In this document: piece after piece, positions 1-44,306 of the stretch | Position numbering within the stretch: position 1 is the stretch's first letter | How the letters are laid out: every line of letters begins with the position of its first letter | Source: a virus | Strand: one strand, 5' to 3' | DNA length: 44,306 bases | IMG/VR virus record: IMGVR_UViG_3300036768_001349 | Span: 1-44,306 of that record | Translations under genes and position numbers: made by a program | Notes under the pieces: model-generated | The model's input: the letters and a program-made list of their open reading frames with translations, nothing else | What the model was told of the DNA's origin: nothing | The model's database searches: none

Positions 1-93
1 CGTGCCCGCGCTCGCCGCGTGGCCGTCTCCGCGCACTCAGACCGCTCCGACGGCCACGCTCCCCCTGGCGCCGAGGCCGCCACTAAACTAACA

Positions 94-1329
94 TTACAAC
101 CGGACCACTCGATGGGGGCCGATCACTTGTGCCTGCGTGACTTCCCACCCGAACCGCATCAGCAAGAAGAAGCCGCCGCGGTCAGAGCTGCTGCCGCGCC
201 ACACGGCATTCTGGGCACCATTGACTCCGGCCGAGGAGCCTGCCGCGGCGGCCGACGCATAGATGATCCGCGGGCTCTGGGTGAACAGGCTTGTGGACGA
301 CAGCGCTGCCGCCGTGGCCGTGCCGGTGACCGCCGTGGTGAGACCGTTAGCGTTCAGCGTGGTGGTGTTGACGTTGGGAAACCACTCCATGTAGCGGCGT
401 CGCGCTGAGTCGCGGAGGTCGGCGCGGCCGCAGAAACTGAAGACGCGGAAGGCATTGAAGAAGGCGGAGCCGTCCGGCGAAACCTTCAACAGGAAATCAT
501 CATCTCCCAGGAGGCCGAACAGCGCCCTCGTGCCGAAATTATCCTGGAAGATGAAGCCAACGTCCTTGTTCGCCGCGCTCTTGTTGAGCATCAAGCGCAT
601 ATCGCCGGTGGCGTCCTTGTTGAAGAGGACGCCGTCGGCGTTGATCGCAAGCCAATTGTTGGCATCCGGCGCGCAGTTGATGCCGATATGGCCGGTGGTC
701 TTGTCGATGATGATCGCGGTCTTGAACGCCGACCCGTCCGGCGAGACTTTGATCGTGAAGTTGGCGTCACCCAAAAGGCCGAACAGGGCGCGGGTGCTGA
801 ACGCGTCCTGGAAGATGAAGCCAGCGTCTTTTGCCGCGGCGCTCTTGTTCAACGTGACGCGCAGGTCGCCTGTGCCGGGCGTCACGTCGTCATGACTTAG
901 CAGGACGCCGTTTGATTTGACCGCAAGGCGGTTGTTGGCGTCGGCCGTGGTGCGGACGCCTAGAAGTGCCAGGTTCTGGAAGGCGGAGATGGCGGCAAGG
1001 GCATCGACCCAGGCGGAGCCGCTCCAAGCAAGCAGCACCCCTTCATCGACGACCCATGCGACCCAACCGACACCGGGGACAAAGAAGCGCCAGGCGCCGT
1101 CGAGCCAAATGGAGATCTCGTCGGCGTGCCCCGCCCAGTCGCCCGTCGGGCTCGCTGCCACGAGATAGCGGGCGCCTTGCGCTGGCGATACTGGAGGTGT
1201 GGCGAGGTCGCGATCGAGCACGGCAAGCTGAACGAGCGCGTCGAGATCGAGTAGCGCCTCGTTGACGGTGACGTGCTTCTGCGCCTGGTCTGCCGCAAGC
1301 AGCGGCAGACCTAGATTGGGAGTCGGCAT
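94..1329 (-). CDS. DUF2793 tail fibre / receptor-binding-like protein
   Basis: This 411-aa protein is the last late gene visible. The first ~110 residues (MPTPNLGLPLLAADQAQKHV onward, with aromatic WLDGAWRFF and GWVAWV segments) match the DUF2793 domain of distal tail or fibre proteins. Two similar ~73-residue units follow (about nt 943-718 and 670-452). Each contains ANN-L, LNKSAA-KD-GFIFQD, TRALFGLLGD and KVSPDGSAF. The C-terminus is rich in A, S and T, ending GPHRVVRL. The gene starts 10 bp after the hub gene stops, so it should be co-transcribed with it. The likely role is host recognition at the tail tip. The family call is from recall; the receptor-binding role is inferred from position and repeats. 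Nothing convincing was seen in nt 1-93. Confidence 0.8.
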   Translation of the reverse strand: MPTPNLGLPLLAADQAQKHVTVNEALLDLDALVQLAVLDRDLATPPVSPAQGARYLVAASPTGDWAGHADEISIWLDGAWRFFVPGVGWVAWVVDEGVLLAWSGSAWVDALAAISAFQNLALLGVRTTADANNRLAVKSNGVLLSHDDVTPGTGDLRVTLNKSAAAKDAGFIFQDAFSTRALFGLLGDANFTIKVSPDGSAFKTAIIIDKTTGHIGINCAPDANNWLAINADGVLFNKDATGDMRLMLNKSAANKDVGFIFQDNFGTRALFGLLGDDDFLLKVSPDGSAFFNAFRVFSFCGRADLRDSARRRYMEWFPNVNTTTLNANGLTTAVTGTATAAALSSTSLFTQSPRIIYASAAAAGSSAGVNGAQNAVWRGSSSDRGGFFLLMRFGWEVTQAQVIGPHRVVRL

Positions 1330-1338
1330 TGTGTTCTC

Positions 1339-4300
1339 TCAGAGAGTTGAGACGATTTCCGCGAGGAGCCCGCGGCCGTAGACGCGGGAGATTTGGGCGA
1401 CGCGCCAAGTTAGCGTCGCCGGAAGGCTCCCAAAATCCGTCGTCTGTTGCGCGGCGGTATAGGCCGCGCTCTGGCTCGTGACGCGCAGCGTCCGGACGAC
1501 GCTTGCGCCGTTGAGGATCAAGACGTCATATTCCTCGGTCTCTTCCCCGAGCGGCACTTCGTTGAGCCAGGAATCGCCGCCGATGCGCGTCCGCCTGGTC
1601 CAGGAAAGCTGAATGTCGCCCGAGCTGTCGCGCGCCGCGTTGAGGTGCACCGGCGCGAACGGTCGCAGGCCATTGCCGGTATCGGTGAAGACGATCTCGT
1701 CCGAAAGGTCTCCGGTGGGACCTTGCGGCACGGGCGCGTAGCGCCAGGTGATGGGGATGCCAACGCGTGCGATTGAGAAGCTCGGCCGTGGCTGGCGCCC
1801 TGGATCGAGCATGACGAAGCGGCTGCCGATCGGGTGCGTGATCATGTCCTGCTCGGTCCCACGCTGGCCGCGCAAAAGCCGGCCCAATCGGTAGAGACTT
1901 TCACCGATGAGCTCCGCATTGGCGAACTGGATGATCTCGCCGCCAAGAAGAGCGGCGTTGGCGCCGGCAAGCACCCGCTCGTCGGCGAGGCTTTGCAATT
2001 CGCCATAGTCGAGCTGCACCTCAACGGTGTTGACGCGGTCCCAGCGCCAGAGCGGGCCGGGCGCAAGCTCGCTCACGGTCGCGCCCATGACGGAAGGCGC
2101 CGCGGCCGTCGCGGCCGCGATGTAGTCGAGCCCGTCAGCCGTCGGCTGGAACAGCGTCGCGCCGCGGAAACGGCCGGGGCCAATGGGGCACGCCGCCATA
2201 TAGAAGCTCGAGGCGGATGCCTCATGGCTGTCGATCATGATCGGCATGTCCAAGAGCTCAACCCGAATCGGCGCCGGAGGCTCTGGGGCCGAAGGCGGAA
2301 GCTCGCCAGAGCCCGTCCCCACCGTCACGAACTCCGGCACACCGCCGTCTGTGGCGATGCCGCGCACCAGCACGAGACCCGGGCGACCATAGGTGACGCT
2401 TGTCACGAGCAGCCGGCGCGTGACGCCGTCTACAGGCACATCAACGAGATCGGTCGGATCGAGCTTGAGCCAGCGGGTCGGCAGCTTCAGGTCAAAGGCC
2501 TCGCGGCCTTGCCAGATCTCGCGCAGAGCCCGCTGGCCGATAGCTTGTGCCTGCTCGATCGTAAGCACAATCGGCAGCGAGAAAGTGGTAACGCTCTCGG
2601 AGCGGCCGATCTGCTTCCTGACGGTCGCGGTCGAGGACTGGTAGTCACGGCCTTCGTCGATGTGCACGATATCGATGGCGATCGGCAGTTCGGTGTCCTG
2701 GGTGCGCTCTATGCGGATGCGCGAGCGATCACCGTCGCCTTCGCCGGCGCCGAGGTCTTCGGCGTCGATCGAGACGATGCTGCCGGTGCCGCGCTTCTTG
2801 AACACGAGCACTCCACCGGTCTCTACTGCATCGAAGAAGTGCGCGGTTTGCAGGACCGCGATCATCTCGCGCACGCTTGTGCGCTCGGTCACCACATAGC
2901 CGACCACCTCGTCATCGAGGTCATCGGCGTCGAATTCGTCCGCCTCAAGCCCCGCCATTTGGCAAAGCTCGTTGACGATGTCGGAGAGGCGCATGTTGCC
3001 AACCTTGCCCTGTATCCAGTGGCCGAGCCGGTAATTGGTCCCGTCGGACCAGACGCGCGTTAGCGCCGGGAACCACGGATAGGGCCGCGCATCCCAGGTC
3101 CACACGAACAGTCGCTCGACCATGCGGTCGCCATAAATCGGCGAGACTGGGTTGTTGGCAGGATCGACCCAGAACTCCTCGGTCGCCTCGATCGCGGCGC
3201 GCTGCTGCACGCGGTCCACGGACCAGTTGGAGTAGTAGGGGGCGAAGCTCTCGCTCGATTTTGGGTCGATGAAGACGTTGGGCTGGTTGGCCGCGCAGTT
3301 CACCGACGGGAAGCCATACTCGGTGAACCAGATCGGCTTTGACCGGGGCACCCAATCCGTCGCTGGACCGGTGGGGATGCCATTGACGCGCGTCCGATGG
3401 TCATTCGCCCACCAATATTCGAGGGCCTTGTAAGCGTAGAAGGGATCGTCGATCAGACTTCGCTGTGGATCGAAACCGCGCCGGGCAAGGTCGCGGTCCT
3501 CCGCCGTCTCATAGAAATAAGAGAAGAGCTCGCCACCCGCCCAGCCGGCCTTCAGCACCTCTTTGTCATAGACCGGCGCGGGCGCATCTGTGATCGGGAA
3601 ATAGGCGTCGATGCCGACCACGTCGATGTTCGGATCGCCCCACAGCTCATCGAGCGGAAAGCGCACATTACCGCCGCCGAGATCGTGATAACGGTACTCG
3701 GTCCAGTCGGCGGCATAGGTGACGAGGCAGCTCGAGCCGAGCGCCGCCTTGGCCTCGCCGGCGATCTGCCGCCAATAGGCAACGGCCGGATAGACGCCGC
3801 TCCCATCATGGACGCGATTGAGATCGCGCATCTCCGAGCCGATGGCGAAGCCATCAATGCCGCCGGCTTGCTCGCATAGGTCGATGCAATGGCGCACGAA
3901 GCGCAAGTAGCCATCGCTGCGGGTGAAGAATCCCGGCACGTCCGCCGCCTGCCCGCTGATCCGCCCGCGCCAAGGGAACGGCGCCGGGTCGGGCGGCGGG
4001 ATATCCATCATGATGAAGGGATAGAAGAGGACCTTGTAGCCGCGATCCTTCAGGTGCTGGATCGCCCGGATCACGGCACCATCAGCGATCGTCCCCCCAT
4101 AATAAAGACCGATCGAGCCGTCCGGCTTGGTGAAGGTCGAGACTTGCGGCCAAGCATCCCGCTCTTGGCCCATAACCGACCAAATATGCGGCGCTGTCTC
4201 GCGCGGGTCCCACGAATTAAGGTGCCATTCGACTTCCGGACGGATCGCGCAGGTTGCTACATCGACCGAGGTGCCGAACCAGGCATAGACGAGGCTGATC

Positions 4301-5169
4301 CATTCGACGTTGGGGATTTCCCGGGTGAGGTTGTCGATCGCGACCTTGAAGTCGGAGCGCTTCTGCCCGCTGTTGCGGTTGATGGCACCGCCTGAGCCCG
4401 GAGCGCCCGCTGGGCCGCTCCGCCGCAAATCCCGCACGATGTCGGTATCGTAAGCCCACTCGCCGGAGGACGGGATCAGGCAGATATTCTTGGTCAGATG
4501 CCGCGCATCGCCCGAGCCCGCCGGTGAGCCGCGGAAGACCTCGACCTCGAAGTTCGGCAGGCGCGCGCCATAAGGGTTCAGCCAAAGATTCTCCAAGACC
4601 ACATAGGCGAGCCCTCGAAACGCTGGAGTCCGGTCTGTCCCCTCAACCGCCTGAATAAGCGGATCGGGATCTTGATCCTCCTCGCCGTAGTAGAGCCTGA
4701 TCTCCCCGAGGTGCTCGGGATCGATCGGCTTCTTGTCGGCCCATAACCGGTAGATCGACGTGAGGGGCCCCCGCGCGATCGCGATCGCCACGTCGGCGTA
4801 GTAGTGATAGGTAACGGTCTCGACGACCTGCTGGTCGCTACTACCGCTGCTCTCGCCCTTGCCGCCACCGCCAGTCGCCTCGCGCTCGACGACCTGCTTC
4901 TCCCTTATGCCGCGCATCCAGATGATGTTCGCTGGCAAACGGGCGCGGCCGAAGACGTGCGGGATCGTCTGGCCGTAGGCCGAGCCGGAGATTTGGAAAT
5001 CCGAGACGCGTGCGCCCTCATTGCGCACCACCTCCCGCTTCGCGAACAGCTCCTGCTCAATGATGCCGCCGACATAGGCGCCGACCAGCGCGCCGATGCC
5101 TTGCCCGAAGCCGCCGCCGACTAGACCGCCGACGGCGGAGCCGGCCAGCGTCAACGCAAGTTGCGCCAT
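1339..5169 (-). CDS. Tail hub / host-specificity protein, GTA TIM-barrel family (gp15-like)
   Basis: This 1276-aa protein has the architecture of the GTA-type baseplate hub. It has a glycine-rich hydrophobic N-terminus (GGLVGGGFGQGIGALVGAYVGG) and then a conserved block with IIWMRGIRE, YHYYADVAIAIARGP and DPDPLIQAVEG. A glycoside-hydrolase-like TIM barrel follows (motifs YPFIMMDIP, FAIGSEMRDL, WFTEYGFPSVN), then a phage-tail_3-like part and a C-terminal FnIII-like stretch (LSWTRRTRIGG). It acts in the virion tail tip, probably in attachment or cell-wall penetration. It lies between NlpC/P60 and the fibre gene, the usual order. Residues 1-210 are paralogous to the next upstream gene. The acidic residues in GSEM and FTEYGFP fit the TIM-barrel family, but enzymatic activity is not shown. 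Confidence 0.92.
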   Translation of the reverse strand: MAQLALTLAGSAVGGLVGGGFGQGIGALVGAYVGGIIEQELFAKREVVRNEGARVSDFQISGSAYGQTIPHVFGRARLPANIIWMRGIREKQVVEREATGGGGKGESSGSSDQQVVETVTYHYYADVAIAIARGPLTSIYRLWADKKPIDPEHLGEIRLYYGEEDQDPDPLIQAVEGTDRTPAFRGLAYVVLENLWLNPYGARLPNFEVEVFRGSPAGSGDARHLTKNICLIPSSGEWAYDTDIVRDLRRSGPAGAPGSGGAINRNSGQKRSDFKVAIDNLTREIPNVEWISLVYAWFGTSVDVATCAIRPEVEWHLNSWDPRETAPHIWSVMGQERDAWPQVSTFTKPDGSIGLYYGGTIADGAVIRAIQHLKDRGYKVLFYPFIMMDIPPPDPAPFPWRGRISGQAADVPGFFTRSDGYLRFVRHCIDLCEQAGGIDGFAIGSEMRDLNRVHDGSGVYPAVAYWRQIAGEAKAALGSSCLVTYAADWTEYRYHDLGGGNVRFPLDELWGDPNIDVVGIDAYFPITDAPAPVYDKEVLKAGWAGGELFSYFYETAEDRDLARRGFDPQRSLIDDPFYAYKALEYWWANDHRTRVNGIPTGPATDWVPRSKPIWFTEYGFPSVNCAANQPNVFIDPKSSESFAPYYSNWSVDRVQQRAAIEATEEFWVDPANNPVSPIYGDRMVERLFVWTWDARPYPWFPALTRVWSDGTNYRLGHWIQGKVGNMRLSDIVNELCQMAGLEADEFDADDLDDEVVGYVVTERTSVREMIAVLQTAHFFDAVETGGVLVFKKRGTGSIVSIDAEDLGAGEGDGDRSRIRIERTQDTELPIAIDIVHIDEGRDYQSSTATVRKQIGRSESVTTFSLPIVLTIEQAQAIGQRALREIWQGREAFDLKLPTRWLKLDPTDLVDVPVDGVTRRLLVTSVTYGRPGLVLVRGIATDGGVPEFVTVGTGSGELPPSAPEPPAPIRVELLDMPIMIDSHEASASSFYMAACPIGPGRFRGATLFQPTADGLDYIAAATAAAPSVMGATVSELAPGPLWRWDRVNTVEVQLDYGELQSLADERVLAGANAALLGGEIIQFANAELIGESLYRLGRLLRGQRGTEQDMITHPIGSRFVMLDPGRQPRPSFSIARVGIPITWRYAPVPQGPTGDLSDEIVFTDTGNGLRPFAPVHLNAARDSSGDIQLSWTRRTRIGGDSWLNEVPLGEETEEYDVLILNGASVVRTLRVTSQSAAYTAAQQTTDFGSLPATLTWRVAQISRVYGRGLLAEIVSTL

Positions 5170-5175
5170 GGTTGA

Positions 5176-5811
5176 TTAGGCTTCGATCTCGAAGGTAAAC
5201 TGCGGCAGGCGGTTGCCGAATGGTGTCAGGTACAGGTCTGCGAAAACGACATAGGCAAGCCCACGGTAGGCTGGTGTCCGGTCCGCGCCTTCGACCGCTT
5301 GGATGAGCGGGTCAGGACTTTGGCTCGCGCCTCCCTTGTGGATGCGCACGTCAGCGGCGTTTTCATCTTGCCAGCGATTACCGTCCGCCCAGATGCGGGT
5401 CACGTCCTGGATGGGACCGCGGCAGAGACCGACGCCGACGTCGGCGTAATAGTGGTAACTGACGTTTTCTACAGTCGTTCCAGTGCTGCTATCGCCGCCC
5501 TTGCCGCTGCCGCCGACCGTGGTGGTCGAGGTGCGCACCTCTTCGCGGAAGCCGCGCATCCAGATGACGTTGCCGCCGAGCCTCGCCTTGCCGAACACCA
5601 GCGGAATCACCGCGCCGTAGCTCGATGAATGGACGCGCAGGTCCTGGAGGCGAGGGCCGTAGACGGTCTCTTGCGGCGAGTCGCCGAACAGTTGTTGATC
5701 GACAATGCCTCCAACATAAGAGCCGAGAACGCCGCCGATCGCGCTGCCCAGGCCCGGCAGGATCAGGTTGCCGAGCACCATGCCGCCGACGGAGAGGACG
5801 AGACGAGCCAT
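5176..5811 (-). CDS. Stand-alone paralogue of the hub N-terminal domain
   Basis: This 211-aa protein aligns from end to end with the first ~210 residues of the following 1276-aa hub. Shared blocks are GSYVGGIVDQQLF / GAYVGGIIEQELF, VIWMRGFRE / IIWMRGIRE, YHYYADVGVGLCRGP / YHYYADVAIAIARGP and PDPLIQAVEG-DRTPA-RGLAYVV. It stops at the domain edge (FTFEIEA against FEVEVFR), so it is an intact domain rather than a random fragment. It lies 6 bp upstream of the hub gene in the same operon. It could be a second hub or adaptor subunit or a decaying duplicate. The ORF is intact and well conserved, which favours function. Confidence 0.8.
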   Translation of the reverse strand: MARLVLSVGGMVLGNLILPGLGSAIGGVLGSYVGGIVDQQLFGDSPQETVYGPRLQDLRVHSSSYGAVIPLVFGKARLGGNVIWMRGFREEVRTSTTTVGGSGKGGDSSTGTTVENVSYHYYADVGVGLCRGPIQDVTRIWADGNRWQDENAADVRIHKGGASQSPDPLIQAVEGADRTPAYRGLAYVVFADLYLTPFGNRLPQFTFEIEA

Positions 5812-5881
5812 TGATCGAGGATGGTTCTCTCTAACGACGCCTATTATTGTGCGCTTGGCTGACTGCTACGGTGGGGCAGAA

Positions 5882-6316
5882 TTGCTTAGAGCGTTGTCCG
5901 GTATCGTCATCTTTGCTGCATGGACCACAGCCGCTCACGCAGCGGAGTTCATCGGTTCGGTTAGTAAAGTTGTGGACGGTGATACGCTCTGGGTTTGCGA
6001 TGCCGCCGCCTGCACGAAAATTCGCATCTGTGGAATTGATACTCCCGAGAAGGGCCAAGGCGGATACCTAGAAGCCAAAGCAGCCCTTGAAACCATTACC
6101 AAGAATAAGACTGTGCGGTGCGTTCAGGTGGGCGGTGGGACGCCCTGCGACGGGCGGTCTGAGCCGATCAACAGAGACCGTATCGTCGCTCAATGTTTCA
6201 CCGAGACAGGCGATATAGCCGAACCCCTGGTGTCCGGTGGTTATGCCTGTGATTGGGTCAAATTCTCAGGCGGCCACTATTCAAAAGCTGGTCGTAGAAA
6301 ACCCTGCTCTCGTTAA
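5882..6316 (+). CDS. Secreted SNase-like thermonuclease (moron)
   Basis: This is a 144-aa thermonuclease-family protein. A start at TTG 5882 gives a clean signal peptide (LRALSGIVIFAAWTTAAHA, cleavage after AHA); longer upstream starts would bury it. SNase hallmarks are VVDGDTLWV, IRICGIDTPE with the catalytic-type Arg and Glu, an EAKAAL helix, and RDRIVAQC in place of the second Arg loop. Six cysteines suggest disulfides in the periplasm or outside the cell. It is on the plus strand inside a minus-strand tail operon, so it needs its own promoter and is a typical moron. It may degrade extracellular or incoming DNA; substrate and timing are unknown. The start choice is moderately certain. Confidence 0.85.
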   Translation: MLRALSGIVIFAAWTTAAHAAEFIGSVSKVVDGDTLWVCDAAACTKIRICGIDTPEKGQGGYLEAKAALETITKNKTVRCVQVGGGTPCDGRSEPINRDRIVAQCFTETGDIAEPLVSGGYACDWVKFSGGHYSKAGRRKPCSR

Positions 6317-6343
6317 GTCTCATCCGGTGCCAACCACAAAATC

Positions 6344-6826
6344 CTAGCCGTCCTCGATCCCGGGAACCTGGAAAGCATACCTGAGCTCCTTGCGCCACCA
6401 GTCCGTCAGGTCCTGCTCCACAACGGCGCCAGCTTCTCGATAGCAGTGAATGATGCGGCTGTCGGGCGCGGCAAACCCGCAGTGATGCGCCGGGCCTCTG
6501 CCGAAGCCGAAGAGCAGGATGTCGCCGGGTTGGACTCGATCGAGCGGCACCTCCTTACATCGCGCAGCAAATTCCCGATACATGCGTGGTTCTGCTCGGT
6601 AGAGATGCCACGTTGTGGTGTAGTCCATAGTGAGCGGCACCTTTCCGACAAATGGCTCGGCCACGCCACGCACGAATCCCACGCAATCGGCGCCAACGCC
6701 CTTGATCGATGCCTGGTGGCGCCAAGGTGTACCGACCCAGCTCCGCGCCTCTGCAATGAGATCGGCGCGCGTGAAGCCGACCTTCTTTGCTCGCCTTCGC
6801 GGGCGCTTCTTCTTCGCAGTATTCAT
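6344..6826 (-). CDS. NlpC/P60 peptidase, GTA gp14-like tail protein
   Basis: This 160-aa protein has a basic N-terminus (MNTAKKKRPRRRAKK) followed by an NlpC/P60 fold. The catalytic Cys lies in GADCVGFVRG, the His in PAHHCGFA, and a third polar residue is probably in the following RIIHCYRE strand. The family cleaves peptidoglycan stem peptides, and in GTA-like tails it sits at the tail tip to open the cell wall. It lies directly between the DUF2163 and hub genes, as in GTAs. There is 10 bp between it and DUF2163 and a plus-strand SNase gene on its 3' side. Confidence 0.93.
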   Translation of the reverse strand: MNTAKKKRPRRRAKKVGFTRADLIAEARSWVGTPWRHQASIKGVGADCVGFVRGVAEPFVGKVPLTMDYTTTWHLYRAEPRMYREFAARCKEVPLDRVQPGDILLFGFGRGPAHHCGFAAPDSRIIHCYREAGAVVEQDLTDWWRKELRYAFQVPGIEDG

Positions 6827-6836
6827 TGAGCGCCGT

Positions 6837-7673
6837 TCACCGGGTCGGGTAGCTGAAGACCTTGTCGTTACCCGGGATGTGCGGCTCGCCGCGGAAATTC
6901 AGGATGTTGCCGAAGCGGGCGTGACAGGTCTCCGGCGTCTTGTCGCAACCGGCGACGAGCCGCACCTGATCGGCGACCGCCATTGGCCGTGGCATTAGTG
7001 TGAAGAGGCGGACTGCCTGGTTCACATGGGACAGGATCTCGGTTGCGGCGCCGGCATTGGCGCCGGTCAGGAACGTGCAGGTGCCGAAGGTGAAGAAGCC
7101 GGACGGCCGCGTCGTATCGACGGTGAAACCGTCACCGCCAGTGACCGTCTCGATGCCGTAAGTGTCGGTGAGCGGTGCGAGATTGACGCTGCATTCGGGA
7201 CTACCAAGGTTCACGCGGCAAAGGCGCGAATAGAGGACGCCTTGCGTTTGTTGCAGCCGGTTGGCGAGCCCGCGAATCTCGGCCGAGAAGCGGTTGTCGG
7301 CGCGCTTCACTTCTCCGAGCCAGCCTTTGCGCAATATGATCCGGCCCTGGCTGAGGTCGGCCCAGTTGACGAGGAAAATCTCGATCCGCGCGCCGTCGAA
7401 AAGGCCAGCGGTCAGGTCTTCCGCCTTGAGCGCGTCGTCATCGAGGAAGCCCTCGACGTCGAGATTGTCGACCGAGAGGTCGGAACCCGACTTGATCGCG
7501 CTCGGTAGGAAGCCGGTCGCCGCGATGTAAACGAGCCCATCAATCACGAGGTCCTGGTCATGGTCGGTGAAGCCGCGCACCCAACCGCCGGCGCGTTCAA
7601 GCCGCCAGCAGGTGGCAAGCGTGGTCACCTCGCTGTCGAGATGCGCCGCGAGCTGAGGGGTCAGACTTTTCAT
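6837..7673 (-). CDS. DUF2163 tail protein, GTA gp13-like
   Basis: This 278-aa protein matches the DUF2163/BR0599 family. The N-terminal part has TLATCWRLER, GFTDHDQDL and VDNLDVEGFL. The C-terminal part has GCDKTPETCHARF-N and NFRGEPHIPGND. Paired cysteines (LCRVNLGSPEC and GCDKTPETC) may hold an Fe-S cluster or zinc, as proposed for the GTA distal-tail protein. It belongs to the baseplate, between DUF2460 and NlpC/P60. The start ATG at 7673 is the first Met (MKSLTPQLAAHL), typical for the family. Confidence 0.92.
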   Translation of the reverse strand: MKSLTPQLAAHLDSEVTTLATCWRLERAGGWVRGFTDHDQDLVIDGLVYIAATGFLPSAIKSGSDLSVDNLDVEGFLDDDALKAEDLTAGLFDGARIEIFLVNWADLSQGRIILRKGWLGEVKRADNRFSAEIRGLANRLQQTQGVLYSRLCRVNLGSPECSVNLAPLTDTYGIETVTGGDGFTVDTTRPSGFFTFGTCTFLTGANAGAATEILSHVNQAVRLFTLMPRPMAVADQVRLVAGCDKTPETCHARFGNILNFRGEPHIPGNDKVFSYPTR

Positions 7674-7831
7674 GACGATGCTTAAGCACCAAAAGGAAGG
7701 GCGATATCGCTACGGGCTCGCGGTCAGCAACCGCAAGAACTAGATTTAGTGGCCTGTACCTCTTTGTTCTCCTAAATCCACAATAGCTTGAGACTCAGCC
7801 GTGGCCAGTCTGATAAAATGCGCATCAGAAT

Positions 7832-7865
7832 GAGGGAGGCGCGATTCGTGGTCGCGACCTCCCTC
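7832..7865. other. Imperfect hairpin upstream of the HNH gene
   Basis: GAGGGAGG-CGCGA pairs with TCGCGACCTCCCTC across a short loop, with one unpaired base. There is no T-tract, so it is not a typical terminator on either strand. It lies in the 289-bp stretch between the DUF2163 start and the HNH gene, which otherwise holds only leader sequence. It may be an mRNA structure or operator controlling the HNH moron. Confidence 0.4.
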
Positions 7866-7952
7866 AACGCCCGCGTGCCTCACGAGCCAAACGCGGACGC
7901 AATCTCATTGACCGAACGGGGGTGGCATGGCTCGACCCATCTGAAGATGAAA

Positions 7953-7962
7953 GGTTCGAACC
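7953..7962. promoter_or_regulatory. 10-bp palindrome abutting the HNH start codon
   Basis: GGTTCGAACC is a perfect palindrome that ends immediately before ATG 7963 and overlaps the only Shine-Dalgarno-like bases (AAGG). A bound protein or hairpin here could block translation or transcription of the nuclease. It could also be chance: a 10-bp palindrome is not rare in 44 kb. Confidence 0.3.
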
Positions 7963-8271
7963 ATGTCTGCATTTGCAAATTCGCTCTTAGGGTCACTCGC
8001 CGGCGGCGAGGAATGGCTCAAGCGTGCCGTCTGGAATAAGGGACGCAAAATACCTGGACTTGATCCTAATGTTTGGCGTGAAGACGCCTACGGCTTCAGG
8101 ATCAAGTACGACGAGCACGGCGACCGCAACTCACCTTACGGCTGGGAAATCGATCACCATCCCATTCCCGTTGCCCTGGGTGGGGCCAACACACTCGACA
8201 ATCTCCGCCCGCTTCACTGTAGGCCCAACGCTACCTTGGGCGGCTTCCTCGGCAACGCTCTGAGAAAATGA
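7963..8271 (+). CDS. Small HNH endonuclease-like protein
   Basis: This 102-aa protein carries an HNH signature: WEIDHHPIP (His pair), ALGGANTLDNL (Asn) and RPLHCRPN (second His/Asn). HNH proteins cut DNA with a metal bound in a beta-beta-alpha fold. It lacks the CxxC zinc knuckles of larger relatives. It is on the plus strand between the minus-strand DUF2163 and DUF2460 genes. That differs from the packaging-type HNH genes that sit beside terminases and suggests a free-standing homing nuclease or moron toxin. Start ATG 7963 is the only sensible one. Confidence 0.82.
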   Translation: MSAFANSLLGSLAGGEEWLKRAVWNKGRKIPGLDPNVWREDAYGFRIKYDEHGDRNSPYGWEIDHHPIPVALGGANTLDNLRPLHCRPNATLGGFLGNALRK

Positions 8272-8393
8272 AGGCAAGTCGGAAGCTTACCGGAACATAT
8301 GCCAAGCCTGAGCCCTTGAGCGTTCCATACAGGGGGTGATTCCGGACCCACCTGTGGAAACTTGGAGTCAACGGTCGGCCCATAGATGTCCTA

Positions 8394-8981
8394 TCAGCCT
8401 CTGATCTCGATCAGCGGAATCGACGGCACAATAGCCGAGTCGAAATGGCGCATGGTCACTGCGAGATGGTCGCTGTCGAAGCGCACCGGAACATCGAACT
8501 CGAAGTCGGCATAGGGCTGGGCGACCGGTTCGCTTACGAACGTCACTTGGCCAGTAAGATGATCGATGGTTGGCGACACGACATTGCCATCAACTCGCAC
8601 GACGACGCTGCCTTGCACCGGCTTCGTGATGATGCGCACCTCCTCGCTTCCGCCGCTCGCATAACGCTTCACCAGCTGCCAGACGAGCGGTGATCCCGTC
8701 GGCGCCAAGGCCTCGGCCTCCGCCTGGAAGTCAGACCAATCTTTGAAGCAGAAGCCATAGGCGCGGCCCTTGCGAGCGCGGAAGAAGGCAAGCACTTCTG
8801 CCATCTGCTCCCGGGTGCGGATGCCGGTCGAGATATCCCAGCGGCCGCGAGCAAACTGCCAATTCTGGTTGCGCTGCTCGTAGCCCGAGGCGACAGATAC
8901 GATGTCGGTCGAGTATTCCGGACCGCCAGTCGCGCCGCGCGCGACGGCATCCGGGAACCGCACGTCATGGAAGCCGGTCAC
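8394..8981 (-). CDS. DUF2460 tail protein, GTA gp12-like
   Basis: This 195-aa protein begins MTGFHDVRFPDAVARGATGGPEY and has QNWQFARGRWDISTGIRTREQM and FRARKGRAYGFCFKDWSDF, all conserved in DUF2460. It is a distal tail protein that links the tail tube to the baseplate. Its ATG overlaps the tape-measure stop (ATGA), showing translational coupling. The 122 bp on its 3' side, up to the HNH stop, contains no recognisable feature. Confidence 0.93.
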   Translation of the reverse strand: MTGFHDVRFPDAVARGATGGPEYSTDIVSVASGYEQRNQNWQFARGRWDISTGIRTREQMAEVLAFFRARKGRAYGFCFKDWSDFQAEAEALAPTGSPLVWQLVKRYASGGSEEVRIITKPVQGSVVVRVDGNVVSPTIDHLTGQVTFVSEPVAQPYADFEFDVPVRFDSDHLAVTMRHFDSAIVPSIPLIEIRG

Positions 8982-11407
8982 AGGTTGCGCCTCGCCCGTT
9001 CCATGGCCGACGCCATCTCCGCGACCAGCTGACTCTGCGAGCGGCGGAAGGAGCCGGCGTCAGGCGTCGTGATATTGAAGGTCAGCACCAGCGGCTCGCG
9101 ACGATCTTCACGCGCGTGATCGATGTCTGCCGCCTCGCGTCGGGACAAAACCCGCTCGCCGGTTTGCAGGATCGCCGGCACCTCATCAGGCCTGAGCGCC
9201 ATGCCGCCGCGGTGCAAGCGCGGGGCATCGGCAAAGACGAGCACTGGCATCGGCCTGCGCCTGAGCCCACCGCCGGCGATCACCGCCCCGCCCTCGTGGA
9301 AAAGGCCCGTGAACAGGGACGAACCGCCGCCTGATCCCTCGAACAGTCCTCCGAGCAGGTTGGCAAGCGGGCCGGTGATCGCCTTTTGAACCTGGATGCG
9401 GATCAGGTCGGCGACGATCGAGTCGGCAAGTTCCCTCACCTCGAGCTTGCCGGTGGTTGCGAAGGTCACGATCGCATCCTCGATCCCCTTGAAGGCGTTC
9501 TTAAGGAACTGCTCGGCCTGGCCAGCCGAGTTGCGCACTGTTTCGAGGTAGTCGCCTATCGCCCGCTTCAATCCTGATTGCGCGTCCGTTGCGGCCTGAA
9601 GCGCCGCCTTGTTCGCTTGCGCGAGCGTCTCTCCGGCGGCTTTGGCCGCCCGCGCGTAAGTCTCCTGATCGATGGCGCCGGACGCGAGCAACTTGTTCAA
9701 GCGCTCAAGCTCGTCGGCGTAGCGTTCGGTCGCGGTGCGATTGGCTTCCGTGACCGATTTTCCTTCCGACATCAGGTCGGCATGCGCCCGGGCTGCTTCA
9801 GCGGCAGCATCCTGCGCCTGCTTGAGGTCATAGAGCCGGTTGGCGAGCGCCTCGACTTCGGCGCGGACTTCGGGTGAAACACCATCGCTAAGGCGCTTGA
9901 GATAGCCCTGGATGAACTCGGCGCGCTTGTCGCCGAAGGTGCCGATTGCCCGGCCGAGGTCGTCTAGCAGAGCCTTGGTCTGCTCCGCCTGGCGCTGAGC
10001 GGCGTCGAGCGCGGGCTTCTCCAGTGCCTCAATGCGACGCCGTGCAACTTCCTCGGCGACACGGATCGCTTCCTCGATCGCCGCGGCGTTCGAGCCGTCC
10101 GGATTACGCAGGGCGTTGAGCTGCGTGACCGTCTCGGCAAGCCGCTCGCGCACCGCGGCGATCTTCTCATCTGTGGTGCCGAGACCTTCGAGTTCCTTGC
10201 GCAGCTCGCGTAGTCGATTAAGGGCCACCTCAGCGCGGGCGTCTGCTTCTGCCGCGCGGCGTCCTTCCTCCGCCTGCTCGACATTAGCGACCTCAGCGCG
10301 CCCCCGCTCTATGAGTGCGTCGATCGAGGCTTGGAGCTCGGCGACCTCAGTGCGCAGCTGCGTCGCCTGCAGTTCGGCAACCGCGCGGCTGCGACCTGTG
10401 AGGCCGGTCATCCGCTCTTCGAGGATGCGGAGACGATCCTGTGCTTCGATCAACTGCCTATTCGCCGTAACAACCTGCTCGCCGATCGGCCGGTCTGTGA
10501 AGAAGGCGGCGTTGACCCGCTCAATGCCGTCGGCGATCGTGTCCAGCGATGCCTTCGTGGCGTTTGAGACACCGGTGACCTCGACCAGGCCCTTGAGAAA
10601 GTCACCGACCGCATCCTTGGCTCGATCAAAGGAACCGGCAAGCCCGGAGGCCTCGGCTTCGCCGGCACCGCCGACCTGCTTAGCCAGTGTTTCGAGGATC
10701 AGCTTCTGGGCGCCGGCGACATCGCCGGCCCGCACCATTTCCTCGATCATCTCGCGCTGGGTGGCGCTGAAGGAAACGCCGACGCGGCGAAGCGCGCTGA
10801 TCCCCTGGATTGGGTCTTCTAACGCCTTGCCGAGCTGAGTCACCGAGGAGGTGAGCGACTGGCCGAAAACGGCAGAGAGGTCCTGGGCAAGCGAAAGTGC
10901 TTGGCGGAAGGTGTCGCCCTGAACCGAGCGGAAGGTGGCAAGCACGCCTGCCGCCTCCTGCACCTGCTCGGCGGTGGCGAAGGTCGAGCGCTCGGTCTCC
11001 TCGGCGAGGTTCTTGATCTCCTTTGCCGTCAATCCAGAGGCGTAGCCGGTGGCGCGCAGCACCTGTTCCAGGCGCAGCGACAGGCGTTCGGCTTCGGCAA
11101 ACTGGGGGAGCCCGGCGGCGATGACCGCAACGACCGAGCCGAGCCCCACCGCAACCCCGGCACCGATGGGTCCAAGCGCGCGAAGCGCAGAGGCAGCGGG
11201 TCCAAGCCGCGCCGCGAGGCTACCGAACTGGCCGCCAAGGTCGCGTGAAGCGGCATCGATTGCTCGCAGCGCCCCCGAAGCTGGCCGGCTTGCATCTTCG
11301 ATCTTCCGGAGGGCTTTGTCGCCTTCCTCGCCGACAGAGCGCAGCTCCGCCTTCGCCTTGCCGCCATCGATGACGGCAAGCCGGATCGAGATCTGGCGAT
11401 CGGCCAT
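8978..11407 (-). CDS. Tail tape measure protein
   Basis: This 809-aa protein is the largest structural gene after the hub. It has an N-terminal TMP domain (LGKALEDPIQGISALRRVGVSFSATQREMI), a hydrophobic glycine-rich segment around residues 75-105, and long coiled-coil stretches rich in A, E, R and L (about 320-620). The C-terminal tail (FHEGGAVIAGGG, LRPDEVPAILQTGERVLSRREA) is typical of tape measure proteins. It sets tail length and is threaded through the tube. It follows the frameshifted tail-chaperone gene, the conserved position in siphoviruses. Confidence 0.93.
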   Translation of the reverse strand: MADRQISIRLAVIDGGKAKAELRSVGEEGDKALRKIEDASRPASGALRAIDAASRDLGGQFGSLAARLGPAASALRALGPIGAGVAVGLGSVVAVIAAGLPQFAEAERLSLRLEQVLRATGYASGLTAKEIKNLAEETERSTFATAEQVQEAAGVLATFRSVQGDTFRQALSLAQDLSAVFGQSLTSSVTQLGKALEDPIQGISALRRVGVSFSATQREMIEEMVRAGDVAGAQKLILETLAKQVGGAGEAEASGLAGSFDRAKDAVGDFLKGLVEVTGVSNATKASLDTIADGIERVNAAFFTDRPIGEQVVTANRQLIEAQDRLRILEERMTGLTGRSRAVAELQATQLRTEVAELQASIDALIERGRAEVANVEQAEEGRRAAEADARAEVALNRLRELRKELEGLGTTDEKIAAVRERLAETVTQLNALRNPDGSNAAAIEEAIRVAEEVARRRIEALEKPALDAAQRQAEQTKALLDDLGRAIGTFGDKRAEFIQGYLKRLSDGVSPEVRAEVEALANRLYDLKQAQDAAAEAARAHADLMSEGKSVTEANRTATERYADELERLNKLLASGAIDQETYARAAKAAGETLAQANKAALQAATDAQSGLKRAIGDYLETVRNSAGQAEQFLKNAFKGIEDAIVTFATTGKLEVRELADSIVADLIRIQVQKAITGPLANLLGGLFEGSGGGSSLFTGLFHEGGAVIAGGGLRRRPMPVLVFADAPRLHRGGMALRPDEVPAILQTGERVLSRREAADIDHAREDRREPLVLTFNITTPDAGSFRRSQSQLVAEMASAMERARRNL

Positions 11408-11413
11408 GACGGG

Positions 11414-11638
11414 TCAGCGATTTGCAATCTGCTCGTTGAGCTTGACGACGATGACCGCCTCAAGCGCCGGCAAGCATTCGGCTAGGACGAAGGTGTTTGC
11501 GCCGAGATCACGCCCGAGCGCGAGCACCGAGGCAAAATCGAGCCCGACAATGACACCGCTCGCGACTCTGACCTGGCCGGTGATCTTGGTGACGACGTTC
11601 CAGACGCCGATCCCCTCAAGGGTCTCGGGCGCATTCAC
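11414..11638 (-). CDS. Downstream ORF of the tail chaperone (-1 frameshift extension)
   Basis: Seen alone this is a 74-aa ORF with a GTG start overlapping the upstream stop (GTGA). However, its frame is open further upstream through a cysteine-rich stretch (YCEACQDQCETCPYQ) back to the A AAA AAC site at 11735-11728. It is therefore best read as the end of a gpG/GpGT-like fusion: codons from 12075 to 11728, then -1 to 11414, about 220 aa in total. The extension would recruit tape measure and tube proteins during tail assembly. Independent GTG initiation is possible but less likely. Confidence 0.8.
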   Translation of the reverse strand: MNAPETLEGIGVWNVVTKITGQVRVASGVIVGLDFASVLALGRDLGANTFVLAECLPALEAVIVVKLNEQIANR

Positions 11639-12075
11639 CTGATACGGGCACGTCTCGCACTGGTCTTGGCAGGCCTCACAGTAGCGATCGCCCCCGCCGA
11701 AGTGCCACTCGGCGAGGGCGGTAAGACGTTTTTTTCCGCGTCCAGGATGAGTGCGGGCCCGAGATAGAGCCGCTCGAAGGCTTCCGCGATCGGATAGAGG
11801 TCGAGCAGCGCATCGATCCGCTCCGGATTCGGCTGAACGGGATTGCCGTCAGCGTCGCCGACACCTTCCCACGAGAAAATGCCGAGCCTTCCGACCGCCT
11901 TGATGAGCGCAAGCGCCCGGTCGGCGGTGGTGGAAGTCTCGCCGGACGGCGCATTGACGGCCGGATCGTGACGCGCTGCCATCAGCAGCGCCGAGGTGAG
12001 CGGCGCGACGGTCACCGTCACCCCGTGGCCGAGATCGAGCGTATGAGGCTCGCGTTTGAGGTCGAGGCGGATCAT
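11635..12075 (-). CDS. Tail assembly chaperone (gpG-like, zero-frame product)
   Basis: This 146-aa protein lies between tail tube and tape measure, the position of tail assembly chaperones. Start ATG 12075 overlaps the tail-tube stop (ATGA), so the longer ORF reaching to 12150 is rejected. It opens MIRLDLKREPHTLDLGHG and has a helical middle (DALLDLYPIAEAFERLYLG). After residue 116 the zero frame becomes a low-complexity tail (PPSPSGTSAG, RRARIR), as expected where most selection acts on the alternative -1 frame. Most ribosomes should make this form and a minority the 220-aa fusion. Confidence 0.85.
   Translation of the reverse strand: MIRLDLKREPHTLDLGHGVTVTVAPLTSALLMAARHDPAVNAPSGETSTTADRALALIKAVGRLGIFSWEGVGDADGNPVQPNPERIDALLDLYPIAEAFERLYLGPALILDAEKNVLPPSPSGTSAGAIATVRPAKTSARRARIR
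11689..11735 (-). promoter_or_regulatory. Programmed -1 ribosomal frameshift signal
   Basis: The heptamer A AAA AAC (11734-11728, within a run of seven A) is in the correct zero frame (GAA AAA AAC). After 7 nt (GTCTTAC) a 12-bp stem follows: CGCCCTCGCCGA (11720-11709) pairs with TCGGCGGGGGCG (11700-11689), with one G-U pair and an 8-nt loop (GTGGCACT). The -1 frame is open from the slip site to 11414. Slip site, spacing and stem are those of a classical -1 frameshift element. Confidence 0.85.
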
Positions 12076-13016
12076 GCGTAGCTCGCGACGTCGTTGATAA
12101 GGATGACAGTGCACATGCGGCCCACGACGGAATCGCGTGCCGCCTGCCATGCGAACGAGGCCTGCACGCCGCCTGGGCCCTGGATCGCGAGCTTCGGCTT
12201 CGGCAAGTAGACGGCGTGCGCCGTCAGCCGGAACAGCTGGTCGTCGTCGATCTTGTACGAGAACTCGAGCTCGATCTCCGAGCCGTCTGTCGCGGAGTCG
12301 ATCAGGGTGGTGTCGGCGAAACGCACCTCAAGGGAGCCAGTAAGCGCGGCAATGGTCGGGTCGGCGCCGGCAATCTTGCCGTCAGCCCGCAACGTCTCGA
12401 TACGGTCGAGATTGTTGGTGTAGCTGATCTCGGCGCCAGTGACGTTGCCGAGCAGCTGCCCATCGCGGCGCGCTTCTCCCTGGAACTGGTTGAAACGGAG
12501 AAGCCCAAGCTCGGTCGGCGTGCCCGCGCCACTAGTCGTGGCCTTCGTCTCGCCCTGCGCGATGCAGGCAATGGTGGCGTTAGCCGCGCCGGAGCGGACC
12601 ATGTTGAAGGTGAGCGTGTTCGCCCGCACGCCCGCCGAGGTGAAATAGGCCGGCACTTCGGGCATGCCGACCTCGACCGCTAGGCTCGGCAGATTCGCTC
12701 CGCCCGAGCGAAACTCATGCGTGAAGACGCCGGCGTCCTCAGTCGTGATTGGCGCGCCAAAGATAAGCTTCAGCCAGTGGCCGAAGTTCCTGAGATCGAT
12801 CGGCACGACGATGTCGCCTTCGGCGGCGATCACATCGCGCATAGGCGCGAGCGGATCCCGGCCATAGCCGAGGAGGTCGGAGGCGATCAGCCCTTGCTCC
12901 GAACCAAGGCTTGACGACACGAAGGGAAGCTTCACCCAGCCACTGACGGGCGGGGTTCCGTAGGTGGTCTCGAACGCGGCCGCGAGGCTTGCGTTCGCGC
13001 CATAGGCGCGCGCCAT
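12072..13016 (-). CDS. Phage tail tube protein
   Basis: This 314-aa protein resembles the Phage_tube_2-type major tail protein. Visible segments are MARAYGANASLAAAFETTYGTPP, WVKLPFVSSSLG, GYGRDPLAPMRDVIAAEGDIVVPID, FGHWLKLIFGAP and a beta-rich C-terminus (ELEFSYKIDDDQLF). Hexameric rings of it form the tail tube. Its ATG is preceded by AGGAGA (nt 13017-13042), a strong ribosome site suited to a highly expressed virion protein. Its stop overlaps the tail-chaperone start. Confidence 0.9.
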   Translation of the reverse strand: MARAYGANASLAAAFETTYGTPPVSGWVKLPFVSSSLGSEQGLIASDLLGYGRDPLAPMRDVIAAEGDIVVPIDLRNFGHWLKLIFGAPITTEDAGVFTHEFRSGGANLPSLAVEVGMPEVPAYFTSAGVRANTLTFNMVRSGAANATIACIAQGETKATTSGAGTPTELGLLRFNQFQGEARRDGQLLGNVTGAEISYTNNLDRIETLRADGKIAGADPTIAALTGSLEVRFADTTLIDSATDGSEIELEFSYKIDDDQLFRLTAHAVYLPKPKLAIQGPGGVQASFAWQAARDSVVGRMCTVILINDVASYA

Positions 13017-13042
13017 GTTTCAGGTCTCCTGTAGTTGGGAAA

Positions 13043-13474
13043 TCAGCTGAGGGGATCGGAGGTGAGGTAGCTTGCCACAATGCCGAGCGTTGCCGCCTTC
13101 AGCCCCGAAGCGCCCTCAATTGCAAGCTCGGTCGGGACGGGCGCGAGGGCTTCGAGCCGCTCGACGAGCCCGCCAAGGCTTCGATCGGCAGCGACAGCCG
13201 CACCGATTGCCGCGATCAACGCGTCAAAGGCCACGTCGCGTTCTCCTGGCGTTGGCTGCTGCACGATCACATCAAGATCGATGCGATGCTGGTAGGACCA
13301 GCGCAGCGGCGACAAGATCGCCTCCGGCTCGCCTGGGTCGCCGTCGCGAAGGATCACGAGCCCGCTTTCCGGCGCGCGCTCGGGCAAGACCTCGTTGCGA
13401 AGCACCTTAGCTTCGAGTTCGGAGCTGAGTCGATCGAAGAGCGCGCCTAACACCTGCTCGCGTGTCGTCGTCAT
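13043..13474 (-). CDS. Tail terminator / completion-like protein
   Basis: This 143-aa protein starts at ATG 13474 (MTTTREQVLGALFDRLSSEL), which overlaps the previous stop (ATGA); the longer ORF start at 13492 is not needed. The sequence (LEAKVLRNEVLPERAPESG, DVIVQQPTPGERD, FDALIAAIGAAVAADRSLGG) and the position between DUF6441 and the tube gene fit the small tail-terminator proteins that cap the tail. Homologues often carry an uninformative or misleading annotation. The call is mainly from length and synteny. Confidence 0.65.
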   Translation of the reverse strand: MTTTREQVLGALFDRLSSELEAKVLRNEVLPERAPESGLVILRDGDPGEPEAILSPLRWSYQHRIDLDVIVQQPTPGERDVAFDALIAAIGAAVAADRSLGGLVERLEALAPVPTELAIEGASGLKAATLGIVASYLTSDPLS

Positions 13475-14127
13475 GCATTTGCCTGCTTCCAATGCCGCAG
13501 CACGCTATCCGCAACGCGTTGCTCCGCTGATCTGGCGGCGTCAGCGACATCGAGCCGCTTGCGGACGCTGACCTGCGGGACGAGCAGGAACACCGGCACG
13601 GTCGCGCGGCCGCTGAGCCGCGTGAACGCCGCACCCTGGCGTCGCCCTATGTTTGCCCGCACCCACCCTGACTTTGTGAGCCGCCCATTGTCGACTACAA
13701 GCAGCGACGGGGCTCCGCGCCGATAGACGAAGCGCAGCGCCAGACCCGTGGTTCGCTCGAACAAGCCGGGCGTGATCTTCTTGCGCCCCAGGCCATACTT
13801 GCCCGCAGGCGGCAGGGGGATGGCGAGGTAGAGGCCGCGCGTCGAGCGGATGACAACGCCGCGATCGTAGGCGCCGATGATCTTCGGTGCCTTCGACCAG
13901 ATGAAGCCTGCCGCGGCAATGCTCTTCTGCCGCTTCGGATGGACCTCGCTGCGCCACGTATTGGCAAGCCGCGAGCCGAGCCCCGCGGAGGTAACTTGCC
14001 GGCGAAGCGTGGTCTTGAGCTGCTCGGTGACCTCGGTAACGGCTTCGGTTACCGCAGCCTTGGCAGCCGCAAGCTCCTCGGCCATGATCCGCTTGAGATC
14101 GCCCTGGAGGGCAGCAATCAGCCTCAT
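13471..14127 (-). CDS. DUF6441 phage tail-region protein
   Basis: This 218-aa protein has an alpha-helical A/E/K-rich N-terminus (AEELAAAKAAVTEAVTEVTEQL) and a conserved middle (AYDRGVVIRSTRGLYLAIPLPPAGKYGLG, LFERTTGLALRFVYRRG), which I recall as DUF6441. It is found between head-tail joining and tail terminator genes, so it probably serves the neck or tail completion, like the HK97 gp10 group. Both ends overlap neighbours as ATGA. The precise role is unknown. Confidence 0.7.
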   Translation of the reverse strand: MRLIAALQGDLKRIMAEELAAAKAAVTEAVTEVTEQLKTTLRRQVTSAGLGSRLANTWRSEVHPKRQKSIAAAGFIWSKAPKIIGAYDRGVVIRSTRGLYLAIPLPPAGKYGLGRKKITPGLFERTTGLALRFVYRRGAPSLLVVDNGRLTKSGWVRANIGRRQGAAFTRLSGRATVPVFLLVPQVSVRKRLDVADAARSAEQRVADSVLRHWKQANA

Positions 14128-14438
14128 GCCGGCCTTGTATCGAGGGTCCAGATGAGGCGTTCACTGTCGCGGACTGGCTCGCCCTGAATTACGTAGACTT
14201 CGCCTTCAATCTCAAACGTGTCACCGGGACGCGGACTCGGCACTTCATTCACGCGTACATCGAGTTGCGCCGTGTCGGAGTGGAGGCGGGTTTCGCCGAA
14301 GCTTTCGATGCGATCGGGCTGTCTTGGAATGACCCGAACCGGCACGGGCTCGCCGGTTCCTGCTACGCGCCAAAGCGCATCGCGTGCGAGGTTCGGATCG
14401 GTAAAGAGCGCATCGATGGCCGAAGCGAACGCCGACAT
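14124..14438 (-). CDS. Head-tail joining protein
   Basis: This 104-aa protein begins MSAFASAIDALFTDPNLARDALW and contains VPVRVIPRQPDR, SDTAQLDVRV and PRPGDTFEIEGEVYVIQGEP. That beta-barrel-like pattern matches small head-tail joining (stopper) proteins of lambda-like phages. It should close the connector below the portal. Its start overlaps the DUF2190 stop by one base (TGATG). Confidence 0.75.
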   Translation of the reverse strand: MSAFASAIDALFTDPNLARDALWRVAGTGEPVPVRVIPRQPDRIESFGETRLHSDTAQLDVRVNEVPSPRPGDTFEIEGEVYVIQGEPVRDSERLIWTLDTRPA

Positions 14439-14773
14439 CAGAAGCTGCCGTTGAGCCGCACGCGCCCGATCGTATCCGTCGCGCCGCCGGCGACAGCCTC
14501 GACGGCCGCGCCGATCAGGGTGTTGCCGGTATCGGTCTTGGTCGTCTGCTTGTTGGCGTTATCCCAATAGACCTTGTCGCCAGCAGCCCACGCTTGCGAA
14601 CCGACCTTCTTGAGGTCGAACACGCCGACGAGCGCCGCTTCTACGGGCTCGCTCAAGGCTGCACTGCCGGTCGCCACGCCGAAGATCGCGCCGACCAGCA
14701 GGCCGTCGCCAGATACGACGGCGTAGGGAGCGGTCAGCGTGATGGTATTTCCAGGTTGAATGTAGTTCTTCAT
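14438..14773 (-). CDS. DUF2190 capsid decoration (cement) protein
   Basis: This 111-aa protein begins MKNYIQPGNTITLTAPYAVVSGDGLLVG and has GVFDLKKVGSQAWAAGDKVYWDN, the DUF2190 pattern of capsid cement proteins, which form beta-rich trimers that stabilise the head. A good ribosome site (GGAGA) precedes ATG 14773. It lies directly downstream of the capsid gene, as usual. Confidence 0.88.
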   Translation of the reverse strand: MKNYIQPGNTITLTAPYAVVSGDGLLVGAIFGVATGSAALSEPVEAALVGVFDLKKVGSQAWAAGDKVYWDNANKQTTKTDTGNTLIGAAVEAVAGGATDTIGRVRLNGSF

Positions 14774-14847
14774 TGGAGGATCTCCTTCAGCAAAGACGAA
14801 GGGCGACCTAGGCCGCCCACTTCGTCAGTTGACAATGGCGCTGTGGA

Positions 14848-16920
14848 CTACGCGCCGGGGTTCTTGTAGAGGCCGCGCCAGTCGATGGCCTTGGCTCCAA
14901 AGTCGAGCCGGCACTTGATTTCGACACCATCCACATCGAAACCGTTGCGGGTCTCGATATAGGCGCCTTGCTGGCCTTCGAGATACGCGTACTCGATGGT
15001 GTCGATCTGGGCGGGGCTCGCCGCGAGGAACCAGGCGGTGAGGCTCACCGCATCAAGGCGCGGCTCGGCGAGCGGCATCAGCGTGCGGATCGACTGCGGG
15101 ACAACATCGCCGGTCTTGGCCGGCACCAGGTTCTGGGCGATCAGCTGCTCGGCCGCCAGCTCGAGAGAGGCAGGCACGATCAGGAAGGACGGGCGGATAT
15201 TGAGCACCGTCTTCTTATCGAGGCCAGTCTGCTTGGCCATTGCCGCACGGCCCTCGCCGACGGTGGTAACGCTCAACGCCGCACCGGCAGCGGCGAGATT
15301 GTCGTGGTCGGCGTGGAACAAGGCGATGCCGTCGGCCATCGCGGCGTTTGCTGTAACGATGCCCCAGACAACATCGCTTTCGAGCGTCGCGATCGCCGTG
15401 CCGTACATGGCGGGGATGCGAGTGAAGGCGTCGAGGTCGTCGTTGATCAAGACCTGTCGCGTGATTGCCACCACGCGGCCATAGGTCTCAATGCGGTAGC
15501 TCTCTTTGGATTCGGCGATGGTGCCGCGCTTGAACTCGCCGCTCTCATTGACCTTGAGCAGTTGTGGTGCCTCACCGATCTGGACCCTGTGCATGGCCTT
15601 GAAGTCGGTCGCGAGCACTTGTCGGCAAAACGGCACGAAGGTGCGCGGGTAGACCTCATAGGCTTGGCGCAGCGTCTTGTTGGTTACGGCCGACAGCACC
15701 TCGGGGAAGTCTGAGGTCGAGTGCAGCGCCCGGGTGGCAATCTCATCGCGGGATAGCCCGCGTACATTGACGCCAGCATTACCGAGAAACTCGCGTGCAA
15801 GCTCCAAGAGCGTCATGCCGCGATATTCGCGGGCACGCTCCGCAAGTGGGAACAGAGTCGGGCTATAACGATGAAGCAGCGCATTCGCGACCGCATCGCG
15901 GCGGTTCACCCGCTCATCCTGACCCCCAAGCGGCACCGGCACATGCGGGAATACGCGGGTCTCGTCGGCGGCATCGGCAACTTTGTCGAGGATTATTCTG
16001 CGTGCCTCGTCGATCCCAACACCGCGCTTGATGAGATCGTCGGCAAAGCCGCGTTCGAGACCGAGCCGGGTGACGAGATCGTATATCGTCGATACCCGCT
16101 CGCGCTCGATCTCTTGGGCGCGCGCAATGAGCACTTCGGCCGTCGGCGCGGTCGGCCCTTGGCCTCCGGCTTCGTGCGATGCTGCTTTGGCTGCCGTCGC
16201 CTCAGTTGGTGAGGGCTTGGTGGCTCGCTCAGCGGGCTGTGCTCGCTTTGCCGGCCGCTCCTCTTTCGGATCGAGGATTCCCGGCAAGGGCATTTCAGCG
16301 GCGGCTATTTCGGGTGCCCCCGGTTTGATATTTGCGTCTTCCATAGTGGTTCTCCTGGTAATGGTCACGTCGTCCCGGTCCACGACGCAAGGCATCAAGG
16401 CATCAACCGAACGGAACCGGGCCGCCGGATCGGCCCCGACCGGGACCGCAGAGATTTCGAACGGAGTCCAATCGACTGCCCGCCACAGTTCGGGCCCGTT
16501 ATTCGGTCGAGAGATTTCGTAGCGGTGGACCTGATAGCCAACTGAGATTGCCCGCAGATGGCCGCTCTTGACGTCGCTCCAGATGGGTTCCACGTCCTCG
16601 CGCTCGCTCAAGCGCACGCGCGCAAGGCCGCGGCCATTCTCGATGCGCGCGGTGCCGGGCACGACTGAGCCGATCACCGCTTCGAGCGCATCGCGATCGT
16701 GTACCTTGAGGAGCGGCGCGCCGGTATTGAGCCGGTCGAGACGGACCTGAGCGGGGTCCATGCTCAACTCTTCGTCAAAAGGCTCGCCGAACAGAGGCTG
16801 GCGGCGAACCCGTGCGCCCGTCGACCAGACCACCTCGATCGAGCGGTCGTTTTCGTCGATCGTGGCCGGCAATAAGTCGGCCGCGCGCAAAAGCGCCGGC
16901 AGATTAATTGTGCCGTGCAT
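14848..16920 (-). CDS. Prohead protease / major capsid fusion protein
   Basis: Start ATG 16920 (MHGTINLPALLRAADLLPATIDEND) has AGGGAG upstream and clears the portal stop; the longer ORF to 17061 would overlap the portal gene. The product is 690 aa. The N-terminal ~190 residues look like an HK97-type (U35) prohead protease, with LLKVHDRDALEAVIGSV (His), LRAISVGYQVHRYE (Ser) and DWTPFEISAVPVGADP. A linker rich in A, E, K and P follows. The C-terminal ~300 residues look like a major head protein (ALFHADHDNLAAAGA, TRNGFDVDGVEIKCRLDFGAKAIDWRGLYKNPG). Self-processing should free the capsid subunit. No separate protease or scaffold gene is present. Confidence 0.9.
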   Translation of the reverse strand: MHGTINLPALLRAADLLPATIDENDRSIEVVWSTGARVRRQPLFGEPFDEELSMDPAQVRLDRLNTGAPLLKVHDRDALEAVIGSVVPGTARIENGRGLARVRLSEREDVEPIWSDVKSGHLRAISVGYQVHRYEISRPNNGPELWRAVDWTPFEISAVPVGADPAARFRSVDALMPCVVDRDDVTITRRTTMEDANIKPGAPEIAAAEMPLPGILDPKEERPAKRAQPAERATKPSPTEATAAKAASHEAGGQGPTAPTAEVLIARAQEIERERVSTIYDLVTRLGLERGFADDLIKRGVGIDEARRIILDKVADAADETRVFPHVPVPLGGQDERVNRRDAVANALLHRYSPTLFPLAERAREYRGMTLLELAREFLGNAGVNVRGLSRDEIATRALHSTSDFPEVLSAVTNKTLRQAYEVYPRTFVPFCRQVLATDFKAMHRVQIGEAPQLLKVNESGEFKRGTIAESKESYRIETYGRVVAITRQVLINDDLDAFTRIPAMYGTAIATLESDVVWGIVTANAAMADGIALFHADHDNLAAAGAALSVTTVGEGRAAMAKQTGLDKKTVLNIRPSFLIVPASLELAAEQLIAQNLVPAKTGDVVPQSIRTLMPLAEPRLDAVSLTAWFLAASPAQIDTIEYAYLEGQQGAYIETRNGFDVDGVEIKCRLDFGAKAIDWRGLYKNPGA

Positions 16921-16939
16921 CGTGTAAGCTCCCTGTTGG

Positions 16940-18469
16940 TCAATCGCTTTCGACAAGACGGAGCGCGGCGTGCCTGATCGTGTCGTCGCCACCCGTCTCG
17001 GTTTCTGCCTGCAGCACACCGGTCTTGGTGACTTTCCGCGGATCACTGTCGAGGACGACACCGAGTGCGTCGAGCTTGGCGTTCATCGCCGCGATCTCGG
17101 CAAGCACCGCATCCGGATTGTGCCCCTGCCGCGCGATCGCCTGCGCCAGCGTCATCGTCCCCGACCGCATGGCGAGGAGATCGGCCATAGCATCCTTGAG
17201 CGGATCAACCGCCTCGAAGCGCGGCGGCGACCAGGCGACCGCAATGTTCTCTTGTGGCAATCGTCCAGCAGCCCAGGCTTGGGCCGTAAACCAATCCCAG
17301 ATTGGTTGGCAGAACATCGGGATGAAGAGCTGCCACTGCACTGCGTCGATCATGCGCCGAAACTCCACGAGCCCAGCGCGGATCGAGGAGTAGTTGACCT
17401 GGGAGAGGTCTCCGGTCAGCAGCTCGTAGGGCAGCCGGAATCCTGCGGCGATGATGTGGAGCTGCGCCCGAAGCCACTCCGACACTGCGGCGGTCGTCGC
17501 CGGCTGATTGAATTTGATGTCCTTGCCGCCGCGGGCATATGCGATGAGCCCCGGTTCGAACTGCTCGACCCGATTGCCGTCGGCATCGACCACCGAGGGC
17601 GCGATCCCCTGCTCCGTCTCGTCGGCTCCAATCACAATGCCAACGACGCAGGCCTCGGTCTTTTTGCGGACGAGTTCGGCCTGGGTCCAGTCGTCGAGGT
17701 CGCGTAAGGCCCGCATGACCGGCGTGCCCCATGGAACGCCGCGGACCTGCGTCCTCTGCTTCTCGTAGACATGTGCGACATCGGCGGCCGGCACCGCGAT
17801 GCTTTCGAGCCGCCGGCGCAACGACACCGCGTTATCGCCGGGATGCTGAGCAAACAGCCAGTAGGCACGGCGGCGGCCGATGGCATCGAACTCCACCCCC
17901 TGCAAGATGCGACCGCCGTCGGCGAGGTCTCCGTTGCGGCTTGCGTCGAGCAGATCAGTCTCGATGACCTGCATCTGCAGTGGAATCGAGAGACCATCGG
18001 CTGCCCGACGCTGTCGGCGTCGAATGAGGACCTCGCCTGCTTCCACCAGTTCGCGGCAGGCAAGCGTCTGCAGTCCGTAGAAGTCGAGCTGGCCATCGGC
18101 ATCGCATTGTGCCGACCACGCCTCCCACAGCGTGTCGGTTTGGCGATCGAGCGCCTCAATGCCAGAGGCCGCGCGCGGCATGATCCCGGCCCCGACAATG
18201 TTGTTGACGAGGACAGAGACAGCCTTGGCGGCATGCGGATTGTTGCGCACGAGGTCCCGCATGCGGTCGCGCAAGAGCGCGCTCGCAACAGCAATCTCGG
18301 CATCGGCCGAAGAATTGGGCGCTCGCCAGCCATCCGTGCGGCGCCCCCGCGTAGCCCCGTCGTAGCCCCGCGTTAGCGCCTCGAAACCTTGCCGGGCCAG
18401 AACACGACGTAGCGCCGCGCGTGGCGTGACCGCGCCGATCGCGCGGTCAAGCCAGCTCGCCTGGACCAT
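16940..18469 (-). CDS. Portal protein, lambda family
   Basis: This is a 509-aa portal protein. Lambda-type features are VRNNPHAAKAVSVLVNNIVGAGI, TLWEAWSAQCDADGQLDFYGLQTLACRELVEAGEVLIRRR, VYEKQRTQVRGVPW and LTGDLSQVNYSSIRAGLVEFRR. It forms the dodecameric ring at one capsid vertex through which DNA enters. ATG 18469 shares one base with the previous stop (TGATG); a TTG codon three bases earlier is less likely. Confidence 0.95.
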   Translation of the reverse strand: MVQASWLDRAIGAVTPRAALRRVLARQGFEALTRGYDGATRGRRTDGWRAPNSSADAEIAVASALLRDRMRDLVRNNPHAAKAVSVLVNNIVGAGIMPRAASGIEALDRQTDTLWEAWSAQCDADGQLDFYGLQTLACRELVEAGEVLIRRRQRRAADGLSIPLQMQVIETDLLDASRNGDLADGGRILQGVEFDAIGRRRAYWLFAQHPGDNAVSLRRRLESIAVPAADVAHVYEKQRTQVRGVPWGTPVMRALRDLDDWTQAELVRKKTEACVVGIVIGADETEQGIAPSVVDADGNRVEQFEPGLIAYARGGKDIKFNQPATTAAVSEWLRAQLHIIAAGFRLPYELLTGDLSQVNYSSIRAGLVEFRRMIDAVQWQLFIPMFCQPIWDWFTAQAWAAGRLPQENIAVAWSPPRFEAVDPLKDAMADLLAMRSGTMTLAQAIARQGHNPDAVLAEIAAMNAKLDALGVVLDSDPRKVTKTGVLQAETETGGDDTIRHAALRLVESD

Positions 18470-18687
18470 CAACGGTCCCCACGCGAGAAGCCAGCAAAGC
18501 CGGCGACCGGCAGCGAAGCCTCAGATGCTGCCGCCTGATCCCGCTCGATTGTGCGGATGCGCTTCAAGAGGTCATCGGCAGAACCATACTCGACCGTTCG
18601 TCCGTCATAGCTCACCCGCAGCGTGCCCGATGCGTAGGCGCGGCGGAGCGCAGCGAGTTCGCTCTCGGTCCAGGTCACTTCAGCCAT
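18469..18687 (-). CDS. gpW-like head-tail joining protein
   Basis: This 72-aa protein reads MAEVTWTESELAALRRAYASG with RVSYDGRTVEYGSADDLLKRIRTIE, the pattern of gpW-type proteins. These add to the head after packaging to prepare for tail attachment. The position between large terminase and portal is that of lambda W. It overlaps the terminase end by 13 bp and the portal start by 1. Confidence 0.85.
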   Translation of the reverse strand: MAEVTWTESELAALRRAYASGTLRVSYDGRTVEYGSADDLLKRIRTIERDQAAASEASLPVAGFAGFSRGDR

Positions 18688-20702
18688 CCCCTGTTCACAC
18701 CAAGCCAGTCAGAGCGGCGCTTGCCAGCGGCCGCCGGCGCCCGGGCCAGCATCCCTGCGGTCGCCGAGATCGACTCAGCTTCTCGGCTGGTCTCGTCAGT
18801 TTCTGCCAGTTCCGGTCCGACCTGATCCTCGAGGTCGCGCCACTTGGCTTCGGTCCAGCGGTCGGCACCGGCGATCCAGGCTGCGGCGCGGGCATAGACC
18901 CGACAGTCAAGCGCCTCGTTGCGCTCCCGCAGCTTCTGCCATTCGAGCCGCTGATAGCCGCGCTTGGTCTTGACGGTGACGAGCTGCTCGCCCACGAGTT
19001 GCTTGACCCACTCGGCATCCGCTCCTTGCGGCAGATGCACGAAGCCTGTCGGAAATGTTGCGCCTTCGGAGATGTCCTCGTCGGGTGGCCTGTCAAGCCG
19101 CAGGAAGCGATAAGTCTCGCTCTTGAAGGTCGCCACCGCGACCGTCCAGAGCCGTGCTCCACGGCGGAGCTTGCGTCCGCCTTCGCTCACATCAACAAAG
19201 GTCGGCCCCACCACCGGAGCCGCTCGATTAAAGCCTTCCACGCCCTTGACCGGGGCGACCTGTGCATGCCCGGCCTTCCGCGCCCAGGCATAGACGGCCG
19301 GGCTTTCGTAGCCCGTGTCGATCGCTAGCTTGGCAAGCCCAAGCCGAGCGCCATGTGCATGTGGCCAGGTGCGGTCCAGGAGTTCGCTTAAGGCATCCCA
19401 GCTCTCCGCCCGCTCTGGTCCACCGCCAATGACAATGTGATCGACGAGCCAACTTTCGAGACCGTCGCCCCAGGCCCAGATATCGACCTCGATGCGATCC
19501 TTCTGCACATCGGCTCCGGCGGTGAGAAAGAGGCCGCCCGAGGGAACCGTACCGACCTGCCAGGACTCACGCCGGTCGTAAAGCCGTTGCCAATCCGGCG
19601 CTTCGCCGATCTCAGTCCAGGTTTCGCCGAGAACGCCATTCTTGAAGCTGCGCTTGGCCTCGTCGGTCGCTTGCGCCGCCTCCCACATGCGCGCGATCTG
19701 GCTCCAAGAGAACCAGCCAACCGGCGAATAAAGCGCCGAGAGATGAAATCCGATCGTACCGGGATCGGAGGCCTCGGCCGTCGCTTGCCACTCACCGGCG
19801 GCAAGCATCGCCGTCTTGTGATGCTCTTCGATGCGGCCGTCGCAGGAATCGCATTGGTAGTGCGCCGTATCAGGCTGCCCCCACTCCCAATTCAACCGCT
19901 CGAACTTGAGCCATTGCCGATGCGAGCAGTGCGGGCACGGCACGAAGAAGTGGCGTTGATCCGATTCCTCGTACTCGCGCTCGATCCGCGAAAACCCATG
20001 GATCGTCGGCGTCGAGACCAGAAGCGCCTTCGCGCGCCAGGAGAAGGTGCGCGTGCGCGCCTCGGCGAGCGCGACGGGATCGCCTTCCTCGTCGGCGGAT
20101 GGCGGATAGGCATCGACCTCGTCGAGAAACAGATAGCGCGCGGGCATTGAACGCAAACCTACGGCACTGTTCGCTCCCGTGATTACGAGTAGCCCTGCCG
20201 GAAATTCCTTGGACAGGACTGTATTGCCGGCGTCGCGTGAGCGGGCAGGCTTCACTCGCTCGCGTAAGCTTGTGCATTCCTCGATTAACGGGTCGACGCG
20301 CTGCCGAGAGAAGCGCTTAGCGAGCTCGACAGTCGGCTGCACCGCGAGCATCGGGCCAGGCGCATGATGAATGACGTAACCAATCCAATTGTTGCCCGAC
20401 TCAGTGGCCCCGACCTGCGCTGCCTTCATGAAGACCACACGCCGCGCCGGGTGTGCAGGCGACAGCGCGTCCATGATCGCCCGCATATAGGGCGTGCGAT
20501 CGGTCCGGTAGCGGCCGGGCTCGGCAGAGGCACGCGGACTTAAGACCCGGTGGCGATCTGCCCATTCGGAGACAGTGAGCGCGGGATCTGGCGTAAGCCC
20601 TGCGGCCCAAGCTTGGAAAAGCTCATCCGCGCCGACAAAGTTGAAACCATCATCGAAACTCTGGTCGAATGGCGGCGAGCTCGGAGAGGTGGGCGCGAAC
20701 AT
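18675..20702 (-). CDS. Terminase large subunit, GpA family
   Basis: This is a ~675-aa packaging ATPase/nuclease. The ATPase part has FMKAAQVGATESGNNW (Walker A-like) and ARYLFLDEVDAYP (Walker B). A zinc-binding insert follows (FVPCPHCSHRQW with CDSCDGR). The C-terminal nuclease part contains LFLTAGADVQKDRIEVDIWAWG and KLAIDTGYESPAVYAW. The frame is open to 20765, but ATG 20702 (MFAPTSPSSPPFDQ) is preferred because it reduces overlap with the small terminase to about 50 bp. The exact start is uncertain. Confidence 0.93.
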   Translation of the reverse strand: MFAPTSPSSPPFDQSFDDGFNFVGADELFQAWAAGLTPDPALTVSEWADRHRVLSPRASAEPGRYRTDRTPYMRAIMDALSPAHPARRVVFMKAAQVGATESGNNWIGYVIHHAPGPMLAVQPTVELAKRFSRQRVDPLIEECTSLRERVKPARSRDAGNTVLSKEFPAGLLVITGANSAVGLRSMPARYLFLDEVDAYPPSADEEGDPVALAEARTRTFSWRAKALLVSTPTIHGFSRIEREYEESDQRHFFVPCPHCSHRQWLKFERLNWEWGQPDTAHYQCDSCDGRIEEHHKTAMLAAGEWQATAEASDPGTIGFHLSALYSPVGWFSWSQIARMWEAAQATDEAKRSFKNGVLGETWTEIGEAPDWQRLYDRRESWQVGTVPSGGLFLTAGADVQKDRIEVDIWAWGDGLESWLVDHIVIGGGPERAESWDALSELLDRTWPHAHGARLGLAKLAIDTGYESPAVYAWARKAGHAQVAPVKGVEGFNRAAPVVGPTFVDVSEGGRKLRRGARLWTVAVATFKSETYRFLRLDRPPDEDISEGATFPTGFVHLPQGADAEWVKQLVGEQLVTVKTKRGYQRLEWQKLRERNEALDCRVYARAAAWIAGADRWTEAKWRDLEDQVGPELAETDETSREAESISATAGMLARAPAAAGKRRSDWLGVNRGWLK

Positions 20703-21249
20703 GCGTCTCCAGAATCTTCTGCATGCGGTGGGCTCCGATCTCGACCTGCTGGCCGACCATTTCACTGCAAGCGACCGATAGTTCGGAAGCCACTAGAGCA
20801 GCGACGCGCGCCGGCCAGTTCGCCCAGGCATCTCGCTCCTCGCGGGCCAGCCGGAACACGAGCGCCGTCGCCCGGGCTCGATCAACCAGCTCGCCTCGGC
20901 GCTCCTGGAGTTTCAGTCGCGTGAGATGCGCTTTAGCGATCTCGTGCGCGGTGCGTGCCTGCACGAAGGTGACATTGCCGCCCGATGGCAGTCCCTGCTC
21001 TTTTAGAGTCTCGCGCACCGAGCCCATTGCGGCGTCCGCCACCGGCTTCAACTTTGGGGACTCTGCCTTCTGCTTTGCCTTCGATTGTGCCCGAGCAGGA
21101 TCGGTCGAGCGTTCCCAGCTCGCGTCTGCCTTCGCCGGATCGATGGTGCCATCTGGCTCCAGGGTTACGCGGCCCTGCTTAATCGCGCGCAAGACTGCGA
21201 CGTGGCTTACTCCTCGCTGCCGGGCATAAGCGCGGATTGATAATCCCAT
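20650..21249 (-). CDS. Terminase small subunit-like DNA-binding protein
   Basis: This 199-aa protein has an N-terminal helix-turn-helix (MGLSIRAYARQRGVSHVAVLRAIKQGR), a charged linker (KAKQKAESPKLKP), and a helical region (TFVQARTAHEIAKAHLTRLKLQERRGELVDRARATALVF) typical of phage DNA-packaging small subunits. It should recognise the packaging site and recruit the large subunit, whose gene it overlaps. It is the first gene of the late operon, so a late promoter is expected within 21250-21350. Confidence 0.82.
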   Translation of the reverse strand: MGLSIRAYARQRGVSHVAVLRAIKQGRVTLEPDGTIDPAKADASWERSTDPARAQSKAKQKAESPKLKPVADAAMGSVRETLKEQGLPSGGNVTFVQARTAHEIAKAHLTRLKLQERRGELVDRARATALVFRLAREERDAWANWPARVAALVASELSVACSEMVGQQVEIGAHRMQKILETHVRAHLSELAAIRPEFR

Positions 21250-21269
21250 GATCGTTTGAGCGTGAAGAA

Positions 21270-21284
21270 AGCAATCAAATTGCT
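21270..21284. promoter_or_regulatory. Inverted repeat in the divergent intergenic region
   Basis: AGCAAT-CAA-ATTGCT lies in the ~100 bp between the minus-strand late operon start (21249) and the plus-strand gene at 21351, the one place where both promoters should be. This makes it a candidate operator. No clear -35/-10 pair could be assigned in either direction. Confidence 0.35.
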
Positions 21285-21350
21285 CGCTTATTGGCTTGGC
21301 TTTCCGCCACGGCAGCGCATCTATGTCGTCATCAAAAGACGGAGAGGGCC

Positions 21351-21716
21351 ATGACCAATAGCACCTTGCCGACGCAAAACACGGAGTGGGGCTTTTACGG
21401 CACCATCCGCCACCACGCCGAACCCAGCGAAGCTTGGCCGCTCGCCATGCAAGCGATTAGCGTGGCGACGGGCTGTCCCGACTTTGCCGTGCGCGATTTC
21501 CTCGACAGTCGGCATGGCCGTCATTTGGCCGACGACGTCGCCAACGCAATGTTGGCCGGACTCGACCTGCCTGCCGCCATCGGCAGTGCGGTCGAGCGCT
21601 GGATGGGCTGGACGATCACTCGCCGGACTGAGCGCGAAACCGGTATCCCACGCGGACTTCCCTATCTCACAGGCTTTGTCACCGACTGCGAGATCATGGC
21701 CGAAGCGAACGCGTAA
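21351..21716 (+). CDS. Conserved prophage hypothetical protein
   Basis: This 121-aa protein starts at ATG 21351 (MTNSTLPTQNTEWGFYGTI) with GGAGAGG just upstream; the longer ORF from 21291 lacks such a site. It has GFYGTIRHHAEPSEAWPLAMQAI, FLDSRHGRHLADDVANAM and ERWMGWTITRRTERETGIPRGLPYLTG. I recognise the pattern as a small protein often seen in alphaproteobacterial prophages and plasmids but know no function. It is the first of three plus-strand genes ending at the terminator at 22650. Confidence 0.75.
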   Translation: MTNSTLPTQNTEWGFYGTIRHHAEPSEAWPLAMQAISVATGCPDFAVRDFLDSRHGRHLADDVANAMLAGLDLPAAIGSAVERWMGWTITRRTERETGIPRGLPYLTGFVTDCEIMAEANA

Positions 21717-21736
21717 CGATCGGAAGGAGCATCGCC

Positions 21737-21982
21737 ATGGAAGACTGGAGCGGATTGACACCCACTGAGATTCGCGCCCGCGTTGCTGCCGCGCGCGAGC
21801 CTGCGTTGCGGAAATTTCTCACAAACTGCGGCGCCGAAGTCCTGCCCGGAGAGACACTCGAACAGGCCGTCAGACGCGTGCATCTCGTGATATTCGGCGT
21901 GATCCGACACGCGGCCGAGACGGCGCTTCCCAACGAAACCTTCCAGCAATCCATGGACCGCGTGCTGTCGCGCCGAAACTGA
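21737..21982 (+). CDS. Small hypothetical protein
   Basis: This 81-aa acidic helical protein (MEDWSGLTPTEIRARVAAAREPAL, LEQAVRRVHLVIFGVIRHAAETALP) has a strong ribosome site (GGAAGGAG) 7 bp before the ATG. It lies 20 bp after the preceding gene and is probably co-transcribed with it. No domain was recognised. It may be a small accessory or regulatory phage protein. Confidence 0.65.
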   Translation: MEDWSGLTPTEIRARVAAAREPALRKFLTNCGAEVLPGETLEQAVRRVHLVIFGVIRHAAETALPNETFQQSMDRVLSRRN

Positions 21983-22082
21983 CTGGCTTCCACGCCCCAA
22001 GGCTCCGCCCCGCTCCGACGCGGGGCTTCGGGCAGTAGAAGGGCCGCGATGGGCGTGGCCCGACTACGAAGGAGCCTCATCC

Positions 22083-22628
22083 ATGACGAAACTTTCCGAT
22101 GCTCAACTCATCGTCCTGTCGGCCGCTTGCCAGCGGCCCGACCGGTGTGTTTTCCCTGTCACCCCCAAGCTCAAGGGCAATGCCGCGGGCAACGTGCTCA
22201 AGAGCCTCTTGAAGAAGAAGCTCATCAGGGAAGTCCGCGCCAAGCGCGATGACACCGTCTGGCGTCACGACAAGACGCATGGCCGGATGACGCTGCAGGC
22301 GACGCGTGCCGCATTCGATGCCCTCGGGATCGATCCACGAGAAGCAGCGTGCGAGGACGAGGCCGACGGCAGCGCCGCTAGCACGACTGGTGGAGCCCGA
22401 GCCGAGACGAAGTCTCGGCGCACACGCGTCGGCAGCAAACAGGCGCAATTGGTCGAAATGCTCAGGCGCGCTAAGGGGGCCACCATTGAGGAGGTAGTCT
22501 CAGCGTTCGGCTGGCAACCACATACCGTTCGCGGCGCCATCGCTGGCGCCCTTAAGAAGAAGCTTGGCCTCAACGTCACCTCGGAGAAGATCGAGGGTCG
22601 CGGGCGCGTTTACCGCATCGCCAGCTAA
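22083..22628 (+). CDS. DUF3489 protein (two winged-helix-like halves)
   Basis: This 181-aa protein matches DUF3489. The N-terminal half (MTKLSDAQLIVLSAACQRPDR, NVLKSLLKKKLIREVRAK) and the C-terminal half (KQAQLVEMLRRAKGATIEEVVSAFGWQPHTVRGAIAGALKKKLG, ending GRGRVYRIAS) each look like a winged helix, joined by a polar linker. A DNA-binding or regulatory role is inferred; it is common in rhizobial prophages and integrative elements. A ribosome site (GAAGGAG) precedes the start, and an intrinsic terminator begins ~20 bp after the stop. Confidence 0.85.
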   Translation: MTKLSDAQLIVLSAACQRPDRCVFPVTPKLKGNAAGNVLKSLLKKKLIREVRAKRDDTVWRHDKTHGRMTLQATRAAFDALGIDPREAACEDEADGSAASTTGGARAETKSRRTRVGSKQAQLVEMLRRAKGATIEEVVSAFGWQPHTVRGAIAGALKKKLGLNVTSEKIEGRGRVYRIAS

Positions 22629-22644
22629 GGGAGCGGTCCCTACC

Positions 22645-22908
22645 CTACCAGCCGCCGCCCTGCTGAGGGCGGCGGCTTTTTCGTTCTGCGTGGCGCACTC
22701 TGAGAATCTCGAAGAAGCGCCGCAGGCTGTAGCTTCGAACGATGGAAACGCTAGTGAAGATCGCGCCGATTAGGAGATTGTGACCGATCGACATCCAGAT
22801 CCCGAACAGCGGAAAGACAATGCTCTGTGTCAGGACGGCAAGGCCGTAACCCGCCACGATGTTGGTCATGGCCTCCACAAGTGACATTCCGCGGGATTGC
22901 TTGTTCAA
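22645..22908 (-). CDS. DUF7220 small membrane protein
   Basis: This ~87-aa protein has NKQSRGMSLVEAMTNIVAGYG, two hydrophobic segments (GLAVLTQSIVFPLFGIWMSIG and LLIGAIFTSVSIV) and a basic tail after SYSLRRFFE. It matches the small two-TM family I recall as DUF7220, common in alphaproteobacterial prophages. Family members usually begin M-x-QSR, so TTG 22908 is preferred; ATG 22887 (MSLVEA) is the alternative. Its last residues (RRPQQGGGW) are encoded by the terminator hairpin of the opposing operon. A holin-like role is possible but unsupported. Confidence 0.7.
   Translation of the reverse strand: MNKQSRGMSLVEAMTNIVAGYGLAVLTQSIVFPLFGIWMSIGHNLLIGAIFTSVSIVRSYSLRRFFEILRVRHAERKSRRPQQGGGW
22650..22681. 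terminator. Strong intrinsic terminator
   Basis: AGCCGCCGCCCT and AGGGCGGCGGCT form a perfect 12-bp GC-rich stem with a GCTG loop, followed on the plus strand by TTTTT. It ends the 21351-22628 plus-strand transcript. The hairpin overlaps the last codons of the convergent DUF7220 gene (stop at 22645). Confidence 0.92.
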
Positions 22909-22979
22909 AGCTTGACTGTTTGGCCCCGAACTGGCCGTGTTGTTGTTCCGGCATATCACTTCAACCACACTGGTTCCGG

Positions 22980-23216
22980 ATGCTCGCTTTTCTAAGACGG
23001 CGGTTCGCGTTCAGGCGCCGCGTTGAAGCCAAGGCGGAACGTCTGATCGCCGAATATGGTGAGGATGCCTGGTCCGCGGCCTACGAGATCTGTACCGATC
23101 TGAATCGCAGCGAGGAAGTTCGTCGGTTCTATTCCCAGGTGCGGTACCAGATCGAACGTAAGCTCGGGATTCCACCGCGCGTCGATACGGCGACGCGATA
23201 TCTAGAGCAGGATTGA
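22980..23216 (+). CDS. Small basic helical hypothetical protein
   Basis: This 78-aa protein (MLAFLRRRFAFRRRVEAKAERLIAEYGEDAWSAAYE, then RRFYSQVRYQIERKLG) resembles a family of short Arg-rich helical proteins in alphaproteobacterial mobile elements. It lies between the minus-strand DUF7220 and PIN genes. There is no strong ribosome site and no known function. Confidence comes from recognisable residue patterning only. Confidence 0.55.
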   Translation: MLAFLRRRFAFRRRVEAKAERLIAEYGEDAWSAAYEICTDLNRSEEVRRFYSQVRYQIERKLGIPPRVDTATRYLEQD

Positions 23217-23324
23217 TTGAGCACACATTCCCCGCTCTCTTGGCCCGGATATGATCCGCGCAAGTCTGGCAGTGCGCCTTGGATCGTTGAGGCAGCTTTG
23301 GACCATTCTGTTTGAGTGTGCGGG

Positions 23325-23825
23325 CTACAACAGGCCCATTGCGAGGTCGTTCAGCAGCCGGTCGAGCCATGCTTTTTCGTACTGGGCTCCAAGCGGCACT
23401 CGTGGGCGATGGCCGATGTCGTTCAACATGCCACCCAAAGATACAAGCCGATCCCGAAAACCCAGCTCAAAGCCAAACCGCATGCTCGCGCGGTCAGGCC
23501 CGCAAAGAACCCAGGCATCGTTGCGCGCTATGGCGTGAGCCCAGAGGGCCTTCTCGCCCTCATCGAGCAGCGGGCCGCCCAGCAGATCGACTCTCGCAAG
23601 CTCAACCTTCGACACCTGGTGCACCGCTGCCAGCTGTGCACGCAGCGCCGCAGGATCGATCAGCTCCTCCTGTCGGCGCTTCTGAAAACCCGTTTGCGTT
23701 TCAACGAAACACTGCTCGACGGTTTCTACACGGAATCGTCCACATAATGCCGCCCAGCACCCCTTCCTGTGTGCTTCGATGATGGCATTTGCATCGATCA
23801 AGACCGGTGCAGCTTGCGGCGGCAT
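23325..23825 (-). CDS. PIN-domain nuclease-like protein (possible toxin)
   Basis: This 166-aa protein has PIN-fold acidic positions: VLIDANAIIEAH (first Asp), a Glu in the VETVEQCFVETQ helix, and LCGPDRASMRFGFELGF (later Asp). PIN proteins are Mg-dependent RNases, often toxins. It starts 6 bp after the XRE-ImmA stop, and its ribosome site (GAGAGGG) overlaps that stop, so the two are coupled. Pairing with an HTH-metalloprotease suggests a toxin-antitoxin or induction module. RNase activity is inferred. Confidence 0.78.
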   Translation of the reverse strand: MPPQAAPVLIDANAIIEAHRKGCWAALCGRFRVETVEQCFVETQTGFQKRRQEELIDPAALRAQLAAVHQVSKVELARVDLLGGPLLDEGEKALWAHAIARNDAWVLCGPDRASMRFGFELGFRDRLVSLGGMLNDIGHRPRVPLGAQYEKAWLDRLLNDLAMGLL

Positions 23826-23831
23826 TCCCTC

Positions 23832-24914
23832 TCACAAATCGAAGGGCCGTTCGATTCCGTGCGCTTCGAACAATTCGGCAAGCTGATCGATCGTCACGTT
23901 CAGCAGCGCCGCCGTGCGACGCACCGAAACGTGTCCGCGCAGAATCGCCGTCGCGATGACCTGTAAGAAACGCTTACTAAAGGCGGGTGGGACGTTTCCT
24001 TGATTACCATTGTGACGAAGCCTCTCATCATCGATTCTGAGCGCCTCGTCCCGCTGCATCCGACCTGCGTTGACAAGCCGCCATTTCAACGCCACCGCGG
24101 AGACACCTAGCGCATTGGCCGATTCCTTGAGCCAAGTAACGAGGTCGCCACCTGGCCCACCCAGACGGTCAAGGGCACTCGTGGGCATGAGAAGCCCCGC
24201 GGCGAAATTCTCTGCGAGCTGTTCCACGCGCTTCTGATTTGCGCTGGTGCCGTCGAGATGATCAGGGGGCATGGCGTCCCACGTGAGCACGTGGAAGATC
24301 TCGTGGGCCAAATCGAAATTCCGACGTCCCTCGGGCTCGTGTCTGTTGATAAGCACGGCATTGATCTCGGGGAGTTGACATGCTGCGCCCGAGACGCCGT
24401 TAAGCGCATCCACCATCAACACCAGCGTATTGAGTTTCTCTTCAGCCTTATCAGGAAGGAGCCGGGACGGAACTTCACCTAGTCCGAGTTCTGTAGCCAC
24501 GCGCTCGCCTGCCTCGGCCGCATTCTCGAAGGAGCTCTTCCGACTTAATCCCACCCGTGGCAGCACCACAGAGAGCGGGCTTCCGCTTCGACGGCTTAGC
24601 TCTCGGTAGGCGCCAACCCACTGGCCAGCCCGCTGCTCAAATTCATTGAGCGCATCTGCTGGCACGTTTGCCTGGCGCCATGAGAAGCGACCCTCCCCCG
24701 CAATCAGGAAGGGATTGGTGAAATAGTCTAGAGGCACGTTGAAGCGCTCAACCGCAGTCACGAGCTCTTCGGCCGAAAGGCGCCGGTCACCGGCTTCGAT
24801 GGCCGAAACCGTCTGCCGATCCTTAAAGCCAAAGGCCCGTGCTACCTCGTCTTGGGTGAGGCCCCTGGCCTCACGGAGTGCCTTCAAGCGAGCGCCGTAT
24901 GTCCCTTGGTTCAT
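23832..24914 (-). CDS. XRE-family HTH / ImmA-IrrE metallopeptidase
   Basis: This is a ~360-aa fusion. The N-terminal XRE HTH (YGARLKALREARGLTQDEVARAFGF, QTVSAIEAGDRRLSAEEL) is followed by an ImmA/IrrE zinc peptidase with HEIFHVLTW near residue 205 and a downstream AENFAAGLLMP helix carrying the third ligand. The C-terminal helices include RRTAALLNVTIDQLAELFEAHG. ImmA-type peptidases cleave repressors on a stress signal, so this may be both DNA-binding antitoxin/repressor and sensor for the PIN partner. ATG 24914 (MNQGTYG) or 24923 may start it. A promoter lies immediately upstream, inside the 3' end of the methyltransferase gene. Confidence 0.88.
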   Translation of the reverse strand: MNQGTYGARLKALREARGLTQDEVARAFGFKDRQTVSAIEAGDRRLSAEELVTAVERFNVPLDYFTNPFLIAGEGRFSWRQANVPADALNEFEQRAGQWVGAYRELSRRSGSPLSVVLPRVGLSRKSSFENAAEAGERVATELGLGEVPSRLLPDKAEEKLNTLVLMVDALNGVSGAACQLPEINAVLINRHEPEGRRNFDLAHEIFHVLTWDAMPPDHLDGTSANQKRVEQLAENFAAGLLMPTSALDRLGGPGGDLVTWLKESANALGVSAVALKWRLVNAGRMQRDEALRIDDERLRHNGNQGNVPPAFSKRFLQVIATAILRGHVSVRRTAALLNVTIDQLAELFEAHGIERPFDL

Positions 24915-24922
24915 GGGCCTCA

Positions 24923-24961
24923 TGTATATTGCAATTTGGCATTTCGCAAGGATTTATTGCA
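24923..24961 (-). promoter_or_regulatory. Candidate promoter/operator for the XRE-ImmA-PIN pair
   Basis: Reading the minus strand, TTGCGA, 15 nt, then TATACA (24928-24923) resembles a sigma70 promoter. Its -10 nearly touches the start codons, so the mRNA would be almost leaderless. Two ATTGCA copies, 28 bp apart on the plus strand (24928-24933 and 24956-24961), could be autorepressor sites for the XRE domain. The region overlaps the end of the upstream methyltransferase gene. Confidence 0.45.
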
Positions 24962-26183
24962 TATCGGCCATTTGTTCACTGCGGTTGAGCGTGGCCTTAG
25001 CTCCTCTAAGGCATTGCCAGCGTTCAACAATTACATCGCAGTACAGCGGATCGATCTCCATCGCGAAGCACACCCGACCCACGCTTGCCGCTGCAATCAG
25101 GGTCGATCCGGAACCAGCGAATGGCTCGTAGACTAAATCTCCCTTCGCGCTGTTGTTGGCGATCGGCCGACGCATACACTCGACCGGCTTCTGAGTACCG
25201 TGAACGGTCGCCTCATCCTGGTCGCCTACCGCTTTGATCATCCAGAGCGTCGATTGGTCCCGTGCGCCCTGCCAGTTGCCGCCTGCGCCCTCACGCACCG
25301 CATAGAAACAGGGCTCGTGCTGCCAATGGTAATCGCCGCGCCCCAATACGAGCCGAGGCTTTGCCCAGACGATCTGAGCGCGAACCTTGAAACCGCACGC
25401 TTCGAGGCTCTCAGCCACCGTGCGTGATCGAACGCCTGAGTGCCAGACATACGCGATGTCGCCCGGAAACAGCGTCCAGGCGGCGCGCCAATCGGCACGG
25501 TCGTCATTGCTGACCCGGCCCGTGCGCGCTGTTGCCGAAACGCCGGCCGCGTTTCGCCAATTCGGGTCATAGTCGACCCCGTAGGGCGGATCCGTGACCA
25601 TCAGGTTTGGGCGTGCCCCATCGAGAAGCCGCTCGACATGAGTCGCAAGCGTAGCATCGCCGCAAAGCAATCGATGAGGCCCGAGGAGCCAAAGGTCGCC
25701 CGGGCGCGTTATTGGCTCCGCGGGAGGATCAGGGACTTCATCCTCGCCGCTCTTGGCTGGTTGCTCACCAAGGCCGTCGAGCAAGCGATCAAGTTCATCT
25801 TCGCCGAAGCCGAGCAGCTCGAGGTCGATCCCATCCTCCTTCAACCGGCCAAGCTCGGCGGCGAGGACCGCTTCATCCCAGCCCGCATTTAGCGCGATCT
25901 GGTTGTCGGCAAGCCGAAAAGCGCGCGCCTGCGCGTCGGTCAAATGCCTGAGCCGAATGACGGGAATCTCCGCGAGCCCAAGCCGGTTTGCCGCAAGAAT
26001 CCGGCCATGGCCCGCAATCAGAACGCCGCGCTCATCGACCAGGCAGGGCACATTGAAGCCGAATTCGGCGATCGAACCGGCAATCTGGGCCACTTGCTCG
26101 TCTGGATGCGTCCGCGCATTGGCTGCGTAGGGCAAGAGCTGATCGATGGGCCAATGTTCGACCTCAAGACCCTCAGGCCGCAT
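24954..26183 (-). CDS. ParB-domain-fused DNA methyltransferase (DPPY type)
   Basis: This is a 409-aa protein. Residues 1-115 are a ParB/Srx-like domain (LPYAANARTHPDEQVAQIAGSI, GVLIAGHGRILAANRLG, RLADNQIALNAGWDE). The rest is a beta-class amino-methyltransferase: motif IV TDPPYGVDYD at about 197-206 precedes motif I FAGSGST at 355-361. DPPY is commonest in N6-adenine enzymes. Start ATG 26183 overlaps the second methyltransferase by 11 bp; the longer ORF is rejected. No cognate restriction enzyme is visible, so it may protect phage DNA or regulate. Confidence 0.92.
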   Translation of the reverse strand: MRPEGLEVEHWPIDQLLPYAANARTHPDEQVAQIAGSIAEFGFNVPCLVDERGVLIAGHGRILAANRLGLAEIPVIRLRHLTDAQARAFRLADNQIALNAGWDEAVLAAELGRLKEDGIDLELLGFGEDELDRLLDGLGEQPAKSGEDEVPDPPAEPITRPGDLWLLGPHRLLCGDATLATHVERLLDGARPNLMVTDPPYGVDYDPNWRNAAGVSATARTGRVSNDDRADWRAAWTLFPGDIAYVWHSGVRSRTVAESLEACGFKVRAQIVWAKPRLVLGRGDYHWQHEPCFYAVREGAGGNWQGARDQSTLWMIKAVGDQDEATVHGTQKPVECMRRPIANNSAKGDLVYEPFAGSGSTLIAAASVGRVCFAMEIDPLYCDVIVERWQCLRGAKATLNRSEQMADMQ

Positions 26184-27558
26184 CCGCGATCTCCATGCCG
26201 CGGTCGGCGGCGATCTGTTCAAAGGTCCGTCCGCCATCAGCGAGCGTGACGGACTGGTCCGGATAGAGTTTCCGCCAGCGCAAGATGGCCACGTCGACAT
26301 ATTCCGGGGCAAGTTCGATTGCCCTCACGGTCCGGCCGACGCGCTCCCCTGCGATGATGCTCGTGCCGGAACCGGCGAATGGTTCGCAGACCACGTCACG
26401 CTCGTCGCTATAGGCGCGCATCACAAATTCGGGGAGCGCGACCGGAAATACGGCCGGATGCTCGGTCTCGATGCCTCGCGCCTTGTGCCGCGTGATGCGG
26501 ATGACGCTGTCTGGAATGCGGGTTTCCTGCACGCCTTCGCCCGCATGGCTCCATTCCCCGACATGGCCATCCCGGCTGCGCATGCCACCATGCGTGTCGT
26601 TGATGTGACCGGCCCATTTGCAGGGCACGATCTTGTTAGGTTTCCGCGCTTCGCGATTAAAGTGGAACAGAAGCTCGAAGGCCGGAGCCAAGCGGCCGTT
26701 CCAATCGCCCGGTAGGCCGGGGCCTTGGTCCCAGACATAGAGCCCGAACCGGCGCCAGCCCTGGTCCCGCATCCAGTCGAGCCATTCGCGCCAATAGGGC
26801 TGCCACTCGTTGTCACGGTGAATGAGACCGAGATTGACGAGAACCTGCGCTTCTTCGTTGACAGGTAGGTCGGCAAAAACGCCCTGCATCAATGCGTCCC
26901 AATCCCCGACGCCGCCAGTCGTGTAATCGCGCTGGTTTCCATACGGCGGCGAGGTGAAAACAAGCGCGGCCCGCTCGCCGCTCATCACGCGCGAGACTGC
27001 CGCTGCATCGGCGCTGTCGCCGCAAAGCAAACGGTGGCGACCCATCAGCCAGAGATCGCCTGGAAGCGACACCGCCTGGCGCGGCGGCGCGGGCATCTCG
27101 TCGGCGGCGTCAGCCGCCTTTTCGGATTCTGCCTCGTCGTCGAGTGGCGATATTAGTGCGTCGAGCTCGGCATCGGAGAACCCGGTAAGCGCGAGATCAA
27201 AGCCCTCGCCATTCAGGGCGTGCAGCTCGGCCGCGAGCAGTTCCTCATTCCAGCCGGCGTTGAGGGCGAGCTTGTTGTCGGCGATGACGTAGGCGCGCCG
27301 CTGTGCCGGAGTGAGATGGCCGAGGACGACGACTGGCACGGTGTCGAGGCCAAGCCTTCGGGCGGCGAGTAGTCGCCCGTGACCCGCGACGACGATGCCT
27401 TCGCCGTCGACGAGAATCGGATTGGTCCAGCCGAACTCTACTATCGACGCCGCAATCTGCGCGATCTGCTCGTCGTCATGCGTGCGGGGGTTGCGCACGT
27501 ACGGGCTCAGCCGGTCGAGCGGCCAATGCTCGAGCGTGTCGGGCAGCTTGGGCGTCAT
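26173..27558 (-). CDS. ParB-domain-fused DNA methyltransferase (SPPY type)
   Basis: This 461-aa protein has the same layout as its downstream neighbour: a ParB-like N-terminus (LSPYVRNPRTHDDEQIAQIAASI, GIVVAGHGRLLAARRLG, ADNKLALNAGWNE) and a beta-class methyltransferase with FTSPPYGNQRDY at about 201-212 and FAGSGTS near 394. SPPY is typical of N4-cytosine enzymes, though adenine enzymes with it exist. Tandem copies with different motif IV suggest two recognition sites. The gene follows 263 bp of non-coding DNA holding a TGGTAAC repeat array. Confidence 0.92.
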   Translation of the reverse strand: MTPKLPDTLEHWPLDRLSPYVRNPRTHDDEQIAQIAASIVEFGWTNPILVDGEGIVVAGHGRLLAARRLGLDTVPVVVLGHLTPAQRRAYVIADNKLALNAGWNEELLAAELHALNGEGFDLALTGFSDAELDALISPLDDEAESEKAADAADEMPAPPRQAVSLPGDLWLMGRHRLLCGDSADAAAVSRVMSGERAALVFTSPPYGNQRDYTTGGVGDWDALMQGVFADLPVNEEAQVLVNLGLIHRDNEWQPYWREWLDWMRDQGWRRFGLYVWDQGPGLPGDWNGRLAPAFELLFHFNREARKPNKIVPCKWAGHINDTHGGMRSRDGHVGEWSHAGEGVQETRIPDSVIRITRHKARGIETEHPAVFPVALPEFVMRAYSDERDVVCEPFAGSGTSIIAGERVGRTVRAIELAPEYVDVAILRWRKLYPDQSVTLADGGRTFEQIAADRGMEIADAA

Positions 27559-27575
27559 GATCCTTTGGGTGGTAC

Positions 27576-27692
27576 TGGTAACCGGGCGCGCTGGTTACCA
27601 CCATGGCGTTACCATCCGAGCCGAAGCCGAAACCCGCGCGGTTGCGCGCCCGTGGCGCCCAGAAAGGCCAACATGGGGTGGTAACTGGTAAC
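27576..27692. repeat. Array of five TGGTAAC motifs
   Basis: TGGTAAC occurs at 27576-27582, 27679-27685 and 27686-27692 on the plus strand and as GTTACCA at 27594-27600 and 27608-27614. The first two form an 8-bp inverted repeat (TGGTAACC and GGTTACCA) around a 9-bp spacer. The array lies in the 263-bp gap between the DUF6362 and methyltransferase genes, where no convincing gene was seen. It could be an operator for the methyltransferase operon or an iteron-like origin. Confidence 0.6.
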
Positions 27693-27821
27693 TCAGATTT
27701 TTGGGCTCGCGGTAGCGAACTTCCGGGCCACTGCCCCCCGCATACGATCTTCGCCAGGAAGGACCCGCGCGGGCAGCCGAAATACGATCAACGCACGCCT
27801 CGCGCCAGGCTAGCGGGGAGA

Positions 27822-28328
27822 CTAGTCCAAAGCAGCGATTCTGTCCGCGCGAAAAGTGTCTTGCAGACTATTTTCGCTGAGCTTCGCTGCATCGGTTGCG
27901 AGCGCCCGTTCGATCAGCCGGCGTCTCGATACCTTTCTTGGTACCTGTCTTCCGTTGAGCCTGAACGCGACGACGCATAAGGCGTAAACCCAATGCTCAT
28001 GCGCGGCGGCGCGGGCGAGCCCCACCTTCCAGCAGATCGTCTTCCAGCGCTCACCTGAAGCACGGAGCCACACGATTTTGCGGTCCACCGGCTCCAGCCA
28101 CTTGAGCCATTCCATCGCCTCTTCCATTTGGCTGATCGCCTTGGCGGTCGGCCGTACGCGGGTGAAGCGGGGTGGCTCTTGCCCGACAAGGTCAGCGAAC
28201 TCGTAGAGGACCTTCGGCCACGTGTTGAAGTAACCGGGCACGCGCACTTGCGGTAGCCGCTTCATCGTGTCGGCAGCATCGACAAAGCGCTCCTCGACCA
28301 TGGATGGGGTCCATTGTGCGTCACGCAT
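27822..28328 (-). CDS. DUF6362 phage protein
   Basis: This 168-aa protein starts at ATG 28328 (MRDAQWTPSMVEERFVDAADTMKRLP) behind AGGAGGGAG; the longer ORF to 28370 is unnecessary. WPKVLYEFADLVGQEP, AMEWLKWLEPVDRKIVWLRASGERWKTICWKVGLARA is the pattern I recall as DUF6362. The last helices look like a sigma/HTH-type region (WKTICWKVGLARAAAHEHWVYAL). A DNA-binding regulator in the early operon is plausible but unproven. Confidence 0.78.
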   Translation of the reverse strand: MRDAQWTPSMVEERFVDAADTMKRLPQVRVPGYFNTWPKVLYEFADLVGQEPPRFTRVRPTAKAISQMEEAMEWLKWLEPVDRKIVWLRASGERWKTICWKVGLARAAAHEHWVYALCVVAFRLNGRQVPRKVSRRRLIERALATDAAKLSENSLQDTFRADRIAALD

Positions 28329-28379
28329 ACCATGCTCCCTCCTGTCCTTAACCGCCTTAGAGCTTGACATCAGTTCGTC

Positions 28380-28880
28380 TCATGGAAGTGGGCCGAATAA
28401 GACCATGCTTCCCAAGCACCCCTTGGCCCTTTCGTGCCGCTTTTGAAGCCACGCGCTCCAGCATTGCGGATGGAGCCAAGTATGGCCCTGTATCTCCGTC
28501 CCGAAGGGGATCACGGCGCATCCGGCAACGCCGGTTTTTCCGCACTCTGCGCATCGACCAGGCTCCGATGGTTCGGGATTGCGATTTAGCCACTCGACCA
28601 CGCAGCACTCGAAGGCCCGCGTCTCAGCATCCGTACGCGATAGCCCGCCCTCAAACTCAGCGATGCCGGCTCGCTCGTCGAAGAATGCCTGCCAATCCTG
28701 CGCTGCCCACTCTTCCGCGCTGGCCGCAAGGAGTGCCACAATCTCGGTCTTGTGACGCTTGAGAGCATTCAGGATGGGAGCTGGCGGAGGTGCATCCGCG
28801 TTGAGCACGAGGTCGTCGCCTTCTGCAGTGACCCGGATGCCTGCGACTTTCGCTGCTTTGAGAACCTCGGCCGCGTTCAT
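28380..28880 (-). CDS. TubC-like N-terminal domain protein with Cys/His tail
   Basis: This 166-aa protein starts at ATG 28880, overlapping the ATPase stop (ATGA). The N-terminus (AAEVLKAAKVAGIRVTAEGDDLVLNADAPPPAPILNALKRHKTEIVALL) matches the TubC-docking-like domain often seen in phage replication operons. The C-terminal region has CAECGKTGVAGC, TWLHPQCW and WLQKRHERAKG, a probable zinc site. It may be an adaptor for the neighbouring primase/ATPase. The function is not known. Confidence 0.72.
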   Translation of the reverse strand: MNAAEVLKAAKVAGIRVTAEGDDLVLNADAPPPAPILNALKRHKTEIVALLAASAEEWAAQDWQAFFDERAGIAEFEGGLSRTDAETRAFECCVVEWLNRNPEPSEPGRCAECGKTGVAGCAVIPFGTEIQGHTWLHPQCWSAWLQKRHERAKGCLGSMVLFGPLP

Positions 28881-30790
28881 AGGCGTCCACTCCACCCAGC
28901 AGATGGCGAAGCGACATTTGCGTCCGCAACGTCCGCATCGTCCGCGGGCTTAGATTTCGCGGCATCGACGCAGACGGTCGAACCTGCTTGATCGTCCGCC
29001 GAGTGAGCTTTTGCGTCCGCATCCGACCACATTCCCTGAACGATCCCGTTACCGATACTCTTGGATTCGCTCGGGGGCGCCCCAGCGACGGACGGTGCAG
29101 ACGTTTGCGTCCATAGATTTTCTGGGGCGGTAGAGATTGTGATGGTTCGAGTCCGAGCCCGACCGACTTTCGTGAACGCAACATCGATGCCTTTCTTCCG
29201 TAGGAACGTCGCAGCACGTCGGAGGCGATTGGACAACGCTCGGGGCGTCGCCGGCCACGACTTGGTCTTGCGCGCCGCGTCTCCCACCACCTCGTCAAGG
29301 GCACCCAGCAGCTCCGAAGCTGTTCCCGTCCACACCGTCCGCGCGGCCATCATGGATTGAACCGCCGAACCAACGGGATCTGCTTCGATGACACCATCAA
29401 CCGCCTCGTCGCGGTTCTCGGTGTAAGCTGCGAGGAACGTCCCGGAGGCACAGAACGCCCCTTCGCAGGCGGTCGCCCATTGTGCGAAGTCGGCCATCCG
29501 TGGAGCTTTTTCGAGTCGGATTCGAGAGTGCACGCGCAGGCCGTGCGCGACAGCATCGAGGAGCACGCCAAGAATCTGCGGGCGCGCGTACTCGAAAGCG
29601 GCCCATAGTTCCCGTTCCAGTCTGCGCTCCTCCTCCGGGATCGGCTCCAAGGTGAGGAAGATCGCCCGGTCAGCGAGATCAGGGCGCGTCACGACCTCTT
29701 CGATGCCGTTGAGGATGACAGGGCGTGCGGCGTCGAACAGGACCTCATCCTGATCCGTATAGAGTTGCCGGACCGCGAAGCCGCCGCCGGTCGCGAGCCG
29801 GCAGAGCGTGTCCGAGATCCAACCCGGCAGCCCCGAGACATTGTCGAACGCCAAAACATGGCCATTGCTGGCCGCGATGAAGATATCGCGATCCTCGCGG
29901 GGCAACGCCCGGAGTGGCGCACTGTTGGGGTCGAGCAGCCTCCGAAGAATGGCTGAGAAGGTAGACTTAGCCGATCCCTGCTCGCCTGCAAGCACCAGAA
30001 CCGGATATGGCCCACAGTCGCGCAGAGCGGCAACCACCCACGCGACAACAAGGACAAAGTCCCGGTCATTCTTTACGTTCAGGAAGGAGCGCAGGGCCTC
30101 GACGGACCCGCCTTTGGTCGGTACGGGCAACGCTTGCATTCCGGCGGCGCGACGAAAGCGTACTGGCGGTTCCTCCACGATCCGCCATCCGTCCGGTCCT
30201 ATCTCGACAGCCCTCCAGTCGTCGTCTGCTAAATCGAGGTAGAGGTGCTGGCCATCGCCCGCGACACGGATGTTCACCACTCGCTCTGGCGCATCGAAAT
30301 GCGCACGCGCTTCGATGACATTGAGGGCGGATTGCAGTGCTTCGGAATTCGGTGCGCCTTGGGTTTCGTCGAAGAACCCACGCGCAAGCCAGCGGCGGAA
30401 ACCTTTGCTGCGAATAGGCCAGGTTTCGCGGTGACCGCCGATTCGGAGGTCGGCGTAACCAACACCGCTCGGCGTGTGGAACAACTCGGTGGACTCTGCG
30501 AGCCGGATCAGGACGTCGGCCTGTTTGGCCCCACGGCCCTGGCCGCCGCCTTCCTTCGCAATCGCCTCATCGAGCGCCGTGACACGAACGCCGGATTGTT
30601 TGAGTTGCGTGCGTAAGGCCTCGAACCGGGCCAGATCCTCCTTCTTCAGGGCCGCGAGGCGCGCGAGAACCACGGTCTCGAAGGGAGCCCCTGGTTCCCG
30701 GGCGACCTTTTCAGTCAGACCATCAAGCGGATCGCTGATTTCCGTGGCATTCTCAATGGCAACTCGAACCACGTTCTCGTTCGCCGTCAT
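28877..30790 (-). CDS. Phage replication ATPase/helicase-like protein
   Basis: This 637-aa protein has a central P-loop ATPase. Walker A is GEQGSAKS (269-276), Walker B-like AFDN is near 315-317, and a sensor-like DLADRAIFLTLEPI follows. A C-terminal region (LSNRLRRAATFLRKKGIDVAF) resembles the winged helix of primase-helicases, and the last ~90 residues are disordered and rich in A, D and S. With the CHC2/Toprim protein encoded just upstream (ATGA overlap) it probably forms a split primase-helicase for phage DNA replication. Helicase activity is inferred. Confidence 0.83.
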   Translation of the reverse strand: MTANENVVRVAIENATEISDPLDGLTEKVAREPGAPFETVVLARLAALKKEDLARFEALRTQLKQSGVRVTALDEAIAKEGGGQGRGAKQADVLIRLAESTELFHTPSGVGYADLRIGGHRETWPIRSKGFRRWLARGFFDETQGAPNSEALQSALNVIEARAHFDAPERVVNIRVAGDGQHLYLDLADDDWRAVEIGPDGWRIVEEPPVRFRRAAGMQALPVPTKGGSVEALRSFLNVKNDRDFVLVVAWVVAALRDCGPYPVLVLAGEQGSAKSTFSAILRRLLDPNSAPLRALPREDRDIFIAASNGHVLAFDNVSGLPGWISDTLCRLATGGGFAVRQLYTDQDEVLFDAARPVILNGIEEVVTRPDLADRAIFLTLEPIPEEERRLERELWAAFEYARPQILGVLLDAVAHGLRVHSRIRLEKAPRMADFAQWATACEGAFCASGTFLAAYTENRDEAVDGVIEADPVGSAVQSMMAARTVWTGTASELLGALDEVVGDAARKTKSWPATPRALSNRLRRAATFLRKKGIDVAFTKVGRARTRTITISTAPENLWTQTSAPSVAGAPPSESKSIGNGIVQGMWSDADAKAHSADDQAGSTVCVDAAKSKPADDADVADANVASPSAGWSGRL

Positions 30791-31686
30791 GCCGCCACTT
30801 CCTCATCGCGAAGAGTGCGGCCGAGCAACAGATCGTTGAAGTCGAGACCATTGCCGGGGCGGGCAATACGGACACCACGTCCTTGGGCAATCCAGCGGCG
30901 AGTGGCCTCCTGCGCTGCGGCTTCTCCTGGATCATCGCCATCAGCAAGAACCGTCACCTCGTGCACCTTGGCCGGGAGATCGAGGGTACGAAGTCCTGTC
31001 GTGGACAGGGCGGCCCAGACGGCCTTACCCGTCGCCTGCGCTGCAGCGAGACAGGTTTCGATGCCCTCTCCGACCATGATGTGCTTGCTTGTGGCCGCGA
31101 GTCTGACCGCACCGCCGCGGCATGGACCAAGCATCATCTTCTGCGGATGCACGGGCGCCTTTGACGAGCCGTCAGGTGCCAAGAACGTGCGATGAATCGC
31201 TCGAAACCCTCCGTCGACACCGCCAGTCACCAACGCGACCATCACCGGCCAACAGGTGCCCGAGGAGTGCTTCAGGTTCATGTGGAGCCGCAGCGATGGT
31301 GGGATCGGAGTCGTGATACCTCTCGCTCGGAGATACGTCTCGACGATCGTACCGGTCGCGGGAATAGAGGAACGCCACAGTCGGCGCGCAGCCTCGAGAT
31401 GCCGATTTCTCTCTCGGTCCGCAGCTGACTCACCGCGCGCTGTTGCCTCTCGACGATGAGTAGGGACTGCATTGGCGCTGAAGCTCGCCCAAAGGCCGCG
31501 CGACCGCAGCTTGCTGATCACGTCTTCCTGATCGCAACCCGCGTGACACCGCACGAGGATCTTGCCATTTGAAGCCTCGCGAATGGAAAGGCTTGGGCTT
31601 CGATCATCGTGCGCCGGGCATTTCGCGATCCACTCCGAACCAACCCTATGTCCCCCCAAGGCCCTGGCGATCGTTTCAGCCTTCAT
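30787..31686 (-). CDS. CHC2-type zinc / Toprim primase-like protein
   Basis: This 299-aa protein has a zinc-finger pattern (C23-PAH, C47-HAG-C51, with HDDRSPSLSI between) typical of DnaG-type and DUF7146 primases. A Toprim domain follows (GEGIETCLAAAQATG at 206-220, LADGDDPG at 248-254, DFND near 282). It should synthesise RNA primers for the phage fork with the downstream ATPase. Both ends overlap neighbours as ATGA. Confidence 0.9.
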   Translation of the reverse strand: MKAETIARALGGHRVGSEWIAKCPAHDDRSPSLSIREASNGKILVRCHAGCDQEDVISKLRSRGLWASFSANAVPTHRREATARGESAADRERNRHLEAARRLWRSSIPATGTIVETYLRARGITTPIPPSLRLHMNLKHSSGTCWPVMVALVTGGVDGGFRAIHRTFLAPDGSSKAPVHPQKMMLGPCRGGAVRLAATSKHIMVGEGIETCLAAAQATGKAVWAALSTTGLRTLDLPAKVHEVTVLADGDDPGEAAAQEATRRWIAQGRGVRIARPGNGLDFNDLLLGRTLRDEEVAA

Positions 31687-31952
31687 GCCCTGACTCCGTT
31701 GGGCACCGGCGTTTCTCCACGAAGGCGCTCGGCTTCGTATTGTTCAATGTCGTCGAGGCGGTAGACGACGCGGCCGCCGATCTTGAGGTACCGTGGCCCC
31801 TGCCCCAGCCAGCGCCAGCGCTCTAGGGTGCGCGGGCTTATGTTCCAGCGGCGAGAGAGATCGACTTGATTGAGGTGACGAGTCGGTCGATCGGCGGGCG
31901 GCTGAGTGCAGGCTGCAGAGGTTGCTGCTTGTCGGAGAGGGGTCTCGGGCAT
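31683..31952 (-). CDS. MerR/AlpA-type helix-turn-helix protein (excisionase-like)
   Basis: This 89-aa protein has a disordered N-terminus and then an HTH_17-type domain (LNQVDLSRRWNISPRTLERWRWLGQGPRYLKIGGRVVYRLDDIEQYE). Such proteins act as excisionases or early regulators and usually sit next to an integrase. It is the first gene of the early operon, so it probably controls it. The expected integrase is absent; the next gene on its 5' side is the QueC-like protein. Confidence 0.85.
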   Translation of the reverse strand: MPETPLRQAATSAACTQPPADRPTRHLNQVDLSRRWNISPRTLERWRWLGQGPRYLKIGGRVVYRLDDIEQYEAERLRGETPVPNGVRA

Positions 31953-32051
31953 TTTGTCTTACCGCGATGTTAGCGCCCGATTGAATCTCTTCGAGCGCGT
32001 CTTCAGGAGTTCGCGGTGATCATCACGCTTGCGCCCGGGAAGAGATATGCG

Positions 32052-32075
32052 CAGTCACGAACAAAGATGTGACTG
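32052..32075. promoter_or_regulatory. Inverted repeat between QueC-like and HTH genes
   Basis: CAGTCAC, 10 nt, then GTGACTG forms a perfect 7-bp inverted repeat in the 148-bp gap after the QueC-like stop and before the HTH gene. No T-tract follows, so it is not a typical terminator. It is a plausible operator for the early prophage promoter. Nothing else was recognised in the gap. Confidence 0.4.
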
Positions 32076-32100
32076 GCTCAACCTGAAAACTTGAAGGATT

Positions 32101-34044
32101 TCAACGTGACGAGAGCGGAGTTGTGACAAGCGCCGGAGCGACCTGTGACACCGCCTCCGTGTCCTGCAACTGCGCCGGCTTCACCCGCAGCAAATATGGA
32201 TTAAGCCGATAGCCCTTCCATTCCTCATTCTGGATCACATCGTGATCATCGAGCTGAATGTCACATCCCTTCAAGAACTGCTGCTCAAGCAGTTTTCGGG
32301 TTCGGGAGACGCGCTGGCGCAAGCTTTGCTCGTCGATGCCCAATCGCTTGCTCAGCTCGCGCGCCCCTATGAACCGGAATGAGTCCTTGGCGACGCTGCC
32401 TTCGATATCCTCTTCAAACTCCTTTGCCAGCGCACGAACCAGCTGAAAGCCACTGCCTTTCAGCTCGGGCCCACCGCCGAACAGGACTTTGCGGGCAGCC
32501 TGGTCGATCGCAAACACTATCGGCTTCCGGACGATGGCCCGTGTGTCGCTTGCTGCCTGCACTGACGCAGATTCCTCAGCTTCAATCGGATCCATGTAGT
32601 CGGGCTGTTTGGCGACCGGCGATAGGATCATGGCGAGCAAGGATTTCTCTGGCAAGGAAAGCGCCTGAACCAAGCTTGCGTTGTTCCTCAATTCGCGATC
32701 CACGACTTCGACGACTTGCCGACCATATCGACGGTGAAGATCATGAATCTTTCGGGCATTGTCGTCTGGCGTGCCCGGCAAATATGGAAGAGCGCGAAAC
32801 AACTGGCCGTAGCTTGCGAAAAAGGCCTGTTCCGACACTGTGGCGAGCTTTTGCGCTCTGACCACATAGCACTCGACCAACGTCAAATCGGACCCAGGCT
32901 TGTGCTCGCCTTCGAAAAGATCAATCACGTAGTTGTCCGCTGAGTCGTACTCCCCGAGCCCACCAGCGAGGACGCTGAACCGGCGATCAACGCACTGGGA
33001 GCAAGTGCCACAATGCCGACTTTGCTTTGTAGCCTCTCGGACGCGAGTGCAGCTGATCGTCTCTGAGATCAGACCCGCACACCCGCGATCGGCAAGGACT
33101 TGGACGACGTCAGCCTTGGTCTTCCACACATACGGATTTTCGATGGTGATGGACTCCGACAGGAGCTGAGAGAACAGCCGGCTGCAATCGGCCAAGACCC
33201 GTGGGTGGGTCGTGCGACTCGCTCTCGCGCCGAGGACATGCTCGGCGATGGGAAGGTTGAAGCTGACGATGCCGTTCTCGAAAAATCTCAGGTTTCTCTT
33301 GCCAAACATTCGCGCGACGATGACGCCAAGCGTGGCGAATAGCAGAGAACGCGAGCGCTGCGTGAACTCGCTCGCCTCCTCTTGGCCCTTGTTAATCGTC
33401 ACGGGCACGTAGAAGAGCTGGCCAGATTTCGTTCGCTCCCGCAGCGCAGCCACTAAGTTGTTCTGTTTCGACGCGATCATTGTCGAACTCTGATGGCTGA
33501 CCAACACAACCTGTTTCTGATTGCCAATGAGTTCGTCGACTACGCCGGCGAGAGAGTCGAGCCCTCCAGAGAACAGGATTACCTCTTCCGGCGAAATGGT
33601 CTGGGCGGATGGATCGCTAAATCCCAAGTATGGCTGGAGCCCCTTCGACTTGGACGCCTGAACGAATTCAAAGCCGTATTCATCCTCGGTTAGGAAACCG
33701 AGTGTCTCGACCAGCGCTTCCCGCACATCATTCCTGGTCCAAACATCCGGACATCGAACAGGTATTTTGAAACGGAACTTTCGGCGCCAATCTGCGCCCA
33801 TGTCGGTCATGAGTTCTGAGCCGCGCGACGTGAACTGGTCGGCACAATAGACGTAAGCGGCGATTTCCAGCATGTCCGTCAGGACGTCGGGAATATTATC
33901 GGCCAGCGGTCCGGAGAGATCGCCGAGATGCAAATTCACCTTGCTCGGCGAGCCGGCAGGTGCATTGACGTTCAGGCTTAACGTGTTGGTCCGGGCGTTT
34001 CGGGGAATTTGCAACCCCCCGCACACAACCAGTCGTTCAGGCAT
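32101..34044 (-). CDS. QueC-like PP-loop ATPase with C-terminal HTH (defence-type)
   Basis: Start ATG 34044 (MPERLVVCGGLQIPRNA) has GGAGAG upstream and overlaps the partner gene by 8 bp; the longer ORF is rejected. The product is 647 aa, against about 230 for housekeeping QueC. The PP-loop is VILFSGGLDSLAGV (SGGLDS at 159-164). The QueC zinc set is complete: C332, C345, C348, C351 (ISCTRV, then CGTCSQCVDRR). The N-terminal ~145 residues are extra. The C-terminal ~250 are helical with an HTH-like part near 555-620 (GARELSKRLGIDEQSLRQRVSRTRKLLE). QueC makes preQ0; relatives in Qat and type IV CBASS are defence enzymes. No other queuosine genes are nearby, arguing against tRNA modification. Confidence 0.82.
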   Translation of the reverse strand: MPERLVVCGGLQIPRNARTNTLSLNVNAPAGSPSKVNLHLGDLSGPLADNIPDVLTDMLEIAAYVYCADQFTSRGSELMTDMGADWRRKFRFKIPVRCPDVWTRNDVREALVETLGFLTEDEYGFEFVQASKSKGLQPYLGFSDPSAQTISPEEVILFSGGLDSLAGVVDELIGNQKQVVLVSHQSSTMIASKQNNLVAALRERTKSGQLFYVPVTINKGQEEASEFTQRSRSLLFATLGVIVARMFGKRNLRFFENGIVSFNLPIAEHVLGARASRTTHPRVLADCSRLFSQLLSESITIENPYVWKTKADVVQVLADRGCAGLISETISCTRVREATKQSRHCGTCSQCVDRRFSVLAGGLGEYDSADNYVIDLFEGEHKPGSDLTLVECYVVRAQKLATVSEQAFFASYGQLFRALPYLPGTPDDNARKIHDLHRRYGRQVVEVVDRELRNNASLVQALSLPEKSLLAMILSPVAKQPDYMDPIEAEESASVQAASDTRAIVRKPIVFAIDQAARKVLFGGGPELKGSGFQLVRALAKEFEEDIEGSVAKDSFRFIGARELSKRLGIDEQSLRQRVSRTRKLLEQQFLKGCDIQLDDHDVIQNEEWKGYRLNPYLLRVKPAQLQDTEAVSQVAPALVTTPLSSR

Positions 34045-34816
34045 TTGCTTCTCTCCGGCGACGAAGCTCCTCCCGAATTTTCCCGAAGGCGACATGCGCA
34101 AAGCGGCCCGCTTTGGCCGCATCGATGCCGCCTTCGTATGTGTGCTTTGAGAACCACTCGCCTGCGAACTCCTTGATGATCCGCGATGCCTCCCGACAAT
34201 GGAGATCGAGCGCTCCCTCGAAATCGCGATGTTGCCGAATAGTACGGAAGCGGCCGTTGACGCCAACGTGCTGCGATAGCTCGCGGCTGAGGAAGTAATT
34301 GAGCTGGCGCCGAGAGAGGCGTGCGAAGAAGTCGCGCGCCAGCACAGAGAATTGCTTCACTGTGCCGAGACCACCAAGAGCCTCTCTCGTTTTATCAGCT
34401 GTCGCTCCAAACAGGTCTGGCAGTTCACGCCCGGCTACAGCATTCAGACTTTCGGCGGCCGAAAGCTGTGCCATTTCGCCGAGATCTGTCCGGCCGCCGC
34501 GGCTCGCCACCTGACGATCGACAGCCTCCGTCATGGCGGTAACGACCTCAATCAGCGTGGGGCGATCGCTGACCTGTAGTCCGAGCTTCTTCAGTTCTGT
34601 GGAGAAATCCTCCTGTTTGGCGGCAATGGGAATTTGGGTAAGTAGCCACACCGCATGTTTGACCGCGGGATCGTTACTGGCGTCGATCATTTGACTTTCC
34701 GCGGCGATCGATGTCGCAGCCGCGACGTCCTGGACGTCAGCACCGCCGCTGATCAGGTCGACAACCTGCCGCCACTTCCGTGAACTCGAGAGCCTGCCGA
34801 GGCGCTGATGACCCAT
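34037..34816 (-). CDS. Partner of the QueC-like protein, N-terminal Gly (Qat-like module)
   Basis: This 259-aa protein starts at ATG 34816 (MGHQRLGRLSSSRKW); the longer ORF adds 11 unconvincing residues. It is mainly helical (QVVDLISGGADVQDVAAATSIAAE, HAVWLLTQIPIAAKQEDF, ADKTREALGGLGTVKQFSVLARDFFARLSRRQLNYFLSRELSQHVG, FAHVAFGKIREELRRRREANA). No enzymatic motif was recognised. It is the first gene of a two-gene operon with the QueC-like ATPase. If Met is removed the N-terminus is Gly, the type of end reported to be modified by QueC-like defence enzymes. That role is inferred. Confidence 0.7.
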   Translation of the reverse strand: MGHQRLGRLSSSRKWRQVVDLISGGADVQDVAAATSIAAESQMIDASNDPAVKHAVWLLTQIPIAAKQEDFSTELKKLGLQVSDRPTLIEVVTAMTEAVDRQVASRGGRTDLGEMAQLSAAESLNAVAGRELPDLFGATADKTREALGGLGTVKQFSVLARDFFARLSRRQLNYFLSRELSQHVGVNGRFRTIRQHRDFEGALDLHCREASRIIKEFAGEWFSKHTYEGGIDAAKAGRFAHVAFGKIREELRRRREANA

Positions 34817-35082
34817 GCAAATACTCTTGGCCCAACATGGGTTGAACAAGCGAGATCAGTGACGGCAATAAGGATGACTCGCCTAAGTCAGCACTCGCGT
34901 TACTCGCGTTCCCAGAGGACCCGAAAAACTCCACACGACACCGCCGTGCGGATTAAGGGTCCGCAGGCATGGTTGAAGATGCCAAAGATTGACAACTAAA
35001 GCGAATCTTAGGTGCGAGCGGACGCTTTTTGGGCGTACTTCGCAGCCTTCGGCTCACGTGCGCGCTTGACGGCGTTCTTATT

Positions 35083-35292
35083 ATGTTCTCCTATGGCTGG
35101 ATGTTCGAGGATCTGCCTTTCCGAGGCGAACTCTGGGACGATGGTTGGATCAAGCGGCTTGAAACGCTAGCTACTGCGGGAGACTTCCTTACAGCAAAGG
35201 CCGCCTTCGAGGCCGCGGTGCAGCGCCGGCCAAGCGAAGCAATCCTGCTTTGCGATCGAGCGCGGATTGTGATGCGCAGCAAGGAATCATGA
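35083..35292 (+). CDS. Conserved hypothetical small protein
   Basis: This ~69-aa protein from ATG 35083 (MFSYGWMFEDLPFRGELWDDGWIKRLETLATAGDF) continues AKAAFEAAVQRRPSEAILL, a TPR-like helix pair. I recall similar short proteins in Rhizobiales and sphingomonads, without function. A longer start at 35029 is open but less likely. It lies in the otherwise empty stretch between the divergent QueC-like and Hsp70 operons. The 266 bp before it and 204 bp after it show no other convincing gene. Confidence 0.5.
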   Translation: MFSYGWMFEDLPFRGELWDDGWIKRLETLATAGDFLTAKAAFEAAVQRRPSEAILLCDRARIVMRSKES

Positions 35293-35496
35293 TGCTTATG
35301 AGGCCAAGAGGGACGCTGGAAACGGTGGAACCCAGCGGTTACTATACTGTGGGTTGAGGGAGTTCAGGTCGCGTCAGTTTTGAGAGAGGGGAGTTTTGCC
35401 CAATCCGGTTTGCGAAAGGGCTGCGTACGCAGTGCACTTGCCGGTGCGGTTTGACCGTGCCAGTCGCGTGCCGGCCTCGATGGGGAGGCTGCGCGC

Positions 35497-35874
35497 ATGA
35501 ACCAGGACGACTGCCCTTCTCCCGATCAAGTCGAAAAGGCCCTGATCGACATCGCGATCGAGGGCTGGCGTTTCGCGCGCCTGTTCCAGCGCGTGATCGG
35601 CAAGCTCGATGCCGGGGAAGCGAACCGGTATGTCAACCAGCTGCGCTACTTTCAGAAGAAGCTCGATGAAAGCCTTGAGGCAGCGGGCCTGCGGCTTGTG
35701 AATGTCGAGGGGCAGGCGTTCGATCCGGGGATGGCAGCTGCCGCGCTCAATCTCGGCGACTTCGGCCCCGATGACGCGCTCGAAGTCGAGCAGATGGTCG
35801 AGCCGATCATCGTGGGGCCCGCGGGCCTACGAAAGGAAGGCACGGTGATGTTGCGGAGGGCGGCGCGCCCATGA
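35497..35874 (+). CDS. GrpE-like protein (putative nucleotide exchange factor)
   Basis: This is a 125-aa protein. The first ~60 residues are helical (EKALIDIAIEGWRFARLFQRVIGKLD, QLRYFQKKLDESLEAAG). The rest resembles the GrpE beta-wing: GLRLVNVEGQAFDPGMAAAAL, a D-rich turn, LEVEQMVEPIIV and GTVMLRRA, against the GrpE FDP-x-x-H-A and R-A-x-V-x-V patterns. The His after FDP is missing and the long N-terminal coiled coil is very short. Its stop overlaps the Hsp70 start (ATGA), so it is made with its likely partner. GGGGAGG precedes the ATG. The assignment is by pattern and context. Confidence 0.65.
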   Translation: MNQDDCPSPDQVEKALIDIAIEGWRFARLFQRVIGKLDAGEANRYVNQLRYFQKKLDESLEAAGLRLVNVEGQAFDPGMAAAALNLGDFGPDDALEVEQMVEPIIVGPAGLRKEGTVMLRRAARP

Positions 35875-38360
35875 ATTTCGTCGGCATTGATCTCGGAACC
35901 ACGAACAGCGCCATCTGCTCGTACGACGGTGAGACCGTGCATCTATACAAAAGTCCCGAGCAGCACGATGTCACGCCCTCGGCGATCTTTATCGACAGGC
36001 GCGGCAACCGGTATGTCGGGTCGCGGGCGTACAATAATGCCGCGCGCAATCCCGACAATGCGGCGGTTCTGTTCAAGCGGCTGATGGGTACCAGTACGCC
36101 CATCAAGTTACCCGCCGTCAACTTGACCGTCACGCCCGAGCAATGCTCCGCCGAAATCCTCCGGGTGCTGTTTGGATATCTCCCCGAAGATATTCGGAGC
36201 GATGAGAATACGGGCACGGTTATTACCGTGCCCGCAGCGTTCAATCAGATGCAGAAGGACTCGACGATGGCGGCCGCCGAGGCGGCGAATATCGGGCGGG
36301 TGGCGCTGATGCAGGAGCCGGTCGCGGCGGTGATGAGCGTCATGCGCCGGCGCAATCAGGACGGCGTGTTTGTCATCTACGATCTTGGCGGCGGAACGCT
36401 CGACATTGCCGTCGCAGAAAGCATTGCCGGACGCGTGAATTTACTCGCGCACGGGGGTATCGCCATGTGTGGCGGCCGCGACTTCGACCGCGCGCTCTAC
36501 GATAGCGTAGTGAGGCCGTGGCTGGCCGAGCATTTCAGCCTGCCCGATGATTTGAGCGCGAACGACCAGTTCAAGCCGCTGCACCGGCTGGCGGTTTGGG
36601 CGGCGGAAAAGGCGAAGATCCAGCTCTCGCAGAGCGAGGACGCGGTGATCAGCCTGCCAGAGACGGAACTGAATGTCCGCGACCGCTCCGGCGCGGAAGT
36701 CTATCTAGACATTCCCATCGACCGGGCTGGCTTTGATGCGCTGATCGCGCCGCGGATCGAGGAGTCGATCGCGGCAGCGCGCGAGACTCTGGAGAAGGCC
36801 GGGATGCGCCCGGACGATGTCGAGCGGGTCGTGTTCGTCGGGGGGCCGACGCATTACAAGCCGCTGCGGGACAAGGTTGCTTTTGAACTTGGCATCGCGC
36901 CGTCAACAGATGTCAATCCGATGACCGCAGTCGCGGAAGGCGCGGCGGTGTTTGCCGAGTCGATCGACTGGAGCTCGAAAAGCCGCGGCCGTAAAAGCGC
37001 GAAGGGCGCGCTCAGCCCGAGCGGCGCCCTGCCGCTCTCGTTCCACTATATCGCCCGCACGCCCGATACCCGCGCGAAGCTCGTGGTGAAGGTCGAGGGT
37101 CCGGCGGCGGGCAGCGTGGAATTCCAGGTGGAGTGCCTCGGCACAGGCTGGTCGTCGGGACGCCTTGCGCTCAGGGACGGCGTAACGCTGGACCTGCCAT
37201 TGGCCAAGCCTGGCGAGAATGTCTTCAAGGTCTGGGTGTTCGACGCAAAGGGCGGGCCGGTATGGCTTGGCAACGATAAAATCGTCATTTCGAGAACGGC
37301 GGCCAGCGTCGATGCGATCCCTGCCTCCCACTCCATCGCCATTGAGGCGCGCGAGCGCGTTGGCGGCCGCCTCGTCCCGGTTTACCTCGTGCGGGAAGGC
37401 GATCAGCTGCCCAAGAAGGGCAGCCTGAAGTTCAAGGCGGAAGAATCCCTGAAAGCCGGAAGCCCCGGCGCGCTCCGGTTCAAACTCTGGGAGGGAGCTA
37501 TTGAGGACCCCCTGCATGATAATCTGTTTATCGGGGATTTGCTGATCAGGGGCACCGATTTCGACCAGGGTGTTATCGCCGCCGGCGCGGATTTGCTCTG
37601 CGCTTATGAGGTTCTCGACTCGGGAAACATCATCATTGAGGTATCCGTGCCCTCGATCGGAGGCACGTTTCGGGGCGGCAATTTCTACTCGCGGCAGGAA
37701 GGCCAGACCGATTACACCAACGCGGCGAAGCTGCTCGAAGAGGAATCGCAGCAGGCGGAATCGCGGCTGGATGAGATGGCCGCGAAGATCGACGACGAAC
37801 AGCTGGACCGGGCGCGCGACAAGCTGGATAGCGCGAGAGCGGGGATGGCCAGCGAAAGCGATCCGGAAACCGCCAAGCAGGCAAGAGGCGATTTGCAGGA
37901 GGCCAAGAAGCTGATGGCTGCCGCCCGCAAGCGGCACCTGAAAGTCATGCGGCAACTGGAACTTGACCGGGTGACCGAGTTTTTCGACAACGCCGTCCGG
38001 GAGCATGCGCGCCCGTCGGAGATTTCGACCTTCGAGAACCTCGTGCGGACGGCGCAGCGGAAGATCGATAGTGCGACGAGCGATTTCGAATCCTACCTTG
38101 ATGAATTGCGCGGCAAAGTGTTCGGGATTCTTGTCCGTCAGGACTGGTTTGTCGTCGCGCGGTTCAAGCACCTCGCGGAAAATGCCTATCTGTTTCCCGA
38201 TGCGGAAGAACATGCTGAATGGGTGCGAAACGGCATGGAGGCGCTGCGGGCCGACAATATCGACAAACTGCGCGAGGTCGTGGCGCATCTTGAACAATGC
38301 CGGATCGGGTCAAGCACGGAGGACGATATGCTTGCCGCCGCGAATATCGTGCGGGGCTGA
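35871..38360 (+). CDS. Divergent Hsp70 (DnaK-like) chaperone
   Basis: This 829-aa protein is longer than DnaK (~640). The actin-like ATPase domain is intact: GIDLGTTNS (5-13), VPAAFNQMQ, YDLGGGTLDIAV (DLGGGT at 171-176) and VVFVGGPTHYKPLRDKV (from 320). After ~residue 390 it departs from DnaK: a beta-rich region (SIAIEARERVGGRLVPVYLVREGDQLPKKG) and a long helical/coiled-coil tail from ~615 (LLEEESQQAESRLDEMAAKID, RARDKLDSARAGM). It lacks the usual EEVD-like or DnaK tail. It should be an ATP-driven chaperone, cytoplasmic, for specialised clients. It is the second gene of a five-gene coupled operon. Confidence 0.93.
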   Translation: MNFVGIDLGTTNSAICSYDGETVHLYKSPEQHDVTPSAIFIDRRGNRYVGSRAYNNAARNPDNAAVLFKRLMGTSTPIKLPAVNLTVTPEQCSAEILRVLFGYLPEDIRSDENTGTVITVPAAFNQMQKDSTMAAAEAANIGRVALMQEPVAAVMSVMRRRNQDGVFVIYDLGGGTLDIAVAESIAGRVNLLAHGGIAMCGGRDFDRALYDSVVRPWLAEHFSLPDDLSANDQFKPLHRLAVWAAEKAKIQLSQSEDAVISLPETELNVRDRSGAEVYLDIPIDRAGFDALIAPRIEESIAAARETLEKAGMRPDDVERVVFVGGPTHYKPLRDKVAFELGIAPSTDVNPMTAVAEGAAVFAESIDWSSKSRGRKSAKGALSPSGALPLSFHYIARTPDTRAKLVVKVEGPAAGSVEFQVECLGTGWSSGRLALRDGVTLDLPLAKPGENVFKVWVFDAKGGPVWLGNDKIVISRTAASVDAIPASHSIAIEARERVGGRLVPVYLVREGDQLPKKGSLKFKAEESLKAGSPGALRFKLWEGAIEDPLHDNLFIGDLLIRGTDFDQGVIAAGADLLCAYEVLDSGNIIIEVSVPSIGGTFRGGNFYSRQEGQTDYTNAAKLLEEESQQAESRLDEMAAKIDDEQLDRARDKLDSARAGMASESDPETAKQARGDLQEAKKLMAAARKRHLKVMRQLELDRVTEFFDNAVREHARPSEISTFENLVRTAQRKIDSATSDFESYLDELRGKVFGILVRQDWFVVARFKHLAENAYLFPDAEEHAEWVRNGMEALRADNIDKLREVVAHLEQCRIGSSTEDDMLAAANIVRG

Positions 38361-38363
38361 TCG

Positions 38364-39782
38364 ATGGCGCTTGAGGGGTGGCTGCCGATCGGACACAAGC
38401 TATCGGACGGGTTGATTTCGAAGATCGCCCTGTTCGAGGGGCCGCATTGGCAGATCCTCGAAACGGACGGCCGCGGGCGCGTCCTGATCGTCGATGACGG
38501 CCTCGCGGCCCGGTGGATCGGTACGGGGCTGATCGACGCAGCGCAGCTTGCCCCGCTGGCCTTTGGCAAGAGGACGCTTCGCTTCCTGTCCTCGGGTCCG
38601 GGCCAGGACCTGTGCCCGGTATCCGAAGCGGAATCGTTCGGCACGAAAAGCGACGCTCTGGCTTTTGCTGCCGCTCTCAGCGCCACGCGCGCCATTGACA
38701 AGGATACGCCGCTTCAAGATGCGATTTATGTCGAGAGAATCAGCAGGCTCCTGCCGACCTACAGCATCAGCTCCCGGGCCGACGATGCGCTAGTGCTTGG
38801 GTACTGGCTGACGGGCGGCGCCAATGTGTCGGCGCGATCGTTCCGGCGCCTGCGCCAGATGGCCGGTTTTCTCAGCGTATCCGACCTGAAGGATGTTGTT
38901 GCCGCCGCGCGAATTGAGATAGCCGAGGGCACGGGCGCCATGTCCCGCCCCGCGACGCAAGAAAAATCGGCGGGCAGGGTTCGCGCGAAAGAAGGGGACG
39001 GCATGGCCGGGGCTCGAAGATTCGCGCTGCCCGGCCGCCCGGAGCTGGAATCGTTCTTCAACGAACACGTCATCGACATCATCGAGAACAGCGAGCGGTA
39101 CAAGGCGCTCGGGATCGGGTTCCCCGGCGCTGTCGTGCTTCACGGGCCGCCGGGCTGCGGCAAGACATTTGCGGTAGAGCGCCTGATCGAGTTTCTCGGA
39201 TGGCCGAGCTTTGAGATCGATGCGTCGAGCGTCGCGAGCCCGTACATCCACGAAACCAGCCGGAAGGTTGCCGAAGTCTTCGACAAGGCGATGGAAAGCG
39301 CGCCGTCGGTGCTTGTGATCGACGAGATGGAAGGATTTTTGGCGGAGCGCGCCCTCGATTCGGGCCAATACCGTGTTGAGGAGGTCGGGGAATTCCTGCG
39401 CCGCATCCCCGAGGCAACGAAGAACGAAGTCCTGATCGTCGCGATGACGAACAGGATCGATATGATCGACCCCGCGATTCTGCGCCGGGGGCGGTTTGAT
39501 CATATCATCAAGGTCGGTCACGCCAGCGAAACTGAAATCCGGTCCTTGCTGGACAAGCTGCTTTCGGAGATCCCGAAGGAAAGCGATGTCGATGCCGCCC
39601 CGATGGCAAAGAGGCTGGCTGGCAGGCCCCTTTCAGATGTCGCCTTTGTGGTGCGCGAAGGGGCGCGGCTCTCGGCGCGGGCGGGGCGCGAGAAGCTGGA
39701 TCAAGAAAGCTTGCTCAAGGCGCTGTCGGCGACGGCGGCGCGCGGCGGGGAAGACGATCATCGGCGCATCGGCTTTGTATGA
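38364..39782 (+). CDS. AAA+ ATPase (p97/FtsH-like module) of the Hsp70 operon
   Basis: This is a 472-aa protein. The N-terminal ~225 residues are unfamiliar (MALEGWLPIGHKLSDGLISKIALFEG, YSISSRADDALVLGYWLTGGANVSARSFRRLRQMAGFLS). The C-terminal part is a classical AAA+ module: HGPPGCGKT (K267), VLVIDEMEGF (D320-E321), sensor-1 VAMTNRIDMID and arginine-finger RRGRFD (374-379), followed by a helical lid. Similar modules unfold or remodel proteins. It starts 4 bp after the Hsp70 stop and overlaps the next gene (ATGA). The N-domain, resembling substrate-binding extensions, may link it to the Hsp70. Confidence 0.92.
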   Translation: MALEGWLPIGHKLSDGLISKIALFEGPHWQILETDGRGRVLIVDDGLAARWIGTGLIDAAQLAPLAFGKRTLRFLSSGPGQDLCPVSEAESFGTKSDALAFAAALSATRAIDKDTPLQDAIYVERISRLLPTYSISSRADDALVLGYWLTGGANVSARSFRRLRQMAGFLSVSDLKDVVAAARIEIAEGTGAMSRPATQEKSAGRVRAKEGDGMAGARRFALPGRPELESFFNEHVIDIIENSERYKALGIGFPGAVVLHGPPGCGKTFAVERLIEFLGWPSFEIDASSVASPYIHETSRKVAEVFDKAMESAPSVLVIDEMEGFLAERALDSGQYRVEEVGEFLRRIPEATKNEVLIVAMTNRIDMIDPAILRRGRFDHIIKVGHASETEIRSLLDKLLSEIPKESDVDAAPMAKRLAGRPLSDVAFVVREGARLSARAGREKLDQESLLKALSATAARGGEDDHRRIGFV

Positions 39783-40504
39783 GGCGGGCGGTGGTATCGG
39801 ACGAGGCGCAAGAGGGAAAGCAGCCCGGCAAGGGATTTGCGGGGCTCGACTCCATGCTCTCGGACGTGGACGGGGCGGCCCGCAAGGTCGAAACGGAAAG
39901 CGCCGCCCGCGCCGCGGGGAACGCTGCGCCGTCACAGGAAAGCGCTGCCCAGCCAGGGCCTGCGCAGCGGACGCGGCAGCGCCCCGTGGCGTCGGAGCCG
40001 GGTCACGCGGAACCGGCTGCCCCGCCGCAGCGGGGACCATCGGGGCGGGTCGCACGCGACCCCGGTGCGGGGGTCAGATGGCTTAAGTGGGGCGGCGCCG
40101 CGCTCGTGCTTTACCTGCTCTGGCTCGGGTCGTCCTCGGACAAGCCGTCCTCGCGCCGGTATGACCCGCCGCCAGCCACAACTGGCATCGATTTTTCATC
40201 GCAAGCGGCGCTCACCGAGGAAAAGCCGCCCGTGGGCACCGACCGTGTCTTGACGACAGCGCAGCTCCGGTACTGCGTATCCGAAAAAATTCGCGTTGAG
40301 GCGGCGAACAAGGCGCTCAATGTCTATGTGTCGTCGGACGTGGACCGGTTCAACGCGATGGTCGATGATTACAACAGTCGCTGCGGTTCGTTCCGGTACC
40401 GGCGCGGCGCTCTGGAGAGCACGCAAAGAGACGTAGAGCGCAGCCGCTTCTTACTGGAAGTCGAAGGGCGCGCGCGCCTGTCTCAGACTCTGGGGGGCCG
40501 ATGA
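39779..40504 (+). CDS. Single-pass membrane protein of the Hsp70 operon
   Basis: This is a 241-aa protein. Residues 1-100 are disordered (A, P, Q, R-rich); one TM helix lies at about 101-120 (WLKWGGAALVLYLLWLGSSS). The C-terminal part (LTTAQLRYCVSEKIRVEAANKALN, VDRFNAMVDDYNSRCGSFRYRRGALESTQRDVERSR) is a conserved motif I have seen in other membrane-anchored hypothetical proteins. The two Cys may form a disulfide if this side is periplasmic. It overlaps both neighbours as ATGA. It could anchor the chaperone complex at the membrane. The function is unknown. Confidence 0.72.
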   Translation: MRRAVVSDEAQEGKQPGKGFAGLDSMLSDVDGAARKVETESAARAAGNAAPSQESAAQPGPAQRTRQRPVASEPGHAEPAAPPQRGPSGRVARDPGAGVRWLKWGGAALVLYLLWLGSSSDKPSSRRYDPPPATTGIDFSSQAALTEEKPPVGTDRVLTTAQLRYCVSEKIRVEAANKALNVYVSSDVDRFNAMVDDYNSRCGSFRYRRGALESTQRDVERSRFLLEVEGRARLSQTLGGR

Positions 40505-42576
40505 GCACAACGGGAACGCGCGCCGAGCTTGCCGGCCGGCTTTCGCGTTTGCAGCCGCAGGAGCCGGGGGAACCAGGGCAAGCCGTGTGCTTCCGGTGCG
40601 GCGGCGATAAGGCCGGTCCGCTCGCCCCCTGCGGCCAGTGCGGCGCGATCCCGCGCAGCGACGATGATCTCTCGCTTTCGCTGATCCTGTGCCGGCAATT
40701 ATCGCCGGCGGCGCAACTCGCGCAGTTCGCGCAGCAGATCAGGTCCGGGCATGGCTTGCAGATTTCGGACAGCCTGCGCGCAAAGGTGCGCGAAGCCCTC
40801 AATCATCCGCAGCTGGCGGCGATGCTAAGAGCCGGCCGCCGGATGGGTCAGCTGGCGGATACAGGGGTTGCGGACGGCAATGGCGCGGCTGCCGGGGAGC
40901 CCGCCCCTGCCGCTGCAGCCCCGCCCCCGCCCGGAAAAGAGACGTCATTGCATCGCAACGCGTTCTGGCTTCTCGGCGCGACCGCCCGTGACAACCGGCG
41001 CCGCCTTGTGGAGCTTGCCGAAGAAAAGGCGTTCGAGCACGAGGCCGAGGCGTGCCAGAAGGCGCGGTCCGATCTCACGACCCCGCGCAGGCGGCTCGGC
41101 GCCGAAGTGGCGTGGCTGCCCGGCGTATCGCCGGGCAGAGCCGCGCAGCTCATGCAGCTCCTGTCACGCGATCCCCTCTCCATCCGCAAGGAGGCAGGGC
41201 TGCCGCCGCTGGCGCAGGCTAATCTGATGACGGCGTCCCTTGAGGCGGCTGAATCGCAGGAGTGTACGGAAGGGATCGCCGATTTTATTATCGAGGTTGC
41301 GCGTCTCGTCGACGACGTCGCGGCCGAGGACGTGATGCGCGATGTCAACGAGGACCGCGCCATCGCCGGCTTCCCGGAGATCAGCAGCGTCGATGAGGTG
41401 GAAGCCGCGCTCGCCGAGAGGACGCGCTATTACCGCGATGCGGTCAAGGGCGCGCTGGAGCGGCTGCCGACGCTCGCACTTGTCGATGTTATGACGCAGG
41501 TCCTTGAGGAGACGACGTGCGGCGGCGAAGAGCACGCGCCGGCCCTGATCGACTTGCTTGTGGACAGCTATGAAATCGAAACGCAGGGCTTTCTCGAAAA
41601 GGAGGCCGAGAGCGCGCGAAAGCTGATCGAGGCCACACGCGATGCCGCGCCGCAGGGCGAAGACGCGCTGGCGCCGCTGATCGATCAGATCGAAGCCGTT
41701 GCGCGCAATTGGGACAAGGTCGCGCAGCCGGTCCAGCTCGGCTTCAAGGCGCGCGGCACCGGGCATGCGCCAAGCCTTGAACTCGCGCATGCGATCCGGG
41801 GTTTGGGTGTCGATCTTTGCAACGAGCATGGCATGACAGCGCCCGCGCAGCGCCTGACGGCCCTGCTGCAGGAGCTGTTTGCGGAATTGCCAGAATTCAT
41901 CGAACAGACCGAAGAGGATGCGGAGGCGCTGGGCGACCTCCTGCGCAGAAAGGAAGAGCTGGAGGCCGACAGGGAGAAATGGGAGCGCGAGATTACGTAC
42001 AGCGCCGAGGTTGGAGTGTTGTCCAAGACCAGGCTGAGTATTTCGCCGCAGGGCGTCTCGTGGGGCAAGATCGCGTTCCCGCTGGAGGCTATTACGCGCG
42101 TGAGATGGGGTGGGATTCGGCACTCGGTCAATGGAATACCGACAGGCACCACCTACACCATTGCGTTCGGCGACGACCGGGCTGAGGCGATTGTTGAGCT
42201 CAGGCGCGAGGAAGTGTTCGGCAACTTCGTCAGCAAGCTTGCGATGGCAGTCGGCCCGCGCCTTCTGACCGAGCTTTTGCGCACGCTGATGGCTGGCAAG
42301 GAAGTACGATTTGCGGAGGCGATTATCCGCGATGACGGGCCTACGCTGCCGAAACACAAATTTTGGGGCGGCAACGAGAATGTGAGGTGCACCTGGAACG
42401 ACGTCCAGGTGTGGAGCGCTGACGGGGCGTTTTATATCGGCGCGAAGCACGACAAGAAGGTCTATGCGGGGCTTTCTTACATATGCTGCGCGAATGCGCA
42501 TCTGCTGGAACGCGCTATCCGTGTCGCCTTCGAAAAACCCGGCATGCGGGTGCTCAGTGATTTGCTCGGCGGCTGA
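40501..42576 (+). CDS. Zinc-ribbon / J-like / PH-like protein of the Hsp70 operon
   Basis: This is a 691-aa protein. A zinc ribbon is near the N-terminus (C30-FRC, C44-GQC). A proline/alanine linker leads to a region resembling a J-domain at about 151-208 (RNAFWLLGATARDNRRRLVELAEEKAFE, ARSDLTTPRRRLGAEVAWLPG), but the HPD tripeptide is absent. A long helical middle follows, then a beta-rich, PH-like part from ~500 (YSAEVGVLSKTRLSISPQGVSWGKIAFPLEAITRVRWGG). It is the last coupled gene. It probably guides the Hsp70 to targets, perhaps without standard ATPase stimulation. Domain calls are by pattern. Confidence 0.65.
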   Translation: MSTTGTRAELAGRLSRLQPQEPGEPGQAVCFRCGGDKAGPLAPCGQCGAIPRSDDDLSLSLILCRQLSPAAQLAQFAQQIRSGHGLQISDSLRAKVREALNHPQLAAMLRAGRRMGQLADTGVADGNGAAAGEPAPAAAAPPPPGKETSLHRNAFWLLGATARDNRRRLVELAEEKAFEHEAEACQKARSDLTTPRRRLGAEVAWLPGVSPGRAAQLMQLLSRDPLSIRKEAGLPPLAQANLMTASLEAAESQECTEGIADFIIEVARLVDDVAAEDVMRDVNEDRAIAGFPEISSVDEVEAALAERTRYYRDAVKGALERLPTLALVDVMTQVLEETTCGGEEHAPALIDLLVDSYEIETQGFLEKEAESARKLIEATRDAAPQGEDALAPLIDQIEAVARNWDKVAQPVQLGFKARGTGHAPSLELAHAIRGLGVDLCNEHGMTAPAQRLTALLQELFAELPEFIEQTEEDAEALGDLLRRKEELEADREKWEREITYSAEVGVLSKTRLSISPQGVSWGKIAFPLEAITRVRWGGIRHSVNGIPTGTTYTIAFGDDRAEAIVELRREEVFGNFVSKLAMAVGPRLLTELLRTLMAGKEVRFAEAIIRDDGPTLPKHKFWGGNENVRCTWNDVQVWSADGAFYIGAKHDKKVYAGLSYICCANAHLLERAIRVAFEKPGMRVLSDLLGG

Positions 42577-42598
42577 GCGCGACTGAACAGGTCCGGTC

Positions 42599-44306
42599 AT
42601 GAGCCTGGATCCTCTGCATTTGATTTCCGCCCATCCGTGGCAGCGCGCCGCGTTCACAACCTACGCGCTGAGCCTCTCTTTCTTTGAAGCGATCGTGCTC
42701 GACGCCCTCGTTCGCGCTGAAGCGCATGAAGCGTTGATCCTCGCCGATGTGGACGGTGTTCGCGCGGCTTTGGGCGAACAGGGCGCGCGCCGCGTGGGCC
42801 GGGATTATGAGGTCGAGCCTGTCGCCGTCGAAGCCGGCGGGGTGTTTCATCCCAAGATTACGGTCCTTACAGCTCCGGACGAGTGCCATTTGCTGGTCGG
42901 CTCTGGCAATCTGACCTTCGGCGGCTGGGGCGGAAACTTCGAGGTGATCGAACATCTGCATCCAAGCTTCGCGGCGGACGCCATAGAGGATGCGGCTGGA
43001 TTCTTCGATCTGCTCTCCGCCACCGGCCACATACGCCATGCAGCCGGTGAGCACTGTGCCTCGATCGCCAGCGATCTGCGCGCCGCGATACGCGGCACCT
43101 CCAGGAATGGCGGCATACGTATTTTCCACAGCCTGGATGGCGCCATCTCCGAGAAACTGGTCGAGGCGGCAGACGATTTGGGTGGGGCCACCCGTCTCGT
43201 CGTCGCGGCTCCATTTTGGGATGAGGGATCCGCGCTCGACCGGCTTTGCGCTGGGCTGAAACTCGACGAAGCCTTTCTCCAGGTTCACCCCGGTGGCACC
43301 GTGGAGGGGAACATCGGATCGAACTGGCCTGCCCGCGCGCGAAGCCGCGTCCGGCCCGTGACGCTCGATCATATGAATGAGCCCGACCCCCGGCGGCTGC
43401 ATGCGAAGCTCCTTGAAATCCTGTGCAAGCGCGGCCGCATCTTGCTCTCCGGAAGCGCCAACATGACCGCGGCTGCGTTAGGCGCGCGGCGCAACGTCGA
43501 AGCTTGCGTAGCGCGCATCCAGCGGGAGCCTGTGTCGGGCTGGCGCTTCCGCGCGACGGAAGCGCCCATCCTCTGGTCTCCGTCGGAGAGTGAGTTGCAC
43601 GACGAGGAGAGCCTTCTGGGAGTGCTGCGCGCCGTGCTCGAAGGGGACCAGATCGCGGGCCAGGTGCTCTCGCCCAGCATGACCGGCGCGGCCTCTTTCT
43701 CGCAACTCACTACGGAAGGACCGGAGCCTTTGGGTGAGGCCGACATCGCCGCAGATGGCTCGTTCAGCATCATCACTCCGGGTCTTGAGATGCAATCCTG
43801 GAGAGGCGGCCGCCTGGTCTTGCGCGTCGAGAATGCCAAAGGCCAGCGCGCGGAGGGCTTCATCTCGGTGGCAGCTTTCGCCGAGATCACGCGGCGAGCT
43901 GGCGCTATGGGAACGCGGCTGCTAGCTCTGCTGGCAGGGACGGAGACTCCGGCCGACGTTGCGGCCATTATGAGTTGGTTTCACGACGATCCCACGCGGC
44001 TGCCCTCGGCGCGGGCGAGCATGGGCGGCGGCGGTGATGGCCGCGGCCCAGGTGAGACCGGCCAGACCATCGCCGTCTCCACGTTAAACAGCGCCCATGC
44101 TCTTCACCACACGGAGCGAACAGGATCCGGAGGGTCCGGCGCCGCAAGCTGGTCGCGGTTCATGCAATGCGTGTTCGCGGCGTTCCGCGAGAAGCGCGGC
44201 CCGCTTGGCCATGCTGGAGTCGGGCACAAGGGAGACGACGACGATGACGTCGAAACGCAGGATCCAAGGGAAGCCGCGCGCACACAGCGGTTCGTGCAAA
44301 GCTCAC
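42599..44306 (+). CDS. Phospholipase-D-like protein, 3' truncated by window
   Basis: The frame is open from ATG 42599 to the window edge (569 codons, no stop). Two PLD-type half motifs are visible: FHPKITVL with GSGNLTFGG (H84, K86, G101) and LHAKLLEIL with GSANMTAAAL (H268, K270, G285). The Asp of the canonical HxK(x)4D motif is absent from both, as in many defence-associated PLD-like nucleases. The region after ~300 is beta-rich and then disordered with a G/D-rich stretch. It lies 22 bp after the Hsp70 operon, in the same direction, with only a weak ribosome site. Such genes often precede helicases; the next gene is outside the window. Confidence 0.8.
   Translation, partial: MSLDPLHLISAHPWQRAAFTTYALSLSFFEAIVLDALVRAEAHEALILADVDGVRAALGEQGARRVGRDYEVEPVAVEAGGVFHPKITVLTAPDECHLLVGSGNLTFGGWGGNFEVIEHLHPSFAADAIEDAAGFFDLLSATGHIRHAAGEHCASIASDLRAAIRGTSRNGGIRIFHSLDGAISEKLVEAADDLGGATRLVVAAPFWDEGSALDRLCAGLKLDEAFLQVHPGGTVEGNIGSNWPARARSRVRPVTLDHMNEPDPRRLHAKLLEILCKRGRILLSGSANMTAAALGARRNVEACVARIQREPVSGWRFRATEAPILWSPSESELHDEESLLGVLRAVLEGDQIAGQVLSPSMTGAASFSQLTTEGPEPLGEADIAADGSFSIITPGLEMQSWRGGRLVLRVENAKGQRAEGFISVAAFAEITRRAGAMGTRLLALLAGTETPADVAAIMSWFHDDPTRLPSARASMGGGGDGRGPGETGQTIAVSTLNSAHALHHTERTGSGGSGAASWSRFMQCVFAAFREKRGPLGHAGVGHKGDDDDDVETQDPREAARTQRFVQSS

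Follow-up and report, generated by a model that had tools for sequence, protein, structure and literature searches.

Introduction

The stretch of DNA analysed here (the window, 44,306 nucleotides comprising the whole of a viral record) raises the question of what purpose is served by a set of chaperone-like and membrane-protein genes found on it. The left 32 kb of the window belongs to a prophage, in which genes for head, tail and terminase are present, and at 35497-42576 the window carries five tightly packed open reading frames, all on the plus strand, which may lie inside the prophage or in an adjoining host island. An earlier note, made from the sequence alone, had read these genes (g1 to g5) as a chaperone machine separate from the housekeeping chaperones of the cell.

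In the present analysis the five genes were followed through bacterial genomes, plasmids and viral contigs, and their products were compared with known protein families and structures. We propose that together they make up a single envelope-anchored chaperone/unfoldase system that moves horizontally and most likely serves anti-phage/anti-MGE defence, a reading that we favour with modest confidence.

Results

The GrpE-like protein, the Hsp70 and the AAA+ ATPase

All five reading frames of the block were found where the earlier note had placed them; adjacent frames overlap by 4 bases in three cases and are 3 bases apart in one. A chance gene cluster was ruled out by finding the operon again at dozens of unrelated loci. 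Scanning of the region 5′ of g1 revealed no promoter. The product of g1 (35497..35874, 125 amino acids), which is the first gene at other loci too, was identified by Pfam and hhalign as a homologue of the GrpE nucleotide exchange factor. Its match to Pfam GrpE is weak (E 0.006, under the cut-off), and the earlier assignment as GrpE-like is backed by the profile-to-profile comparison with housekeeping GrpE (hhalign P 4e-5, probability 70%, alignment around the FDP motif). These comparisons support homology to GrpE, with nucleotide exchange on Hsp70 as the putative activity.

The g2 gene (35871..38360, 829 amino acids) encodes an Hsp70, as judged from Pfam, the ATPase motifs and the similarity to DnaK in both hhalign and Foldseek. 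The Pfam Hsp70 match (E 4e-55) spans residues 4-363 only; the ATPase domain (NBD, residues 1-363) matches DnaK, and its nucleotide motifs are intact and invariant across 41 relatives. The C-terminal half had been described as novel, which holds for it only in part: residues ~485-600 follow the pattern of the DnaK SBD-beta with an in-register hhalign match (P 0.01), and residues 615-828 appear as a helical tail. Foldseek aligned the g2 model to full-length DnaK over more than 700 columns; since the model is weak (pLDDT 70), a partly DnaK-like C-terminal half, with an SBD-beta-like stretch and a helical tail, is put forward as a moderate claim. The unusual part of g2 would be the insert of ~110 beta-rich residues that the same low-confidence model places between NBD and SBD.

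The third gene, g3 (38364..39782, 472 amino acids), encodes a classical AAA+ ATPase of the p97/PAN-like type (Pfam AAA E 1e-29), in agreement with its earlier description as an AAA+ remodeler; its nearest relatives are VCP/Cdc48, according to PDB profile matches, and PAN. Walker A (residues 261-268), Walker B (residues 317-321), sensor 1, the arginine finger and the aromatic residue of the pore loop SPYIHETS (residues 292-299) are conserved in 42 of 42 sequences, the aromatic being Y or F in every one of the 42.

No family match was found for g4 and g5 in Pfam, NCBIfam or PADLOC. PADLOC likewise returned no match for g1 and g2, and g3 was matched by a generic AAA domain only, so that for the distinctive genes of the operon the search bears out the view that no named defence system is represented.

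The membrane protein g4 and its conserved tail motif

The membrane-linked component expected from the earlier reading is g4 (39779..40504, 241 amino acids), a single-pass membrane protein with a conserved two-cysteine periplasmic region. Its predicted transmembrane helix was read from the sequence at residues ~101-117 (40079..40129); in the hydropathy scan the homologues score as transmembrane and the window copy falls slightly below the threshold used. The periplasmic ends vary between relatives, often comprising PG_binding_1 and, besides it, different types of repeats. The window protein ends after the two-cysteine region and is devoid of the PG_binding_1 end of many relatives.

The cytosolic tail of g4 is variable except for one near-invariant motif (KGFAGLSSLVSDVD), which occurs in other operon proteins as well. 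In the window it reads GFAGLDSMLSDVD (residues 19-31, 39833..39871), and KGF[A/S]GLSSLVSDVD or a close variant is present in the disordered N-terminal tail of every complete g4 of the full operons. Among 46 non-redundant tails the motif is near-invariant, with G, F and G invariant, and its columns have an entropy of 0-1.7 bits vs ~3 bits in the subsequent linker, which is rich in Pro, Gln and Ser. A g4-type motif also heads g8, one of the extra proteins encoded in some lineages, and the 250-amino-acid c26 proteins. It behaves like a putative docking or client motif. A strict tie between the motif and the AAA+ protein, first suggested by its absence from g4 of rhizobial relatives that lack the AAA gene, was weakened by two AAA-less loci that retain the GF[A/S]GL start.

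The g5 protein and its exchangeable C-terminus

The last gene, g5 (40501..42576, 691 amino acids), is kept with the operon and encodes a protein with a zinc ribbon, a helical core and a C-terminal PH-like module (AF2 pLDDT 90). Its start is uncertain, several relatives beginning near residue 27. The zinc-ribbon-like CxxC...CxxC (residues 28-50, 40582..40650), seen in both sequence and model, is missing in some lineages. Of the zinc/J-like/PH-like description given in the earlier note the zinc ribbon stands and the J-domain is not supported: the helical segment at residues 149-203 (40945..41109; NxFxLLGxxxRDxRR...ARxDLTxPRxRL) resembles a J-domain by eye only, the HPD motif is absent from it in the window and in relatives, comparison with J-domain profiles gave no significant match (hhalign probability ~1%, P 0.05), and Pfam DnaJ does not occur among the matches listed for 50 g5 members. 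The PH-like character of the two C-terminal units (residues 500-678, 41998..42534) fits the order of strands and helices in the confident AF2 model but gains no significant match in the whole-chain fold search; PDB searches with g5 by sequence and by fold gave nothing significant, and the two units do not match each other by profile.

The relatives divide g5 into a conserved core and an exchangeable C-terminal module of ~210 amino acids, which is PH-like at 52 loci, a transmembrane hairpin at ~9-10 and of rarer types besides. Modules have been swapped between near-identical operons in both operon lineages: L052 and L038 have Hsp70s 99% identical and g5 cores 94% identical with unrelated g5 C-termini, and in L023 and L045 the corresponding values are 97% and 85%, again with unrelated C-termini. 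The modules would seem to offer alternative routes to the membrane. The fusion of g4 and g5 in Aminobacter supports the view that the two proteins work together.

Distribution and variants of the operon

The search for the block in other genomes, carried out with the g5 profile, turned up 54 loci among the species genomes of GTDB, besides two further viral contigs, and the operon was also found on plasmids and in one E. coli genome. Where the contig was long enough, gene order was judged with HMMs of the five genes; it is g1-g2-g3-g4-g5, or g1-g2-g3-g5-g4 in a second lineage, at most of the 54 GTDB loci, with few exceptions to the full operon, such as split Hsp70 or AAA frames. The loci come from several phyla and include Gamma-, Beta- and Alphaproteobacteria, Desulfopila and Geomonas, together with MAGs that bear the labels Nitrospira, Acidobacteria, Puniceicoccales and Thermoflexus. 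Some lineages carry extra genes: g6 (214 amino acids), g7 and g9 (signal-peptide-like), g8 (transmembrane), g10 (RDD) and the small g11.

At about seven loci a small HTH gene, excisionase/AlpA-like by eye, lies directly 5′ of g1 (L010 3817-4176, L013 4081-4338, L014 1212-1571, L015 3924-4145, L024 4528-4755, L044 3867-4139 and L045 3565-3783) and is perhaps a regulator of the operon. At L028 (8617-16826, plus strand) a single operon contains two g5 genes (554 and 943 amino acids) and three consecutive g4-type proteins, i.e. a duplication of the variable parts of the operon.

Rhizobial relatives retain g5/g4, the GrpE-like protein and Hsp70, with no AAA gene beside them. Triads of g4-g5-g6 with a partly kept GF[A/S]GL occur in two gammaproteobacterial-class genomes (L130 8788-12465 and L131 9023-11984, both on the minus strand), in which, the genomes being possibly incomplete, only housekeeping-type Hsp70 and AAA were found. 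Because of the AAA-less rhizobial relatives and these triads, the system is taken to be modular; g4-g5 may be its sensing/anchoring half and Hsp70-GrpE-AAA its motor half. The occurrence of g4-g5-g6 apart from the special Hsp70 and AAA implies another or older role for part of the set: do the triads represent an older or a different use of the anchor module?

Accessory status and mobility

The claimed separateness from the housekeeping chaperones was borne out by genomic context, and a housekeeping chaperone locus was ruled out. Each of the 30 host genomes tested encodes one separate housekeeping GrpE above the family cut-off, and the operon itself is patchy: with the seeds included, it is present in 6 of 301 genomes of one family sample and in 2 of 385 and 7 of 369 genomes of two class samples, and it occurs in 1 of 5,426 complete E. 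coli genomes. The operon Hsp70s of Acidovorax soli and Pseudomonas paracarnis are 97% identical and their DnaK proteins 72%; for Desulfopila and a gammaproteobacterial endosymbiont the values are 88% and 67%, and two Pseudomonas show the reverse, 77% for the operon Hsp70 vs 89% for DnaK. Such identities clearly speak for horizontal transfer of the operon. On Shewanella and Aeromonas plasmids the tns genes directly 5′ of it belong to a Tn7-like element, and the chromosomal copy of E. coli HeN100 (L119 19630-26413) is part of a tRNA-Phe island that also contains integrases and the RADAR gene rdrB. It was thus found in accessory and mobile surroundings near defence genes, not in core contexts only.

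Defence genes around the operon

The neighbourhood sample consisted of 235 proteins of at least 200 amino acids encoded within 10 kb of the operons, compared with PADLOC. Matches, with E values down to 0, were obtained to subunits of type I RM, to Hachiman, BREX, Lamassu, Shango, Hhe, Wadjet JetD and Mokosh, and to Gabija-type proteins; part of the helicase/ATPase matches is generic. As a control from the core genome, not from islands, 111 proteins encoded near the housekeeping grpE genes of these genomes were compared in the same way; they matched 20 PADLOC families, none of them RM, BREX, Hachiman, Lamassu or Gabija. The neighbours of the operon are richer in defence proteins than those of housekeeping grpE, and with a control drawn from the core genome only, part of this enrichment may reflect nothing but island residence.

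Closer association was seen at single loci. In L034 and L058 hamA of Hachiman begins 3 and 7 bases after g4, respectively, and is followed by hamB on the same strand (L034 13925-17906; L058 14190-18123), a spacing that suggests co-transcription with the chaperone operon. A split type I restriction endonuclease ends just 5′ of g1 in L058, Polaromonas carries zorA on one side of the operon and BREX genes on the other, and in Sinorhizobium and Aminobacter relatives an ATPase or ATP-dependent endonuclease is paired nearby with a UvrD-type helicase. A short hamA remnant was noticed in L051/L052.

Within the window the QueC-like and PLD-like genes of the earlier note do adjoin the operon but do not belong to the conserved unit; they are taken as neighbours because other operon loci carry no homologues of them. 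At 32101-34849 (minus strand) a 721-amino-acid QatC/QueC-like protein with a sigma-70 region-4-like C-terminal stretch (PADLOC QatC E 5e-57; NCBIfam QatC E 9e-63, under its cut-off) is encoded, preceded by a 270-amino-acid protein without any family; together they are possibly a separate QueC-type defence module lacking QatA, QatB and QatD. The PLD-like gene (42599-44305, plus strand) starts 22 bases after g5, runs off the end of the window and is related to the ZacB/DrmC models (PADLOC E 5e-15 and 2e-6). In the prophage part two overlapping adjacent reading frames (24954-27558, minus strand) both match the ParB-like/DNA-methyltransferase families phrog_498 and phrog_620, as if from a tandem duplication.

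Discussion

The gene content of the operon, its conservation and its membrane link support a coherent chaperone machine, as had been supposed. An Hsp70, an exchange factor, a threading-type AAA+ ring, an anchored g4 and a scaffold point to a machine that remodels proteins on the inner side of the envelope. In the mechanism that we envisage g4 would cross the inner membrane. Its periplasmic part, which often binds peptidoglycan and has variable end modules, would anchor it or act as a monitor at the envelope, and its disordered tail in the cytosol would present the conserved docking motif. The g5 protein, as a scaffold/co-chaperone, would sit on the cytosolic side of the membrane, kept there by whichever exchangeable module it carries, PH-like or transmembrane. 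The trigger might be, for example, the attachment of a virion, the entry of DNA or a foreign protein complex that becomes exposed. The AAA+ ring, with its retained substrate-threading pore aromatic, and Hsp70, for which the GrpE-like protein would provide recycling, would then dismantle the bound complex or remodel g4 to relay a signal. We infer trigger, client and outcome, whether direct disassembly or signalling, from the layout of the proteins.

Defence appears to be the most likely purpose because of where the operon is found, a role that we infer from genomic context. The operon encodes no nuclease, toxin or other known effector, which counts against such a reading, and so do the genomes with g4-g5-g6 and no special AAA or Hsp70.

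Next in rank as a purpose, though unlikely, comes envelope maintenance: the operon would be a mobile envelope-stress/quality-control cassette that refolds, disaggregates or extracts damaged membrane-bound proteins, the islands being merely its mobile vehicles. The chaperone/unfoldase parts and the peptidoglycan-binding and secreted accessory proteins fit this function equally well, as does the want of an obvious effector enzyme. The general company of defence genes, with Hachiman and type I RM genes adjoining the operon, argues the other way, as do the exchangeable modules and the variability of the periplasmic ends, features seen more typically in conflict systems, and the lack of recurring protease or heat-shock genes in the operon; we therefore consider this cassette the less probable explanation.

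It is more doubtful that Hsp70 and AAA+ power the export or assembly of g4 and the downstream-encoded g7-g10. Extended operons do encode signal-peptide-like and membrane proteins, and the N-terminal motif that several operon proteins share might serve to tag clients, but no secretion channel is recognisable and the extra genes are absent at most loci, including the window, where the five-gene core stays. A prophage-borne helper for virion morphogenesis, or the phage's own lysogenic-conversion gene set, to which the 32 kb of prophage in the window and the two other viral contigs with the operon might point, is very improbable because of the operon's distribution, with no match in 50,697 phage records and with plasmid, Tn7-like and tRNA-island copies that have no annotated phage structural genes beside them.

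Should defence be the right reading, a whole chaperone/unfoldase machine that brings its own exchange factor would stand at the centre of the system, and immunity would come from the remodelling of proteins at the envelope; an uncharacterised cargo carried by Tn7-like transposons, plasmids and genomic islands would find an explanation too. We further put forward, tentatively and with less confidence than defence itself, that the operon represents a new class of immune system, in which a dedicated Hsp70/GrpE/AAA+ machine, docked by a conserved short peptide to g4 with its variable periplasmic modules and placed at the membrane by the exchangeable g5 modules, would disassemble complexes at the expense of ATP with no cutting of nucleic acids. 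The operon is a small, testable unit with a native copy in the E. coli HeN100 chromosome, and the natural swaps of g5 mark the part that bears on localisation or specificity.

Comparison with known systems

With the searchable literature being incomplete, no paper describing the five-gene operon was found, and the main texts of a survey of Tn7-like cargo (PMC8649781) and of the DefensePredictor paper (PMC13092281) make no mention of chaperones. Since, in addition, PADLOC-DB, NCBIfam and Pfam hold no models of g4 and g5, the operon is regarded, with that reservation about the literature, as categorically new as a candidate system.

Hsp70s have been described in other predicted conflict systems. 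In the GAP1-N2 systems, which are centred on a GTPase and found mainly in actinobacteria and firmicutes, Hsp70 and GrpE are encoded in ~14% of the neighbourhoods, accompanied by envelope-linked parts and a protein fused to DnaJ or TPR (Kaur et al. 2020, PMC7159879); no GTPase (TRAFAC) family recurs among the proteins of the operon studied here. The CoCoNuT type IV restriction systems, for which defence is predicted, contain an Hsp70-like NBD/SBD protein and lie within superoperons with RM and BREX, but their Hsp70 (CnuD) is described as a degenerate ATPase tied to the McrB GTPase and McrC (PMC11090510). In contrast, the ATPase motifs of g2 are intact, no McrB/McrC occurs in the operon at any locus, and the operon encodes no HEPN protein.

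The combination of Hsp70, exchange factor and AAA+ remodeler, with an NBD that matches DnaK, resembles DnaK/GrpE/DnaJ and the DnaK-ClpB pair. It differs from them in that its AAA+ protein is p97/PAN-like with one AAA domain and is not ClpB, in having no HPD-containing J-protein, in the ~110-residue insert of its Hsp70, in its membrane/periplasm-anchored partner and in its accessory, mobile character. The AAA domain of g3 matches IetA of IetAS (PADLOC E 7e-24), but this match is confined to the AAA domain and weaker than that to PAN, and the operon has no subtilisin-like IetS partner. Zorya combines a membrane-anchored, peptidoglycan-linked component (ZorAB) with cytosolic partners. No homologue of ZorA/B/C/D/E is encoded inside the operon, yet the two are alike in their envelope-anchored layout, and in Polaromonas zorA is a neighbour of the operon.
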